A DNA stretch of 64,000 bases. Origin: Lysobacterales bacterium. GTDB lineage: Bacteria > Pseudomonadota > Gammaproteobacteria > Xanthomonadales > Marinicellaceae. The stretch is taken from the NCBI GenBank assembly GCA_027067055.1, contig JAMOMK010000131.1:1-64000 (forward strand), read 5' to 3'. Position 1 is the stretch's first letter. Each line of letters opens with the position of its first letter. Positions 1 through 64,000 of the stretch are shown in pieces. A program made the position numbers and the translations under genes. Under the pieces are notes generated by a model. That model had not been told where the DNA came from, did no database searches, and saw nothing but the letters and a program-made list of their open reading frames with translations.

Positions 1-98
1 CTCACATTGTTTTAACATTAAGGGCTCTGGTTCAGTCAGGCGATCGGTGGGAGCAGTTTTGGGATAAGATAAATAGATACGGGGTTAATTTAAAATGA
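1..98 (+). CDS. C-terminal end of an unrecognised protein (partial)
   Basis: A frame open from the window edge (codons from base 3) reads about 31 residues and stops at TGA 96-98. It includes the stretch ALVQSGDRWEQFWDKINRYG, whose mixed aromatic and charged composition looks like real protein. I do not recognise the family and the start lies outside the window. It may be the 3' end of a host gene next to the transposon, or a remnant. Confidence 0.3.
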   Translation, partial: HIVLTLRALVQSGDRWEQFWDKINRYGVNLK

Positions 99-111
99 TG
101 TTACATTGTGA

Positions 112-333
112 CAAGGCTGCACCCATTCATTTAATCTAAACTCACCGGCAAGTGTTGATTATTTGATAACTGACAGACCGACAGCTAATGGAAACCTTGA
201 TACATTATTAAGTAATAACCCAACATGGAGTTTGGCACGATTACACCAAATGTTGATTGTCTATTATCCTGATAGTGTTGATGAAACTGTCATATTGGGG
301 GTTTGTGTGAAACGCCTCCAAAAGTACCAGTAG
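112..333 (+). pseudogene. Open frame of unknown function running into the Tn3 left end
   Basis: Stop-free frame from 112 to a TAG at 331-333, inside the transposon terminal repeat. It has no obvious start codon. The middle reads like protein (for example TDRPTANGNLDTLLSNN). The last dozen codons are transposon DNA, so the gene was probably interrupted at base 296/297. I do not recognise the domain. The sequence beyond the right end of the transposon (5716 on) does not continue this frame, so the two flanks were not originally adjacent. Confidence 0.3.
297..333 (+). repeat. Tn3 terminal inverted repeat, left
   Basis: Starts with five G and ends at the G of CCAGTAG. It pairs with 5679-5715 on the other strand with two mismatches over 37 bases. 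These are the transposase-binding ends. Confidence 0.9.
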
Positions 334-342
334 TGAGTCACA

Positions 343-882
343 TTACTTCTTAGCTTTGTCTTTACTCTCATTACTTTGTGGCCAAATAAAACCAATAGGT
401 TTTTTATTTGATTGAGCCTCTACCATTTTATTCAATGTTTCAAAAACAATACCAAATTTTTCATCGTATTCATATCTCAAATGATCTATTGAAAGTTTCA
501 AGTCATCTACTTGTGTAATCATTTTTCTGAGTTTAATAAAAGAGCGTATAATAGCTATATTCACCTTAATAGCACGTTCACTTTTCAAAACACCAGACAG
601 CATTGCTATGCCCTGTTCAGTGAATGCATTCGGGGCTGTTCTCCTGCCTCCCCATCTTGATGTCACAGATTGTGATTTCAAGAGTTTCATTTCTTCTTTT
701 GAAAGTTGAAACATAAAATCGCTTGGGAAACGTTCCATGTTACGTTTTACTGCTTGATTTACTTGTCTTGTTTCAACACCATAAAGAGCTGCTATATCTG
801 AATCAAGCATAGCCTTAACCCCTCGAACAACAAAGATTGTTGGGAGAATATTTTCTAAGGTAATTTCATTATTCAATGTCAT
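343..882 (-). CDS. ORF6N-domain (KilA-N-like) DNA-binding protein
   Basis: 179 aa. Residues about 10-95 match the ORF6N domain of phage and plasmid antirepressor-like proteins: FVVRGVKAMLDSDIAALYGV, then VNQAVKRNMERFP, DFMFQLS and a TEQGIAML segment. The C-terminal 60 residues are charged and likely helical. In phages this domain is linked to DNA binding in regulatory proteins; the target here is unknown. It is the outermost cargo gene, ending 10 bp inside the left terminal repeat, and follows the PP-loop gene after a 45-bp gap in the same direction. Small ORF6N genes are common in mobile elements, so this one was probably acquired with the transposon. Confidence 0.85.
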   Translation of the reverse strand: MTLNNEITLENILPTIFVVRGVKAMLDSDIAALYGVETRQVNQAVKRNMERFPSDFMFQLSKEEMKLLKSQSVTSRWGGRRTAPNAFTEQGIAMLSGVLKSERAIKVNIAIIRSFIKLRKMITQVDDLKLSIDHLRYEYDEKFGIVFETLNKMVEAQSNKKPIGFIWPQSNESKDKAKK

Positions 883-927
883 TCTTCTTTATCTCTACGT
901 TTTGTGTGATTTGTTTTGAAAATCGAA

Positions 928-1689
928 TCAAGCCACATTAAGTTTTATTGATTCAATTTCACACATTAGCCCACATGAAAAATTCGGTTCATTTAATATG
1001 TTGCCAGCATTTGGATCAAGTTCGTCCAAGTATACATTAACTTTTCCATTACTTGTATCTTTCCTAATTATTGAAATTCCTATTTCTCTTTCAACTTTAG
1101 CCATTCTTTGAAAAACTGTTGGAAACTTAACACGTATCAAGTTCCAGTAACCCATGCCACCTTTTGGGCAACCGATACAATTATTATTTAAAAAGCCTAG
1201 CTTGTACATGGTTGGTATTTCAATACCTGCTTTTTTCAACATTCCCAAACAATCATCTTTAGTTAACCATTTTTCAATTAAAATAGTTCTAATTACTCTT
1301 TCTGGGTTTTGCTCTATAAAACGTTTAACCCTGTGTTTTTCTTCAATTGTATAACCGAATATTTCTACATCTCCGAATTTTACATACTTTCTTGCAACAA
1401 TCTTTTTAAGTTCCGTGGTACACCTTGCGCCACGTGGTCCAACCAAGTATTTTGTTTTTTTAAAAACGTCCCATGTATCTTCATATTTTTCAGATTTAAC
1501 AATTTTTATTTTTTTACCGAACCATTTTTGACAATCTATCAAGAACCTTAAATTATCAGGGTGTTCTGATCCTGTGTCTTGATATATTACTTCAATATCT
1601 GGGTTCTCTTGAATCGCTAGTTTTGTTGCAACTGCGCTGGCAGCACCGCATGAAAACCATGCTATTGTTTTATTTTTAGTTGTTTTCAT
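928..1689 (-). CDS. PAPS-reductase-like PP-loop protein (transposon cargo)
   Basis: 253 aa, adenine nucleotide alpha-hydrolase fold of the phosphoadenosine-phosphosulfate reductase superfamily. The N-terminal IAWFSCGAASAVATK is a variant PP-loop (SxGxxS), followed by YQDTGSEHPD. Paired cysteines (RCTTELKK, NNNCIGCPKGG and a C-terminal CGLMC) could bind an Fe-S cluster, as in DndC/TtcA-type sulfur transferases. Similar short proteins are frequent in phages. Real PAPS reductases end with a different Cys motif and sit with sulfate-assimilation genes, which are absent here. A role in nucleic-acid sulfuration or another ATP-dependent modification is possible but not shown. The family is fairly sure, the function unknown. 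Confidence 0.8.
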   Translation of the reverse strand: MKTTKNKTIAWFSCGAASAVATKLAIQENPDIEVIYQDTGSEHPDNLRFLIDCQKWFGKKIKIVKSEKYEDTWDVFKKTKYLVGPRGARCTTELKKIVARKYVKFGDVEIFGYTIEEKHRVKRFIEQNPERVIRTILIEKWLTKDDCLGMLKKAGIEIPTMYKLGFLNNNCIGCPKGGMGYWNLIRVKFPTVFQRMAKVEREIGISIIRKDTSNGKVNVYLDELDPNAGNILNEPNFSCGLMCEIESIKLNVA

Positions 1690-1755
1690 TATAATATTTC
1701 CAAAGATTTTACACTTATTATTATAACAAGTCTCATGAATTAATGCACCACCATA

Positions 1756-1944
1756 TCAAGATATTTTCCTTATTCTTTTTATAGCTAGTTCAACAATATA
1801 GGCTTGACTCACATTGTTAAGCTGGGCTAATTTTTTTACTTTTTCACGAGTTTCTTTTGAAACTTTTACAGCTAAATGTTTTTTTGGTTCTTTGCCTTCA
1901 GGTTTTCTTCCTGCCCCTTCTCGTTTACCGCCATGCTTATTCAT
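1756..1944 (-). CDS. Small basic ribbon-helix-helix-like protein
   Basis: 62 aa, strongly basic. It starts with a KREGAGRKP segment, then HLAVKVSKETREKVKKLA and a helical VSQAYIVELAIKRI, the strand-helix-helix pattern of Arc/MetJ-type regulators and antitoxins. Its ATG shares one base with the tnpA TAA (1944), so translation is probably coupled to tnpA. No toxin lies next to it. It may regulate the transposon genes or be an orphan antitoxin; similar lone proteins occur downstream of genes in other elements. Confidence 0.6.
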   Translation of the reverse strand: MNKHGGKREGAGRKPEGKEPKKHLAVKVSKETREKVKKLAQLNNVSQAYIVELAIKRIRKIS

Positions 1945-4900
1945 TATAATGCCTTTATATTATTTATCATTTCATCTAAGTCAGGAACACTTAGATCACT
2001 GTTGAATTCATATCTACCGAATAAATTTATGTGCCTCCATGCAACAGGTGAAAGCCTTTTAACCAAAGCAATAAGCTCTTGATTGTTTTCATTCTCGAAT
2101 CTAATTAAGAGTTTACTTAGCATCGATGCGTTATAATAAATTACTGCATTGGCAATGAGGCGACTACAATCACTTTCAATAGCAATTTCATATTCAGTTG
2201 TTCCTTTAAATTTGCCACCATTTGGGTGGGTGACAGCTCGCACTAATTGATGGTATGCCTCACCTCGGTTTAATGATCTATGAACATTTTGTCTAAAAGT
2301 AATATCGTCAATATAATTGAGCACAAATAAACTCATGTATATATTGTCAAACTCCTAAAGAGCTTTTTTAGTTCTATTTTTTCTGGCATACGAACTTAAT
2401 TTTCTGACAATATTACTCTGGGTGGTTGTTTTCAAGGCCATTGATTTGAATATACGTTGAATGTTTTCGCTTTCACTTAGTATTAAATCTGTTTCAGCTT
2501 GCTTTGATGGTTTGATTAGGTATTCATCAGGATAACCATTAACAGAGTTGAACCCTACCAACTTAGTGGCCTTTTGGTTGATCTGTGTATATCTAGGCGC
2601 CCACTTACGACCAAAAATTTCAAGCAAGACGAAATTTACTTGATTTGTTCCGGCCATATCTACAGAAATAACATCAGGGTTAATTTCAGAAGTATTATTG
2701 AATATAATATCAAAGGCATAATGGCTTTCATGTTCATTGGCACCAATTAGTTTTGCATTAACAGGCACATGGTTAACCACCATAGAATAATTAACTAACC
2801 CTTTATTTAAGCCAAAGTATTTTTTTGAATGTCTTGCTTTAAATGTAGATCTGGAAGCTTCAAATTTCTGACCATCTGCGCTAGCATGTAATGTTCCAAC
2901 ATCAAAATTGTAATATTTGAAAATTGGAAGGCTTGCAATTTTATTAACGATAAGGTCATTAGCCTTTCTGGTGTTTTCTAGTCTAATATGATTTTTGGCT
3001 GTTGTTCTTAACAAGTGTATCTTTGTATCAGAGATATCAGGCATTGTTGTCAACCCAATTCTTTCACCATAAGAAATAATACAAGCCATTATATTACCCC
3101 AGTCTGGCTTATTCTTAGTGTACTTGGGTTGAATGTGTTTAAAGGCTTCAAGAAAGTCACATTCTTGATTGACATATTTCAATATGTTAATAATTCCAAC
3201 TTGGGGCAGTTGCTCATAGAATGGATTGTTAATTGTATCTTCTTGTTTTTTATATGGCAGTCTCCAAGTTACTTCTTGGTTTTTATTAGAGTATTTTAGG
3301 TGGTTGTTTTTCCCCTTTAGAATGTTTTCATTAACTTCTTTGTAACGCTGTTCTAAAATTACTTTTAAATCTTCAAGGCGTTTTTCAATAGGTGTATTCA
3401 AGTTCTTAAAACCTAATGATTCTATTAATTCCTTTTTGTCCTCTAAATCCTTTTGACTAACCAAATCTTCATCAAAACTCTTGTATCGAGTACTTTTACT
3501 ATAATAAATATCGCCAGCATCTAAGCCTTTGCGCAACTGTTGGTAAACATACATTTCATAATGCGAAGGCTTGCAAATGATTGATGTTAGTTTTTTTGGA
3601 ATTATGCTCTTTAATTGTATTAACAATTCTTCTGGATAGTTGCTCCTGCCTGATTCATAAAACTGTTTCAGTTTATCTATAATCTCAATCATTAAATCAT
3701 CAGCTATTGTACTTTTGAAATCAATGGCCATAAATAATGGTCTTATATTCAAAGCTGTTTTTCTTGAGGTCGTATGAATATGCTCCCAAACATAATAATT
3801 TAGCTTTCTTTTCTCCCCTGATAAATAATTAACTACTTGCTGAATTTTATTCTTTTTGATGATTTTAAATGCTTGAGTCTTAATAGAACCAAAAGGTAAA
3901 GAATCATCGATAGATTCATCAATAAAGAAGTTAACTAATTTCCCTGTCTTATCTAGTTGTTTTCTGTTCTCAAGGTGATATTCAGTAAATTGCTTTTCTC
4001 CTATTTTTTTAGATTCCTGATTTGCCATTGTCACTTGATAAATGAAGCTGATAATCAAGTTATCACTCATTTGTTCAAAACAATGATAAACAAAACAAAT
4101 TAAATAAAGATGAGCCTGATCTCTGTTCATATTTTGCAATCGGTGTACTGGATAATATTCAGCCAATGAAGAATAGTATTTTATATTTTCATGTGAAACA
4201 TTTAGCTGTGGTAAGAATATTTTTGAGAACTCATATAGTTTTTGTGTAGCAGAATGTTTTTCTATTTCTTTACGAATTTGCTTTAACCCAAAATCTTTCG
4301 CTCTTTTCTTCAATGCTGTGAGCTGATAAAATGAACCTTCTATTGTTAGTAGTTTGTCCAACTTGTTTTTATGTGTACCAGAAACATTTGAATTAATATA
4401 TTTACAGATTCTTTTTTGTTCCTGGATAATAGACTTGCTTATTATTTTTTGAAATGTACTGTAACCAGGTACAGTGATCCTTTCATCATCAAGAATTCTG
4501 AAAAGCTCAGTAAATATAAAACGAGGCTTTGCATGGGTTTTGCAAATCTGGTCAGTTTTAATTGATAAGTATTCATGTTCTTCTATGCCAAATAATCTAA
4601 ATCCTTGAGATTTTAATATTATTTTCTGTTGAGACAACCGTGTATTCTTTGTAGGCAATGTAATGGTTTCACTTATACCATTAAAATATCGCTTAACTAG
4701 ATAATCATAATCATTCTGAATATCTTCCCATGCGAATACATAAAACTGGTGACTAACTTTAAAATATGCCAACTGCATTAAGTACAAAAGCTTAGAGTTT
4801 GTATTTCTTAAATTCTCGAAAATTAAGGTTTCATTTGGATCAAGTGAAAAAAATGACTCTCTTTCTTCATTATTAAATCTTGGTAGATTAAACAGATCCT

Positions 4901-4949
4901 TAATTTCATCCTTGTTTAAAATAGACAGTCTTTTACTTGATTTAGGCAT
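1944..4949 (-). pseudogene. tnpA: Tn3-family transposase with in-frame amber stop
   Basis: About 1001 codons in one frame, the usual length for Tn3 TnpA, broken by TAG at 2355-2357 (codon 865). Both halves are otherwise intact. Catalytic DDE residues can be placed at D692 (HASADGQKFE), D764 (ISVDMAGTN) and E897 (LNRGEAYHQ), so the stop separates the third acidic residue from the first two. The first 864 codons alone should be inactive. The tail could only be made separately from ATG 2334-2336. A normal protein needs suppression or a Trp/Lys/Gln/Glu-like codon at 865, one base away from TAG. The absence of other damage points to a recent event or a sequencing error. Confidence 0.9.
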
Positions 4950-5099
4950 TATTAATAACGAGCGTTTTTGAGATTATTTTAATTGATTTCAGAATTCCAA
5001 TATATCAAAGACTTAGAATTATCACAAACCTTTCTTGAAATAAAATTATCAATTGATTATTATGACATGAGTTTCAATAATGGTTTATACCAAATAATT
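4950..5099. other. Putative res site and divergent tnpA/tnpR promoter region
   Basis: 150 bp of very AT-rich DNA between the divergent transposase and resolvase starts. In Tn3-type elements with divergent tnpA and tnpR this gap holds the resolvase-binding res subsites and both promoters. Size and position fit. I could not define the subsites by eye. Confidence 0.5.
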
Positions 5100-5654
5100 A
5101 TGCAAATTGGTTACGCAAGAATATCGACTAAGGATCAAAATTTATTATTGCAGCATGAAGCTTTAAATAAAGCTAAATGTGAAAAAATCTATGATGATAA
5201 AATCAGTGGCATTAAAACATCGCGCGATGGATTAAATTTGGCTCTTGAGGTATTAAGAAAGGGTGACACCTTAATTGTTTGGAAATTAGATCGATTAGGC
5301 AGGAGTGTTAAAGATTTGGTTACAATGGTTGGTGATTTAGAAAAACGTGGTGTACATTTCAAAAGTTTAACTGATAATATTGACACCTCAACATCAGCAG
5401 GTAGATTTTTCTTTCATGTCATGGCCAGTCTTGCACAAATGGAACGCGAGTTGCTGATTGAACGTACCAAGGCAGGTTTGGATGTTGCTAGAAAGCGTGG
5501 ACGAATTGGAGGGCGTAAAAGAAAAATGACTGACTCTAAATTAAAATCAGCAAAGAAATTATTGTCCGATGGTGTTCCATCCAAGGACGTGGCTCGTGAT
5601 CTAGGAATATCGGTACCAACTTTGTATCGATGGATTCCAGCATCCGAACGATGA
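5100..5654 (+). CDS. tnpR: Serine resolvase/invertase (TnpR)
   Basis: 184 aa from ATG 5100, the typical TnpR length. An upstream TTG at 4983 would add 39 non-homologous residues across the res region and is rejected. The catalytic domain begins MQIGYARISTKDQN with the active Ser at residue 9 or nearby. KLDRLGRSVKDLV and MASLAQMERELLIERTKAGL are the usual small-serine-recombinase segments, and the C-terminus has a helix-turn-helix (SKDVARDLGISVPTLYRWI). It resolves transposition cointegrates at res. The gene is intact, in contrast to tnpA. Confidence 0.92.
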   Translation: MQIGYARISTKDQNLLLQHEALNKAKCEKIYDDKISGIKTSRDGLNLALEVLRKGDTLIVWKLDRLGRSVKDLVTMVGDLEKRGVHFKSLTDNIDTSTSAGRFFFHVMASLAQMERELLIERTKAGLDVARKRGRIGGRKRKMTDSKLKSAKKLLSDGVPSKDVARDLGISVPTLYRWIPASER

Positions 5655-5678
5655 TTGAAAATGGTTGTCGTTAAATTC

Positions 5679-5715
5679 CTACTGGTACTTTTGGAGGCGT
5701 TTCACACTAAACCCC
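5679..5715 (-). repeat. Tn3 terminal inverted repeat, right
   Basis: Reverse complement starts GGGGTTTAGTGTGAAACGCC and matches the left end at 35 of 37 positions. It abuts the truncated toxin gene at 5716. Confidence 0.9.
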
Positions 5716-5757
5716 ATCTAGCTCAAATTGAGCTTCTTTGACAAGAGAAACTTTCAT
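5716..5757 (-). pseudogene. ParE/RelE-like toxin, first 14 codons only (cut by Tn3)
   Basis: ATG 5755-5757 overlaps the antitoxin TGA in an ATGA arrangement, typical of antitoxin-toxin pairs. The frame reads MKVSLVKEAQFELD, similar to the first strand and helix of ParE/RelE toxins, then hits the transposon end at 5715 and terminates two codons later. The rest of the toxin is not found at the other transposon flank. The match is short, so the family call rests mainly on the partner gene and the overlap. Confidence 0.6.
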
Positions 5758-5966
5758 TTATAACGAGCTAAGGCCTGCTCTAATGGAACAGCTTCAAGCT
5801 TGCCAGATTTATAAGCTTGTAAGCGTGATTCAGCCTCTTTCCCCCACAGTTTATCTAACTCATCATTGGGCTTGTCTAACAATGACAAGATGTTATCAAC
5901 CAACTTGGCTTGCTCAATAGGCTTGAGGTTGCCAACTTCTTGTAAGATTTTTTCTGCTGTTGTCAT
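5754..5966 (-). CDS. Addiction-module antitoxin (PF09720-type), now orphan
   Basis: 70 aa, pattern of the 'putative addiction module component' family: MTTAEKILQEVGNLKPIEQA, a central LVDNILSLLDKP and a C-terminal WGKEAESRLQAYKSGKLEAV. In these loci the antitoxin comes first and overlaps the start of a ParE/RelE mRNA interferase or gyrase toxin gene. Here that toxin is truncated by the Tn3 element. The antitoxin is intact and would have no local partner. Its promoter should lie in 5967-6010. Confidence 0.85.
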   Translation of the reverse strand: MTTAEKILQEVGNLKPIEQAKLVDNILSLLDKPNDELDKLWGKEAESRLQAYKSGKLEAVPLEQALARYK

Positions 5967-6120
5967 ATTGTAATCTTTTATACTTTGTTGACTTATAGCA
6001 TAAATAAATAGTAGTTATATGTCAAATTTAATAACAAACAATAAAAAATTGTAAGTCATCGCAAGGAGAAATGACACCCAATCAAGTTGAGAGTAGACTT
6101 GGCAACCTGTTGAATTTACC

Positions 6121-6170
6121 GTAATCTGATAAAGATTACCACGTCGCGGAGCTCCTCGCAATGACGCAGT
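6121..6170 (-). repeat. Dispersed-repeat-like unit (GTCATTGCGAGGAG type)
   Basis: On the minus strand this reads CTGCGTCATTGCGAGGAGC, then CGCGACGTGGTAATCT, a consensus I recall as a widespread intergenic repeat in unrelated bacteria. It includes a perfect hairpin GTAATCT-gataa-AGATTAC (6121-6139). A shorter degenerate copy may lie at 6055-6075. Confidence 0.45.
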
Positions 6171-6438
6171 TTTTTTTAAAAACTCTGTGTAACTCTGCTA
6201 TTCCTCTGTGCATCTCTGTGTTCCTTAGCAGTCTTAAATATCACCACGATTACCCAATGAGATACCTGCCTTCGCAGGTATGACAACATTTTTTATTTGC
6301 ATTCTTCGCGCCTTCTTTGCGACCTTTGTGTTACGCTTTTAGTCTTGATTTTTCGCTGTGTTCACTGCGCCGCTGTGCGATACTTTCTTTTGCTTTTTAA
6401 ATCTCTGTGTAACTCCATGAAAACACGACAGACTAAAT

Positions 6439-6518
6439 AGTGGCTTCCCTTGTGGGAGCCTTGTTTGATTCAACTTTTTTGCTTTCGTTTGAATTGGAGC
6501 CCACAAGGGACTCCACTA
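6439..6518. repeat. Long inverted repeat after nuoN (REP-like or terminator)
   Basis: The arms TAGTGG..TCCCTTGTGGG and the reverse complement of CCCACAAGGGA..CCACTA pair over about 20 bases with few mismatches around a T-rich centre. It lies 18 bp beyond the nuoN stop. It may end nuo operon transcription or be a palindromic repeat; no clean U-run follows the stem on the minus strand. Confidence 0.5.
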
Positions 6519-6535
6519 CACATGACGAGATGGTT

Positions 6536-7981
6536 TTACAAACTACCTATCGCTTTAACGCAATAACTCAAGATTGATGGGATAAACAACAACAAGCCTA
6601 ACTGTAATAAAGCATTAAAGCTTAGGATTGATTTCACATCGAATCCTGCGGTAATTTCTTGGTCGTTGTCTGACTCATCAAAGTACATGGTTTTGATGAT
6701 TCGAAGGTAATAGAATGAACCGATAACAGCAAATACTACCGCTACGCCAGCTAATACATAATAACCTTGATCAATCACAGCTTTGAGAACCACTAGTTTG
6801 GATATAAAACCAACGAGTGGTGGGAAGCCTGCCATTGAAGCGATGATTAATAACATCATAAAAGCGAACCAACCGTTGCGTTGGTTTAGACCTTTGAAGT
6901 CTGAAATCTTTTCGGCTTCAAAGCCTTTGCATGAAAGCACGATTATCATGCCGAAACCGGCTACACTCATGAGTGCATAAGTGATGATGTAGAACATAGA
7001 AGCAGAATAACCATCTTCGCCACCTAAGAATCCTAATAACATAAAACCGATATGAGAGATTGTCGAATAAGCAAATAAGCGTTTGATGTTGTCTTGTTGC
7101 AAGGCAAATAAGTTACCTATTACTATGGATAAAATGGCAATAACTGCGACAATTTGTTGCCATTGATCAATTACGCCATCAAGCGATTGCGCCAAGATGC
7201 GAATTGCAAATCCAAAAGCGGCAATCTTTGGTGCGGATGATATAAACAAAGTGGTTGCTGTTGGAGCTCCTTGATACACATCAGGAACCCACATATGGAA
7301 CGGGGCTGCACCAAGCTTGAAAGAAACACCAACTAACACAAAGACTAAACCGAAAACAACTAGCAAGGTGTTTTGCGATTGTCCAATAGCAGCAGATATT
7401 TCATCAATCTGCAATGTACCTGTTGCACCATAAATCATACTCATGCCATATAACAACATGCCTGATGCGATTGCACCAAGGATGAAATACTTCATGGCTG
7501 ATTCGTTTGATTGGGCATTGTCTCTATCAAAAGCAACTAATGCATAAGATGTTAATGCCACCAGCTCAAGACCAATATACAAGGTAATGTAGTTGTAACC
7601 CGAAATCATTATCATGATGCCAAGTAAACTAAATAACATCAATGCATAAAACTCACCTTTAAAGATGTTTTTGTTGCGCAGGTATTGTTTGGAATAGATA
7701 AATACAAATAGCATGATGAAATACACCGCTATTTTGAGAACATCTCCCATGTAATCACGAACAAAGTTACCGTTAAACAAAACTTGTTTAACCAGCTCGT
7801 GCGCTCCCATGTGGCTTTTTGCTGTTGCAATGGCTGCAAAGACAACACCGATAATTGAGGTTAAAACTAATAAGCCACCTTTTTCAGAACTTGAAAATAG
7901 ACCTAATATGAGTACAGTACACGCTGTAGCTAGAATGATTAATTCAGGCAGTACAGGTATTAATTCAGACCATCCAAACAT
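6536..7981 (-). CDS. nuoN: NADH-quinone oxidoreductase subunit N
   Basis: 481 aa antiporter-like membrane subunit of complex I, last gene of the nuo operon. About 14 hydrophobic segments run from LIPVLPELIILATACTVLIL to the C-terminus. The family core is visible around residues 120-250 (LYIGLELVALTSYALVAF, the conserved Glu of TM5; then FKLGAAPFHMWVPDVYQGAP with the functional Lys). It forms part of the proton-pumping arm with NuoL and NuoM. It starts 3 bp after the nuoM stop. Confidence 0.97.
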   Translation of the reverse strand: MFGWSELIPVLPELIILATACTVLILGLFSSSEKGGLLVLTSIIGVVFAAIATAKSHMGAHELVKQVLFNGNFVRDYMGDVLKIAVYFIMLFVFIYSKQYLRNKNIFKGEFYALMLFSLLGIMIMISGYNYITLYIGLELVALTSYALVAFDRDNAQSNESAMKYFILGAIASGMLLYGMSMIYGATGTLQIDEISAAIGQSQNTLLVVFGLVFVLVGVSFKLGAAPFHMWVPDVYQGAPTATTLFISSAPKIAAFGFAIRILAQSLDGVIDQWQQIVAVIAILSIVIGNLFALQQDNIKRLFAYSTISHIGFMLLGFLGGEDGYSASMFYIITYALMSVAGFGMIIVLSCKGFEAEKISDFKGLNQRNGWFAFMMLLIIASMAGFPPLVGFISKLVVLKAVIDQGYYVLAGVAVVFAVIGSFYYLRIIKTMYFDESDNDQEITAGFDVKSILSFNALLQLGLLLFIPSILSYCVKAIGSL

Positions 7982-7984
7982 AGT

Positions 7985-9487
7985 TTATACCTTAGAAATA
8001 GAGATTAATTCAATTAAATGTGAAACCGAAACACGCATCACATCAATCAGAGGCTCAGGGTATAAACCCAAAGCAAGTACAGCAATGGCAAGCACTGCTA
8101 ATATAAATGTTTCACGTTTTCCTATATCGGTTAATTGTGAAACGGCTTCGGATTTAACTTCACCAAAGACCACACGCTTAACCATCCACAAGGAATAAGC
8201 TGCACCAAATATCAAGGTCATTGCCGCTAAAAAAGCAAACCAAAAATCTGCTTGAAATGCAGCCAAAATTATCATGAACTCACCAACAAAACCTGAAGTG
8301 CCTGGCAACCCAGCATTACTCATGGCAAAAAATACAAAAAATGCTCCAAATAATGGCATAGTATTGATAACACCACCATAATCTCGAATCATTCGTGTAT
8401 GCATTCGGTCATATAAGACACCCACACATAGGAACAATGCCGCTGAAATAAAACCGTGAGAAATCATTTGTGCCATCGCACCTTCAAGTGCCATGTTAGT
8501 ATCGCCACCTTTGGCAATCAACATAAAGGCAATAAAGATACCAAGTGTCACAAAGCCCATGTGTGAAATGGATGAATATGCAATCAGCTTCTTCATGTCT
8601 TTTTGTACCATCGCAATTAATCCAATGTAAACAATAGCGATTAATGACAAAGTGATGACTAACCACCCTAGTTCAGATGATGCATCGGGTGTAATGGGCA
8701 ATGAAAAACGCAAGAAACCATAACCCCCTATCTTCAACATAATGGCGGCTAGAATAACTGAACCTCCTGTTGGCGCTTCAACGTGCGCATCTGGTAACCA
8801 TGTGTGTACTGGGAACATCGGAATCTTCACCGCAAAGGCTAGGAAGAAAGCAAAGAACAACCATATTTGCTCCGTTAACGATAATGGAATCGCTGCCATT
8901 TCAGCTATGTTGAATGTTCCACCTTTCATATATAAGTAGATCAAAGCAATCAACATAAACACCGATCCGAAGAAGGTATAGATGAAGAACTTAATCGTTG
9001 CATAAACACGGTTAGGACCACCCCAAATACCGATGATTAAGAACATGGGTATTAACATCGCCTCGAAGAAGATGTAAAACAACATGGCATCTTGAGCACA
9101 GAATACACCAATCATCATAGACTCAAGCATTAAAAATGCTGCCATAAACTGATGGACGCTTTTCTGTATCACTTTCCAAGCGGACAAAATTGTTAATACC
9201 GTAATAAAAGTTGTTAAAACAATTAAAGGCATAGCAATTCCATCAACCCCTAAATGGTAATTGATGTTGAGTGTCGGAATCCAATTGAATTTTTCTACAA
9301 ACTGCATGGCTGCAGTAGACTTATCAAAATTCATCCATAACGGTATGCTTAATAGCAATGAAACAATCGAGGAGGCTAAGGCAAATAGTCGAGCCATGCC
9401 AGCACGCCCGGGACCCAAAGCTAAAATCCCAAAGGCAGCCAAAATTGGCAACCAAATTAATAGGCTAAGTAAGGATAAACTGCTCAT
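7985..9487 (-). CDS. nuoM: NADH-quinone oxidoreductase subunit M
   Basis: 500 aa antiporter-like proton-channel subunit. Conserved landmarks are YFIFFEAMLIPMFLIIGIWG with the TM5 Glu, KIPMFPVHTWLPDAHVEAPT with the channel Lys, and KKLIAYSSISHMGF. The start overlaps the nuoL stop by 4 bp, so translation is probably coupled. Length and topology are normal for the family. Confidence 0.97.
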   Translation of the reverse strand: MSSLSLLSLLIWLPILAAFGILALGPGRAGMARLFALASSIVSLLLSIPLWMNFDKSTAAMQFVEKFNWIPTLNINYHLGVDGIAMPLIVLTTFITVLTILSAWKVIQKSVHQFMAAFLMLESMMIGVFCAQDAMLFYIFFEAMLIPMFLIIGIWGGPNRVYATIKFFIYTFFGSVFMLIALIYLYMKGGTFNIAEMAAIPLSLTEQIWLFFAFFLAFAVKIPMFPVHTWLPDAHVEAPTGGSVILAAIMLKIGGYGFLRFSLPITPDASSELGWLVITLSLIAIVYIGLIAMVQKDMKKLIAYSSISHMGFVTLGIFIAFMLIAKGGDTNMALEGAMAQMISHGFISAALFLCVGVLYDRMHTRMIRDYGGVINTMPLFGAFFVFFAMSNAGLPGTSGFVGEFMIILAAFQADFWFAFLAAMTLIFGAAYSLWMVKRVVFGEVKSEAVSQLTDIGKRETFILAVLAIAVLALGLYPEPLIDVMRVSVSHLIELISISKV

Positions 9488-11439
9488 AATACGTATCTTC
9501 CAATAAAGAATATAACCGCTGCGGCAATGACAAAGGCATAATGGTAAATGTAACCTGATTGAAGCGGACGAATGGCTTTAGAAAAGGCATTAACTACCTT
9601 AGCTGAACCATTGACAATTAAACCATCAATCAATTTTGAATCTGACCATTTCCACAACATATTGCCCAGTGCCACAAGGCCACCTGCAATGTATTTTTGG
9701 TTGAAATCGTCAAACCCATATTTGTTTTGTAATATATTATAAATCGGCTTGAATGTTTTCTTGGCTTTTTCTGCCACTGAAATTTTCTTCAAGTAAACAT
9801 AACTAGCTAAAGCAAAACCTGCCAAAGCTAAGAAAAAGGGCATTTGTGTTAAGCCGTGCAATGCAAAACTTGCTGCACCATGAAATTCGTTTTCACCAAT
9901 ATGGGCAACAACATCATTAGCATGATTAACATGAATAGCATCTTTCAAAAACTCACCAAACAGCATCGGTTCAATGGTTATCCAACCGATAACAACCGAA
10001 GGAATTGCTAACAAAATAAGCGGTAACGTCACAACCCATGGCGATTCTTTCAAATGCTCTTTGGTGTGGTTATCCATTCTTTCTTTGCCGTGGAATGTTA
10101 AATAAATCAATCTAAAACTATACAAAGCGGTAATGAAAACGCCAAGTAACACAGCAATATAAGCCACACTAGAACCCCAACGTGTTGATGCATGTGTTGC
10201 TTCAATAATTATATCTTTGGAGAAGAAACCTGAAAAACCTGGCATACCAGTCAATGCCAAGGTACCAATCCACATAGTAATAAATGTCATTGGCATGTAT
10301 TTTTTCAATCCACCCATTTCACTCATGTCTTGTTTGTGGTGCATGGCAATAATCACCGAACCCGCTCCCAAGAACAACAAAGCTTTAAAGAAAGCATGTG
10401 TCATTAAGTGGAAGATGGCAGCAGAATATGCTGAAACACCTAATGCAACGGTCATATAACCAAGCTGTGAAAGTGTTGAATAAGCTATGACTCGTTTGAT
10501 ATCAGTTTGAACGATACCAATCAATCCCATAAAGAAGGCAGTAAAGGCACCAATCAACATCACAAAACTTAATGCCGTATCAGACATCTCAAAGATAGGT
10601 GACATACGTGCTACCATAAAGATACCAGCCGTTACCATCGTTGCAGCATGAATCAAAGCTGAAATTGGCGTAGGTCCTTCCATCGAATCAGGTAACCACA
10701 CGTGTAAAGGTGCTTGTGCTGATTTTCCCATTGCACCAATAAATAAACAAATAGCTATAAATGTCATTAATGACCATTCAACACCAGGGAAAATAGAAAT
10801 AGTTTTATCAGCAAACTGTGGCAATTGCGCAAAAACCTCAGCATAATCTAATGTACCAAATGACATCATTACGGCAGCTATACCGAGCAAGAATCCAAAA
10901 TCCCCTACTCTGTTAACTAAAAATGCTTTCATATTGGCAAAGATAGCCGATTCTTTTTTGAACCAGAAACCAATCAAAAGATAAGATACCAAACCTACCG
11001 CTTCCCAACCGAAAAACAATTGTAAGAAGTTGTTTGACATCACCAACATTAGCATGGCAAAGGTAAACAATGAAATATAGGCAAAGAAACGCTGGTAACC
11101 TGGATCATCGTGCATATAGCCAATAGTGTATATATGTACCATTAACGAAACAAAAGTCACAACACTCATCATTACCAATGTCAATGAATCAACCATAAAA
11201 CCAACATTGAGGGTAATATCACCAGATACCATCCATGTGTATACGTTTTGATTGACTGCTGTTGCTTCACCACTCAAAAAGGCTAATAATAATTGGATAG
11301 ATAAGCCACATGAAATTGCAACCGATGCAATCGTCACAATGTGAGAGCCTACTTTACCAATTTTACGTCCAAAAAATCCTGCAATAATTGCACCAACTAA
11401 CGGTGATAAGGCAATGATTAATAATGTATTCATACTCAT
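9484..11439 (-). CDS. nuoL: NADH-quinone oxidoreductase subunit L
   Basis: 651 aa, the distal antiporter-like subunit. It has the N-terminal Q-oxidoreductase chain-5 segment, FFGWEAVGLVSYLLIGFWF (TM5 Glu), KSAQAPLHVWLPDSMEGPTP (channel Lys) and KRVIAYSTLSQLGYM. The C-terminal 100 residues carry the long lateral helix and a last membrane segment ending RYVL, which clamps the membrane arm together. It is 5 bp downstream of nuoK. Confidence 0.97.
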   Translation of the reverse strand: MSMNTLLIIALSPLVGAIIAGFFGRKIGKVGSHIVTIASVAISCGLSIQLLLAFLSGEATAVNQNVYTWMVSGDITLNVGFMVDSLTLVMMSVVTFVSLMVHIYTIGYMHDDPGYQRFFAYISLFTFAMLMLVMSNNFLQLFFGWEAVGLVSYLLIGFWFKKESAIFANMKAFLVNRVGDFGFLLGIAAVMMSFGTLDYAEVFAQLPQFADKTISIFPGVEWSLMTFIAICLFIGAMGKSAQAPLHVWLPDSMEGPTPISALIHAATMVTAGIFMVARMSPIFEMSDTALSFVMLIGAFTAFFMGLIGIVQTDIKRVIAYSTLSQLGYMTVALGVSAYSAAIFHLMTHAFFKALLFLGAGSVIIAMHHKQDMSEMGGLKKYMPMTFITMWIGTLALTGMPGFSGFFSKDIIIEATHASTRWGSSVAYIAVLLGVFITALYSFRLIYLTFHGKERMDNHTKEHLKESPWVVTLPLILLAIPSVVIGWITIEPMLFGEFLKDAIHVNHANDVVAHIGENEFHGAASFALHGLTQMPFFLALAGFALASYVYLKKISVAEKAKKTFKPIYNILQNKYGFDDFNQKYIAGGLVALGNMLWKWSDSKLIDGLIVNGSAKVVNAFSKAIRPLQSGYIYHYAFVIAAAVIFFIGRYVL

Positions 11440-11444
11440 TATAT

Positions 11445-11747
11445 CTACCCCTTCAACTCGTTAAGATTATCGACTTCAAGTGATTTACGTTGGCGAAAAA
11501 TAACCACCAAAATAGCTAAGCCAATGGCTGCTTCTGCCGCTGCAACCGTCAATATAAAGAAGACAAATACCTGTCCCTGGATATCATTAAGATAACTCGA
11601 AAAGGCTATAAAATTTATATTAACCGACAATAACATTAATTCTATTGACATAAGCAGTATCAAAACATTCCTGCGGTTGATAAAAATACCTGCGATACTG
11701 ATGACGAACAAAATGCCAGCCAGTACCAAATAGTGAATAAGACTCAT
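11445..11747 (-). CDS. nuoK: NADH-quinone oxidoreductase subunit K
   Basis: 100 aa, three membrane segments, homologous to mitochondrial ND4L and MrpC. The conserved buried Glu residues are seen in [14 protein letters not shown] and in [15 protein letters not shown]. These take part in proton coupling in the membrane arm. It overlaps the nuoJ stop by one base (11747). Confidence 0.97.
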
Positions 11748-12391
11748 TATTCTTCACCTCCAATATAGTTGCCACGTTCTGCATCCATTTTAACTACACG
11801 CATGCGGTCTTTAGCTTTAACATGGACCTGAGATTCTGGATTAACAATGTTATAATCATCACGTCGACGAAGCGTTAATAAAATAGCAGCGATAATTGCT
11901 ACTAATAAAACTACCGATGCCAATTCAAATGGCAAGGTATATTTCATATACAAACTTGTAGCTACCTCTTTAACATTACTGTGCCCTTGTACGTGTTTAA
12001 CCAAATCATCTTGAGGTAAAACACCCACTAGCTTCTTACCCAATAACATAACCATTTCGATTCCCATCAACAAAGCAACAAGCAAACCCACTTTCGTGTA
12101 ATTACTCATGCCTGATTTTGGTTTAATTTTTATATCTAGCATCATGATAACAAACAAGAATAGAACCATGACAGCACCAACATACACTAAAACCAATGTT
12201 AAGGCTAAAAACTCAGCTTCCAACAACATCCATAGGGCTGCTGCACTAAAGAAACATAGAATTAAGAAAAGAGCCGAATAAATCGAGTTACGCATAGTAA
12301 CAACAGCCAAAGCTGCGCCAATTAAAATAGTAGAATATAACCAAAACAACATAATTTGGTAAAATTCAGCTGATATTAAATATTCAATCAT
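11747..12391 (-). CDS. nuoJ: NADH-quinone oxidoreductase subunit J
   Basis: 214 aa, five predicted membrane segments, ND6-like. The TM3 segment [20 protein letters not shown] contains the conserved Tyr/Gly pi-bulge region involved in conformational coupling. It has a charged C-terminal tail of about 40 residues on the cytoplasmic side. It directly abuts nuoI with no gap. Confidence 0.96.
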
Positions 12392-12877
12392 TTATCTGTA
12401 CTCCGCATCATTTTTACGGGCAGTTGCGACATCCTTCTCGCGCATATCGCCAATAGCTAGTAATTGTTGTTTATCCAAAACATTTTTGTCTTTGCCTTCA
12501 AAATGGAACTCATGTATATCTGTTAACACAATTGAATCAACAGGGCAGGATTCTTCACAAAAACCACAATAAATACATTTGAATAAATCAATCTCGTATT
12601 TGGTTGTTCGCCTGGAACCATCCTCACGCATTTCTGAATCAATACTAATAGCTAATGCAGGGCATACCGCCTCACATAACTTACAAGCAATACAACGCTC
12701 TTCGCCATTATCATAACGACGCAATGCATGTAAACCTCTAAATCTATCCGACTTTGGTGTTTTTTCCTCTGGATAACGTATGGTAAATTTACGCTTAAAG
12801 AAATATTTACCTGTGACTGTCATCCCTTTGAGTAATTCTGCAAGGGTTAAACTTTTTAAATACCTAAAAATTTTCAT
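12392..12877 (-). CDS. nuoI: NADH-quinone oxidoreductase subunit I (8Fe ferredoxin)
   Basis: 161 aa from ATG 12877. The upstream in-frame ATG at 12898 would overlap nuoH by 16 bp, while 12877 has a GGTGG ribosome-binding site just before it. There are two [4Fe-4S] motifs, [12 protein letters not shown] and [12 protein letters not shown], holding clusters N6a and N6b that pass electrons to N2 in NuoB. The N-terminal amphipathic helix ([12 protein letters not shown]) anchors it to the membrane arm. The short alpha-proteobacterial/mitochondrial-like length fits the separate nuoC and nuoD. Confidence 0.96.
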
Positions 12878-12882
12878 ATCGA

Positions 12883-13911
12883 TTAACCACCTATCCAATC
12901 AGGTCTATACACTTTCACCGTTGCCACAACCATAATCCATGCGATACAAATTGGAATAAATATTTTCCAACCCAAACGCATGATTTGATCGTAACGGTAA
13001 CGAGGGAATGTGGCGCGGAACCACAAATATAACAGTAAAAAGAAACCAGTCTTCATAAAAAACCACAAAATACTCGGTTGGGCTATCCAGGAATCACCTG
13101 AAAATGGTGAGTACCAACCACCCATAAACATGATGGCAGTTAGTGATGAAATCATAATCATATTAGCGTATTCACCCAAAAAGAACAAGGCAAAAGCAGC
13201 ACCTGAATATTCCACATGGAAACCCGCAACAATCTCAGACTCGCCCTCGGCGACATCAAAAGGCGCACGATTGGTTTCTGCAACTCCGGATATAAAATAT
13301 ATAACAAACAATGGCAATAATGGAATAAAGAACCAACTAAATATTCCGCCTGATTGAGCATGAACAATTGTGGTTAAATTTAAGGAGCCTGCTGCAATGA
13401 GTACACCGACAAGTGCAAAACCCATCGCTATTTCATAAGAAACAATTTGTGCTGCTGATCTTAACGCTCCTAATAACGCATACTTAGAGTTTGATGCCCA
13501 ACCCGCAATAATCACACCATAAACACCCAAAGATGTCATCGCTAAGATATAGACTAAACCAGCATTTATATCGGCTAATACTAAGCCATCAGCAAATGGA
13601 ACAACTGCCCAAGCTGCAAACGCTGTTGCAAGAGTAATAACTGGAGCCATTAAGAATAAAAACTTATTGGCATTGGCAGGAAAAATAATTTCCTTCAATA
13701 ATAATTTAACCGTATCGGCGAATGGTTGAGCCAAACCCCATAGCTTAAAACCAAATAAGCCCACTCGATTTGGCCCCATACGTCCTTGCATAAAACCAAT
13801 AACGCGCCTTTCTGCATAAGTTAAATAAGCCACAACAATAATTAGTGGTAAAACAATCGCTACAATTTTGAGCAATGTCCAAATAACCATCCATATTTGA
13901 TCCCAAATCAT
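12883..13911 (-). CDS. nuoH: NADH-quinone oxidoreductase subunit H
   Basis: 342 aa, eight membrane segments, ND1-like. It joins the membrane arm to the Q-binding chamber. Conserved pieces are [20 protein letters not shown] (first loop), [28 protein letters not shown] (loop with the acidic cluster) and [20 protein letters not shown]. It overlaps the nuoG stop by 4 bp. Confidence 0.97.
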
Positions 13912-16265
13912 ACGCTATCTCCCACAATTAAAGTGACATTTAAAGCATCAGTCCTCAAACCGACACATTTATGTACATTGACCGAACCTGCTGGTACTTT
14001 GTCATCAATATTAGCAAAAAGTGATTGTGTAATGGTATCGCCATCAACTTTTTGATTAACGATAATCTGCATGGCATTCTCAATACCCAATTTCTTCGCA
14101 TCAACTGAATTTATATTTAAATTATCAGTACTGGCATGAACCGTATCTTGTAAAGGTTGTGAACGTCTAGCCAACATATCAACATCGTAAATTGTTGTTT
14201 CGTTGAACAAGACTAAATCATCTGCTTTTTGAGCTTTAACCTTAATATTGGTATCAATTTCGCCTTTATTAACTGTTAATAAAGCAACTTCTGATGAAAT
14301 CTCATCAATCGAATCATAAGTAAAACCATCAACATTTAACATGTTTGCAAGTACTCTAAGGACACGCCAACCAGGTTTCGTCTCAGCTGGCAATTTTGCT
14401 GCTGGACCAAACCCTTGCATTTGCGCAAAGTTATTAAAGTAAGAACCGGCCACTTCAGAAGCTAATCCAATCGGCAAAATAACATCTGCCACTTGCTTCA
14501 TGTTGTCATCTGCAAAACTAGCCATCAAAACGACCGAATCGGCATCTTCTAATTTAATCTGAGCGCCGTAAGCATTATTAAAGTCATCATTTTCTGCTTG
14601 ATAAATAAGGAATGATTTACTATCACTAGCTAAAATATCAGCAACACTATTTTGTGAGCCCATGCCACAAATCTGCGCACCTACCGCATTGGCACCTGTT
14701 GCCATTTCATAAACCTTACCATCTGTTTGACTGGATAACCATGCAACAACCGCTTTAATCAACCCAGCTTGTGGGTGGTTATTTGAAATCTGACCGATAA
14801 CAAATAAGACATTACTGTCTTTATTGACTAATGCTTTGGCTAAATTATTAAGGTTTTCATCCGTGGCTTGTGCATTTATCCACTCACCTAACTCGCCTTC
14901 TAACTTAACTTTATTCAAATCAGCTACGCAATGTGCGAGTGAACCCAAACCATTAACCCATTCAATTTGTGTTCCAACATAATGGTGGAATGTTTCAAAA
15001 TTGAAATGGTACTGTTTTGGATTGAAAATTGAAACTTTTGAACCATTCTTCAACCATGCCTGTCTAATGCGGTGTGCTAAAATTGGCTGTTCGTGACCCA
15101 CATGAGAACCCACTAAAACAATTTGTTGATTGTTTCCAACTTCATCCAAGTTTAAATCCATACGCGGTAAACCCGATGCTTGAGTAAAATCGGATTGACC
15201 TAAACGGTAATCAATATTAGCACAACCCAGTGCTTTGAATAATTTTGACAATAAAAAGTATTCTTCATTGGTTGATTGATTTCCTGCAAGCACTGCAGTA
15301 TTTTTAGCATCATTGGCTTGTAATTTGCGTACTGCTAAATCCATAGCTGTTGCCCAATCAGTCTCTTTCCATTCACCGTTTTCTTTAACCATTGGGGCAG
15401 TAACGCGATCTTCTGCATCTTGACCCAATACACCGTAACGATCTCGATCAGAAATCCAAGCTTCATTTAAACTTTCATTGTCTTTTGGTACTGTTCGTAG
15501 AATTTTGCCTTGACGCGTATGGTAATAAAGGTTTGAACCAATGGCATCATGCATTGAAACACCTTGGGCTGACATTAATTCCCATGCTCGTGCTTTAAAA
15601 CGGAATGGTTTATTGGTTAATGCACCTACTGGACATAAGTCAATGATGTTTCCTGACATAATAGAGTCAATAGAACGCCCAACAGCTGTACCAATTTGGG
15701 TACGATCTCCACGACCGATACCACCTAATTCGTCAGTACCAGTAATTTCATCCAAAAATCTCACACAACGTGTACAAGTAATACAACGTGTCATATCAGT
15801 TGCAATCAATGAACCAATATTTTCGTCAACTGCAACACGTTTAGAATCAACATAACGTGAAACACCACGACCATAACCCATGGATTGGTCTTGTAATTCA
15901 CACTCACCACCTTGGTCACAAATTGGACAATCAAGTGGATGATTAATTAATAAAAACTCCATGACATTGCGTTGCGCATCAATGGCACGTTTTGATTTGG
16001 TAAATACCTTCATATCTGGCATCACCGGTGTGGCACATGCAGGTAGAGGTTTAGGCACTTTTTCGACATCAACCATGCACATACGGCAGTTGGCTGCGAT
16101 AGATAATTTTTTATGGTAGCAGAAACGAGGAATACTGATGCCATTCTTGTCAGCGGCTTCAATCACCATTGAACCACGTGGCACAATCATTTCTTTGTCA
16201 TCTATTTCGATGCGTACCATGTTTTCTGGTATAGCGTCTTTAGTAATTTTTGTAGTCTCAGTCAT
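13908..16265 (-). CDS. nuoG: NADH-quinone oxidoreductase subunit G
   Basis: 785 aa peripheral-arm subunit. The N-terminal [2Fe-2S] ferredoxin domain has [16 protein letters not shown]. The His-ligated cluster motif is [18 protein letters not shown], and the two-cluster region has [10 protein letters not shown] and [12 protein letters not shown] molybdopterin-oxidoreductase-like domain without cofactor function covers residues about 230-690. The chain of clusters moves electrons from NuoF towards NuoI. The start overlaps the nuoF stop by one base. Confidence 0.97.
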
Positions 16266-17548
16266 TATGAAGCCTCCCCGACCATAGAACGTCCATGCTC
16301 AACATAATATTCAAATTCATCCCAATATTTTGCCAATATGCCTTGAACTGGCCAAGCGGCTGCTTCTCCAAAGGCACAAATGGTGTGTCCTTCGATTTGA
16401 TTAGCTGCTGTTCTTAACATTTCAACATCTTCAATATTTGCTTTACCATCCAAAATACGGGTTAATACACGGTACATCCAACCTGTTCCTTCTCGACATG
16501 GCGTGCACTGTCCACACGATTCCATGTAATAAAAACGCGATAAACGCTGACAAACCTTAACCATACAAGTCGTGTCATCCATTACGATAACTGCACCAGA
16601 ACCCAAACCTGAACCGGCTTGTCCAATGGCATCATAATCCATGGTAATACCCATCATGGTATCAGCTGTGAGCACTTTCATGGAAGAACCACCAGGAATA
16701 ACACACTTTAATGTACGCCCTGGACGCATGCCACCGGCCATTTCTAACAAATCTTTAAATGGAGTACCTAGAGGAATTTCAAAATTACCCGGCTTTGCAA
16801 CATGCCCTGAGACTGAAAAACACTTAACACCACCGTTATTGGGCTTACCTAATTCCAAGAACCATTCAGCGCCTTTTGTCATAATTGACGGAACAGAGGC
16901 AAATGATTCAGTGTTATTAATCGTCGTTGGCTTACCATAAATTCCGAAGTTAGCAGGAAATGGTGGTTTAAAGCGCGGTTGTCCTTTTTTACCTTCTAGA
17001 GATTCCATCAAGGCAGTTTCTTCACCACAAATATACGCCCCAGCACCAATGACTCCATAACAATCAAAGTCAATACCAGAATCCTTAATGTTTTTACCTA
17101 ATAATCCTGCTTCATAAGCATCTTTAACGGCTTGTTCAAAAGCTTCAAAAGGTTCGTGGTGAAACTCACCACGTAAATAGTTATAACCAACGGTCGCGCC
17201 CATAGCATAAGCACCAATTGCCATGCCTTCAATAACCGCATGTGGGTTATAACGTAAGATATCTCTATCATGGCATGTACCAGGTTCTGATTCATCCGAA
17301 TTACACAGAACGTATTTTTGTCCTGGTGCTTTTTTTGGCATGAAAGACCATTTTAAGCCAGTTGGAAACCCTGCTCCACCACGTCCACGCAGTACAGAAG
17401 CTTTTACAGTATTAATTATTTCATCTTGGTCAGTTTTTTCAGCAAGGATTTTTTTCCATGCTGTATAACCACCGCGATCCAAGTAATTTTGTAAACTTGG
17501 GTCTTTGCTTGGATTTAAACTAACGTTAGTTGTTTCAATTTGAGTCAT
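16265..17548 (-). CDS. nuoF: NADH-quinone oxidoreductase subunit F (NADH/FMN-binding)
   Basis: 427 aa. [19 protein letters not shown] is the FMN/NADH-binding glycine-rich segment, [19 protein letters not shown] follows in the same site, and [16 protein letters not shown] plus a later Cys bind [4Fe-4S] N3. It is the NADH entry point of complex I. Start and stop overlap nuoE and nuoG by one base each. Confidence 0.98.
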
Positions 17549-18081
17549 TAGTCTTTCTCCTTGAGTTCGGCTAACAACTTATCTATTTCTTTTTCGCATA
17601 GTTTTTCATGGTAGTGACCATCAATCAACATAACTGGTGCGCCAACACAGGCTGCCACACACTCTTCTTCTTTGACGAGCATGATTTTACCATCTTGCGT
17701 GGTTTCACCTAATTTAATACCCAGTGTTTTTTCAGCTTGTTCAACGACTTTCTCAGCACCATTTAACATGCATGAAATATTGGTGCAAATCGAAACTTTG
17801 TGCTTACCACATGATTGCGTATGAAACATGCTGTAAAAGCTTGCTGCTTCATAAACCCAAATCGGTGGGATTTCTAAATATTGTGCCACTGCAGTCATTA
17901 TGTCTTTGCTTAACCACCCTTCATTTTGCTCTTGGGCAGCATGCAAAGCACCAATAACGGCTGAACGTCTTTGATCAATTGGGTATTTTGTTAACCAACC
18001 ATCAATATGTGCTTTCGTCTCTGCCGTAAGTAACTCATTGGCAAGTGTTTTGTCTTTTTCTTGTGGATTTACTTGATACAT
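17548..18081 (-). CDS. nuoE: NADH-quinone oxidoreductase subunit E
   Basis: 177 aa thioredoxin-like [2Fe-2S] subunit. The N1a cluster ligands are visible as [10 protein letters not shown] and [12 protein letters not shown]. The N-terminal helices include [17 protein letters not shown] and [10 protein letters not shown], as in the family. It pairs with NuoF in the NADH dehydrogenase module. Confidence 0.97.
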
Positions 18082-19334
18082 TATCTATCAATCTCCCCGA
18101 ATACGATATCCATTGTACCGATAACCGATACAACATCTGCTAACATTGAACCCTTAACCATTTCATTCATTGCTGAAATGTGGGCAAAACCCGGTGCACG
18201 AACTTTCATTCTAAACGGCTTGTTCGAATCATCGGCAACTAAATACACACCAAACTCACCTTTTGGTGCTTCAACAGCGGCATACGCCTCGCCTTTTGGC
18301 ACGGTGTAACCTTCTGTAAATAATTTAAAGTGATGAATCAATGATTCCATATCATTTTTCATCATGTCACGGCTTGGTGGAGCAACTTTATAGTCATCCA
18401 ACATTACAGAGCCTGGATTTTCTTTTAGCCACTTAACGCACTGTTTGATTATTCTATTGGACTGAGTCATCTCTTCCATACGGACTAAATAACGATCATA
18501 ACAATCACCGTTTACACCGACAGGAATATCAAAATCCATCTTGTCATAAGCGGCATACGTTTGCTTTTTACGTAAATCCCACTCAAATCCAGAACCACGT
18601 AACATAGGTCCAGTAAAACCAAGTTGTAAAGCACGTTCTGGAGAAACCACACCAATACCAACAGTACGTTGTTTCCAAATACGGTTATCAGTTAGTAAGG
18701 TATTGTATTCAGCAATTCTTTCAGGGAAATAATTGGTAAAGTGTTCAATAAAATCCAATAATGAACCTTCGCGCCATGAGTTGACTTGCTTTAAAACTTT
18801 TCCTTTTGTCCATTTGCTTTCTGCATGTTTTGGCATATAGTCAGGCAAATCACGGTAAACACCACCTGGGCGGTAATAAGTTGCGTGCATACGTGCACCC
18901 GATACTGCTTCATAACAATCCATTAAATATTCACGTTCACGAAATGCATACAAGAACAATGTCATTGCACCTAAATCCAATCCATGCGTACCAATCCACA
19001 TTAAGTGGTTTAAAATACGGGTAATTTCATCAAACATGGTGCGAATATATTGTGCTCGAATTGGTGCATCAATATTTAATAACTTTTCAATCGAACGCAC
19101 ATAACCATGTTCATTACACATCATGGATACATAATCGAGTCTATCCATATAACCAATTGAATGGTTAAACGGCTTAGATTCGGCTAATTTTTCTGTTCCA
19201 CGGTGTAATAAGCCAACATGCGGATCAGCATGAACAATAACCTCGCCGTCCATTTCCAAAATCAAACGCAAAACACCATGTGCTGCTGGATGTTGAGGGC
19301 CGAAGTTAATCGTATAGTTCTTAATTTCAGACAT
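18081..19334 (-). CDS. nuoD: NADH-quinone oxidoreductase subunit D
   Basis: 417 aa, 49-kDa-like subunit related to NiFe-hydrogenase large chains. [20 protein letters not shown] near the N-terminus holds the quinone-site His. [14 protein letters not shown] and the C-terminal DIVFGEIDR are the other hallmarks. It forms the Q-binding cavity with NuoB. It is separate from nuoC, unlike the fused nuoCD of enterobacteria. Confidence 0.98.
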
Positions 19335-20047
19335 TAACTATCTCCCTCAAGTTGTTCTAGATTTTGCGCATAACGGGCATCTTTTCGAATAGTTTTTGGA
19401 ATAGTCACGCGTGGTTCGATAGATACAGGCTCATAAACCACTCGCCCTTTTTCTTCGTCATAACGCACTTCAACATTACCGATTAGTGGAAAATCCTTTC
19501 TAAATGGGTGACCAATAAAACCATAATCGGTTAAGATTCGACGTAAATCAGGATGACCTACAAAGATAATTCCAAATAAATCAAAAGCTTCACGTTCGAA
19601 CCAATCGGCGCCTGCCCAAATTTTAACTAAAGATGGAACCGCTAATATGCCAGTATCTGGAGCAAAACATTTAAGACGTAAGCGTGAGTTATGCTTGATA
19701 GAGAGTAAATGTATTACCGCAGCAAAGCGTTTTCCCATTAACTCTGTTTCACGCTCTTCCCAAGAGAATCTTCCCGGTCCTTTTTTGCCAATTCCTCGGC
19801 TAAACCCTGTGCTTGATGCATCATCAGTATTCCACTCGCCTTCACCGAAGGTTAGGTAATCAATTCCGCATAAATCTATTAATTGCTCAAAAGAGAATTG
19901 AGCATCATCTCGTAGCTGTGTACACACTTGTTGCCAATTTTCGGGTGCGACTTCTGCCGTAATTTCACCGTGTTGGACAACAATATTGGAGATTAAATCA
20001 CCAAAATGAGCCTTCAGCTTTTTTTCTAAACTCGTTGTTGTATTCAT
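19334..20047 (-). CDS. nuoC: NADH-quinone oxidoreductase subunit C
   Basis: 237 aa, 30-kDa-like subunit. The conserved block [20 protein letters not shown] then [20 protein letters not shown] lies at residues about 150-200. It has no redox centre and stabilises the NuoB/D connection. The stretch around residues 70-100 ([17 protein letters not shown]) looks like a small insertion between strands. It overlaps nuoD by one base. Confidence 0.96.
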
Positions 20048-20052
20048 AAGAG

Positions 20053-20604
20053 TTATCTAGCTATTGTATTTGTTCTTTTAATTTTTTTCTGCAACTGTAA
20101 CAAGCCATAAATTAAGGCTTCAGCTGTAGGAGGACATCCTGGCACATAAACATCGACAGGTACAACACGGTCACAACCGCGCACAACGGCGTAGGAATAA
20201 TGGTAATAACCGCCACCATTTGCACATGAACCCATGGAAACGACGTATTTTGGATCAGCCATTTGATCATAAACTTTACGAAGAGCTGGTGCCATTTTAT
20301 TGACTAATGTTCCGGCAACAATCATCACATCAGATTGTCTTGGTGAAGGCCTAAAGATGATTCCAAATCTATCTAAGTCATACCTCGCGCCACCGGCTTG
20401 CATCATTTCTACTGCACAACAAGCCAAACCAAAAGTCATTGGCCACATGGAACCTGTACGAGCCCAACCAATAACATCATCAAGTCTTGCTGTAAAAAAC
20501 CCTTTGTTATCAAAACCTTGTTGTGAATAAGGGTGAATTATTCCATCTACAATGCCATCTTCCAAATTTGAAAAATCGGTAGAAATATTATTTGTCACTC
20601 CCAT
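20053..20604 (-). CDS. nuoB: NADH-quinone oxidoreductase subunit B
   Basis: 183 aa. It binds the terminal cluster N2, with tandem cysteines in [14 protein letters not shown], then [14 protein letters not shown] and [14 protein letters not shown]. It hands electrons to quinone at the NuoB/NuoD interface. The first 45 residues are a variable N-terminal extension. It overlaps the nuoA end by 10 bp. Confidence 0.97.
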
Positions 20605-20951
20605 TCAAGTGCTCCTTTTTTCCATGCATAGACAAATCCAATGATAAGAACAAATAAGAATACAAACATATCTGCTAATCCAAAACCACCTAAATCACCT
20701 AAGATAACTGCCCATGGAAACATGAAAGCAATCTCTAAATCGAAAATGATAAATAATATTGCCAACAAATAAAAACGCACATCAAATTTCATGTGTGCAT
20801 CATCAAATGCCTCAAAGCCACATTCATAGGCTGATGATTTTTCATCATTTGAATTTCTTGGACCTAGAATAAAGCCCACTGACAATAAAACTAAAGCAAG
20901 GCCAACGGCCACACCTAAAAACATTAATACTGGAAAATATTCAGCCAGCAT
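20595..20951 (-). CDS. nuoA: NADH-quinone oxidoreductase subunit A
   Basis: 118 aa from ATG 20951, chosen over an upstream in-frame start (20999) because [20 protein letters not shown] is the family N-terminus and an AAGGGG ribosome-binding site precedes it. It has three membrane segments, the loop [20 protein letters not shown] and [19 protein letters not shown], as in ND3. It is the first gene of the operon; the promoter should lie between it and the tRNA at 21183. Confidence 0.96.
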
Positions 20952-20978
20952 AACAATACCCCTTTTACTTAAACTATA

Positions 20979-21001
20979 CGTAGGGTGGATTTCACCCACC
21001 G
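20979..21001. repeat. Short palindrome in the nuoA leader
   Basis: GTAGGGTGGATTTCACCCACC forms GGGTG-gattt-CACCC about 30 bp upstream of nuoA ATG. Similar words recur as intergenic repeats in many proteobacteria. If transcribed it would sit in the operon leader. Confidence 0.35.
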
Positions 21002-21182
21002 ATTAACACCCTTGCAAATCAAAGGCTCCTAAACAAACCTACTTTCTTTAAAACTCTCAAAACTAGCAAACAAAATTACTAATTTCATATATTTTAACCT
21101 TACTTTTTTAGTCACAACGACTAAAACTTTAGTTTTCAAAATCAGCACATGAATGTACTTTGTTTTGAGGATCTAACAATAT

Positions 21183-21267
21183 TGGTGCCGACGGCCGGAG
21201 TCGAACCGGCACAGCCTAAGCCACCACCCCCTCAAGATGGCGTGTCTACCAGTTCCACCACGTCGGC
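21183..21267 (-). tRNA. tRNA-Leu (anticodon GAG)
   Basis: 85 bp on the minus strand with the acceptor stem GCCGACG pairing with CGTCGGC, encoded CCA, D-arm GGTAGACAC, anticodon stem-loop CCATC-TTGAGGG-GGTGG, a long class-II variable arm and T-arm CCGGTTCGACTCCGG. The anticodon GAG reads CUU/CUC leucine codons. It lies between secG and nuoA in the same direction, a usual gammaproteobacterial neighbourhood. Confidence 0.96.
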
Positions 21268-21423
21268 CCTCTAGTATATGATATTAATTTATTAACACAT
21301 CATTTCCGCGTTTGGAAAAATCCAAGTATACTTATACATTCATTTTTTCAGCCTTGAGCTGATGCGTTACTAAATCAATTTAACTCACAATTTAAAATCC
21401 TTTTAGCTTGTTGCTTGCGCACT

Positions 21424-21445
21424 AAAATGCCAACCATAGCATTTT
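21424..21445 (-). terminator. Hairpin with U-run between secG and tRNA-Leu
   Basis: Perfect 7-bp stem AAAATGC/GCATTTT with an 8-base loop; the 3' arm ends in TTTT. It lies 60 bp beyond the secG stop and could limit read-through into the tRNA. The GC content of the stem is low, so efficiency is doubtful. Confidence 0.4.
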
Positions 21446-21447
21446 AA

Positions 21448-21493
21448 CATTAGCGATTATTGAATAATTGATTTTGGTCAATAATTGCTAATG
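21448..21493 (-). terminator. Long stem-loop just after secG
   Basis: The arms CATTAGCgATTATTGA and TCAATAATtGCTAATG pair at 15 of 16 positions around a 14-base loop, 12 bp past the secG stop. With the next hairpin it forms a tandem structure that may terminate or protect the secG 3' end. No strong U-run follows. Confidence 0.4.
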
Positions 21494-21505
21494 TCGATTA
21501 ATAAA

Positions 21506-22075
21506 TTAACCATCTATTGAATCTTTAGCTTTTTCCACTTTTTTTATAACTTCTTGCTTTATTTCACCTGCCTTTTCAAGTGCTTCATCTTTTAAGCCTT
21601 TTGCTTTCTCAAGTGCAGCACCTTTAATTTCTGATGCTTTTTCATTTGTTACTTCTTTAACCGCATCATTGACTGTTTCAACTGAAGGAACATCAGTTGC
21701 TTGAGTTTCAACGGCAGGAACATCACTGCCTTGTTGAGTTGAATCGCCAGCTGCGGGTGTTAGACTAGGGACATCTGATGTATTGGTATCCAGTTTACCA
21801 ATAACACCCAAGTCCACTTCACCAGTTTCTGCTGTGGTAAAATCTTTACTGGCATTAACAGCCATTAACAAACTAATGGCAAAAAACAAGAATGCTAAAA
21901 TCATGGTTGTTTTTGTTAGGAAGTTTCCTGAACCTTTAGCACCAAAAACTGTGGATGATGCACCCGATCCAAAAGCAGACCCAGCTGTAGCTCCAGCCCC
22001 TTTTTGCACCAAGATAAAGGCAATCATTGCAACAACGATTAACACGAAAACGATTAATAATAAATTAACTGACAT
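21506..22075 (-). CDS. secG: Preprotein translocase subunit SecG with long C-terminal tail
   Basis: 189 aa from ATG 22075; an upstream GTG (22087) is possible. The first 80 residues are SecG: a membrane segment, the cytosolic QKGAGATAGSAFGSGASSTV loop, then FLTKTTMILAFLFFAISLLM. It assists SecYE-driven export. The remaining 110 residues are an Asp/Ser/Pro linker and Lys/Glu/Ala-rich helical repeats (ALEKAKGLKDEALEKAGEIK), much longer than in the usual 75-110 aa SecG. It is downstream of tpiA, a common arrangement. Confidence 0.92.
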   Translation of the reverse strand: MSVNLLLIVFVLIVVAMIAFILVQKGAGATAGSAFGSGASSTVFGAKGSGNFLTKTTMILAFLFFAISLLMAVNASKDFTTAETGEVDLGVIGKLDTNTSDVPSLTPAAGDSTQQGSDVPAVETQATDVPSVETVNDAVKEVTNEKASEIKGAALEKAKGLKDEALEKAGEIKQEVIKKVEKAKDSIDG

Positions 22076-22120
22076 ACTTTTAAACACTCACTTTTTTAGG
22101 ATAATCCCTTAAATAATAAT

Positions 22121-22882
22121 TTAGGACAACTTATCCGCTTGTTGACATATCGCAAGAAAATCATTTGCGGTTAGAGAGGCTCCACCAATCAAACCACCAT
22201 CAATATCTTGCATGGAAAATAATTCTTCGGCATTACTGCCTTTTACACTGCCACCATATAGGATTGGCACAAGGGGCGCTATTGTATCACTTTTCAATGA
22301 TAAAAGAGAACGAATAAATGCATGAACTTCTTGCGCTTGTTCACTGCTTGCAGTTACACCTGTTCCAATTGCCCAAATTGGTTCATAAGCAATAACAGCA
22401 TCGGCAAATGCATCGATACCAACGAGATCAATAACGGCATTAATTTGTTCTGCAACAATCTGTTCTGTAACGCCTGACTCTCGTTGTTCTAATGTTTCAC
22501 CACAACACAATATTGGTTTTAAACCTTGTGACTGTGCTGCTTGGAACTTGCTAGCTATATCTTGGTTGCTTTCATTGAAATATTCACGTCTCTCAGAATG
22601 TCCAACCAACACTATCTGACAACCCAACTCTTTAAGCATTGTTGCAGATATTTCTCCAGTGAAAGCACCTTTCCCATGCTCACTAACTGTTTGTGCTCCA
22701 AATAATATTTTCTGACCAACCAGCTTTGATGCTTGTGATAAGTAAACAAAAGGAGGGAAAACAGCAACTTCAAAGTTTTTAGAGTCTGACAAACCATCAG
22801 CAATAGCCGAAATCAAATCATTAGTCATGGCTATAGAACCATTTAACTTCCAATTTCCTGCAACCAATAATTTTCTTGTCAT
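22121..22882 (-). CDS. tpiA: Triosephosphate isomerase
   Basis: 253 aa from ATG 22882, where MTRKLLVAGNWKLNGS begins the TIM barrel with the conserved Asn/Lys. The upstream ATG (22912) adds ten residues not seen in the family. The active-site His lies in VLVGHSERREYF, the catalytic Glu in AYEPIWAIGTG, and loop 7 reads ILYGGSVKGSNA. It interconverts glyceraldehyde-3-phosphate and dihydroxyacetone phosphate. It is followed by secG after 45 bp. Confidence 0.97.
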   Translation of the reverse strand: MTRKLLVAGNWKLNGSIAMTNDLISAIADGLSDSKNFEVAVFPPFVYLSQASKLVGQKILFGAQTVSEHGKGAFTGEISATMLKELGCQIVLVGHSERREYFNESNQDIASKFQAAQSQGLKPILCCGETLEQRESGVTEQIVAEQINAVIDLVGIDAFADAVIAYEPIWAIGTGVTASSEQAQEVHAFIRSLLSLKSDTIAPLVPILYGGSVKGSNAEELFSMQDIDGGLIGGASLTANDFLAICQQADKLS

Positions 22883-22972
22883 AACTCTACACTCACTTTT
22901 TAGCGTGCGCATTATAATACACTATTTCGCTTTATACGATATTCCCATATATTTTTTATGGAAATAAACAAT

Positions 22973-25528
22973 TTATTGTTCGCACACATACGAAACAGTC
23001 AATGGATTGGTCAATTTAGTTATTGAATGGCTTCCACTACCAAAATCAGCCACTGATGATGCATAATTTACGGAACTAGCACCGTTACAATCAAGACTAA
23101 AGTGCAGCTCACCCCATGCTTGGCTCTCAATAGAGCTCGAATCAAACCCTTGACCAAAAACACCTCCCGTAAAGATACGAACATCAGTAAAATCAACTAA
23201 CACTTGAGTGTCTTGTTGGCTAACAACACCTTGTGACCCTAATAACCACATGTGGTTGCCTTGAGCATCGTAGGTAAACCAAAAAACCACAGCATTACCA
23301 TCTTCCAAAACCTCAAGCACATAGCCTTCTCCACTTCTTGCTTCATTATACCAAGAACCCGAGACCAAACCAATTGGGCTGACTTCTGGAACCAGCAAAT
23401 CCACATGTTCGGCATGATTTAAGGCACCTTTGACAATACTAAGTTGAATAAAGTTTGTTCGTAATTTGTTACCTTGCAGATCAGTGAATAAAGCACTGGC
23501 TGTTCGCGAAACATGCTGATAACCAACAGCAGCCATTTCCACCCCACCATTAAAAACTATTTCTAATGAACCAAAAGCTTTACGCGTAATCTGGCTTGCA
23601 TCAAAAATTGCACCGAATACCCCACCACTGGTTTCATTTAATTCGGGAATAATAATTCTATTGGCTAAAAAAGAGCCAATACCAGTATACCACCTCTGAT
23701 TGCCTTCGCCATCGTATGTAAACCATTGTATCCAAACCTTATTATCAGGCAACAAATCATAAGCAAAGCCTTCACCATTTCGCGCTGGATCGAAATACAT
23801 TCCTGATGGTTGAACCGCTGGCGGATATTGTTTCCAAGGTATGGTATTTTGTTCAACCGAATAATTAACATCGGTTCCACCTGAGACTAAATTTGGTCCG
23901 TTATCATCATCATAACCTTGCCAACCACCATTTGACCAGGATGTAACAGTCATCGGATTCGCATCCAACAATTGCCCAACAAAATCACTTGTACCGAGAG
24001 AAAAATCAACAACAGCTTCTTGTGAGGCTGGCAATGTAAATTCGATAACAAAAGTGTCGTCTTTATATCGAGCATAAGAATAAAGACTATCAGACTTTTG
24101 ATTTAGCCACTTTGGATTATTAAAAGAAACGCCCGGGACATTCAGAATGTCAATTTCTGGCTGTAATGCAAAATTTGTCTGACCTGGCAGTGCAACGACT
24201 TCCTCGTTATCATTTCGAACACGCATAGGTTTATCAAAACTAACGATCAATTTATAAGATTTATTTGGCAACAATCTTTCCGCACTGTGTTCAAATAACT
24301 GGCGTGTATTATTTTCCGCAATATCCCACTGGGCATCATACAACAAAATGTCACTACCCTCTTCTACAATTTGAACACGAGAAATCGAAGGCGCTCCTGC
24401 TTGTTGATACCAAGCAACCATAAAGGATTGCGCCAATTGCTCTCTAACTCGTGCAATTTCAGACTCTGGTAAAATAAAACCATCATGCCCATTATTACCA
24501 AACCCACCATAATCCACACTTCCATTTCTAGGTTCTATTTCCAAAGTCCATGAGGGAATTTGATAAGTCGTTCCAAAATATTCATCGGTAGCTCCTACTC
24601 CCAAGTTTGCAGTGTTTGGTCTATTGATATAATTATTGCGCTCAGGAAAAGCTCTTTGGTGACTGGTAAAAGTTGATAACAAGCGGTTTTGCAGTATATT
24701 CCTTGTCAAATTACTAGTCAAAACAGAAAACAAAACTTTAGTAAATGAATGCACATCTGTATAAGCTCTTAACTCGTTTGAATCCACCAAATCCACCATA
24801 GCTAAGCGTGCGAGAGTTTCGGGCTCCGAATGAGCAGAAGCACCATGATACACAATTGAACTGAGACTAAATGACGAACGTTGTGAAGTCGCCCAATAAG
24901 GGTTGTTGTTTCTATTGAGATCAACACCTAACAAATAATCACTTTTAGAGAACAAAATCTCATCAACGTTTAACATGTTTTTACGGCGCATCCGACCATC
25001 TCTTGGGCCCTGTGAACGGCTGTACCAGTTTTGTTGAGGGTAACGCTGAGTTTGTAAAAAACCATCGACATTATTAACTGGCAATGCCATTATTGTAGTA
25101 TTTTCCAACAAATACTGGTGCAAGCCATGATCATTCGAGTTTTCATCCAATAATTCCATGATTTCAGTCAATACTTCAGGAGACTGCCATTCGCGCGCAT
25201 GAATCGTGCCATTAATCAACATAACGCCCTCTTTAACACCATAAGGTGTCAAATCGTCGCTGTCACTCAACTTATATGCCCAAATATCACGCTGGTTTCG
25301 TGTTTGGCCAACAACATAACCAGTAATATAATCATTATTCATGGCTAATGATTGGTGTTTAGCAAACAATCCTGCATAAGTTCTAAAACCATCAAAAGCC
25401 TCTGGCGTATCCACTGGAATAGGTACGGGATAACCCAAGCCCAAAGTGCCATTGTTTTCTGTCCACGAAATAATACTTTGCGCCTGAATACCGGCACTCA
25501 TAACCAATAATAGGAGTATTTTTTTCAT
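22973..25528 (-). CDS. Secreted zinc carboxypeptidase (M14) with duplicated C-terminal module
   Basis: 851 aa. Signal peptide MKKILLLLVMSAGIQAQS. M14 domain residues about 40-400: zinc ligands H110 and E113 (HAREW), H260 (DVHSF), catalytic Glu near 330 (WTLEIEP). A linker domain follows, then two homologous 110-120 aa modules around residues 590-700 and 720-840, each beginning with a Tyr-Arg-(N/S)GEG signature (DPARNGEGFAYDLL; NEARSGEGYVLEVL) and a WFTYDxxGNxxW motif. It probably trims peptides outside the cell or in the periplasm. It overlaps the upstream exported gene by 4 bp (ATGA), so the two are probably translated together. Confidence 0.9.
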   Translation of the reverse strand: MKKILLLLVMSAGIQAQSIISWTENNGTLGLGYPVPIPVDTPEAFDGFRTYAGLFAKHQSLAMNNDYITGYVVGQTRNQRDIWAYKLSDSDDLTPYGVKEGVMLINGTIHAREWQSPEVLTEIMELLDENSNDHGLHQYLLENTTIMALPVNNVDGFLQTQRYPQQNWYSRSQGPRDGRMRRKNMLNVDEILFSKSDYLLGVDLNRNNNPYWATSQRSSFSLSSIVYHGASAHSEPETLARLAMVDLVDSNELRAYTDVHSFTKVLFSVLTSNLTRNILQNRLLSTFTSHQRAFPERNNYINRPNTANLGVGATDEYFGTTYQIPSWTLEIEPRNGSVDYGGFGNNGHDGFILPESEIARVREQLAQSFMVAWYQQAGAPSISRVQIVEEGSDILLYDAQWDIAENNTRQLFEHSAERLLPNKSYKLIVSFDKPMRVRNDNEEVVALPGQTNFALQPEIDILNVPGVSFNNPKWLNQKSDSLYSYARYKDDTFVIEFTLPASQEAVVDFSLGTSDFVGQLLDANPMTVTSWSNGGWQGYDDDNGPNLVSGGTDVNYSVEQNTIPWKQYPPAVQPSGMYFDPARNGEGFAYDLLPDNKVWIQWFTYDGEGNQRWYTGIGSFLANRIIIPELNETSGGVFGAIFDASQITRKAFGSLEIVFNGGVEMAAVGYQHVSRTASALFTDLQGNKLRTNFIQLSIVKGALNHAEHVDLLVPEVSPIGLVSGSWYNEARSGEGYVLEVLEDGNAVVFWFTYDAQGNHMWLLGSQGVVSQQDTQVLVDFTDVRIFTGGVFGQGFDSSSIESQAWGELHFSLDCNGASSVNYASSVADFGSGSHSITKLTNPLTVSYVCEQ

Positions 25529-26580
25529 TTAACTTCTCCCCTTATTAAATCATTAAGAACAATTTTTGCTTCAGGTAATTGATTCAATCGCAGTAACATT
25601 TTGATATTATTTTTTAATATTTTGGAGTCAGAAACACGGTATTTAACTTTTAAACCAGAAATAAACTTAACATCTTTTGTTTGACTCAAAACAAAAACAG
25701 CACTAGAAGCCAAACTCTTATCATCAAGAGCTGACAAGACAAAATCCTTAACACCATTCTCTTTGTCAATAAAAGGAGATAAAAGCGACAAAGCAAAGCG
25801 AGAACTATGACCCTTTTCAACAGAACCCTTCAACTGTTCAACAACAAACTCATCTGCAAAAACCTGCGGTATTTTTCGCAAAAGCAATTGCTGGTTTTTG
25901 CTATCTAATGTATTCATTCGACCAGAAATCAAAAGCTTATCTTTAGTTTTTAAAGCAAAATAGACAGTAAATTGATTAAGGACTGAACCACCTGTTGAAT
26001 TATCTTGCAAATATTGGCTCACCAGCGCTTCTGTCTTATCAGAGAAGGTATCAATAGAATTTTTCAAACCCAAAAAATCAGGCATAGATAGCTTAGATTT
26101 ATTGTGAGCAAGTTGAATTAAGGCATTAATTGGATTCAGCTCAAAAGCCGATTGATAGAAACTCAGAGCATCATTGGTACGCCAAATATTTTCAATACCC
26201 AAAGCCTTGCTGCGAATAGCATAAACAGGCACCTGATGCCTGCCCTCACCATGGTATTTCATGGCTTGTGGTTGATAAGCAATCATCTGCTGCACAAAGT
26301 CATTTAAGTAAGCCTGCTTGGTATGGAAGGCAACCTCACCAAGCAAGCGATAAAGCATCGCCTCTCGATATAAAAACTGCTCTGTGTTATCAGTTGACTG
26401 AATAAGAGAAGCAATGTATTTTTGTGGGTCAGAGCTAGTAAAAAATCCTTGCTTAAAACTGATAACATCTCTATCAACAAACGACTCATCAAAGCGAACA
26501 ATCTCATCAGCACCATAAAGCTTAGCTAACAGGCAAGGCGAAAAAAATACCAATAAAAAAAGAGTTTTAAAAAACTTCAT
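25525..26580 (-). CDS. Exported helical-repeat protein of unknown function
   Basis: 351 aa from ATG 26580, where MKFFKTLFLLVFFSPCLLA is a clear signal peptide; the upstream start (26637) would bury it. The rest is helical with TPR-like pairs (for example ALSFYQSAFELNPINALIQL) and a C-terminal HEAT-like section. I do not recognise a family. Its stop overlaps the start of the M14 carboxypeptidase gene, so it may be an accessory or folding partner of that enzyme. That link is inference from gene order. Confidence 0.75.
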   Translation of the reverse strand: MKFFKTLFLLVFFSPCLLAKLYGADEIVRFDESFVDRDVISFKQGFFTSSDPQKYIASLIQSTDNTEQFLYREAMLYRLLGEVAFHTKQAYLNDFVQQMIAYQPQAMKYHGEGRHQVPVYAIRSKALGIENIWRTNDALSFYQSAFELNPINALIQLAHNKSKLSMPDFLGLKNSIDTFSDKTEALVSQYLQDNSTGGSVLNQFTVYFALKTKDKLLISGRMNTLDSKNQQLLLRKIPQVFADEFVVEQLKGSVEKGHSSRFALSLLSPFIDKENGVKDFVLSALDDKSLASSAVFVLSQTKDVKFISGLKVKYRVSDSKILKNNIKMLLRLNQLPEAKIVLNDLIRGEVK

Positions 26581-26720
26581 AGAAACACCAAATAACAAGC
26601 ACTTATAAGGATAAACAAAACCACTCGTATTATCCATAAATTACACAAATTTCACCGATGTTTGCGCAAGATAATCCCGCTCACCAGCAAATTATCTTTT
26701 GGTGGTTCATAATATGGCAG

Positions 26721-26755
26721 TATTAACCCTGCGGCATAATACCGCTGGGTTAATA
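26721..26755. other. 13-bp interrupted stem-loop of unknown role
   Basis: TATTAACCC-t-GCGG, 7-base loop, CCGC-t-GGGTTAATA: a perfect inverted repeat apart from one central T/T pair. No U-run follows on either strand, so it is not a typical intrinsic terminator. It could be an operator, an RNA structure or a small palindromic repeat. Confidence 0.45.
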
Positions 26756-26870
26756 AAGTCCATTCCCTAGAGTGGTCTTTTTTAGCTTTGAGGCTTTAGT
26801 TTGCGCCTGTTTCGCATTTTTTCCAACTGAAAACTTCAAACCTTATAATTTTATACGTATACAATATTAA

Positions 26871-26897
26871 CGAGAAAGATTAAGCCAATCTTTCTCG
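26871..26897 (-). terminator. Probable terminator of the ABC/M1 operon
   Basis: CGAGAAAGATT-aagcc-AATCTTTCTCG, an 11-bp perfect stem 14 bp beyond the M1 gene stop on the minus strand. The following bases are TTAATATT, only a weak U-tract. Confidence 0.55.
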
Positions 26898-26910
26898 TCC
26901 GTAACAACCC

Positions 26911-29900
26911 TTATTCTTCTAACAATTCAACCGCTATCATATTGTCATCCGAGTTTCGATCAATCATCTTGATATACGGATCAACACCTGCGTATTTAGG
27001 CAGTTCTTCAACCTCAAAGCTGAAGATGTTTTCACCTGTTTTAACAAATTCTTTATCAAATTTTAAAATATGTGAGTCATCTTTGGCTTTATCTGGATCA
27101 CTTGAGAAGATACCAATATCAAAATAATCATCAACTACATCTTTGGTTTCTTCACCTTTGCCATCGGCATAATATTTATCTGCTTCGATGGTTAACTCGA
27201 CTAGATAGTTGCCATTGGCTAATTTATTAGCGGTAGCCTTTTTGGTTTTTAAATCAAATAAGGTGATTTTTGCCATCACATCGTCAATAAATTTCATGTC
27301 TTTAGGTTGTGCTACTGCCTTAATGTGACGAATCAAATCTAAGGTGGTTGGGTATGGGTCTGATTTGTATTGAAACTCCTGCAAAAAATGTTTAAGTGCA
27401 GAATTAAACTTGCTTTTACCAAGTCTGTCCTTAAGTGAATACATCACAATCCCACCTTTTGGATAATGAATGTATTGTTGGTTTTCTGCTCGCATCAATG
27501 GCATTTCTTCTAATATTTCTCGACTTCTTCCTCGCAAGTACCTATCCATTTCATATTTTAAAAATTTACGCAACTGATGCTCTCCATAAGTTTCTTCAAG
27601 AACTAGGTAAGCAGAGTATTCGGCTAATGATTCTGAAAGAACGGCGGATCCTTGGACATTTGCAGGTGCTACTTGATGTCCCCACCATTGATGTCCCATT
27701 TCATGTGCTGTGACAAAAGTTACGGCATCTAGTTTGTCTTCATCGCGTAAATCAGCGATAAAACCAATGTCTTCTGAATAAGGAATAGTATTGGAAAAAC
27801 TTTGTGCAAAGGCAGCATAGCGTGGAAATTCAATAACACGAACTTGACGGTATTGATAAGGTGAAAAGGCTTGTTTAAATACATCAAGTGAAGTTTTAAC
27901 TGTATTAATCATTGTTTGCACATTTTTATTATGTGAATAATGATGATAAACCTCTATATTGATACCTTTGTAGTTTTCTTTTACCACCTCGTACTTACCA
28001 GATAAAAACGAAAAAAAGTTGTGAATCTTAGTATCCATTTTGTAGTGGAAATATCTACGTCCTTGATCTGTCCATTCTTTTTGCAAGTACCCTGGTGTTA
28101 TAGCAAACTGATCTTCGCTGGTTGAAACAATTGCTTCATAGTTGATGAAATCAGCTTCTTTTCCAAAATCCATTGTAGTATACATAGACTCATCTTCAAG
28201 CTTAGCCATGCGTTGTGGAGGTGGTAAGTTACGTTTTTTACGTTCTTGCCTATCCGTCATTTCATAACCAGTGAAGTAACCAAAGTGAGGCAATAAGGTT
28301 TGATTGTTAATAAATGAACCATTGGCAACAATTGAAAAATCAGAACCACTATCAACAAAACCTTTTGCTTGCCTAGTCACTTTAAAGGCAATTTTTTTAC
28401 TGCCACCAACTTTTATTGGTGGGTTAAAATGTAACCAGCCGACATTATAGTCCTCATCGAATTCTTTGATATTCCCACCATCAACTGTTATTTCCACTTG
28501 GCTTTTTTGATCCCAAATTATTAATTCTTTGCTAATAGGTTTATTGGTTTTATTTTTTACCAAAAAATATCCATTTGCAGTAACTTTACGTTGAGAAGGG
28601 TAAATAGCAACATTAACATTAATATCGGTGATTTTTGCAACAGGAGAGTTCTCAAACTCTTTGTAGGTTTTTTCATACTTAGCTTGTTGATCAAATTGTT
28701 CATCTGAAGTTAGATACCTATTGACGACTGCTGTATTATAATAGACGTAAGAACCCATGCTAACGAAAAGTACAGCTCCAACCATAATAGCCATTAAGCC
28801 TGTTTTTCCTAGATTGGTTGTTAATTGTGACCAACGGTATTTGAAACTGTATTCAGCACCACGGCGATAAAGCCCATACCCTAAAGTAATAAGTATAATC
28901 GTGAATCCTAGCCAATAAAAATTGTAAGCCATCAATGATTTAGTAAAGTAACCGTATTGATTCATATCACTAAAAGTAGCGGCAGGGGTATCAGCAAAAT
29001 GCCACAAGCTGTGTTCTAAACCAAGCTTGGAAAGTACAAGGGTACTAATCATATACAATACGAACAATCCCATGCCAACAAATTTGTTGGGTGCAATAAT
29101 TTGGAAAAATATGGACAAGATACAAACCATTAACGTAGGGATAAGAAAAATAACAAACAGCATCTTGAAATAAACTAAAAACTCAAAGTTTGTATAACCT
29201 TTGGTCGTTTGAAAAAACATGGTAAAGGCAATACCTAGTGCAGCTAGTGTGAATATCACTGAAAACAGTGCCAATACTTTTGGAAAATACAATGCCCAAT
29301 TGTTAGTAGGGGTTGATTCGACTATATCACCCATACCTTGTTGCCTTTCACGCCATACGGCTTCACCTGCGTAAAAAACAATAATAATCATGATTAACAA
29401 ACCAAATCCTCCGGTAATAACACTCACCATTGTGCGAGTTAAAGGCCAATTATCTGCACCAAATGCCCCCGAAGATCCAAAATATATAGAGCTTAAGTTA
29501 AACAAACTCATGATACCTAACAAAATAAAACCAGGACTTTTTATAATTTGCTTTACTTCAAAAAATGTTCGGGTTCTAAATCTACTCCATTGAGATTTTG
29601 TTGAACTTGCTGGCGTTATGGTCAATATTTCTTTGTTGAAATTACTGTCCTTTAGCGTGGTTTTCTTTTCTGCTTTTATTTTTATTGTTTTGCGAATATC
29701 TATTAAAAAATGGGTAAGAGCAATGATAATTACAGATATCGACAACCATAATATCCTATTTTGCAAAATTATTCCTTCTAAACCAACCGTTAAAGTATTC
29801 ATCTCATGTGGTGTCCAATAGCGTGTCACTTGAGAAAAAGCACGAACACCAAAAGGATCTAGCATGGCAGCCATTGTCAATAAACTTGGATCACGTAAAA

Positions 29901-30483
29901 ATTGCCCAGAAAAAGTAAACAGTATGAAAAAACCAATAACCCCTAAGTACATACCCATCATCGAGCGTGTAATCATAGCAAACGAATAAAACAAAGCACC
30001 GGTAAAGATAAAGTTGGGAATAATAAAGATAATAAATGTTTTAATATACGGTACTAATGTGGTTGCGCCTAATCTATCGGCATCCACCCATGGCATTAGA
30101 CTCCCTAATAAAGTTCCTAGTGGAACGGTTGTAAATACAAGCAAACAAAAAAGAATCGCGCCCAATAATCGACTCCATAAATAATTACCTTTTGTTATTG
30201 GCATTGAATGAATGATGCCATCCATTTTGGAAGTATAATCACGTGTGGCTGTACCGCCCACAAAATTGGCAACCAAAAACATGCCAATAATGGACATAAT
30301 TATCATCATTTGTGAGATGGCTTGGGGAGAGTTATAATTAACATTAGAACCACTTACGCCAATTTGTACATTGTCCGATGCCATTGCCATAAATGCAAGC
30401 ATGAAAAATACAAAACTGGTAATATAAAATGACGGTTGTTTGCGAAAGTAATTAAACTCAAATTTAGCTAATTTAGTAAACAT
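26911..30483 (-). CDS. ABC-2 permease fused to M1-family metallopeptidase
   Basis: 1190 aa. The N-terminal 580 residues hold about 12 membrane segments in two ABC-2-type permease halves (FELRKQP-like start FEFNYFRKQPSFYITS and a second copy after residue 300, FEVKQIIKSPGF). The C-terminal 600 residues are a periplasmic M1 gluzincin domain with zinc motif H927-E-M-G-H931 and E951 in LSESLAEY. The fused family is known in proteobacteria and Bacteroidetes. It pairs with the ATPase gene 3 bp upstream. Its transport substrate is unknown; it may export or process peptides. Confidence 0.9.
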   Translation of the reverse strand: MFTKLAKFEFNYFRKQPSFYITSFVFFMLAFMAMASDNVQIGVSGSNVNYNSPQAISQMMIIMSIIGMFLVANFVGGTATRDYTSKMDGIIHSMPITKGNYLWSRLLGAILFCLLVFTTVPLGTLLGSLMPWVDADRLGATTLVPYIKTFIIFIIPNFIFTGALFYSFAMITRSMMGMYLGVIGFFILFTFSGQFLRDPSLLTMAAMLDPFGVRAFSQVTRYWTPHEMNTLTVGLEGIILQNRILWLSISVIIIALTHFLIDIRKTIKIKAEKKTTLKDSNFNKEILTITPASSTKSQWSRFRTRTFFEVKQIIKSPGFILLGIMSLFNLSSIYFGSSGAFGADNWPLTRTMVSVITGGFGLLIMIIIVFYAGEAVWRERQQGMGDIVESTPTNNWALYFPKVLALFSVIFTLAALGIAFTMFFQTTKGYTNFEFLVYFKMLFVIFLIPTLMVCILSIFFQIIAPNKFVGMGLFVLYMISTLVLSKLGLEHSLWHFADTPAATFSDMNQYGYFTKSLMAYNFYWLGFTIILITLGYGLYRRGAEYSFKYRWSQLTTNLGKTGLMAIMVGAVLFVSMGSYVYYNTAVVNRYLTSDEQFDQQAKYEKTYKEFENSPVAKITDINVNVAIYPSQRKVTANGYFLVKNKTNKPISKELIIWDQKSQVEITVDGGNIKEFDEDYNVGWLHFNPPIKVGGSKKIAFKVTRQAKGFVDSGSDFSIVANGSFINNQTLLPHFGYFTGYEMTDRQERKKRNLPPPQRMAKLEDESMYTTMDFGKEADFINYEAIVSTSEDQFAITPGYLQKEWTDQGRRYFHYKMDTKIHNFFSFLSGKYEVVKENYKGINIEVYHHYSHNKNVQTMINTVKTSLDVFKQAFSPYQYRQVRVIEFPRYAAFAQSFSNTIPYSEDIGFIADLRDEDKLDAVTFVTAHEMGHQWWGHQVAPANVQGSAVLSESLAEYSAYLVLEETYGEHQLRKFLKYEMDRYLRGRSREILEEMPLMRAENQQYIHYPKGGIVMYSLKDRLGKSKFNSALKHFLQEFQYKSDPYPTTLDLIRHIKAVAQPKDMKFIDDVMAKITLFDLKTKKATANKLANGNYLVELTIEADKYYADGKGEETKDVVDDYFDIGIFSSDPDKAKDDSHILKFDKEFVKTGENIFSFEVEELPKYAGVDPYIKMIDRNSDDNMIAVELLEE

Positions 30484-30486
30484 AAA

Positions 30487-31386
30487 TTACTCCGCACTAT
30501 TGTTAGTAGCGAATTTTTTACAGTTAAAAAGTGTAGAAAAATACACATCTTCCATATCAGGAACGACACTTTCAAACCCTTGTGAACTAAGGTCATCATC
30601 TGACAAAACATGGATTAATGTTTGCCCTGCTTTTAGTTTAGTAGAAATGACTTGATATTGTTTACGGGCTTGGTCCACTTCTTTTTTAGCAATGGCTTTT
30701 TTCCAAATTTTATTCTTTAATTGCCCTGTCAAATCATGTGGTTTACCTTGTACTTGTATCGCTCCATCTGCCAAAATAGCAAAATCCGAGCACAACTCTT
30801 CAACATCGTCAACAATGTGAGTAGATAAAATCACTACCTTATTTTCACCAATATCGGATAACAAATTATGAAAACGGTTACGTTCTTCTGGATCAAGACC
30901 TGCTGTTGGTTCATCAACAATAATGAGTTGGGGATCGCCCAATAAGGCTTGGGCAATACCAAAGCGTTGTTTCATGCCACCTGAAAAAGAGCTGACGGCT
31001 TTTTTGCGTGCATCCCATAAATTGGTTTGGTATAACAAGCCTTCTACTGCCTTTTGACGTTCTTTTTTATTATTTAATCCTTTTAATACAGCCATGTGTT
31101 CAAGCAAATCAAAGGCTGAAATACGTGGATAAACATCAAAGTCTTGTGGTAGATAGCCTAACTTTAAACGTAAATCTTGTGGATTTTTCAATACATCAAT
31201 ACCATCAAAAACAATTGAGCCAGTATCGGGCTGTTGTAAAGTTGCAATAGTACGCATTAAAGATGACTTGCCAGCACCATTGGGTCCAAGCAGTCCAAAC
31301 ATTCCATGTTCAAGTTTGAGATTTACTTGGTCAATTGCCTTGACACCATTGCTGTAAGTTTTTGATAAATTTTTAATTTCAAGCAT
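30487..31386 (-). CDS. ABC transporter ATP-binding protein
   Basis: 299 aa. Walker A GLLGPNGAGKSS, signature SSFSGGMKQRFG, Walker B LIIVDEPTAGLDPEE and the switch His in LSTHIVDDVE are intact. The last 90 residues are the variable C-terminal extension common to ABC-2 export ATPases. It immediately precedes the permease/M1 fusion in the same direction and should power it. Confidence 0.93.
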   Translation of the reverse strand: MLEIKNLSKTYSNGVKAIDQVNLKLEHGMFGLLGPNGAGKSSLMRTIATLQQPDTGSIVFDGIDVLKNPQDLRLKLGYLPQDFDVYPRISAFDLLEHMAVLKGLNNKKERQKAVEGLLYQTNLWDARKKAVSSFSGGMKQRFGIAQALLGDPQLIIVDEPTAGLDPEERNRFHNLLSDIGENKVVILSTHIVDDVEELCSDFAILADGAIQVQGKPHDLTGQLKNKIWKKAIAKKEVDQARKQYQVISTKLKAGQTLIHVLSDDDLSSQGFESVVPDMEDVYFSTLFNCKKFATNNSAE

Positions 31387-31452
31387 GATTCTGATTCCAT
31401 ATTATTATTCGAGTGTCCCTAGAATAGCCTGAACCTTAAACCTAAACAATGT

Positions 31453-31496
31453 GCTAATAGTCACTTTTTAGTAGAGCTAATAGGTCATTAGTCACT
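31453..31496. promoter_or_regulatory. Pair of direct repeats between divergent genes
   Basis: GCTAATAG occurs at 31453-31460 and 31476-31483, and TAGTCACT at 31458-31465 and 31489-31496, in the gap between the ABC operon and ybiT. The spacing is about two helical turns for the first word and three for the second. It could be an operator for either promoter; no regulator is identified. Confidence 0.35.
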
Positions 31497-31523
31497 AAAT
31501 TTATGGCAAATTAATCTATTCCA

Positions 31524-31552
31524 TTCAATTTAAGTACAACAAAAGGTATAAT
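31524..31552 (+). promoter_or_regulatory. Possible sigma-70 promoter of ybiT
   Basis: A perfect TATAAT at 31547-31552 lies 35 bp upstream of the ybiT ATG, with a weak -35 (TTCAAT, 31524-31529) at 17-bp spacing. Confidence 0.45.
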
Positions 31553-31587
31553 CGCGACCTTTTCAAGCACGGCACACGTATAATATT

Positions 31588-33186
31588 ATGATAGTTACTG
31601 CAAATATCGGCATACAATTCGGTTCAAAACCACTTTTTGAAAATATTTCCATGAAATTTGGCAATGGTAATCGCTATGGTTTAATCGGCGCCAACGGCTC
31701 TGGAAAATCTACCTTCATGAAAATCATTACGGGTGAGTTACAGGCAACCAATGGAACCGTTTCTTATGGAGAGCATGAAAAACTCGGTATCTTAGGACAA
31801 GATCAATACGCTTTTGAAGAATATTCTGTACTTGATACGGTCATAATGGGTGATAAAAAACTCTGGGCAGTTAAGGAAGCACGCGACAAAATTTATAATC
31901 AAACAGAAATGTCTGACGAAGATGGCATTAAGGTTGCCGATTTAGAAACTGAATTTGCCGAAATGGATGGTTATTCTGCCGAAGCTCGCGCTGGTGAATT
32001 GTTAATGGGTTTGGAAATTCCTGAAGAGCAACATTATGGCTCAATGAGTGAAGTGGCTCCTGGTTGGAAATTACGTGTGTTATTAGCACAAGCATTATTT
32101 GGCGAACCTGACTATTTATTGCTTGATGAGCCAACCAATAATTTGGACATCAATACCATTCGCTGGTTGGAAGATACACTAAACGCACGCAAAGCCACTA
32201 TGATTATTATTTCTCATGATAGACATTTCTTAAATTCCGTATGTACGCACATGGCTGATTTAGACTATGCCTCATTGAGATTGTTTCCTGGTAACTACGA
32301 TCAATACATGACAGCAGCAACACAATTTAAAGAAAAACTTCAATCAGAAAATGCCAAAATGAAAACACAAATTTCTGAGTTGAAACAATTTGTTAGTCGA
32401 TTTTCTGCTAATGCATCAAAGGCAAAACAAGCCACTTCAAGACAAAAACAATTAGACAAAATTGAATTACACCATATTAAACCATCCTCTCGTGTCAATC
32501 CATACATTGTCTTCGAAATGGAGAAAAAGTTATTCAGAAACGCTATTAGTATTAAAAATATGACTAAAGTATTTGATGGTGTCACATTATTTGAAGATTT
32601 AAACTTTACTCTGGAAGTTGGCGAAAGACTCGCTGTTATTGGTCCAAATGCTGCTGGTAAAACAACTCTATTGAATTGTATGACCGAATCTATCGAAGCT
32701 GATACTGGTACAGTTAAATGGTCAGAAAACTCTGAAGTAGCCTATTTTAAACAAGATAACATGGCAGAATTTGTCGAAAACATCACTGCTTTTGATTGGA
32801 TGATGCAATGGAAAAAGCCAGAAGATGATGAACAAGCTGTGCGAAGTGTCATGGGACGTTTATTATTTTCTAAAGAAGATTCTCGCAAAAAACTTAATGT
32901 CTTATCTGGTGGTGAAAAAGGCCGCATGATGTTTGGCAAAATTATGCTGCAAAAGCCAAACATTCTATTTATGGATGAACCAACTAATCACTTAGATATG
33001 GAATCTATCGAGTCATTAAACTTAGCCTTAGAAAATTACGAAGGTACGCTTATCTTTGTTTCACATGATAGGCAGTTTGTTTCCTCTATTGCTACAAGAA
33101 TAATCGAAATTGAAAATGGCAAAATTCATGATCATCGTGGCACTTACCAAGAATACTTACTTAAACAAGGCGTTACAACAAGCTAA
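31588..33186 (+). CDS. ybiT: ABC-F family ATPase (YbiT type)
   Basis: 532 aa, two ABC domains in one chain and no membrane segments. Walker A motifs are [12 protein letters not shown] and [11 protein letters not shown], Walker B motifs [11 protein letters not shown] and [11 protein letters not shown], and the linker between them is rich in Lys and Gln (residues about 245-310, [19 protein letters not shown]). N-terminus and order are almost the same as E. coli YbiT (530 aa). ABC-F proteins bind the ribosomal E site and help translation through difficult sequences or antibiotic blocks. Confidence 0.93.
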
Positions 33187-33198
33187 AACTCAACTATA

Positions 33199-33225
33199 TA
33201 CAGCTATCATTTTGTGGTAGCTGTA
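33199..33225. terminator. Stem-loop after ybiT
   Basis: TACAGCTA-11-base loop-TAGCTGTA, a perfect 8-bp stem, 12 bp past the ybiT stop and just before the convergent small gene stop. There is no U-run on either side, so termination would need help. Confidence 0.4.
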
Positions 33226-33230
33226 TCCGA

Positions 33231-33443
33231 CTAACTTGCTAAACTAACTAACCCACTACTCTTTAATGCTTTTGCTTGTTTAATTTTATTATGAAACAAT
33301 TGAGTTAAATCATTTCTCTCTTTATAAGAAAACTTAAGTTGTTTTGAGTCAAAGTCTGCTATTTTAGCAATGATTAGTTCAATCTCATTTAACAACCCAC
33401 TTAATTCGCCTTTCATATTGGTATACTCTCTTTTTCTTACCAT
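33231..33443 (-). CDS. Small hypothetical protein
   Basis: 70 aa, charged, probably all helical (NEIELIIAKIADFDSKQLKF), no membrane segment. Two candidate starts: ATG 33443 and ATG 33416; the latter is preceded by an AAGAGAG-like site. It fills the gap between ybiT and gpmI on the opposite strand. I do not recognise the family. It is plausible as a real gene because nothing overlaps it, but it could be chance. Confidence 0.4.
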   Translation of the reverse strand: MVRKREYTNMKGELSGLLNEIELIIAKIADFDSKQLKFSYKERNDLTQLFHNKIKQAKALKSSGLVSLAS

Positions 33444-33605
33444 TATCTTGTCCCCGCAATAGCTTTATTTAAGAATGTAAATCATTGTAAACTTCTTACA
33501 AGAATATGAAATGAGCAAATTTCGCAAAGGCTTGTAGGAAATTTCATACAAGCTTTGTAGGCAAATGATATAATTAAGCCACTTTTTTAAATTTTAGGAA
33601 ATGAA

Positions 33606-35132
33606 GTGGGGCAAGATAAAAATAAACTACTGTGTATCTTAGATGGCTTTGGCATTGGCAAAAACAACAGTGAAAATGCCATATATTTGGCTAAAACACC
33701 GACTTTAGATAAATTGAATTCACACTACCCTCACTCAGAATTACGCTCTGATGGTAACTTTGTTGGCATTCCAAAAGGTCAAATGGGTAACTCTGAAGTT
33801 GGTCATATCACTATAGGAACAGGACGAGTAATTGAACAATCATTAGTAAAAATCACCAATGATATAAAAAATAACAACTTCCAATCTAAAACTGCTTATA
33901 AAAACTTTGTCAAACAAAGCACTAACAGCAGAGCAGTTCATCTTATTGGCTTGTTATCTGATGGTGGCATTCACAGCCATATCGAGCATGCTATTAGTTT
34001 ATGTAAGTACTTAAACGAATTAAATACTCCTATCTTTGTTCATGCAATTACTGATGGTAGAGATACAGTTGTTAATGCTGCCAAAACTCAAGTCCAAGAA
34101 TTTCAAAAGCAAATAAAAGACCTCAAAAATGTACAACTTGTTTCGATTGTTGGTCGGTTTTATGCCATGGATAGAGATAATCGCTGGGATAGAACAAAAA
34201 CTGCATGGGATTTGTATACTAAAGGCATTGGAACACGGTTTTCATCAGTGCAAGAAGCTTTATCAGCAGCTTACAGTAAAGGCTTATCAGATGAACACAT
34301 AAAACCCAGTAAGATTATATCTGACTCCGAAATCGAAACAACAATTCAAAACAAAGACTCTGTTTTCTTATTTAACTTTCGTGGCGACCGAATGCGCCAG
34401 TTGACTCGATGTTTATTAAATCAAATTGATTCTAAATTTGACTGCACATCACCTTCTTTAAACTCATTAGCATTAATGACTGAATACGACATTCAATTTA
34501 GAGGTAAATGCAACATCATTTATCAACCAAAAGCCTGCAAAAACTCCTTAGGTGAAGTTGTTTCAAAAGCTGGATTAAAGCAGCTCCGTATTGCAGAAAC
34601 TGAAAAATATGCACACGTCACTTTCTTTTTTAACAATGGTCGCGAAGAACCTTTTAATCAAGAGGATAGAATCCTCATTCCCTCTCCACGAGATATTGCA
34701 ACTTATGATTTAAAACCCCAAATGTCACTGCCTGAATTAACCAAGCAATTAGTTAAGATTATTCACTCAAACAAATACGATTTAATTGTACTTAATATTG
34801 CCAATGCAGACATGGTTGGACATACTGGAAACTTCAAAGCTGCTGTTCAAGCGGTTGAATATATAGACTCAGCATTAAATGATATACTTTCTGCATTAAA
34901 AGGGGTCAATGGTGAAGCCATTATTATTGCCGACCACGGAAACATTGAGCAAATGAGCGTCAATGATAACCCTTCAACAACCCATACATCTAATCCTGTA
35001 CCTTGCATCTATTATGGTCAAAGAAATATCACATTAAAAGATGGTTCTCTTCGTGATGTTGCACCAACATTATTGGACATGCTAAACCTTGAAGTCCCAA
35101 AAGAGATGACAGGAAAATCATTATTTATTTGA
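33606..35132 (+). CDS. gpmI: 2,3-bisphosphoglycerate-independent phosphoglycerate mutase
   Basis: 508 aa, alkaline-phosphatase superfamily. Start is GTG 33606 (an ATG five bases earlier is in another frame). The metal-binding ILDGFGIG is at residue 11, catalytic Ser63 in GNSEVGHI, DGRDT and GRFYAMDRD follow, and the C-terminal metal sites are ANADMVGHTG and IIADHGNIEQM. It interconverts 3- and 2-phosphoglycerate with Mn. A TATAAT at 33569-33574 lies just upstream. It stands alone between ybiT and prfC. Confidence 0.96.
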   Translation: MGQDKNKLLCILDGFGIGKNNSENAIYLAKTPTLDKLNSHYPHSELRSDGNFVGIPKGQMGNSEVGHITIGTGRVIEQSLVKITNDIKNNNFQSKTAYKNFVKQSTNSRAVHLIGLLSDGGIHSHIEHAISLCKYLNELNTPIFVHAITDGRDTVVNAAKTQVQEFQKQIKDLKNVQLVSIVGRFYAMDRDNRWDRTKTAWDLYTKGIGTRFSSVQEALSAAYSKGLSDEHIKPSKIISDSEIETTIQNKDSVFLFNFRGDRMRQLTRCLLNQIDSKFDCTSPSLNSLALMTEYDIQFRGKCNIIYQPKACKNSLGEVVSKAGLKQLRIAETEKYAHVTFFFNNGREEPFNQEDRILIPSPRDIATYDLKPQMSLPELTKQLVKIIHSNKYDLIVLNIANADMVGHTGNFKAAVQAVEYIDSALNDILSALKGVNGEAIIIADHGNIEQMSVNDNPSTTHTSNPVPCIYYGQRNITLKDGSLRDVAPTLLDMLNLEVPKEMTGKSLFI

Positions 35133-35221
35133 TAAGTTAAAATTTATAATTTCATGCCCTTGGTTCGCAAATAAAATTGAAGCATGATAAAGTACGCTTC
35201 TTTAAAATTTACACTAAAATC

Positions 35222-36799
35222 ATGTCAGAAATGTTAAACAGGCGTACATTTGCCATAATCTCTCACCCAGATGCAGGTAAAACTACCATTACAGAAAAAA
35301 TCCTTCTTTTTGGTGGAGCCATCAATGTGGCTGGAGCAGTAAAGTCAAACAAAACATCTAAAGGTGCCACTTCAGATTGGATGGAGATGGAAAAAGAAAG
35401 AGGGATTTCAGTTACCTCTTCCATTATGCAATTTCCCTATAAAGGTTGCACCATAAACCTACTTGACACACCTGGACATGCCGACTTTTCGGAGGATACT
35501 TACCGAACACTGACTGCAGTAGATTCTGCCTTAATGGTTATAGATTGCGCTAAAGGTGTGGAACAACGAACCATTAAATTAATGGAAGTCTGTCGATTAC
35601 GAACCACGCCTATCTTTACCTTTATCAACAAACTTGATCGTGAGGGACGCGACCCTATTGAATTAATGGATGAGGTTGAAGACATTTTAAAAATAAAATG
35701 CGCTCCTATCACTTGGCCTATCGGTATGGGAAAACGTTTAAAAGGTGTTTATCACTTTATTGATAATACGGTTTTATTGTACGAATCAGGCAAGAATTAC
35801 GAAACCCAAAAAGCGGAAATAATACAAGGATTAGACAGCCCTGAATTAGATAAAGCATTGGGCGATGAAGCCGAAGATTTTAGAGAAGAAGTTGAATTAG
35901 TTAAAGGTGCATCACACCAATTTGATAAAATGGCTTACTTGCGTGGTGAACTAACACCAGTCTTTTTTGGTTCTGCCATTAATAATTTTGGTGTAGAGCC
36001 CTTACTTGATGCATTTGCAGAACACGCCCCTGCTCCACAACCCCATGCAACCGAAACACGTATTGTTGAACCTGATGAAAAAGACTTTACAGGCTTTGTA
36101 TTTAAAATTCAAGCAAATATGGATCCAAAACACCGCGATAGAATTGCATTTATGCGTATTTGTTCTGGGCAATTTACCCAAGGCATGAAGGTCAAGCAAG
36201 TACGTACAGGTAAAGAGTTAAAAATACCAAATGCATTAACCTTTCTTGCAGAACAACGTGAACATTTAGAGCATGCTTATACGGGAGATATTATCGGAAT
36301 TCATAACCATGGAACCATCAGTATTGGTGATACTTTTACCATGGGTGAGGAGTTGAAGTTTACCGGCATCCCTAGTTTTGCACCCGAATTATTCCGCCGA
36401 GCACGATTAAAAGATCCGTTAAAACTCAAAGCCTTACAAAAAGGTCTTGCACAACTATCTGAGGAAGGAGCAACCCAGTTTTTCAAACCCACAATGTCCA
36501 ATGATTTGATATTAGGAGCTATAGGTGTACTTCAATTTGAAGTTGTGGCTTATCGATTACAACGCGAATACAATGTTGAAACCTCATTTGAAAATGTCAA
36601 TGTTGCCACCGCTCGTTGGATTAGTGCTGATGATGAAAAAGAGTTAGCTAGCTTTAAAAACAAGGCTATTGTAAACTTAGCTGTTGATGCTCATGGCCAT
36701 CTAGTTTATATTGCCCCAACTTATGTTAACTTGCAACTAACCCAAGAACGCTTTCCAAATATTCAGTTTCATAACACAACTGAAGGATTGAATAAGTAA
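35222..36799 (+). CDS. prfC: Peptide chain release factor 3
   Basis: 525 aa from ATG 35222; E. coli RF3 has 529. The longer frame from 35177 adds residues not in the family. GTPase motifs: [10 protein letters not shown] (G1), GISVTSS (G2), DTPGHADF (G3), FINKLDRE (G4). Domains II and III follow with the RF3 signature [20 protein letters not shown]. It releases RF1/RF2 from the ribosome after termination. It converges with ihfB. Confidence 0.96.
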
Positions 36800-36836
36800 A
36801 TATATTTTTAATTCGAATAAAGCAAGGAAGCTTTAA

Positions 36837-37145
36837 TTATTTTTTTATCGAATCCATAACCCTTTCTTTAAGGTCTTTACCTGGTTTGAAGTGTGGTGCA
36901 TACTTTACACCGAGTGCAACAGATTCACCTGTCTTTGGATTACGACCCATACGAGGCTTTCTTTGGCGAAGAGTAAAACTACCAAATCCTCGGATTTCTA
37001 TTCGATTGCCATTTGATATGGCAGTACTCATCGTGTTAATGAGTTCTTTCACTGACAGTGACACATCCGATTTCAGTAGCCCTGAGTCGGATAATTTTGC
37101 ACTTAAGATATTAATGAGTTCAGATCGTGTAACGCTATTCATCAT
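36837..37145 (-). CDS. ihfB: Integration host factor subunit beta
   Basis: 102 aa, HU/IHF fold. [20 protein letters not shown] and RNPKTGESV match the beta-arm, with the conserved Pro that intercalates in the bend. MTRSELI-like start ([12 protein letters not shown]) and [11 protein letters not shown] end identify the beta rather than the alpha subunit, and it lies downstream of rpsA as in enterobacteria. It bends DNA as a heterodimer with IhfA (not in this window). Adjacent ATGs at 37142-37145 leave the start uncertain by one residue. Confidence 0.94.
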
Positions 37146-37175
37146 TTAATTATAAACTGTTTTACAAAAAAGAAA

Positions 37176-37199
37176 AGCACCTAATCGAAATTAGATGCT
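37176..37199 (-). terminator. Terminator between rpsA and ihfB
   Basis: AGCA-c-CTAAT cgaa ATTAG-a-TGCT stem with one mismatch. On the minus strand it is followed by TTTCTTTTTT, and T residues also follow on the plus strand. It should attenuate rpsA transcripts before ihfB, so ihfB may rely partly on its own promoter. Confidence 0.65.
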
Positions 37200-37271
37200 T
37201 TTTTTATTTCAGATTCAATTACTTGAACGTTAATTAGTAAAAACTAATATAACTGACGAAAATTTGAATAA

Positions 37272-38936
37272 TTATTTATCCATTTTTTCCTTCAATAAAT
37301 CTCCAAGACTAGTCGTACTGGTGCTTGCATCTTTATAGTCTTTAAGAACTTTGTTCATTTCATCAAACTCTTTTGCTTTAATAGAAAGTGTTAACATCTT
37401 ACTACGTCTGTCCATTCCGACAAATTTAGCTTCAACTTCATCACCTTCTTTAAATACAGCTGTGACATCGTCAGTTCTTTCTTTAGCAACATCTTGAGCT
37501 TTAATTTGGCCTAATACACCATCTTCAAGTTCAACAACTGCCGCTTTTTCAGAAACTTCTTTAATGATTCCTTTAACAATACTGCCTTTAGGGTTAGCTG
37601 CAACAAAAGAACCAAATGGGTCTTGTGCTAATTGCTTGATGCCTAGTGAAATACGTTCACGTTCAGAGTCAACAACTAATAACATCGCTTCAACTGTATC
37701 GCCTTTCTTGTATTTACGAATAGCAACATCATCTGCTTCATTCCAAGAAATGTCAGATAGATGAACCAAACCATCAATTCCACCATCAAGACCAATAAAG
37801 ATACCAAAATCAGTAATTGATTTAATCTTACCAGTAACAACATCACCTTTCTCATGAGTACCGGCAAATGCATCCCAAGGATTAGGTTGACATTGTTTCA
37901 TGCCTAATGAAATACGACGCTTCTCTTCTTCAATATCAAGAATAGCCACTTCAACTTCATCACCAGGTTGTACCACTTTAGCTGGATTGATGTTTTTGTT
38001 GGTCCAATCAATTTCAGAAACGTGGACTAAACCTTCGATTCCTTCTTCGATTTCAACAAAACAACCATAATCAGTAATATTAGTGACACGGCCAAAGATT
38101 CTAGAGCCAACAGGTTGTCTGCGCGCAATATCTTTCCAAGGATCTTCACCTAATTGCTTAAGTCCTAATGATACACGTGTTTTCTCTTTATCGAATTTAA
38201 GAACACGAACCTCAAGTTCTTGTCCAATTTCAACAACTTCTGATGGGTGATTGAAACGCTTCCAAGACATATCAGTGATATGCAGTAAACCATCAATTCC
38301 ACCTAAGTCTAAGAAAGCACCGTAATCGGTTAAGTTCTTAACGATACCTTTAATGATAGCGCCATCAACTAATGTTTCTAGTAACTTCTCACGATCTTCA
38401 GAGTATTCAGTCTCAACAACTGCACGACGTGAAACAACAACATTGTTACGACGCTTGTCTAATTTGATGACTTTGAATTCTAAATCTTTTCCTTCTAAGT
38501 AAGCAGGGTCTCTAACAGGACGTACATCGACCAATGAACCTGGTAAGAAAGCTCTTACTCCGTCCATGTCAACAGTGAAACCACCACGTACTTTACCTGT
38601 AATTTTACCCATAACAATAGCTTCATTGTCATGTGCTACTTGTAACTGCTCCCAAACCAACATACGTTTAGCTTTTTCACGAGAAAGAATCGTTTGGCCG
38701 TAACCATTTTCATACTTCTCAAGGGCAACATCAACTTCATCACCAATTTCTAATTCTAACTCACCAGAATCGTTTTTAAATTCGTCAAGAGAAATAACAC
38801 CCTCTGATTTAAGACCCGCATCAACAATAGCAAAGCCATTCTCGATATCAAGTACGATACCTTTGATGATTGTTCCAGGAATTAGTTTTTTTGCTGATAA
38901 GTCGACTTCAAGCAACTGTTCAAAATTTTCGCTCAT
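37272..38936 (-). CDS. rpsA: 30S ribosomal protein S1
   Basis: 554 aa from ATG 38936 ([12 protein letters not shown]); the longer frame to 38957 is not family-like. Six S1 RNA-binding repeats can be followed, for example [40 protein letters not shown] and [20 protein letters not shown]. It recruits mRNA to the 30S subunit. The order cmk-rpsA-ihfB is the classical gammaproteobacterial one. Confidence 0.97.
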
Positions 38937-39051
38937 ATAAATATGCTCAATAAACACAAAGATTTGTGTTTAAAATGTTTCTGTATCAATATAGGTTGAT
39001 ACTCGTTTAAAATAAAGAATGTTGAACCATTTCAACACTCCACTAAAAAAA

Positions 39052-39759
39052 TTATGTAATAGATACGTTCTTTAACCCTGTTTTTTCAATAATGTTTTTA
39101 CAATATTGAAACACCTCATCAATACTTAACTCACTGGTATCAATAATAATAGCATCATCTGCCGGAACTAAAGGAGAAGCCTTGCGATTACTATCTCGGG
39201 CATCTCGAGCACCTATCTCTTTTTCAAGAGCGCGGATATTAGCATCAACCCCCTTATTTTTCAACTGTTTGTGGCGTCTTTTTGCTCTTTCTTGCGCACT
39301 TGCGGTTAAATAGAACTTTATTTGCGCATCTTGGAAAACAACCGTCCCCATATCTCGACCATCTGCAACTAGCCCTGGCGCCACTCTAAAGTCTTTTTGA
39401 CGTTGTAATAATGCCGCCCTAATCTCAGGAATAACAGCAATAATAGAGGCAATATTTCCACAGGATTCAGTGCGTAATTCCTGATTAACACACGCTCCAT
39501 CGAGATAAACTAAAGTTGGCTCACCAATAACCGATTCAAAACTCAAATCCAACCCTTTTGCGAGTTCTACCAAAGTCTCAACATCTGAAATTTCGGCATC
39601 TGTATTGAGCACTTTTAAAGCCAAAGAACGATAAATAGCCCCACTATCCAGCAAATGCCAACCTAAATAATTAGATAATAATGAAGCCGTTGTGCCCTTG
39701 CCCACCCCTGATGGTCCATCAACGGTGATAACAGGAATAATAGTAACTGTATTTTTCAT
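39052..39759 (-). CDS. cmk: Cytidylate kinase
   Basis: 235 aa from ATG 39759. P-loop VDGPSGVGKGTTAS, then LDSGAIYRSLAL, VADGRDMGTVVF and the lid RDARDSNRKASPL. It phosphorylates CMP and dCMP with ATP. It lies 115 bp upstream of rpsA and is probably co-transcribed with it. Confidence 0.96.
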   Translation of the reverse strand: MKNTVTIIPVITVDGPSGVGKGTTASLLSNYLGWHLLDSGAIYRSLALKVLNTDAEISDVETLVELAKGLDLSFESVIGEPTLVYLDGACVNQELRTESCGNIASIIAVIPEIRAALLQRQKDFRVAPGLVADGRDMGTVVFQDAQIKFYLTASAQERAKRRHKQLKNKGVDANIRALEKEIGARDARDSNRKASPLVPADDAIIIDTSELSIDEVFQYCKNIIEKTGLKNVSIT

Positions 39760-39933
39760 ATTGAATTTGGTATTAATGACACACCTATTTGACATGATAT
39801 ATTCGGGTTAAAAGCGAGAAATTATAAATCTATCCTGACAAGATTACCATTTAAACACCCAAATTCTGTACGTTTTATAATTTTGTATTAAAACCATAAC
39901 TCCTATTATCGAGTTCTAAATACGGCCCCCGCC

Positions 39934-40963
39934 TTCGCTCACTAGTGTCCGGTTAAATTTATTCATACGAACTCCAGACTAATTTGGGATTTGGGTATTA
40001 ACTTTTGTTTTTGCCTTTGCCGTTGGTAATAATTGGTGTTTATGCTATCTTTAACAAATAAACCATGTTTGTAAATCAATTAATTTCAACCAAGTTTTTG
40101 AGGCTTATTGCATTAATTTCATAAGCAAATAACGAATTAAGGCAGTATAAATTTGGATTTTAACAGCATTTTCAGATTGCCCAAAATAGCTTTTAAGCTT
40201 CAGCTTCTGTTTAATCCATTTGAAAAATAATTCTATTTGCCAACGTTGTTTGTACAAATCAGCCATCTCTTGAGCATCTCTATTAAAGTCATTGGTGATG
40301 ATTTTCATCGGCTTTTTGTCTTCTCTAAATATTGTAACTAAGCGAATATTTTTATTGGCATATTTGTTTTTCTTACCAGCTCTTGGCCTGGTATTAGTTA
40401 AATGTATTATTTGGTCTGACTTAATTGTCGCATGATTTTCTCGTGAAATTTCTAGTTCTTTGACTACCTTTTTAGCTGTGTTTGTTTTAGTTCTCGTTAC
40501 AAAAACAGCTTCTTCTTCGTTGATTTCATGCCACCAATCATAGTCTACATAGCCTTTATCTATAACGTATGTGAAACCTTTTTGTATTTGGATATGATTT
40601 TTTGCATCTGTGATGTCATTAATATTCGGTGGTGTGATATTGACATAGGTTGGGCTGTTTGTATCACTTCTTAATTCCAAATGTATTTTCAATCCAGTAG
40701 TTCGATTGGTTTTGTTTTCTCATTGTACAATTTGCCCATAAAGCATAAGGTTCATTAAATTCATTGTTTTGAATTTTTTGACGTACTTGTCTGCTTGCTC
40801 TATCTTTATAATTTTTTAAATGTATTTATTGGAAAACAATTCATTAGTTGTGGAAATCGTGTAATGTTTTTTAAGTCTAGTAACAGGGTTTATAGCCCTT
40901 AAAACATTACATTGCAATAATTTAACTAACTCCTTCATTTTTTGCCGGGCACTAGTGTGCGAA
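39934..40963. mobile_element. Decayed IS4-family insertion sequence
   Basis: About 1.03 kb bounded by imperfect 19-bp inverted repeats: TTCGCTCACTAGTGTCCGG (39934-39952) and, on the other strand, TTCGCACACTAGTGCCCGG (40945-40963), 17 of 19 identical. The inside holds a single-frame transposase remnant with two stops and an internal deletion. Some flanking bases may be counted in the repeat. No clear target duplication is visible. Confidence 0.75.
40105..40938 (-). pseudogene. IS4-family transposase remnant (DUF4372 type)
   Basis: One frame of 278 codons from ATG 40938, broken by TAA after about 40 codons and by TGA near 40708. The N-terminal DUF4372 part reads QADKYVKKFKTMNLMNLM, then about 100 residues are missing. 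The rest carries the DDE core (VIDKGYVDYDWWHEINEEEA for the second Asp) and the IS4 Y-R-E-K signature YKQRWQIELFFKWIKQKLK. The first catalytic Asp region is in the deleted segment, so it cannot be active. Confidence 0.85.
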
Positions 40964-40993
40964 GACAGGAATCTCGCAAACAAAACTTTCCAG

Positions 40994-41524
40994 TTATTTT
41001 TCTAATTCGCTAAATAAATCATTGGTCATTTTCTTAGCCATTTCTAAATCATATTTATTATTCTTATAAGTAGAAACATGAATCAAGTTGCCGTTTTTCA
41101 GTGCTGAAATCTGATCGGCTCCACCTGTACGATTATAAGCCTCATCACCAACTCCAGAAATCTTCTCTATTCTTCCCTTTTCTTTAAAGTAAGAAATAGA
41201 AGATTCTAAATAACTTTCATCCGCTTCACCAATTACACCCAGCGTTAAAGAAACATCGTATTCTGAATTTTCAAATTTAAAACGAGCTGAACAAAGTGGA
41301 TAGGTACGCCCTCCTTCTTTTAACATAGTAATCTCTGCACTAGCATATTTTGATTGAATAAAATCTTTACTCAATACGGAACAGGCTAAAAGTTTTTCTG
41401 CCTTTTGGGCTGGTTTATTGTTTGAAGTAGGCTTGTTTGATGAATCACTTGCACTTGTAGAGTTTTCATTTCCACAAGAGACTAACATCAAAATTGATGA
41501 TAAAATGACAATTGTTCTTTTCAT
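40994..41524 (-). CDS. Lipoprotein of unknown function
   Basis: 176 aa from ATG 41524. MKRTIVILSSILMLVSCGNE is a lipoprotein signal with the lipobox LVSC, followed by a Ser/Asn/Lys-rich linker (residues 20-45). The globular part starts at LLACSVLSKDFIQ and ends in amphipathic helices; two further Cys could form a disulfide. The sequence resembles small envelope proteins that bind an unknown ligand, but I do not recognise the family. The gene starts 31 bp from a long palindromic element. Confidence 0.75.
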   Translation of the reverse strand: MKRTIVILSSILMLVSCGNENSTSASDSSNKPTSNNKPAQKAEKLLACSVLSKDFIQSKYASAEITMLKEGGRTYPLCSARFKFENSEYDVSLTLGVIGEADESYLESSISYFKEKGRIEKISGVGDEAYNRTGGADQISALKNGNLIHVSTYKNNKYDLEMAKKMTNDLFSELEK

Positions 41525-41554
41525 AGTTTTTCCTAAATATTGTTTAACTAACAT

Positions 41555-41718
41555 TAGAGGTATATGCATAACTATGGGCGAATGGGATGGAGATACACAT
41601 TGAGCTAGTTTTTTCTCTAAAAATTGAATCTATAGTCATTCTATAGTTTGGTTTTTAGAGGGAAAAATAGCCAATGTGGGCTACATTCCCACCGTTTTTA
41701 GTTATGCATATACCTCTA
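41555..41718. repeat. 164-bp imperfect palindrome (MITE-like)
   Basis: The two halves match almost end to end: terminal GAGGTATATGCATAACT is perfect and flanked by TA on both sides; inner blocks (CACATTG-GCTA, TTTTTC-CTCTAAAAA, CTATAG) recur in order around a central TCATT. Such structure with TA-flanked ends is typical of non-autonomous elements mobilised by IS630/Tc1-like or similar transposases. It occupies the divergent promoter region of the lipoprotein and TPR genes. No second copy was seen in this window. Confidence 0.7.
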
Positions 41719-41846
41719 TTATACGTTTAATTATCGTCTTTGGTGACAAATTATTATACTTGGATTCAGAGAGTAAATATTTTCACTTTACAATGAGACC
41801 TTTATTGTTGATAATAATAACATTAATAAATACACGAGTAATTGCA

Positions 41847-42641
41847 ATGAAAACCACAAACTGGGCACAACTTCCTGATGACTTTAAATTTGACTATGAT
41901 TTAGAACAACTCACCCAAGTTTGGGAGCAATTACATATTGGCGATCAAGAAGTTTACCCGCTAGATTATGAAGGCGATACAGAGGCTCTAAGCTTACAAG
42001 CCAATGCTTGGTTGCAATTTCATAATGGTGATTTTGCACAAGCAGCACAAATGGCTTTAGAAATGGGTGAAGATGGCGTCATTATACTCGCTCGCTCCAT
42101 TGCTGCTTATTGTGATTATTTGTGTGAAGATGAAGACGAAGTGCTAGCCTTATTAAAGGAATGTATGGACAAATGTGAAAGTGCAGCACTCGCCCTACCC
42201 GATTTTGCTAACTATCATTTTGTTTGCGCTCTCATTATGGGACGTTATTCTCAACGTATTTCTATCACTAAAGCTCTTTCTCAGGGCTTGGGTGGGAAAA
42301 TTAAATCTTATTTAGAGAAAACACTTGAACTCGAACCCAACCATGCCGAAGCTCATACCGCTATGGGTTTGTACCATGCAGAAATAATTGATAAAGTTGG
42401 TGTTATGCTTGGTGGTTTAACTTATGGCGCTAAAAAGCCCATTGCCATGAAGCATTTTGAAACCTCGCTTGAGCTTAACCCTGATACTGCCATTACTTCT
42501 ATCGAGTTTGCTAATGGTTTGTTATTATTAGGCGCGAATACAAGTAAAGCCAGTAAACACTACCAACATGCAGCACAATGCAATGCCCTGGATGCACTAC
42601 AAAACTGCGATGTCAGCTTTGCTCAAGAACAAATTGACTGA
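41847..42641 (+). CDS. TPR-repeat protein
   Basis: 264 aa from ATG 41847 (MKTTNWAQLPDDFKF). An upstream frame back to 41676 would start in the palindrome and add a non-conserved hydrophobic stretch. No signal peptide. Helical repeats include ALSLQANAWLQFHNGDFAQA, YLEKTLELEPNHAEAHTAMG and HFETSLELNPDTAITSIEFA, typical TPR pairs, and the central part resembles TPR-containing mitochondrial RMDN-like proteins. The function is unknown, probably a cytoplasmic protein-interaction role. Confidence 0.7.
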   Translation: MKTTNWAQLPDDFKFDYDLEQLTQVWEQLHIGDQEVYPLDYEGDTEALSLQANAWLQFHNGDFAQAAQMALEMGEDGVIILARSIAAYCDYLCEDEDEVLALLKECMDKCESAALALPDFANYHFVCALIMGRYSQRISITKALSQGLGGKIKSYLEKTLELEPNHAEAHTAMGLYHAEIIDKVGVMLGGLTYGAKKPIAMKHFETSLELNPDTAITSIEFANGLLLLGANTSKASKHYQHAAQCNALDALQNCDVSFAQEQID

Positions 42642-42676
42642 CATTGATTGAACAAAGCAATCAATTAGGTTAAATC

Positions 42677-42718
42677 ATTGCTAATTATGCAAAATAAAAT
42701 AAAATGATTAGCTTTTTT
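42677..42718 (+). terminator. Possible terminator between the TPR gene and eptA
   Basis: GCTAAT and ATTAGC flank a 22-base loop and are followed by TTTTTT. A second 7-bp stem (TTGATTG/CAATCAA, 42645-42665) precedes it. Both are AT-rich, so the call is weak. Confidence 0.35.
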
Positions 42719-42744
42719 AAATAGAGTATTTCTAGAGCACTCTC

Positions 42745-44382
42745 ATGCTAATAAGTCCTATTAACAAATCAACAGCTAACTTGAAACCGTGGCAATTACA
42801 TTTAATTGCTAGTCTTTTTTTATTGCTGATCTATAACTTTCCTTTTTGGAGTGAAATCAAATCCATTCTAAACCCCCAAGGCATTAGTGACTGGTTGTTT
42901 ATGGGTTCTATCCTTGTGCTATTACTCACTTTAATTAATCTACTGTTCCATCTATTATGTTACCGATTAACTTATAAAATTATTTATATCTTTGTTTTTA
43001 TCGGTTCATCCATGTCATTGTATTTTATTCAACAGTACAACATCATAATTGATCGGGATATGGTTCAAAATGTGATAGAAACAAATCCCAGTGAAGCATT
43101 TGATTTTGTTAATTCTACACTGTTTATTTATCTATTTTTCTTAGGTATTTTACCACTGGTTATTCTATTTAAATTACGGGTAAAATTTAGCTCATTTAAA
43201 CTAGAATTAATGACTCGATTGAAAGTCCTTGCCAGTAGCCTTGTTATTATAGTGATTGTTTTGTATGTGAGTTACCCCACTTATGCATCACTTGCTCGCG
43301 GAAACCGTCATATCTCACATATCATCGTGCCCAGTAATTTTATTTTTGCTAGTATTTCTTACACTCAACAAAAGTTTAAAAGTGCAGGTATGCCTCTTGC
43401 AAAAATAAGCCAAGATGTAAAACTCGGTCAATTATGGCAAAAGAAAAAAGAAAAGACAGTTGTCATTTTAGTCTTGGGAGAAACTGCCAGAGCGGATCAT
43501 TTTTCGCTGAATGGTTATGACAAAATAACCAACCCAAAGTTAGCACAACAAAACATCATTAACTTTGAACAAACAACATCCTGTGGAACCAGTACTGCGA
43601 TTTCACTGCCTTGTATGTTTTCACATTTAGATAGGGATAATTTTTCAAAAAACACAGCTAACAATAGTGAAAACATTCTTGATTTTATTGCCAACAGTGG
43701 TTTTTCTGTGCAATGGCGCGACAACAACACGGGTTGCAAAGGCATTTGTGAACGTGTTGATTTTATTGATTTAACCAAAGAAAAAAATAACCCCTTATGT
43801 GAAACAGGTGAATGTTTTGATAAAATTTTGTTAAAAGACCTTACACAACAAATCATTGACAACCCAAACAATCAAGTTATTGTGATGCATCAAAAAGGCT
43901 CGCATGGTCCCAGTTATTATTTACGTTACCCTAAAGAATTTGAGCAATTCACACCCGTATGTGCTTCTAATAAATTACAAAATTGTGACCCTAAAGATAT
44001 AAATAATGCTTATGACAACACCATTTTGTATACAGATCATGTAGTAAATCAAGTCATTGAAGAGCTAAAACAACTACCAAGTGATTACAATACGGCGTTA
44101 ATGTATATTTCTGATCATGGTGAATCATTGGGAGAAAATAACATTTACTTGCACGGCACTCCTTATTTTATGGCACCTGATACTCAAACTCATGTACCAT
44201 TTCTTATGTGGTTCTCTAATAGGTTCTCTGAAAACTTTAAAATCAATACGGACTGTTTATCACAAAAAACGGAAGAGCCATTCTCACATGACAACCTATT
44301 TCATTCAATGCTAGGCTTATTAGATTTAGAAACATCCTATTATCAACCTGAAAAAGATATATTTGCAACTTGTCGCCGTTAA
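42745..44382 (+). CDS. eptA: Phosphoethanolamine transferase (EptA/MCR family)
   Basis: 545 aa. Five N-terminal membrane segments (residues about 20-190), then a periplasmic sulfatase-fold domain: VVILVLGETARADHFSLNGY (metal site), catalytic Thr in SCGTSTAISLPCMFSHL, VMHQKGSHGPSYY and YISDHGESLGENNIYLHG. Several Cys pairs match the disulfides of the family. It adds phosphoethanolamine to lipid A or related lipids, which lowers surface charge and can reduce polymyxin binding. A PAP2 phosphatase follows after 5 bp. Confidence 0.92.
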   Translation: MLISPINKSTANLKPWQLHLIASLFLLLIYNFPFWSEIKSILNPQGISDWLFMGSILVLLLTLINLLFHLLCYRLTYKIIYIFVFIGSSMSLYFIQQYNIIIDRDMVQNVIETNPSEAFDFVNSTLFIYLFFLGILPLVILFKLRVKFSSFKLELMTRLKVLASSLVIIVIVLYVSYPTYASLARGNRHISHIIVPSNFIFASISYTQQKFKSAGMPLAKISQDVKLGQLWQKKKEKTVVILVLGETARADHFSLNGYDKITNPKLAQQNIINFEQTTSCGTSTAISLPCMFSHLDRDNFSKNTANNSENILDFIANSGFSVQWRDNNTGCKGICERVDFIDLTKEKNNPLCETGECFDKILLKDLTQQIIDNPNNQVIVMHQKGSHGPSYYLRYPKEFEQFTPVCASNKLQNCDPKDINNAYDNTILYTDHVVNQVIEELKQLPSDYNTALMYISDHGESLGENNIYLHGTPYFMAPDTQTHVPFLMWFSNRFSENFKINTDCLSQKTEEPFSHDNLFHSMLGLLDLETSYYQPEKDIFATCRR

Positions 44383-44387
44383 CAATT

Positions 44388-45065
44388 ATGAATAAACTAT
44401 TACCTCCTTTTCCATTGTTAGTGATTTTAGTTTTATCATTAATTAGCTTGCTTGTTATACATACCTTTAATTTAGACTTTTACTTTGCCGATTTGCTTTA
44501 TAACACTCACTCAGAATGGATTTACAAAGAAGCATGGATTACGACACAGTTATTACATCGTTATGCTAAATATTTATTAATATTGTGCTATCTAGTTTTT
44601 GTGTTTTGGACTTTTATTAGCTACTCTAAAAATAAGTTTGATTTATATCCCAGCCTTGTATTAATGGGTGCTTTATTATTAGGAACTTTGGCAGTTTCCA
44701 GTTTAAAGCAATTGTTTGATGTCGACTGCCCATGGGATTTAATTCAATATGGTGGCACTAAGCCATTCATGAGCATATGGGCCTATAAGTCAGATTTTTT
44801 GCCGTCTTCTGGCTGCTTCCCTGCGGCTCATGCTAGTGCCGGTTTCACCTTGATTTCTACCTATTATTTCTTTAGATTATTTAAACCAAAATACAAGAAC
44901 ATTGCCTTAGGTGTAACTTTATTTATTGGGTTTGGGCTTGGTCTGGTTCAACAGTTTCGTGGAGCCCATTTTTTTTCACATGATATTGCCTCTTTAATTG
45001 TGTGTATACTTGTTAATCATCTCATTTTCTCAATTGCTTTTAGAGATAAAAAATACCACAATTAA
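44388..45065 (+). CDS. PAP2-family membrane phosphatase (lipid A phosphatase-like)
   Basis: 225 aa from ATG 44388, five to six membrane segments. The PAP2 active site is present with an atypical first motif: KQLFDVDCPWD (Cys in place of Arg), SSGCFPAAHASAGF for motif 2 and FRGAHFFSHD for motif 3. The KxxxxxDCPW variant occurs in PAP2 proteins encoded next to eptA. It probably removes or transfers lipid phosphate at the periplasmic face, so the pair could act in sequence on lipid A. That coupling is inference from gene order. Confidence 0.88.
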   Translation: MNKLLPPFPLLVILVLSLISLLVIHTFNLDFYFADLLYNTHSEWIYKEAWITTQLLHRYAKYLLILCYLVFVFWTFISYSKNKFDLYPSLVLMGALLLGTLAVSSLKQLFDVDCPWDLIQYGGTKPFMSIWAYKSDFLPSSGCFPAAHASAGFTLISTYYFFRLFKPKYKNIALGVTLFIGFGLGLVQQFRGAHFFSHDIASLIVCILVNHLIFSIAFRDKKYHN

Positions 45066-45081
45066 GTTGGAGTTACATTTT

Positions 45082-45636
45082 TTATTTAACAGCCAATTCA
45101 CCCAGAAACTGACGATAATACTGAAGTTCCTCAATAGATTCTCTTACATCATCCATTGCTAAGTGATTGCCTTTTTTTTCATAACCATCAAGAATAGATG
45201 GATTCCAACGACTAAACAACTCTTTTATTGAGCTGACATCAATTTGACGATAGTGAAAATAATTTTCTAAATCTGGCATCCACTTAGCCAAAAAGCGTCT
45301 ATCTTGGCATATTGTATTACCGCACATAGGGGATGAATGAATGGGAACATGCTCGGACAAAAACTCAATTGAAAGTTGCTGTGCATCTTGTATCGTAATA
45401 TCAGACTCTTCTACTCGTGCCCATAGACCAGAATCGGTGTGGTGTTCAGTATTCCACTCATCCATCTTTTCCAATATTGATGTGGGTTGATGAATTGCCA
45501 TCGCCTCACCTTCTGCTATAGTGTTTAAGTTTTTATCTGTAACGATTAAAGCGATTTCGATTATGCGGTCTTTTAACGGGTTTAAACCTGTCATTTCTAA
45601 ATCTATCCAGATTAAATTCGACTTTTTGTCAATCAT
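45082..45636 (-). CDS. orn: Oligoribonuclease
   Basis: 184 aa, DEDDh exonuclease. [20 protein letters not shown] holds the first Asp/Glu pair, [19 protein letters not shown] the second Asp and [15 protein letters not shown] the last His and Asp. It degrades 2-5 nt RNA fragments and pGpG to mononucleotides. It is divergent from rsgA, as in E. coli. Confidence 0.96.
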
Positions 45637-45702
45637 TTAGTTTTCCTTTAAAAATTTTGCCCTATTTTACCTAAAGTCACTCGAAATATGTAAAATACTT
45701 TT

Positions 45703-46575
45703 ATGAAAAAATATCGCGTCATATCCACTCAAAAACAAACAGCGTTGGTTCTTAACACCCAAAGTAATGAGGAACAAGCCAGCTTCTTTGCACGCAAAGA
45801 GAAACCAATTTGTGGAGATTATGTGGAGATCCAACACAACAAAAATGAACAGCTAATAAGCAACATCTTGCCACGAAAAAACATATTTGCCCGTGCTAAT
45901 CATAAAGGCAAAAAACAAAATATTGCGGCTAATGTTGATAACCAAATTATCGTTGTCGCTGTCGAACCAGAGCCAACTCGTGACTTAATAAATCGTTACA
46001 TCATTGGTGCTCACCATTGTGGAACGCAACCCATTATTGTGTTTAATAAAAACGACATTGATGGCACTTTTTTTGACAAAACTATTAAACTGTACAAGAA
46101 ACTTGGCATTAAAACCATCTCCACTAACACCAAAACACAAACCAACTTTGATGAGCTTTTAGAGCTAATGGTCGATAAAACCTCTATTTTTGTTGGTATG
46201 AGTGGTGTTGGCAAGTCTTCTATCAGTGAGTTGGTGTTGGATAAATATATTAAAACAGGTGAAATTTCCAAAAAAACAGGTAAAGGATCACACGTTACAT
46301 CAGTCACACAACTTTATAAAATACCAAACTCAACTGGATTTTTGATTGACTCTCCCGGTGTTTGGGAATACGGCTTATGGAAAATGGATGCTGTTGATAT
46401 TGCTGCTGGGTTTAAAGAGTTTCATGATTTTATTGGGCTGTGTAAGTTTAGTAACTGCACACATACACACGAGCCAAAATGTGGTGTTAAACAAGCAGTA
46501 GAAGATAAGAAAATTACAAATTTACGCTACAATTCTTACTTAAGGATAATGGATTCAATGAAATATTGGGATTAG
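45703..46575 (+). CDS. rsgA: Ribosome small subunit GTPase RsgA
   Basis: 290 aa with the circularly permuted GTPase: an N-terminal OB-fold, then VFNKNDID (G4), FVGMSGVGKSS (G1), a KGSHVT-type switch and IDSPGVWEYGL (G3). The C-terminal zinc domain reads CKFSNCTHTHEPKCGVKQAV. It checks late 30S maturation. It ends in TAG, which shows TAG works as a stop here. Confidence 0.95.
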   Translation: MKKYRVISTQKQTALVLNTQSNEEQASFFARKEKPICGDYVEIQHNKNEQLISNILPRKNIFARANHKGKKQNIAANVDNQIIVVAVEPEPTRDLINRYIIGAHHCGTQPIIVFNKNDIDGTFFDKTIKLYKKLGIKTISTNTKTQTNFDELLELMVDKTSIFVGMSGVGKSSISELVLDKYIKTGEISKKTGKGSHVTSVTQLYKIPNSTGFLIDSPGVWEYGLWKMDAVDIAAGFKEFHDFIGLCKFSNCTHTHEPKCGVKQAVEDKKITNLRYNSYLRIMDSMKYWD

Positions 46576-46593
46576 ATTTACCAACAAATAACT

Positions 46594-48297
46594 ATGACAA
46601 ACAAACAATTAAATATCACTGATTCACGTCGTTTAACTGGTCCAAACTTATTTTGGAATAAGGCAGGAGCAATTTTGGATGTTGAAATTTTAGGGCTAGA
46701 TAAAGATAGGGTCATTACTTTATGGACTAAACATTGCCGAACTTTACTGGATGCTTTAAATTGGAAAAAAGAACAAATCACCCATCGCATTTATGAGGGC
46801 GGTGCTAGTTTGGTTATATCAGCACCGATTGATTGTTTGTATGCTGCTACGGAAATAACAGAAGCTGCTTGGGCAGTAACAGATAATGAGCTGAATGACA
46901 AGTTAGTTGAAGTAGAACCTATTATTGCTCGTTTGAATAAAGAAATTACAGAAGAGCTAAACCCTAAACTCATTGCGTTACAAAAAGCCGCTGCACACAA
47001 AAAAGTTAAGTTTTTATCTGATGATGACGATATTTCACTAGGTTATGGAGAAACTTGTCAAGTTTATGCTGTTAATAATTTACCCAATATTGAAGATATT
47101 GATTGGAGCTCTATTAAAGACATTCCCGTGGCAATGGTCACAGGCACCAACGGCAAATCCACTACTGTTCGCTTAGCTAGTTCAGTTGTAAAAGCCGCTG
47201 GGTTACGTTGCGGCATTACCTCAACAGATTATATTCGTGTCGGTGACAAAATATTGGACGCAGGTGATTATTCAGGTCCGGGTGGTGCCCGCACCCTACT
47301 TCGTCACCCTGAAACGCAAACCGCTTTACTCGAAGTGGCACGCGGTGGCATGTTGCGTAGAGGACTTGGTGTCAACCAAGCCACTTGTGTTGTCGTTACC
47401 AATGTTGCTGAAGACCATTTGGGAGAATATGGCATTAATACCTTGAGTGACATGGTTAAAGCCAAGTTTACCGTCAGGCAATCAATTAACAAGGAGCAAG
47501 ATTTAATTTTGAATGCCGATGATGTCGGCAGTGTCAATTTTGCACAAACATTAGACAATACCATTGTTTGGTTTTCATGGAATGCTGACAATCCAATCAT
47601 TCAACAACACATTATACATGGGGGTAAGGTGTGCTTTATAGAAGACGGCTTTATTATTTATCACGATGGTACTCAAAAACAATCAATTGTTGCCGTTAAA
47701 GATATTCCAATTACCTTTGGAGGCGCAGCTAAACACAATGTTCATAATGCCTTAGTTGTTACTGCTATGTGTCGCGCATTAGGCTTTAATAATGCAACCA
47801 TTGCCCAAGGTTTAAAAGACTTTGATAGCACACCAGAGAACAATCCAGGGCGAGGAAATCGTTTTGATTTCAATGGCATAACAGCGATAGTTGATTTTGC
47901 TCATAATGAACATGGACTCGCATTAATGGCGCAAACAATTAAAGATATGCCTGCTAAACGCCGTTTAGTTATGATGGGTCAAGCTGGAGATAGAAGCGAT
48001 GAGTTAATTCAAGGCTTAGTTAAATCAGCTCTAATAGCAGTACCCGATTGTTTGGTTATTTGTGAGATGGTTAGTCATTTGCGTGGACGTAAAAAAGGCG
48101 TTATCCCTAAAATTATTCACGATTATGCTATTTCTCAAGGCATGACGGAACAACAAATAATTCACGCTGAAGATACTGTTGAAGGAACAAAAAAAGCCTT
48201 AGAATGGGCACAGTCAGGTGATTTATTATTAATACTGGGGCTAACTAACCGTGAAAAAATTATTGAAATATTAACTCAAGTATCACAATCAGGCTGA
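46594..48297 (+). CDS. Stand-alone Mur ligase (cyanophycin-synthetase-like)
   Basis: 567 aa. The central ATPase domain has MVTGTNGKSTTVRLASSV, EVARGGMLRRGLGVNQATC and TNVAEDHLGEYG, most like the Mur-ligase half of cyanophycin synthetase. The last 150 residues are the Mur C-terminal domain (AIVDFAHNEHGLALMAQTIK; MMGQAGDRSDELIQGL). The first 150 residues are a separate domain, not the ATP-grasp module of CphA. It should make an amide bond by acyl-phosphate chemistry with an unknown substrate. No muramoyl or cyanophycinase gene is nearby. Its 3' end overlaps that of maiA by 22 bp. Confidence 0.8.
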   Translation: MTNKQLNITDSRRLTGPNLFWNKAGAILDVEILGLDKDRVITLWTKHCRTLLDALNWKKEQITHRIYEGGASLVISAPIDCLYAATEITEAAWAVTDNELNDKLVEVEPIIARLNKEITEELNPKLIALQKAAAHKKVKFLSDDDDISLGYGETCQVYAVNNLPNIEDIDWSSIKDIPVAMVTGTNGKSTTVRLASSVVKAAGLRCGITSTDYIRVGDKILDAGDYSGPGGARTLLRHPETQTALLEVARGGMLRRGLGVNQATCVVVTNVAEDHLGEYGINTLSDMVKAKFTVRQSINKEQDLILNADDVGSVNFAQTLDNTIVWFSWNADNPIIQQHIIHGGKVCFIEDGFIIYHDGTQKQSIVAVKDIPITFGGAAKHNVHNALVVTAMCRALGFNNATIAQGLKDFDSTPENNPGRGNRFDFNGITAIVDFAHNEHGLALMAQTIKDMPAKRRLVMMGQAGDRSDELIQGLVKSALIAVPDCLVICEMVSHLRGRKKGVIPKIIHDYAISQGMTEQQIIHAEDTVEGTKKALEWAQSGDLLLILGLTNREKIIEILTQVSQSG

Positions 48298-48917
48298 TTC
48301 TCGGGCATTGCATCTATAAACGCCTGCTGAGTTAAGCAGTAAGTATTAATTTTTTCAATCAATGGATAATCATCTAATGGAACATTAAATCTATTAGCAT
48401 TATAGACTTGTGCCACTAAAAAAATATCCGCAATACTGACTTTATTACCAAAACAAAACTTACCTGCTGTTCTGTTTAATTGTAGCTCAATTGCAGTAAA
48501 GCCTTCATGTATCCAATGTGCATACCATTTATCTACTTGCTCTTGTTGCCAGTCCACACCTTTTAAATATTTGAGAACACGCAAATTATTTAATGGATGA
48601 ATATCACAAGCAATACTTAGTGCTATGGCTTTTGCTTGAGCTTTTTTGATTATATTATTTGGGTATACAGAGTTTCTTGGATAAATTTCTTCTAAATAAT
48701 CAATTATAGATAAAGATTGCGTTAATATTTGACCATCATCAAGCTCTAGTGCCGGCACTAAAGATTGAGGATTTAATGATTTATAATCAATTTGATGGTG
48801 TTGCCCACCATCTTTAACTAGATGAATAGCTTTATATTCACAATCTAACTGCTTAATATTTAAAGCAATTCTCACTCTATATGCAGCTGTGCTTCGCCAA
48901 TAACTATATAATTTCAT
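48276..48917 (-). CDS. maiA: Maleylacetoacetate isomerase (zeta-class GST)
   Basis: 213 aa from ATG 48917; an upstream ATG (48938) lies in the 3' end of the preceding protease gene. The zeta-class signature YSYWRSTAAYRVRIALNIK is at the N-terminus with the active-site Ser, then NPQSLVPALELDDG and SLSIIDYLEE. It isomerises maleylacetoacetate in tyrosine/phenylalanine breakdown with glutathione. Other pathway genes are not in the window. Confidence 0.9.
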   Translation of the reverse strand: MKLYSYWRSTAAYRVRIALNIKQLDCEYKAIHLVKDGGQHHQIDYKSLNPQSLVPALELDDGQILTQSLSIIDYLEEIYPRNSVYPNNIIKKAQAKAIALSIACDIHPLNNLRVLKYLKGVDWQQEQVDKWYAHWIHEGFTAIELQLNRTAGKFCFGNKVSIADIFLVAQVYNANRFNVPLDDYPLIEKINTYCLTQQAFIDAMPENQPDCDT

Positions 48918-48927
48918 ACTCTTTTTA

Positions 48928-51216
48928 CTAATTCTCAAAACTATCTTTATAAACTAAACCAACATCTACGTAGGTTTTACAATTATAACAAACCAAGGCA
49001 AAATCTTGGGCTGGGGCTATTGCACTATAAGGATTTAATGCGTCTGCTGTAATATTTGCAGCTAATACCGATATATTAAACTGGTCTCCATTATGCTGAT
49101 CGGCTTTAATAAATAGTGCTTCCATATTGTTCATATTATCAGCAGTACCGCCGATTGCTGCGAATCCATCTGTTCCAAATACATTACCAAGATATGAAGC
49201 TACACTAGTTGTGATAGATAAATCCAAATCATTAACCCAGGATGGAGTTATACCACCTAAGCCAGCACCAGCTGCATCAGTCCAAACTAGCATAATCCTG
49301 ACCTCTTTTAGTGGGTCATCTGCTACTAATTCTTGATTCCAAGTCTCGCCTGATACTGTAAATATTGTTTGTTGATCATAAAACCTAACCTCATTGATTG
49401 GATTGATAACTTTATCTAAATCAACTCTACCCCAACCTTGTTTTCTATCTGGTGCGTGACCCATTACATTGCCATCTGCATCTTCAAAACCATTTAAATT
49501 TTTTGCTACAGCTGTAAATGTCGCTTTAACTAATGCAGGGCTAGGGTCACTAAAAAAAGTATTGCGGTACCATTGCCAAAATAACGAAACTGAACCTGAA
49601 ATCACTGGAGATGCCATTGAAGTTCCGCAGTTAATACCATAGCCGGTAGCACTATCTGGTGCATCTGTAGAGCACCCAGGTGCGACTATATGAGGAACAA
49701 TTCGTCCATCGCATGCTGGTCCATGAGCACTATTTGATGAAATGTCAAAAATTTCTGGTATTTGACTACCGCCACTTATTTGTAATTTCGTTGAGCCTAC
49801 TGAAAATAAATTTTTTGCTTCATCAGGAGAACCAAGAGAGCTAGCACCACAAACACCCATAGAGTCTCCGCCTCCATTCATAATAGACCATACAGCTAAA
49901 ACTGGTTGATTTCCAGGAGTATCAGGATCTGCATCTCGACTAATAATATCAATTTCCATGGTAGGAATATCATATCCTTGCGGAGTTCCAGTTGGTCCCC
50001 ATGAGTTGTTGGTGAGCTGAACTCCACTAACTGCTGAATCTTTGAAAATTGATAACATACCGCCTGCTACCATGCCTCCTGGACCTGCTCCTAACAATGG
50101 TGAATACAATTGCTCAACGATGCTCACTGCTGGGGCAACACCTTGTCCTCTAAGAAAGCCATTGCCATCAACAACACCTGAGACAGCAGAGCCACCAATA
50201 GCTCCTGCCACATGAGTACCATGACTACTGTTTGAACTGTTACAACTAGGACCTGTTCCTAGACATGCAACCATATTATCAATAAGATCGGGATGGCTTT
50301 CAAAAACCCCTCCATCTACTACCCCTACTTTAACCCCTGCTCCATCGAGCCCTGTGGGAGTTAACCAACCTTGATACCCTGGGAATATTATATTATTTTC
50401 ATCGTAATTTCCAACAATTGACTGTTGACTCATCTCACCTCTTTCGCCAGCATCTTGATTTATTTTCTGGATAGTTAATAAACCTGGAATAGTGGCAATT
50501 TCAGAATAAATATTTCCTGCAGCTTTAAAGGTTAATGCAACAAAGTTAGTGTCAATATTTCGTACTTTAAATGTTATTGCCCCCTTATTTTTCATGCGAG
50601 TTATAATTGACTCAGTATTCTTCCTATATACCAATGCCATACTATCGGTTAATTGTGAAGTTAAATCTCTATTTTCTAATTGCACTCTAAATGCAGTATA
50701 AAAATAACCGCTCCAACGAACGTGAGATAAATTTTTGCTTATTGAAATAGATTCAGGATTGCCCCAAACTATATACGCATACGGTGCTAAAGCTTTAAGT
50801 GGTTTTATATTTAACTCTTTAAGGCTTTTCAACCATTCAGGTTTCATTGGACCTACAAACTGTATAATATGCAAATCATCATTATTTGCTGACAAATCTC
50901 TAAACCACGAAGAGTCATGCGGGATATCATAGGCTGGATCAAATGACCTGTTTCCAGCAATTAAGTTAAAAGGGTTGGAGTAAGTTGTTACTCTCTTGGC
51001 TGCAGATAATGAAATAGTATCTGCCTTTGACTTTTGCACCCATAAAAATCCACCATAGTCTATTGCGAGTGTGGATAATTGATTTTTCAATCCAACGCTT
51101 GGACTTTCAATTCTAAGCCATGACTCTGATTCAGAATGAGCTAAATTAGTATGAACACTTATTACAAATATTAAGAACAAAGATAATATTTTATGTCCTG
51201 ATTGAATGCTTTTCAT
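48928..51216 (-). CDS. Secreted subtilisin-family (S8) protease
   Basis: 762 aa with a signal peptide (MKSIQSGHKI, then LSLFLIFVISV). Prodomain-like region to about residue 280. Catalytic triad D301 (VGVVDGGVFESHPD), H332 (SSHGTHVAGAIGG) and S533 (CGTSMASPVIS). A beta-rich C-terminal domain of about 180 residues follows, and the chain ends VYKDSFEN. It probably degrades extracellular protein. It ends 11 bp before maiA and is preceded by its own intergenic region. Confidence 0.92.
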   Translation of the reverse strand: MKSIQSGHKILSLFLIFVISVHTNLAHSESESWLRIESPSVGLKNQLSTLAIDYGGFLWVQKSKADTISLSAAKRVTTYSNPFNLIAGNRSFDPAYDIPHDSSWFRDLSANNDDLHIIQFVGPMKPEWLKSLKELNIKPLKALAPYAYIVWGNPESISISKNLSHVRWSGYFYTAFRVQLENRDLTSQLTDSMALVYRKNTESIITRMKNKGAITFKVRNIDTNFVALTFKAAGNIYSEIATIPGLLTIQKINQDAGERGEMSQQSIVGNYDENNIIFPGYQGWLTPTGLDGAGVKVGVVDGGVFESHPDLIDNMVACLGTGPSCNSSNSSHGTHVAGAIGGSAVSGVVDGNGFLRGQGVAPAVSIVEQLYSPLLGAGPGGMVAGGMLSIFKDSAVSGVQLTNNSWGPTGTPQGYDIPTMEIDIISRDADPDTPGNQPVLAVWSIMNGGGDSMGVCGASSLGSPDEAKNLFSVGSTKLQISGGSQIPEIFDISSNSAHGPACDGRIVPHIVAPGCSTDAPDSATGYGINCGTSMASPVISGSVSLFWQWYRNTFFSDPSPALVKATFTAVAKNLNGFEDADGNVMGHAPDRKQGWGRVDLDKVINPINEVRFYDQQTIFTVSGETWNQELVADDPLKEVRIMLVWTDAAGAGLGGITPSWVNDLDLSITTSVASYLGNVFGTDGFAAIGGTADNMNNMEALFIKADQHNGDQFNISVLAANITADALNPYSAIAPAQDFALVCYNCKTYVDVGLVYKDSFEN

Positions 51217-51364
51217 TTATAACTCACTACAATATTTAATTGTTGCATGTTAGCACAATCTTCAGATCAACCCAAATGCTTGTATAGAATCATAATAAGG
51301 TTTGAGAATTTTTACATTATCGCCGTATCTTTTATTCCTAGATTTGGGTAAAGGGTAAATTGGC

Positions 51365-51392
51365 AAAAAAAAACGGCTAATGAAAGCCGTTT
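51365..51392 (-). terminator. Intrinsic terminator of the trypsin-like protease gene
   Basis: Perfect 8-bp stem AAACGGCT/AGCCGTTT with loop of six, followed on the minus strand by a run of about nine T. It lies 22 bp past the stop of the gene at 51415 and is the cleanest terminator in the window. Confidence 0.85.
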
Positions 51393-51414
51393 TTAATTTA
51401 ACAAATAATACTAT

Positions 51415-54171
51415 TCATTCAAAGCCATCTTTAAATAAAGCTTGATTAATAACAGTCTGAGTAGAAGCGGCATCGTTATAAGTTGCCATATCTACTGGGT
51501 TAGTCATAGTTGCAGTTGCTGTATTGTCAATTGTACCGCCTGCAGTTATATCTGCTAAAACTACTGTATAAGTATAATCTGTACATGTAGCAATAGCACC
51601 TGAAGCTAATGCGGTTGGTGTGCAAGTTAAAACACCAGCCATTGAATCATTGACAACTAAAGTATCCAAGGCAACATCCCCAGTATTTTCTACACTTACA
51701 CTGAAAGTAATCACATCATTTTCATCTGCTTCACCAATATAACCAGTATCTGTTGTAAGTACAGCAACCTTAGTTACGGCAATGCTAGCAGTATTTTGTA
51801 CATAATTTGGAACAATACAAAACTCATCTATACTTCCAGTATCAACATTGGCATTATCACTGACATGTAAAATCCAATCTCCAGCAAATTCAGAGGCAGA
51901 AAATGGCGTTAGTGGCTGCTCTGGCTTCAATACACCGCCAATACCTGGTGAGTTTGATGCACAAGAAGTTTCAACAGGAATCGTACTATTATCATCGAAA
52001 ATAACATCAATACCATCCTGACCACAACCACTTGGTTGATCCATAAGTGTTGTTGTTGAACCTAAGTGAGTTAATGTAAATATTAAATCACCTGGATAGG
52101 TATGCCCAGATTTAACACTAGCCGTAATCGAGTCTAACATACCAGTTATCGCAACATTTAAAGTCACATCAACACCTGTAGGATTATTATCAGGAATGGC
52201 TACAGGAACTGAAGTACAAAAAACCTCAACGGTTGTAAATGAAAATACACTAGACTCCATATCTGCGGCATTACAAGCTGATTGTGTTGCAACTTTCCAG
52301 TAAAGTTGAGTAGCTCCTGGCAAACCTGATGCAACAAAAGACGTACCTGTTACTATTTCATCAATTAACAATGTTCCAAACCCTGAGTCTGTGGAAACTA
52401 TCAAACGATAACTTGTTGCATTGGCATCTGCTGCCCAGCTAAAAGTAGGTGTTAAAGAAACATTTGTAGCAGTATCAACAGGTGCAGATAACAGTACCGC
52501 TGAAGTCACCCCGCCTGAATACAACACACTTAAGTCAACAGAAGCAGAAACCGCTAAGCCGCCGTCCATACCATCTCCTTGTATAGTCAAAACACTTGTT
52601 CCAACTGTTCCACCTGCACCAACATCAAAAGTAAATGCAGAAGATCCAGGAGTTGGGTCTACTGGGTTAGTTGCAAATAAAAAATTATTAGCAAAAGCAG
52701 GTAGTGTTGGTGTCGATAAGGTAATAGCACTATTAAATGTACCACTTACTGCAATATTGACGACACTTCCAACTCCAGAATCACCACTGCAAACTTGGAT
52801 GGATGGATTATCCAGCATTAAAGAAAAAGGGTTTGGGTTTGAGCCTGCAACTGTATCAACACCAGTATTACTTGGGTCTAACCAAGTTTTTAGGTTAGAT
52901 GCATCACCACTTCCATCATCCCATGCCTCAGAAACTTTACCGTAGCAGTCCATGGTTATGCTAGAACATGATGCCGTTCCGCCTGATAAAAATCCTACTA
53001 ACAAATGAGTATCAGGATCCCATAAGCCTGAACCTGATGAACCAGGCTCAGTAGTACCATCTTCCCAGTTATCTACTTGCCAATGAGAGTTTACACCACC
53101 AGTACCGATACAACTATCTATGGTTGTTAATGCATCAGTATTAAAGCTAATAGCTTTTTCATCAACTCCAGGGTGATGAATACCGACACTGCCACTAGGA
53201 GTCACTCCAGATTTATCCCAACCTGCCCAGTAAACACCATAAGTATCAGGTGGGGTACTAGATAACTCAACTAAAGTAAAATCAACATTAGAACGAGTTG
53301 CTTTGAAAATTGCACCACTTACCGTATCTATTCTTGAACCACCGCTTAAGTCGCCACAATTTACTGATTCATAATTCCAAATCGTTACCATAGTTGCTGC
53401 ATTAGCAGTTCGTACACCGCAGTGATCTGCAGTTAAAAAATATGGGGTAAAGCTTCTTGCGGCATCCATTATCATTGTACCTGTACAGGTATCTGTTCCG
53501 CCCATCGTATATGCAGCGACCGATCTAATTTCATCCCTCCAAGGGTCCCCAACAGGGCAAACTACATCATTATTACAAGCACCTTGTTTTGGAATTAAGC
53601 CATCACCATTATACCTTTGAAATACATCCCTAAATCCCGTTGAAACTTTTGTCAACTTTAGCTCAACACTGTCCTTAGAGACATTGCCAGGCAAAAACAA
53701 CTCAATTGCAACATCTCCTCCAGGAAGAGGTGCCGACCAAAACTGTTCATAGCTCTCATTGTCTTCAAAAGTATAAGGCCCGTCATAATAAACAGGGTCA
53801 TCTGCAAAACTGATAAAATAAAGCTCTACACCTTTAGGTAAATGAAACTTAGTAAAACCAAAGTTAATATCAGTTGCATTTTCTGATTGAAAGCGTAAAT
53901 TCCATATTTTACCACCAGGAGCATTTGTCCACTTCCCATGTGTTTTTAAATTAATTGATGTTAAGTTTGGTGTTGCAAAGGTTATGGGTTTTGATTCAAA
54001 AGACTTTGGTTGATATTTTTTCAATGAAGCCTGTACATCCACTGCATTTAGTTGATAAGTTTCCATTTGGTTTTTATTGAGCAAATTAAATTGCTGACTT
54101 TTGGGTTCTATACCTACTCTAGCCCCCGCTATATTTGTTATTACTAATAATAGTATTATAATTTTATTCAT
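51415..54171 (-). CDS. Secreted trypsin-like (lysyl endopeptidase-type) protease
   Basis: 918 aa from ATG 54171, which has a strong GAGAGGT ribosome-binding site; signal peptide MNKIIILLLVITNIAG. A propeptide precedes an S1 domain like Achromobacter lysyl endopeptidase: H250 (LTADHCGV), D297 (NVDFTLVEL), S379 (EPGSSGSGLWD). Then come Ig/fibronectin-like domains, a P-domain-like jelly roll (about residues 655-790, DNNPTGVDVTL..GDWILHVSD) and a DUF11-like repeat (FSVSVENTGDVALDTLVVND). It ends ALFKDGFE, matching the tail of the S8 protease nearby. Probably extracellular protein degradation. Confidence 0.92.
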   Translation of the reverse strand: MNKIIILLLVITNIAGARVGIEPKSQQFNLLNKNQMETYQLNAVDVQASLKKYQPKSFESKPITFATPNLTSINLKTHGKWTNAPGGKIWNLRFQSENATDINFGFTKFHLPKGVELYFISFADDPVYYDGPYTFEDNESYEQFWSAPLPGGDVAIELFLPGNVSKDSVELKLTKVSTGFRDVFQRYNGDGLIPKQGACNNDVVCPVGDPWRDEIRSVAAYTMGGTDTCTGTMIMDAARSFTPYFLTADHCGVRTANAATMVTIWNYESVNCGDLSGGSRIDTVSGAIFKATRSNVDFTLVELSSTPPDTYGVYWAGWDKSGVTPSGSVGIHHPGVDEKAISFNTDALTTIDSCIGTGGVNSHWQVDNWEDGTTEPGSSGSGLWDPDTHLLVGFLSGGTASCSSITMDCYGKVSEAWDDGSGDASNLKTWLDPSNTGVDTVAGSNPNPFSLMLDNPSIQVCSGDSGVGSVVNIAVSGTFNSAITLSTPTLPAFANNFLFATNPVDPTPGSSAFTFDVGAGGTVGTSVLTIQGDGMDGGLAVSASVDLSVLYSGGVTSAVLLSAPVDTATNVSLTPTFSWAADANATSYRLIVSTDSGFGTLLIDEIVTGTSFVASGLPGATQLYWKVATQSACNAADMESSVFSFTTVEVFCTSVPVAIPDNNPTGVDVTLNVAITGMLDSITASVKSGHTYPGDLIFTLTHLGSTTTLMDQPSGCGQDGIDVIFDDNSTIPVETSCASNSPGIGGVLKPEQPLTPFSASEFAGDWILHVSDNANVDTGSIDEFCIVPNYVQNTASIAVTKVAVLTTDTGYIGEADENDVITFSVSVENTGDVALDTLVVNDSMAGVLTCTPTALASGAIATCTDYTYTVVLADITAGGTIDNTATATMTNPVDMATYNDAASTQTVINQALFKDGFE

Positions 54172-54373
54172 TTTTACCTCTCTCGTAAATGTTGATATAT
54201 ATTTAAATTTTACCATCGCCCCTAATTACGGTATATTCCTATAGTTATTATGAGTTATTATTAGAAAACCAATTTAAATCGAAAAAAAATCATACTAATA
54301 CGTATAGTCACTAGTAAAATTTTCGATAATTATATCAGATACAATAAATTATTACTTCATAAACATATTGTTT

Positions 54374-55732
54374 TTACATCCCCATCCCGCCAGGCATTTT
54401 CCCGCCCATGCGTTTCATCATGCGCATCATGCCCTTGCCTGAGAATTTTTTCATCATTTTTTGCATCTGATTAAACTCTTTTAGCATACGTGTAACGTCT
54501 TGAATTGTATTGCCAGAACCTATTGCTATTCGGCGTTTTCTTGAACCTTTAATTAATTGTGGAAATTTACGTTCTTTCTTTGTCATTGAGTTAATGATGG
54601 CAATTTTCTTGTCAGTTAATTTGTCATTAACTTGATTTTTCACAGCATCGGGTAAATTGCCCATTCCAGGTAACTTGTCCATCATTGCTGACATACCACC
54701 CATATTTTGCATTTGTTCGAGCTGTTCTTTAAAGTCTATTAATGAAAAACGCTGGCCTTTTTGTACTTTTTTAGCTAATTTGTCGGCTTTTTTCTTATCA
54801 ACTTTTCGTTCGATCTCTTCAACTAGAGTTAAGACATCACCCATGCCTAATATGCTTGAAGCAATTCTCTCAGGATGAAATGGCTCTAAAGCTTCCATCT
54901 TTTCGCCAACACCCATAAACTTAATGGGCTTACCAACAATGTTTCTTACTGATAATGCGGCACCACCACGAGCATCACCATCTAGTTTAGTTAAAATAAC
55001 ACCAGTCAACTTTAATACTTCGCCAAATGCTTTGGCAGTATTTGCTGCATCTTGACCAGTCATGGCATCAACAACAAACAGAGTCTCTATTGGATTTAGG
55101 CTTGTTTGCATGCCTTTAATTTCTGCCATCATGGCTTCATCAACAGCCAAACGTCCAGCTGTATCCACAATCAACACATCAAAGAAACCTTTTTTTGCTG
55201 CCGCAATTGCGTTTTGACCAATCGTAATAGGATCCTCAATAACTGAAGAAGGGAAAAAAGTGGCTCCCACTTGATCAGCTACTGTATTTAATTGCTCAAT
55301 GGCCGCTGGACGATAAACATCTGCACTGACGACCATGACTTTTTTCTTTTCTCTTTCAATCAAGTATTTGGCTAATTTAGCGGTGGAAGTGGTTTTACCT
55401 GCACCTTGTAAACCAGCCATTAAGATAACAGCAGGAGGCTGTGCTGATAGATTTAAGCCTTCACTAGTAGAACCTAGTGTAGTGGTTAATTCTTCTTTAA
55501 CAATCTTAATTAAGACTTGATCGGGTTGCAAACTGGTCAATACATCCTCACCAATCGCGCGTGTTTTGACTTGTTCAATAAATTCTTTAACAACCGGCAA
55601 TGCCACATCGGCTTCAAGTAGTGCAATGCGAACTTCACGCATGGCATCTTTAATATTGTCTTCGCTTAAAGTCGCTTGTCCTTTAATCTTTTGTATGGAT
55701 TTTGCTAAATTGTCTTTTAAATTATCAAACAT
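54374..55732 (-). CDS. ffh: Signal recognition particle protein Ffh
   Basis: 452 aa. N domain helices, then the NG GTPase with LQGAGKTTSTAKLAKYL (G1), VDTAGRLAVDEAMM (G3) and TKLDGDARGGAALS (G4). The C-terminal M domain is Met-rich (EQMQNMGGMSAMMDKLPGM; MMRMMKRMGGKMPGGMGM). It binds 4.5S RNA and signal sequences and docks with FtsY. It is divergent from ypjD, the usual gammaproteobacterial arrangement. Confidence 0.97.
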   Translation of the reverse strand: MFDNLKDNLAKSIQKIKGQATLSEDNIKDAMREVRIALLEADVALPVVKEFIEQVKTRAIGEDVLTSLQPDQVLIKIVKEELTTTLGSTSEGLNLSAQPPAVILMAGLQGAGKTTSTAKLAKYLIEREKKKVMVVSADVYRPAAIEQLNTVADQVGATFFPSSVIEDPITIGQNAIAAAKKGFFDVLIVDTAGRLAVDEAMMAEIKGMQTSLNPIETLFVVDAMTGQDAANTAKAFGEVLKLTGVILTKLDGDARGGAALSVRNIVGKPIKFMGVGEKMEALEPFHPERIASSILGMGDVLTLVEEIERKVDKKKADKLAKKVQKGQRFSLIDFKEQLEQMQNMGGMSAMMDKLPGMGNLPDAVKNQVNDKLTDKKIAIINSMTKKERKFPQLIKGSRKRRIAIGSGNTIQDVTRMLKEFNQMQKMMKKFSGKGMMRMMKRMGGKMPGGMGM

Positions 55733-55819
55733 GAGTTATTCTTTTCACTTGGTATTTTTGAAGTGCTTCATTATAATACTTGGTATGACTAAATCACAAT
55801 CAAATTTAAAACAATATTT

Positions 55820-56566
55820 ATGCTTGGCTTAATCCTCACATCTGCTTTATTCTATATATTATGGACAACTCCATTCAAAAAAGTGGCTATTAGTCATTAT
55901 TCAGGGGTGGTTGCATGGATTATTCATGGCATGATTTGTTATAACAATCTTTTTGATAAGAGTGGTTGGATGCTTAACATACCAAACTCAATATTATTGG
56001 TTTCTTGGCTTGCTGTGCTTGTTGTTTTGATTTTCAAGCTTACAAGCCAATGGATTAAGATACCTATCACATTTTTTGTCTTATCCTCATTTCTACTCAT
56101 TAAAAATCAACAAACCACGCTAAGCTATAAAGAATTCTCCTGGCAATTAGATCTACACATAAGTTTGTCCATGTTAGCCTATGCTATACTAGTCGTTGCC
56201 ACATTGTTTGCTATTTCACTTTGGGTTCATATTAAAAAGATAAAGAACTCTCAATTTGATGGCAATAATATAATGTCAATAATGGACGAAGAAAAGAAAC
56301 TCTTTCAACTCATAATGCTAGGTTGGTTGATATTAACCACATCATTATTATCAGGTGTTATCTTTATTGATAATTTCATGGCACAACACCTTGGGCATAA
56401 AGTGGTTTTTTCTCTGTTAGCTTGGTTGACTTTTGGCTTGTTGATTTTAGGCAGGTTAAGCAAGGGATGGCGCGGAGAAAAGTTAATTATACTCACTATT
56501 GTTGGTATGTTTGCCCTCGCTACTGGGTATTTAGGCAGCAAAATTGTTATGGAATGGATTTTATAA
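55820..56566 (+). CDS. ypjD: Inner-membrane CcsA/YpjD-like protein
   Basis: 248 aa with eight membrane segments. Resembles YpjD, a short relative of the cytochrome c biogenesis protein CcsA/CcmC, located next to ffh in many gammaproteobacteria. LDLHISLSMLAYAILVVATL and LGHKVVFSLLAWLTFGLLIL contain conserved His residues that could bind haem. It is followed by the CorC-type gene after one base, suggesting one transcript. Function in the family is poorly known. Confidence 0.85.
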   Translation: MLGLILTSALFYILWTTPFKKVAISHYSGVVAWIIHGMICYNNLFDKSGWMLNIPNSILLVSWLAVLVVLIFKLTSQWIKIPITFFVLSSFLLIKNQQTTLSYKEFSWQLDLHISLSMLAYAILVVATLFAISLWVHIKKIKNSQFDGNNIMSIMDEEKKLFQLIMLGWLILTTSLLSGVIFIDNFMAQHLGHKVVFSLLAWLTFGLLILGRLSKGWRGEKLIILTIVGMFALATGYLGSKIVMEWIL

Positions 56567-56567
56567 C

Positions 56568-57851
56568 ATGAACGATGTTCCGCTGAGTGCCCTATTCACT
56601 ATACTTGTCATCTTAGTTTTTTTATCAGCTTTTTTTTCCAGTTCAGAAACAGCCTTGATGACACTCAACCGCCTAAAGCTAAAAAACAAAGCCAAAACCA
56701 GCAAATCTGCACGTTTAGCACTAAAACTCCTTGAAGAGCCTGACCGTCTGATTGGCTTAATTTTGATTGGTAATAATTTTATCAACATTACCGCATCGAC
56801 CATCGCCACAATAACTGCCTTTAAAATTGCAGCCAATCACGGCATGAGTCCAGAGATAACTGCTGCTTATGGCACAGTTTTATTAACTTTGATCATATTA
56901 ATCTTTGCCGAAGTTACTCCTAAGACATACGCTGCTTTACACCCTGAACGCATTGCCTTTCCAGCCGCCTTTATTCTCACTCCTTTACTAAAAGTTCTTT
57001 ATCCACTTGTTTGGGGTACAAATCTTATCACCAATGGTATTTTACGTTTATTGGGCGTGCCAAAAGAGGTGGCTGAACAAGCATTATCACGGGAAGAATT
57101 ACGCACCCTTATGATGGAAAACCATAATATCAGACCCGATACCAAGCACAAGATGATGATTAACGTACTAGATCTTGAGCACATTGATGTCGATGATATT
57201 ATGGTGCCACGTAATGAAGTGGTGGGCATTGACATCACAGATGATTGGGATGATATTCTAAATCAATTAGTCAATACTTACTTAACACGTTTACCCGTTT
57301 GGAAAGAAGACATTAACGATGTCATCGGCATATTACACATCCGAACCATTTTGCCACAACTATCAAAAAACACTATAGATCTCAAAGGTTTACGCAAAGT
57401 TCTTCGTAAACCCTATTTTGTTCCAGAAGGCGCTAATTTAACTAAACAACTACAAGAGTTTCAACGCAAAGAAAGACGAATGGGACTAGTTGTTGATGAA
57501 TACGGTGATATTCAAGGGTTAGTAACCATTGATGATATTCTTGAAGAAATTGTTGGCGACTTCACCTCCGAACCCCAAAATCGTGGCCGTCATATAATCA
57601 AAAAAGATGAAGATGAATTCATCATAGATGGACGCATTCAAATTCGTTCACTCAACCGAAGACTGCAATGGGATTTACCCTTAGATGGAGCTAGTACACT
57701 CAGTGGTTTAATCACCGAATATTTAGGAGATTTACCCAACAAACAAACCGCCATGAAAATAGACAGTTATCAAATCACAGTTTATAGTGTGAATGAAGAC
57801 AATGTTGTTGAAAAAGCATTAATAAAGCACATTGAAGATAGGCAAGAGTAA
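56568..57851 (+). CDS. yfjD: CNNM/CorC-type transporter with CBS domains (YfjD)
   Basis: 427 aa from ATG 56568, one base after the ypjD stop; an earlier in-frame ATG inside ypjD is less likely. The N-terminal CNNM domain has four membrane segments (FFSSSETALMTLNRLKLKNK, LIFAEVTPKTYAAL). Then two CBS domains (DDIMVPRNEVVGIDI; MGLVVDEYGDIQGLVTIDDI) and a CorC_HlyC C-terminal domain. The family is linked to magnesium or cobalt efflux and tolerance. Confidence 0.92.
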   Translation: MNDVPLSALFTILVILVFLSAFFSSSETALMTLNRLKLKNKAKTSKSARLALKLLEEPDRLIGLILIGNNFINITASTIATITAFKIAANHGMSPEITAAYGTVLLTLIILIFAEVTPKTYAALHPERIAFPAAFILTPLLKVLYPLVWGTNLITNGILRLLGVPKEVAEQALSREELRTLMMENHNIRPDTKHKMMINVLDLEHIDVDDIMVPRNEVVGIDITDDWDDILNQLVNTYLTRLPVWKEDINDVIGILHIRTILPQLSKNTIDLKGLRKVLRKPYFVPEGANLTKQLQEFQRKERRMGLVVDEYGDIQGLVTIDDILEEIVGDFTSEPQNRGRHIIKKDEDEFIIDGRIQIRSLNRRLQWDLPLDGASTLSGLITEYLGDLPNKQTAMKIDSYQITVYSVNEDNVVEKALIKHIEDRQE

Positions 57852-57946
57852 TTAAGCTTTACTTTTTTATACGATTTCATCACCTAACAATGACTAAATT
57901 ATTAGCAATAAGGTAAAATCAACTTTTCTAAAATCACCAAAATCTT

Positions 57947-58993
57947 ATGAGTCATTCAGAAACTGGTTTAAGTTACAAAGATGCTGGCGTCGATATTGAT
58001 GCTGGAAATGCCTTAATTGAAAAAATCAAACCCTCAATTAAATCAACTAAACGCCCTGGTGTTATGGGTGGTATTGGTGGATTTGGTGGCTTATTTGATT
58101 TATCCGTTTTAAATTTAAAGAATCCTGTATTAGTCTCAGGCACAGATGGTGTGGGAACGAAGCTAAAACTTGCCAATATGATGAATGATCATTCAACTAT
58201 TGGTATTGATTTAGTTGCCATGTGTGTTAATGACATTATTGTATTGGGTGCTGAACCTTTATTTTTCCTTGACTATTACGCCTGCGGAAAACTAAATACT
58301 GATGAAGCAGCTGCTGTCATCCAAGGCATTGCCGAGGGTTGTAAACAATCGGGTTGTGCTTTAATCGGAGGAGAAACCGCCGAAATGCCTGGCATGTACA
58401 GCAAAGGTGATTATGATTTAGCTGGTTTTGTCGTTGGCGCTGTAGAAAAAGATGCCGCTATTACAGGCGAAAACATCCAAGAAGGCGATGTTATTATTGG
58501 TATAGCTTCATCAGGTCCACACTCTAATGGCTACTCGCTCATTCGAAAAGTGTTAGAAGTTAACAATACGGACTTAAATGAAAAATTGGGCGATAAAACA
58601 ATTGGTGAACAGTTATTACAGCCAACTCAAATTTACGTTAAACCTTTATTGCAACTTATTGATTCTGCTGTAGAAGTTAATGGTATTGCACATATAACAG
58701 GCGGTGGTTTAATGGAAAATATATCACGCGTTATTCCCGATGGACTTGCTATTACTATTGATTTATCCAGTTGGGCGTGTGCTGATATTTTTACATGGTT
58801 ACAAAAAAAAGGTAATTTATCGAATACAGAGATGTTACGCACATTTAACTGCGGCATTGGCATGACGGTTATCATTAATAAAAATGATGTCAAAGATTGT
58901 TTAAACTTTATTCAGGAAACAGAATTAGATTGTTGGGAAATTGGTACGGTGAGAAAATCTAAATCAGGTAAGGATGATGTCGAATTCATTTAA
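57947..58993 (+). CDS. purM: Phosphoribosylformylglycinamidine cyclo-ligase
   Basis: 348 aa, AIR synthase. [20 protein letters not shown] start, [15 protein letters not shown] site, VALI-type [11 protein letters not shown] and [14 protein letters not shown] are all present. It makes aminoimidazole ribotide in purine synthesis. The stop overlaps purN by 20 bp. Confidence 0.97.
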
Positions 58994-59609
58994 ACTCTGC
59001 GTTTTTATTTCAGGATCAGGCAGTAACTTAGATTCAATCATCAAAAAACAAGCTTTACATAACTACGAAGTTGCTCTTGTAGTGAGTAATAAAGCAGGTG
59101 CTAAAGGTTTAGATTTTGCCAAAAATGCTAGCATTCCGGTTTTCACCTTCAATTGGGATAACAATGATAAGGATTTAACATTTGTTCAAAATCAAATAAA
59201 ACAACACGGTTGTGACTTAATAGTCTTGGCAGGCTTTATGCGCATACTGCCCAAAGGTTTTATCAGTGCATTTGAAAATAAAATCATCAACATCCACCCT
59301 TCTCTGCTACCAAAATACAAAGGATTGCATACACATCAACAAGTTATCGACAATAAAGATAAGATTCATGGAGCATCAGTTCATTTCGTCAATGCCGAAT
59401 TAGATGGAGGCAAAATCATCACCCAAACAAGCATTGCTGTTGAAAACAATGACACCGCAGAGACTCTAGGGGCTCGATTATTATTCAGGGAACATTCACT
59501 TTTGCCCCATACAATAGCCTTAATCGGTCAAAATCGTGTACAATGGCAAACTAACACTCTCTACTTTGACCATAATAAATTAATTAACCCGATAATTTTT
59601 AATGATTAA
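58974..59609 (+). CDS. purN: Phosphoribosylglycinamide formyltransferase
   Basis: 211 aa. [14 protein letters not shown] is the phosphate-binding loop, ILPKGF and [18 protein letters not shown] carry the catalytic Asn-His, and [13 protein letters not shown] holds the catalytic Asp. It transfers formyl from 10-formyl-THF to GAR. Two adjacent ATGs (58974, 58977) could be used. Same transcript as purM. Confidence 0.96.
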
Positions 59610-60282
59610 AAAAATACTTATATTATTTACGCTTATTACTTTAAATGTTTCAGCACTGGATTTATTTAAAGCCGATTACAAAGTTTTTAAAGATGGCAAA
59701 GAAATTGGTACTAGCAGTATTGAGCTAACAAAAGACGACCCTTTTTATAAGATTATAGATAAAACTAATGGCACACATGGAATGGCATCACTGCTTGGCT
59801 TTAAACGCTCTGAAGAGACTTTATTTACTGATAGCAACAATGAATTTCATCCTGATTTCTATAAAATGAAACAGAAAGTAGCATTCAATAAACGTCAATC
59901 TGATTATCAAGTAGATAATGAAACACAAATGATCTATGGCAAACACAAAGGCGATGACTGGCAAATCAAATCCCCTACACACTTTCTAACACCTAATCTT
60001 GTTTCATTAAAACTCTTTCAAGATATATGCTCAGGAAAATCTGACAACCTCAATTACAAAGTATTAAAACGCGGTGAAGTTGTTGATTATAAATTTAAAA
60101 TCACATCGAAAAAAGACAACATAATCGAAGTTGACAAAATTCACTCTAAACCATCACGCGTGACAAAGACTTGGTTGGATGAATCGCAACATTGTTTACC
60201 GGTAAGAACTTATCACAAAGAAGATGATGATGATGCGTTAGAAACAAAGCTAAAAAGCATGGTTTTTCAAACAAAACAATAA
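59602..60282 (+). CDS. DUF3108 periplasmic protein
   Basis: 226 aa with a signal peptide ([18 protein letters not shown]). The body is beta-rich: FKADYKVFKDGKEIGTSSIE, LTKDDPFYKIIDKTNGTHGM, then LNYKVLKRGEVVDYKFKI and a C-terminal TKTWLDESQHCLPVRTYHKE, the DUF3108 pattern. It overlaps purN by 8 bp. The purM-purN-DUF3108 order is common in gammaproteobacteria although the role is unknown; it is not part of purine synthesis by sequence. Confidence 0.85.
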   Translation: MIKKILILFTLITLNVSALDLFKADYKVFKDGKEIGTSSIELTKDDPFYKIIDKTNGTHGMASLLGFKRSEETLFTDSNNEFHPDFYKMKQKVAFNKRQSDYQVDNETQMIYGKHKGDDWQIKSPTHFLTPNLVSLKLFQDICSGKSDNLNYKVLKRGEVVDYKFKITSKKDNIIEVDKIHSKPSRVTKTWLDESQHCLPVRTYHKEDDDDALETKLKSMVFQTKQ

Positions 60283-60572
60283 AGTTGTTTGAAACCCAAG
60301 CTGTAAGTTGTATAACTTGTTACGTGTCTAGTGCATGATAAATAATTTGATTTGAACGCTTTACTATTACCCAAAGTACGATGATAGCACAAGTCCTTGA
60401 TGCACCTAGAAAACCCAGAAAAAGCTTCATCACCTATTACCCAAATTATAATATTTGGCAAATAATTCAGACTGATTTTTTAGTTGTGAATGTGGCTCTT
60501 AAGTAAAAGTAAAAAATTAACCAAACTAAAGCCAATCAAGTAAAAGTTAGTCCAAAACAACGCTAAAATAAG
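60283..60572. other. Intergenic stretch without a recognisable gene
   Basis: 290 bp between the DUF3108 gene and the chimeric IS66 frame, which converge. I see no tRNA, clear terminator or credible ORF. The word TTAACCAAAC (60517-60526) also occurs in the IS66 left end (62581-62590, other strand), but the surrounding sequence is too different to call it an inverted repeat. Confidence 0.5.
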
Positions 60573-61274
60573 TCATAGTATATTCGAAATTAAAAAGACC
60601 AAACTAAACCGATGAAAAATCTTTCGACTCATGAATACAAAGGCTAAAGGAGAAAACAGCAGTAAATTTATATTCCAAACAGCAATCGAATGTTCTGAGA
60701 AAAACCATAGAAATAATAAAGCTATGCCAATTAGGCTTTGTCCACTAAGCCATAAATAGATAGTAAACTTGGTTAAGAAAGGAATAAACAAGCCTATTAA
60801 TATGAGACTGACAAGTGAGATTACGGCATAATGGGTTTTTACAAAGCTATACTCTACAAGTTGTTTATCAGCTTTATTGTGTTGTACCTGTTTTCCATTC
60901 CAGTTTGTTTGTGTATAAATTTGTTGCTTTGCAAAATTCCACGGTAGGAGCTTTTCATAGTCTTCAACAGTTTCCACTAGAGGCAGTTTTTTGAAGATAT
61001 AACTCAAGTATTCCTGTGGATTAATGTCATGAGCTTTGGCTGTTTCAATAATCGAATACAGATTTGCACTGGCGTGTGTACCCTTTGGAGTATTGGCGAA
61101 CAACCAGTTTTTGCGACCGATGACAAAGGGGCGTATGGCATTTTCAGCGGCATTATTATCAATGGGATAGTTGCCATCATCGATATATTTAATTAACTTG
61201 TGCCATTGGTTGTTCAAATACTTAAGAGCTTTACCCATAAGCGCCGCTTGGTACGGTTTTATGCAGTATTTCAT
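60573..61274 (-). CDS. Chimeric frame: IS66 TnpC C-terminus joined to a DUF4105-like membrane tail
   Basis: 233 codons. Residues about 12-115 are the end of IS66 TnpC (LMGKALKYLNNQWHKLIKYI, DDGNYPIDNNAAENAIRPF, GRKNWLFANTPKGTHASANL, EKLLPWN). From about residue 140 the frame is unrelated: three membrane segments ending WFFSEHSIAVWNINLLLFSP, resembling the C-terminus of DUF4105 proteins (FLWFFTDH..N.NLLW). The join suggests a deletion between an inserted IS66 copy and a host DUF4105 gene. The N-terminus (to residue about 12) is out of frame with the preceding tnpC piece, so the product may not be made. Confidence 0.65.
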   Translation of the reverse strand: MKYCIKPYQAALMGKALKYLNNQWHKLIKYIDDGNYPIDNNAAENAIRPFVIGRKNWLFANTPKGTHASANLYSIIETAKAHDINPQEYLSYIFKKLPLVETVEDYEKLLPWNFAKQQIYTQTNWNGKQVQHNKADKQLVEYSFVKTHYAVISLVSLILIGLFIPFLTKFTIYLWLSGQSLIGIALLFLWFFSEHSIAVWNINLLLFSPLAFVFMSRKIFHRFSLVFLISNIL

Positions 61275-61674
61275 CTAAAAACCGCCTTATTTCATCAAGT
61301 ATCGGCTTGCTGGATTTTTGTCGATGTTGATAAACTTCATCAGGTTTGAATGTTTTAATTTGTTTTTCTACGGCATAAAGTTGACCAATTAGATCAATCA
61401 TTTTTTGTGCATTTGGGTTTTTGCCAAAATCTAAGACTTTAATAAAGTACCGTCGGGCGTGAACCCAACAAGCCAGATGAATAAAATTGAATTTAATCGC
61501 AATTGCATCATAGACAGGATAACCATCACTCATCACGGCTCCATCGTAATTAGCCAGTAGTTTTTCAACCTCACAGTTCCCACGTGTCGGATAATAATCA
61601 AATAAGACATTGTTATCAGCTAGCTGTACCCACATATAGCTTTTGCTTGAGGCTTTTCTACCAGTTTCTTTCAA
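61231..61674 (-). pseudogene. tnpC: IS66 TnpC, middle fragment
   Basis: ETGRKASSKSYMWVQLADNN, FDYYPTRGNCEVEKLLANYD, GAVMSDGYPVYD and LACWVHARRYFIKVL are the IS66 DDE-core segments. It begins directly after an 83-bp insertion and ends by frameshift near 61240-61250, where the next piece (GKALKYLNNQW) continues in another frame. The in-frame ATG at 61672-61674 is probably fortuitous. Confidence 0.85.
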
Positions 61675-61680
61675 AACCTG

Positions 61681-61763
61681 AATGCTCGTTTATGAAATAC
61701 ATCCCTGTATTTCCCTGCTACGCAGCCAGCTAAAGCTGTTCAAATTCTTTCCCGAAGAATTTA
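61681..61763. repeat. 83-bp hairpin-rich insertion inside tnpC
   Basis: It separates CIHIDD from QVLKETGRK of the transposase, which are adjacent in intact copies. It contains three stem-loops: GAAATACA-tccc-TGTATTTC (61694-61713), CAGC-taaa-GCTG (61727-61738) and AAATTCTT-tcccg-AAGAATTT (61742-61762). The GGGATGTATTTC-type core resembles small dispersed palindromic repeats of other gammaproteobacteria. Probably a short mobile repeat; origin unproven. Confidence 0.55.
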
Positions 61764-62111
61764 GTCATCAATATGAATGCAGGGTTGATCATAAAGCTGG
61801 TCACGAATTAAATTAACCAACGGTTGTATAGCCTTGGCACAGGCTATCATCCAATTAGCCATTATTTGGCGAGATATGTTTACCTCAATGCGTTTGAACA
61901 TCGAACTCAATCGATATAAAGGCAGCTGGTTACTATCAGTTTTTTCAGACTTGGAGCCAAAACGATTTTTCTTGAAATCTATTAATGTTGATTCAAGTGT
62001 TTTTATGTATAGGTTCTTTTGCTCAAGTTGAAAGTCTTTTTGTTCGAGTTGAGAGTCTTTTTGCTCAAGTTTTTTCTTAAGTAGATTGTTTTTTTTGTAG
62101 TTTTTGAACAC
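61761..62111 (-). pseudogene. tnpC: IS66 TnpC, N-terminal fragment with internal deletion
   Basis: 116 codons from ATG 62111. The coiled-coil start (LEQKDSQLEQKDFQLEQKN) is followed by RFGSKSEKTDSNQ, then jumps to LPLYRLSSMFKRIEVNISRQ, so the segment with the zinc-like and linker region (about 80-100 residues) is missing. It ends at IHIDD, the first catalytic Asp region, where the 83-bp insertion introduces a stop. Confidence 0.85.
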
Positions 62112-62166
62112 TTTACATAGATTATATTATACCAAATTATTCACATAATGACCTCAAATTTATGGG

Positions 62167-62517
62167 TTAAATACTATCATATTTTAATGGTTTGTGTGGG
62201 TTTAATTTAGACACATTAATACCCTTTAACAGCCAATTAAATTGTTCTTTATTCCAGTTTAAGATTTTATCTGCATGCTTGATTGGCCATTTGAATTTAT
62301 CTTTTTCAAGACGTATTTACCACATACAAAAAACAGTATTGCGCCAATAGACGACTTTTAATTTGTCTTTTCGTTTACAACAAAAAACAAACAGACTTCC
62401 ATCCATTGCATTAAGTTCCATTTGATTTATAACTATTTGTGTTAAGCCATTTATTTGCTTTCTAAAATCAACATAGTCGCGGTAAAGATATATCTTTTGA
62501 TTGCTTATTGACAACAT
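62167..62517 (-). pseudogene. tnpB: IS66 TnpB (Orf2) with in-frame stop
   Basis: 117 codons of one frame, the normal length. MLSISNQKIYLYRDYVDFRK, GSLFVFCCKRKDKLKVVYW and RLEKDKFKWP match the family. TAA at 62317-62319 replaces the Tyr codon in the FCMW-Y-KRLEK motif, leaving 66 codons before the stop. The remaining frame stays open to 62167. Confidence 0.85.
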
Positions 62518-62639
62518 GGTTTACCTCATTATTAAAACTGGGGATTGTGCAGCTTTTTGTTCAAAACTTATAGGGTGTGGTTTGGTTAACGCTTACGTTT
62601 TGATTATCAATCAACTTTTGTATAAACCGTCTAAACCCC

Positions 62640-62858
62640 TTTGGCTTCTTCGCCTTCTGGGGTGACATGTTTCTTCGCCATGTCGAGGTTTACCTTGAAT
62701 AGAACCAACATAGCTGTGACGAATAAATTTTCCACCCAGTATGGCATTAAATTCACAGTAACCGTAGATTCATCGGCTAATTTACCCGGTTCAAATCAGG
62801 TTTTGACATCACCTTGCCATTTTCCGATTAATTTTTTAAAAAGTGTTTTATCTGTCAT
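62640..62858 (-). pseudogene. Truncated DUF1579 gene with stop and frameshift
   Basis: From ATG 62858 the frame reads MTDKTLFKKLIGKWQGDVKT, then TGA where Trp is expected (KTWFEPG), then FEPGKLADESTVTV. A one-base shift gives EFNAILGGKFIRHSYVGSIQ and GKPRHGEE, the DUF1579 core. Homology ends near 62640, so about half the domain is gone. DUF1579 proteins are small cytoplasmic beta-barrels of unknown role. The plus-strand frame over the same bases is a shadow. Confidence 0.7.
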
Positions 62859-62965
62859 AGTTGTTTTCTCCATTTTTGCATCGTTTTTAGTATAAAAATA
62901 GTGAGTTGATTATCGTAGGTTTGGTTTCACCAAACAAGCACTGTATCAGATGCTTTGATAAAATC

Positions 62966-63730
62966 TCATCCTGCCTTATTTACAATTTCAACTAAAATTT
63001 TATTCCAGTCAAGTTTTTCAGCTTTACTAACTCTAGGGAAATAACCATCTAACTCTTGGTAGTGATTTTCAACAAAAGCAATTAAGCTAGGAGAAGTTTC
63101 ATAAAATTCTGATTCAACTAAATTTGATTTGATATAAATGAGTTCTTTAACTTCTTTTATAATAATGTCATCAAGTTTCAAATGGTTTAATAAGTAATCA
63201 AATTCAATAGATGGCATAGTGTTGTTTTGCTTAATCCATAAAGCACTAAGTAAAGCACGCAATAAATAAAAAAACCATTTGAGTTTAATCTGTTCCTTAT
63301 TTCTTAGATCATTCAAAGCATTTTTAGCTAAGGATCTATAGTGATGATAACTTGCACACGGATTAAAAGCTTCAGTCAATTTTTCCCGTAAGTAAGGTGC
63401 AATTTCACTGTTTCTTCTGTATTCAATAGGTGTATGAATCCATTCATGAACGACTGAGTTACCTTTTGAAGCTAATCTGAGAACCTTTGAAACATCCCAT
63501 CCAACCATATCTAATTCATCACTGATAGGAATTTCAATTTGGTCTTTTTTAGGAAAAACCTGAATATACCAGTCTTTTTTATGCACATAGATAAACCTAA
63601 CATCATAGTCACTATCTGGTGATGCAAATCCCCAACTACGAGAACCGCTCTCAATGGCATGAATAATTGAAATCTCGTACTTTTTTTCAATTTCATCAAG
63701 ATGCTTTTGGATTTTATCTTCTACATTCAT
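62966..63730 (-). CDS. Nucleotidyltransferase (RlaP/YcgL-like, PF10127)
   Basis: 254 aa. The N-terminal nucleotidyltransferase motif GSRSWGFASPDSDYDVRFIY holds the Gly-Ser and D41/D43 metal ligands; a helical domain follows (FFYLLRALLSALWIKQN). Members of this family include RNA-ligase-associated proteins (RlaP) and other enzymes of unknown target. The ATG overlaps the stop of the next upstream gene (ATGA), which encodes a protein of the same type. Intact and probably functional. Confidence 0.85.
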   Translation of the reverse strand: MNVEDKIQKHLDEIEKKYEISIIHAIESGSRSWGFASPDSDYDVRFIYVHKKDWYIQVFPKKDQIEIPISDELDMVGWDVSKVLRLASKGNSVVHEWIHTPIEYRRNSEIAPYLREKLTEAFNPCASYHHYRSLAKNALNDLRNKEQIKLKWFFYLLRALLSALWIKQNNTMPSIEFDYLLNHLKLDDIIIKEVKELIYIKSNLVESEFYETSPSLIAFVENHYQELDGYFPRVSKAEKLDWNKILVEIVNKAG

Positions 63731-64000
63731 AAATTTTCAATGATACCTTTAATTTTTGCCAATGCATTAGTGGCATTATTTGGTTTTACAATAACAGAAT
63801 CAATAGAGCCGTAATGCTGCTCTAAGCAATTCAACAATAGTTCGCGAACATTATCTTTATTTGCCTTTTGCGGCAGTTGACTGTGCAAATAAACGGATTC
63901 CAATTCATTCGCTTTCTTTGTAAAATAGTTTTCCAGCTGCTCAAGTGACCATTCTCCGCGTCGAATAGCTTTGAGTTGCTCAGCATTTCGTGTTAAATCC
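63727..64000 (-). CDS. Second RlaP-like nucleotidyltransferase, C-terminal part (partial)
   Basis: The last 90 or so residues of a gene that begins beyond the window; stop TGA at 63727-63729. NAEQLKAIRRGEWSLEQLEN and LPQKANKDNVRELLLNCLEQ match the C-terminal helical section of PF10127 nucleotidyltransferases (GEWS-EEV, then L..LP..P). The downstream gene is of the same family and overlaps by 4 bp, so the two are probably co-translated and may form a heteromer. The catalytic part is not visible here. Confidence 0.65.
   Translation of the reverse strand, partial: DLTRNAEQLKAIRRGEWSLEQLENYFTKKANELESVYLHSQLPQKANKDNVRELLLNCLEQHYGSIDSVIVKPNNATNALAKIKGIIENL

Follow-up and report, generated by a model that had tools for sequence, protein, structure and literature searches.

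The window analysed here, 64,000 nucleotides of a Lysobacterales bacterium contig (JAMOMK010000131.1), carries a Tn3-family transposon whose transposase gene, tnpA, is interrupted by a single in-frame stop codon. The tnpA frame lies on the minus strand (4949-1944) and comprises 1001 codons that are open except for a TAG at codon 865 (2355-2357, minus strand), where the plus strand reads CTA. The 5' part (2355-4949, minus strand) consists of 864 codons plus the stop, matches PF01526 (2.8e-71) and DUF4158 (4.4e-25) and contains D692 and D764; the 3' part (1944-2354, minus strand) is open to the natural stop and contains E897, encoded at 2259-2261 (minus strand). The corresponding same-frame ORFs encode 864 amino acids (4949-2355) and, from the ATG at 2336, 130 amino acids (2336-1944; PF01526, 3.5e-33). 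When the TAG was read through as X, the product scored 674.5 bits with the Tn3-family TnpA model NF033527 (cut-off 500), and D692, D764 and E897 were invariant in a 9-sequence alignment. The first-pass annotation had described a continuous frame of about 1001 codons with an undamaged tail, split by the TAG between the second and third catalytic residues, and each of these points was borne out: D692 and D764 lie 5' of codon 865, E897 lies 3' of it, and the frame holds no other lesion. As the TAG precedes E897, no single chain contains the complete DDE triad, and the gene is therefore classed as an interrupted Tn3-family copy and not as a working one. A search of the genome retrieved this tnpA copy alone, with one TAG inside it, and the protein search found no second copy that could supply transposase or repress.

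A serine resolvase gene, tnpR, is encoded divergently at 5100-5654 (plus strand; Pfam Resolvase, 4.2e-44), providing the site-specific resolvase expected of the Tn3 family. The element is bounded by terminal inverted repeats, on the tnpA side at 296-333 (plus strand) and on the tnpR side at 5679-5716 (minus strand). These repeats are 38 nt long and 95% complementary, their outer end reads TGGGG in the alignment, and an inner segment of 29 bases is identical between the two arms, in agreement with Tn3-family ends; no other site in the genome matched the inner 29 bases with up to 3 mismatches. The two flanks differ: no 5-bp target duplication is present and no exact 5-bp match was found within +/-4, a situation also seen, by eye, in the related locus L119. 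The differing flanks would be consistent with a rearrangement or deletion next to the element, or with sequence having been misjoined at the repeats. The tnpA-side flank is a gene fragment (126-296, plus strand) with a 96% match to C32:4735-4905, where a longer copy lies within a 991-aa ORF that, judging by eye, we take to be subtilase-like. Further out, the first 115-130 bases of the window are repeated elsewhere in the genome at ten sites (97-100% identity), eight of which coincide with contig ends or lie close to them, and the assembly was probably broken here by the end of an insertion sequence (1-125). Immediately beyond the right inverted repeat, 5754-5966 encodes a putative addiction-module component (Unstab_antitox, 2.3e-13), and a fragment of an IS66-family transposase lies at 60573-61274 (1.1e-33, below the family cut-off). 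Comparison of 6.5 kb of this DNA with plasmids yielded matches in 137 records; among the ten matches listed, the resolvase alone was matched.

Three ORFs occupy the region between tnpA and its inverted repeat. An ORF of 62 aa, ribbon-helix-helix-like, is found at 1756-1944 (minus strand), its ATG overlapping the tnpA stop; it matches an Arc-like repressor PHROG (6.5e-5) and no Pfam family. It is followed by a 253-aa passenger with a PAPS-reductase domain (928-1689, minus strand; PF01507, 1.8e-8; phrog_424, 1.9e-51; PADLOC SspD, 1.2e-12) and by a 179-aa passenger with an ORF6N domain (343-882, minus strand; PF10543, 4.7e-33; PADLOC PDC-S05, 2.3e-54).

We then asked what occupies codon 865 in related transposases. 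The relatives search covered 200 genomes and the class search 369. An initial scan of genome contigs with a single protein query gave no match; the later scan of genome contigs kept the best 80 of 416 relatives, which is not a random sample, and the scan of viral contigs kept 8. Column 865 was covered by 88 loci, represented by 93 alignment rows as some loci add a row for a second Tn3 copy, and held Trp in 82 of these 93 rows and a stop in none. In the multiple alignment of 91 relatives, which includes five plasmid homologues and from which two of 93 were omitted as too short, the residue was Trp in 86, Ile in 3, Ala in 1 and Phe in 1, again with no stop. Of an earlier set of 55 rows, mostly more distant (five of them being the plasmid homologues also present among the 91), 10 have Trp, 44 a different residue and 1 a gap, and likewise none has a stop. 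All four of the nearest relatives covering the column, L119 to L122 (60-68% identical, from the best 80 of 416), have Trp. On these alignments residue 865 is conserved within the subgroup and not across the family, and, as far as can be seen among the relatives examined, the stop appears private to this copy. A programmed stop common to the family was rejected, as none of the relatives examined has one at this column. We found no sister of this element with an amino acid encoded at 865; among relatives spanning that column, the closest is 68% identical. That the true codon is a sense codon, misread by sequencing or assembly, is very unlikely: the genome is a draft in 145 contigs and the stop is one substitution away from a codon for the residue of the relatives, but the remainder of the 1001-codon frame is clean.

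Interrupted tnpA genes were also present elsewhere. Among the best 80 of the 416 genome relatives, internal stops were found in L133 (TAA at codon 364 of the aligned stretch), in L186 (TAA at 226 of the aligned stretch) and, ambiguously, in L121 (TGA at 6 of the aligned stretch), and the alignments of L135 and L167 are split as by a frameshift. Five other genomes (G008, G227, G376, G392 and G516) have in-frame TAGs in tnpA remnants that are short or damaged; only the G392 remnant spans codon 865, and it was rejected as a sharer of the same stop, its own stop being at query position 794 and its residue at 865 being Ile. A longer copy in G327 has two TGA codons. One remnant of a close relative, L106 (G376:C23), is in pieces (72.8% identity over 125 aa and 61% over 75 aa) that miss codon 865, and retains the inverted-repeat core at 2 mismatches.

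The amino-acid distances over codons 866-1001 were 0.233 between the window and L120, 0.269 between the window and L119 and 0.256 between L119 and L120; for the upstream catalytic part they were 0.239 (window-L120) and 0.199 (L119-L120). The tail pN was 0.174 for window-L120 versus 0.139 for L119-L120, but an excess was also seen in the two segments before the stop (0.262 versus 0.212 and 0.153 versus 0.101), and there is thus no tail-specific acceleration. In pairs that include the window, tail pN was 0.17-0.20 with pS saturated in nearly all pairs, which indicates that the tail has long been under purifying selection; no relaxed selection was seen in the tail, the saturation of synonymous distance limiting this comparison to a coarse dating. 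In the tail, 25 columns are at least 95% conserved and the window differs in none of them; within codons 110-864, 10 of 98 such columns were changed, compared with 6 in 94-96 for each of L119, L120, L121 and L122. As the part after the stop is not diverging faster than the part before it, either the stop arose recently or the tail remains in use, and the divergence data alone would fit a very recent mutation and a still-used tail alike and do not separate them. The absence of further lesions provides a bound on age. If substitutions fall at random along the 3003 bases of the frame, 50 of them leave a 0.05 chance that no second stop has appeared; 20 leave a 0.04 chance when a frameshift share of 10% is assumed. 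Under these assumptions the single lesion limits neutral time to roughly 0.7-1.7% divergence.

The first-pass annotation had raised, beside a recent mutation, the possibility that amber suppression or an internal start makes a split product, and had proposed a search for amber-suppressor tRNAs. The Rfam model located 41 tRNA places, and in none of them is the anticodon CUA (one pass scored 150 of the 285 candidates from the first look; the draft genome is 98.25% complete). Release factor 1 is intact, prfA scoring 538.2 bits against a cut-off of 423.25 with no internal stops. As the same annotation had pointed out, rsgA (45703-46575) ends in TAG, a codon that is the stop of 2 of the 47 window ORFs counted. 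Genome-wide recoding of TAG was rejected on the intact prfA, the rsgA stop and the failure to find a CUA tRNA; low-level readthrough by near-cognate tRNAs is possible. Locus L078 (G000:C80) is a tRNA-SeC gene, and the genome may therefore decode TGA as selenocysteine.

An internal ATG follows the stop at codon 872 (2334-2336, minus strand), preceded at a distance of 15 nt by a Shine-Dalgarno-like AGGAG that overlaps the TAG. Ten window genes carry a comparable motif, spaced 6-11 nt from the start; since 25 of the 35 window starts examined have none, it gives weak guidance. L119, L120, L121 and L122 likewise have Met at codon 872, and the ATG therefore did not arise with the stop or for reinitiation. 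A screen of literature titles alone returned none describing the control of a Tn3 transposase through an in-frame stop.

The structural setting of codon 865 was examined by comparison with Tn4430 TnpA (7qd8), which aligned over query residues 53-983 (E 1.2e-39). By hand-counting on this alignment, D692, D764 and E897 correspond to D679, D751 and E881, the catalytic triad of Tn4430 TnpA according to PMC9579193. The segment after the stop aligns with the Tn4430 residues after 849, including E881 and the switch helix 897-908 (PMC9579193). An AlphaFold2 model of TnpA (26 sequences, mean pLDDT 82.1, pTM 0.64) places codon 865 inside a predicted helix, 859-881, adjoining the helix 883-910 that holds E897.

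These observations bear on a functional stop, in which readthrough or reinitiation at ATG 2336 would yield a little full-length or two-piece TnpA and keep transposition rare. Both halves of tnpA are undamaged and an ATG stands shortly after the stop with AGGAG overlapping it; however, no suppressor tRNA is among the 41 tRNA places found and prfA is intact, the spacing of 15 nt departs from that of the window genes, most of whose starts have no such motif, Met 872 predates the stop, no relative examined has a stop at the column, and the break would fall inside the predicted helix 859-881, with codons 865-871 missing from both pieces. We regard such a functional stop as highly improbable. Its more specific form, in which two pieces, one N-terminal and binding the ends, the other C-terminal and carrying the Glu, must reassemble and transposition is thereby self-limiting, is extremely improbable. 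Were the stop functional, it would represent a novel means of restraining Tn3 transposition. Of the two interpretations initially offered, the suppression or split-product idea is thus unlikely, with neither a CUA tRNA, nor a damaged prfA, nor a usual spacing, nor a shared stop to support it and with the break inside a predicted helix, and that of a recent mutation is supported by the sense codon of the relatives, which for most of the subgroup specifies Trp, and by a tail that is undamaged and diverges no faster than the head.

Shortened transposases act as inhibitors in other elements. The 864-residue product might likewise persist as an inhibitor or immunity factor, occupying the inverted repeats without catalysis; it retains the regions matching the DNA-binding and dimerization domains and lacks the end of the catalytic region onward. 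Against this reading, column 865 is a stop in no relative examined and no second copy to repress was found in this genome, and we consider there to be very little chance that it is correct.

Very probably, then, this locus is a single-copy, formerly mobile Tn3-family transposon that recently gained a nonsense mutation in tnpA. Translation would end at codon 865, giving a truncated protein from which the C-terminal tail is missing along with the switch helix and the catalytic Glu. Such a TnpA should be incapable of DNA cleavage and joining, and would leave the element stranded unless a compatible transposase came in trans. As only one lesion is present, further decay does not attest the loss of function. 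As it stands, the locus clearly illustrates a transposon shortly after its inactivation, and its value lies chiefly in showing how such elements decay.

Compared with known systems, the window TnpA is homologous to Tn4430 TnpA (7qd4, 7qd5, 7qd6 and 7qd8; PMC9579193), with which its DDE triad aligns, but is distant from it in sequence, and Tn4430 has Gly849 at the column of the stop (hand-counted on the alignment). Other Tn3-family copies with a nonsense or frameshift mutation resemble it in carrying a single lesion in a recognisable tnpA (one internal stop each in L133 and L186), but the window lesion is located elsewhere, just before the catalytic Glu. The nearest elements, L119, L121 and L122 from uncultured Gammaproteobacteria and L120 from a Marinimicrobia bin, have TnpAs 60-68% identical and a common inverted-repeat core with 1-3 mismatches. 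In contrast to the window element, all four encode Trp at codon 865, and in each of them the tnpA stop and the inverted repeat are just 2-42 bp apart, as against 1.6 kb of passengers (343-1944) in the window element. L119 (3183-3862) encodes a pair of HepT-like (HEPN) and nucleotidyltransferase genes between tnpR and tnpA, and L121 (3184-3845) looks alike, its HEPN-like gene being putative; the window element is without this pair. PMC7157771 lists TnSod9 with the same HEPN/nucleotidyltransferase layout, and describes passengers downstream of tnpA, with regard to Tn5046, as an unusual structure. Tn5046 thus resembles the window element in bearing passenger genes 3' of tnpA; its passengers, according to that source, are mer genes, whereas those of the window element are the ribbon-helix-helix-like, PAPS-reductase-domain and ORF6N genes.
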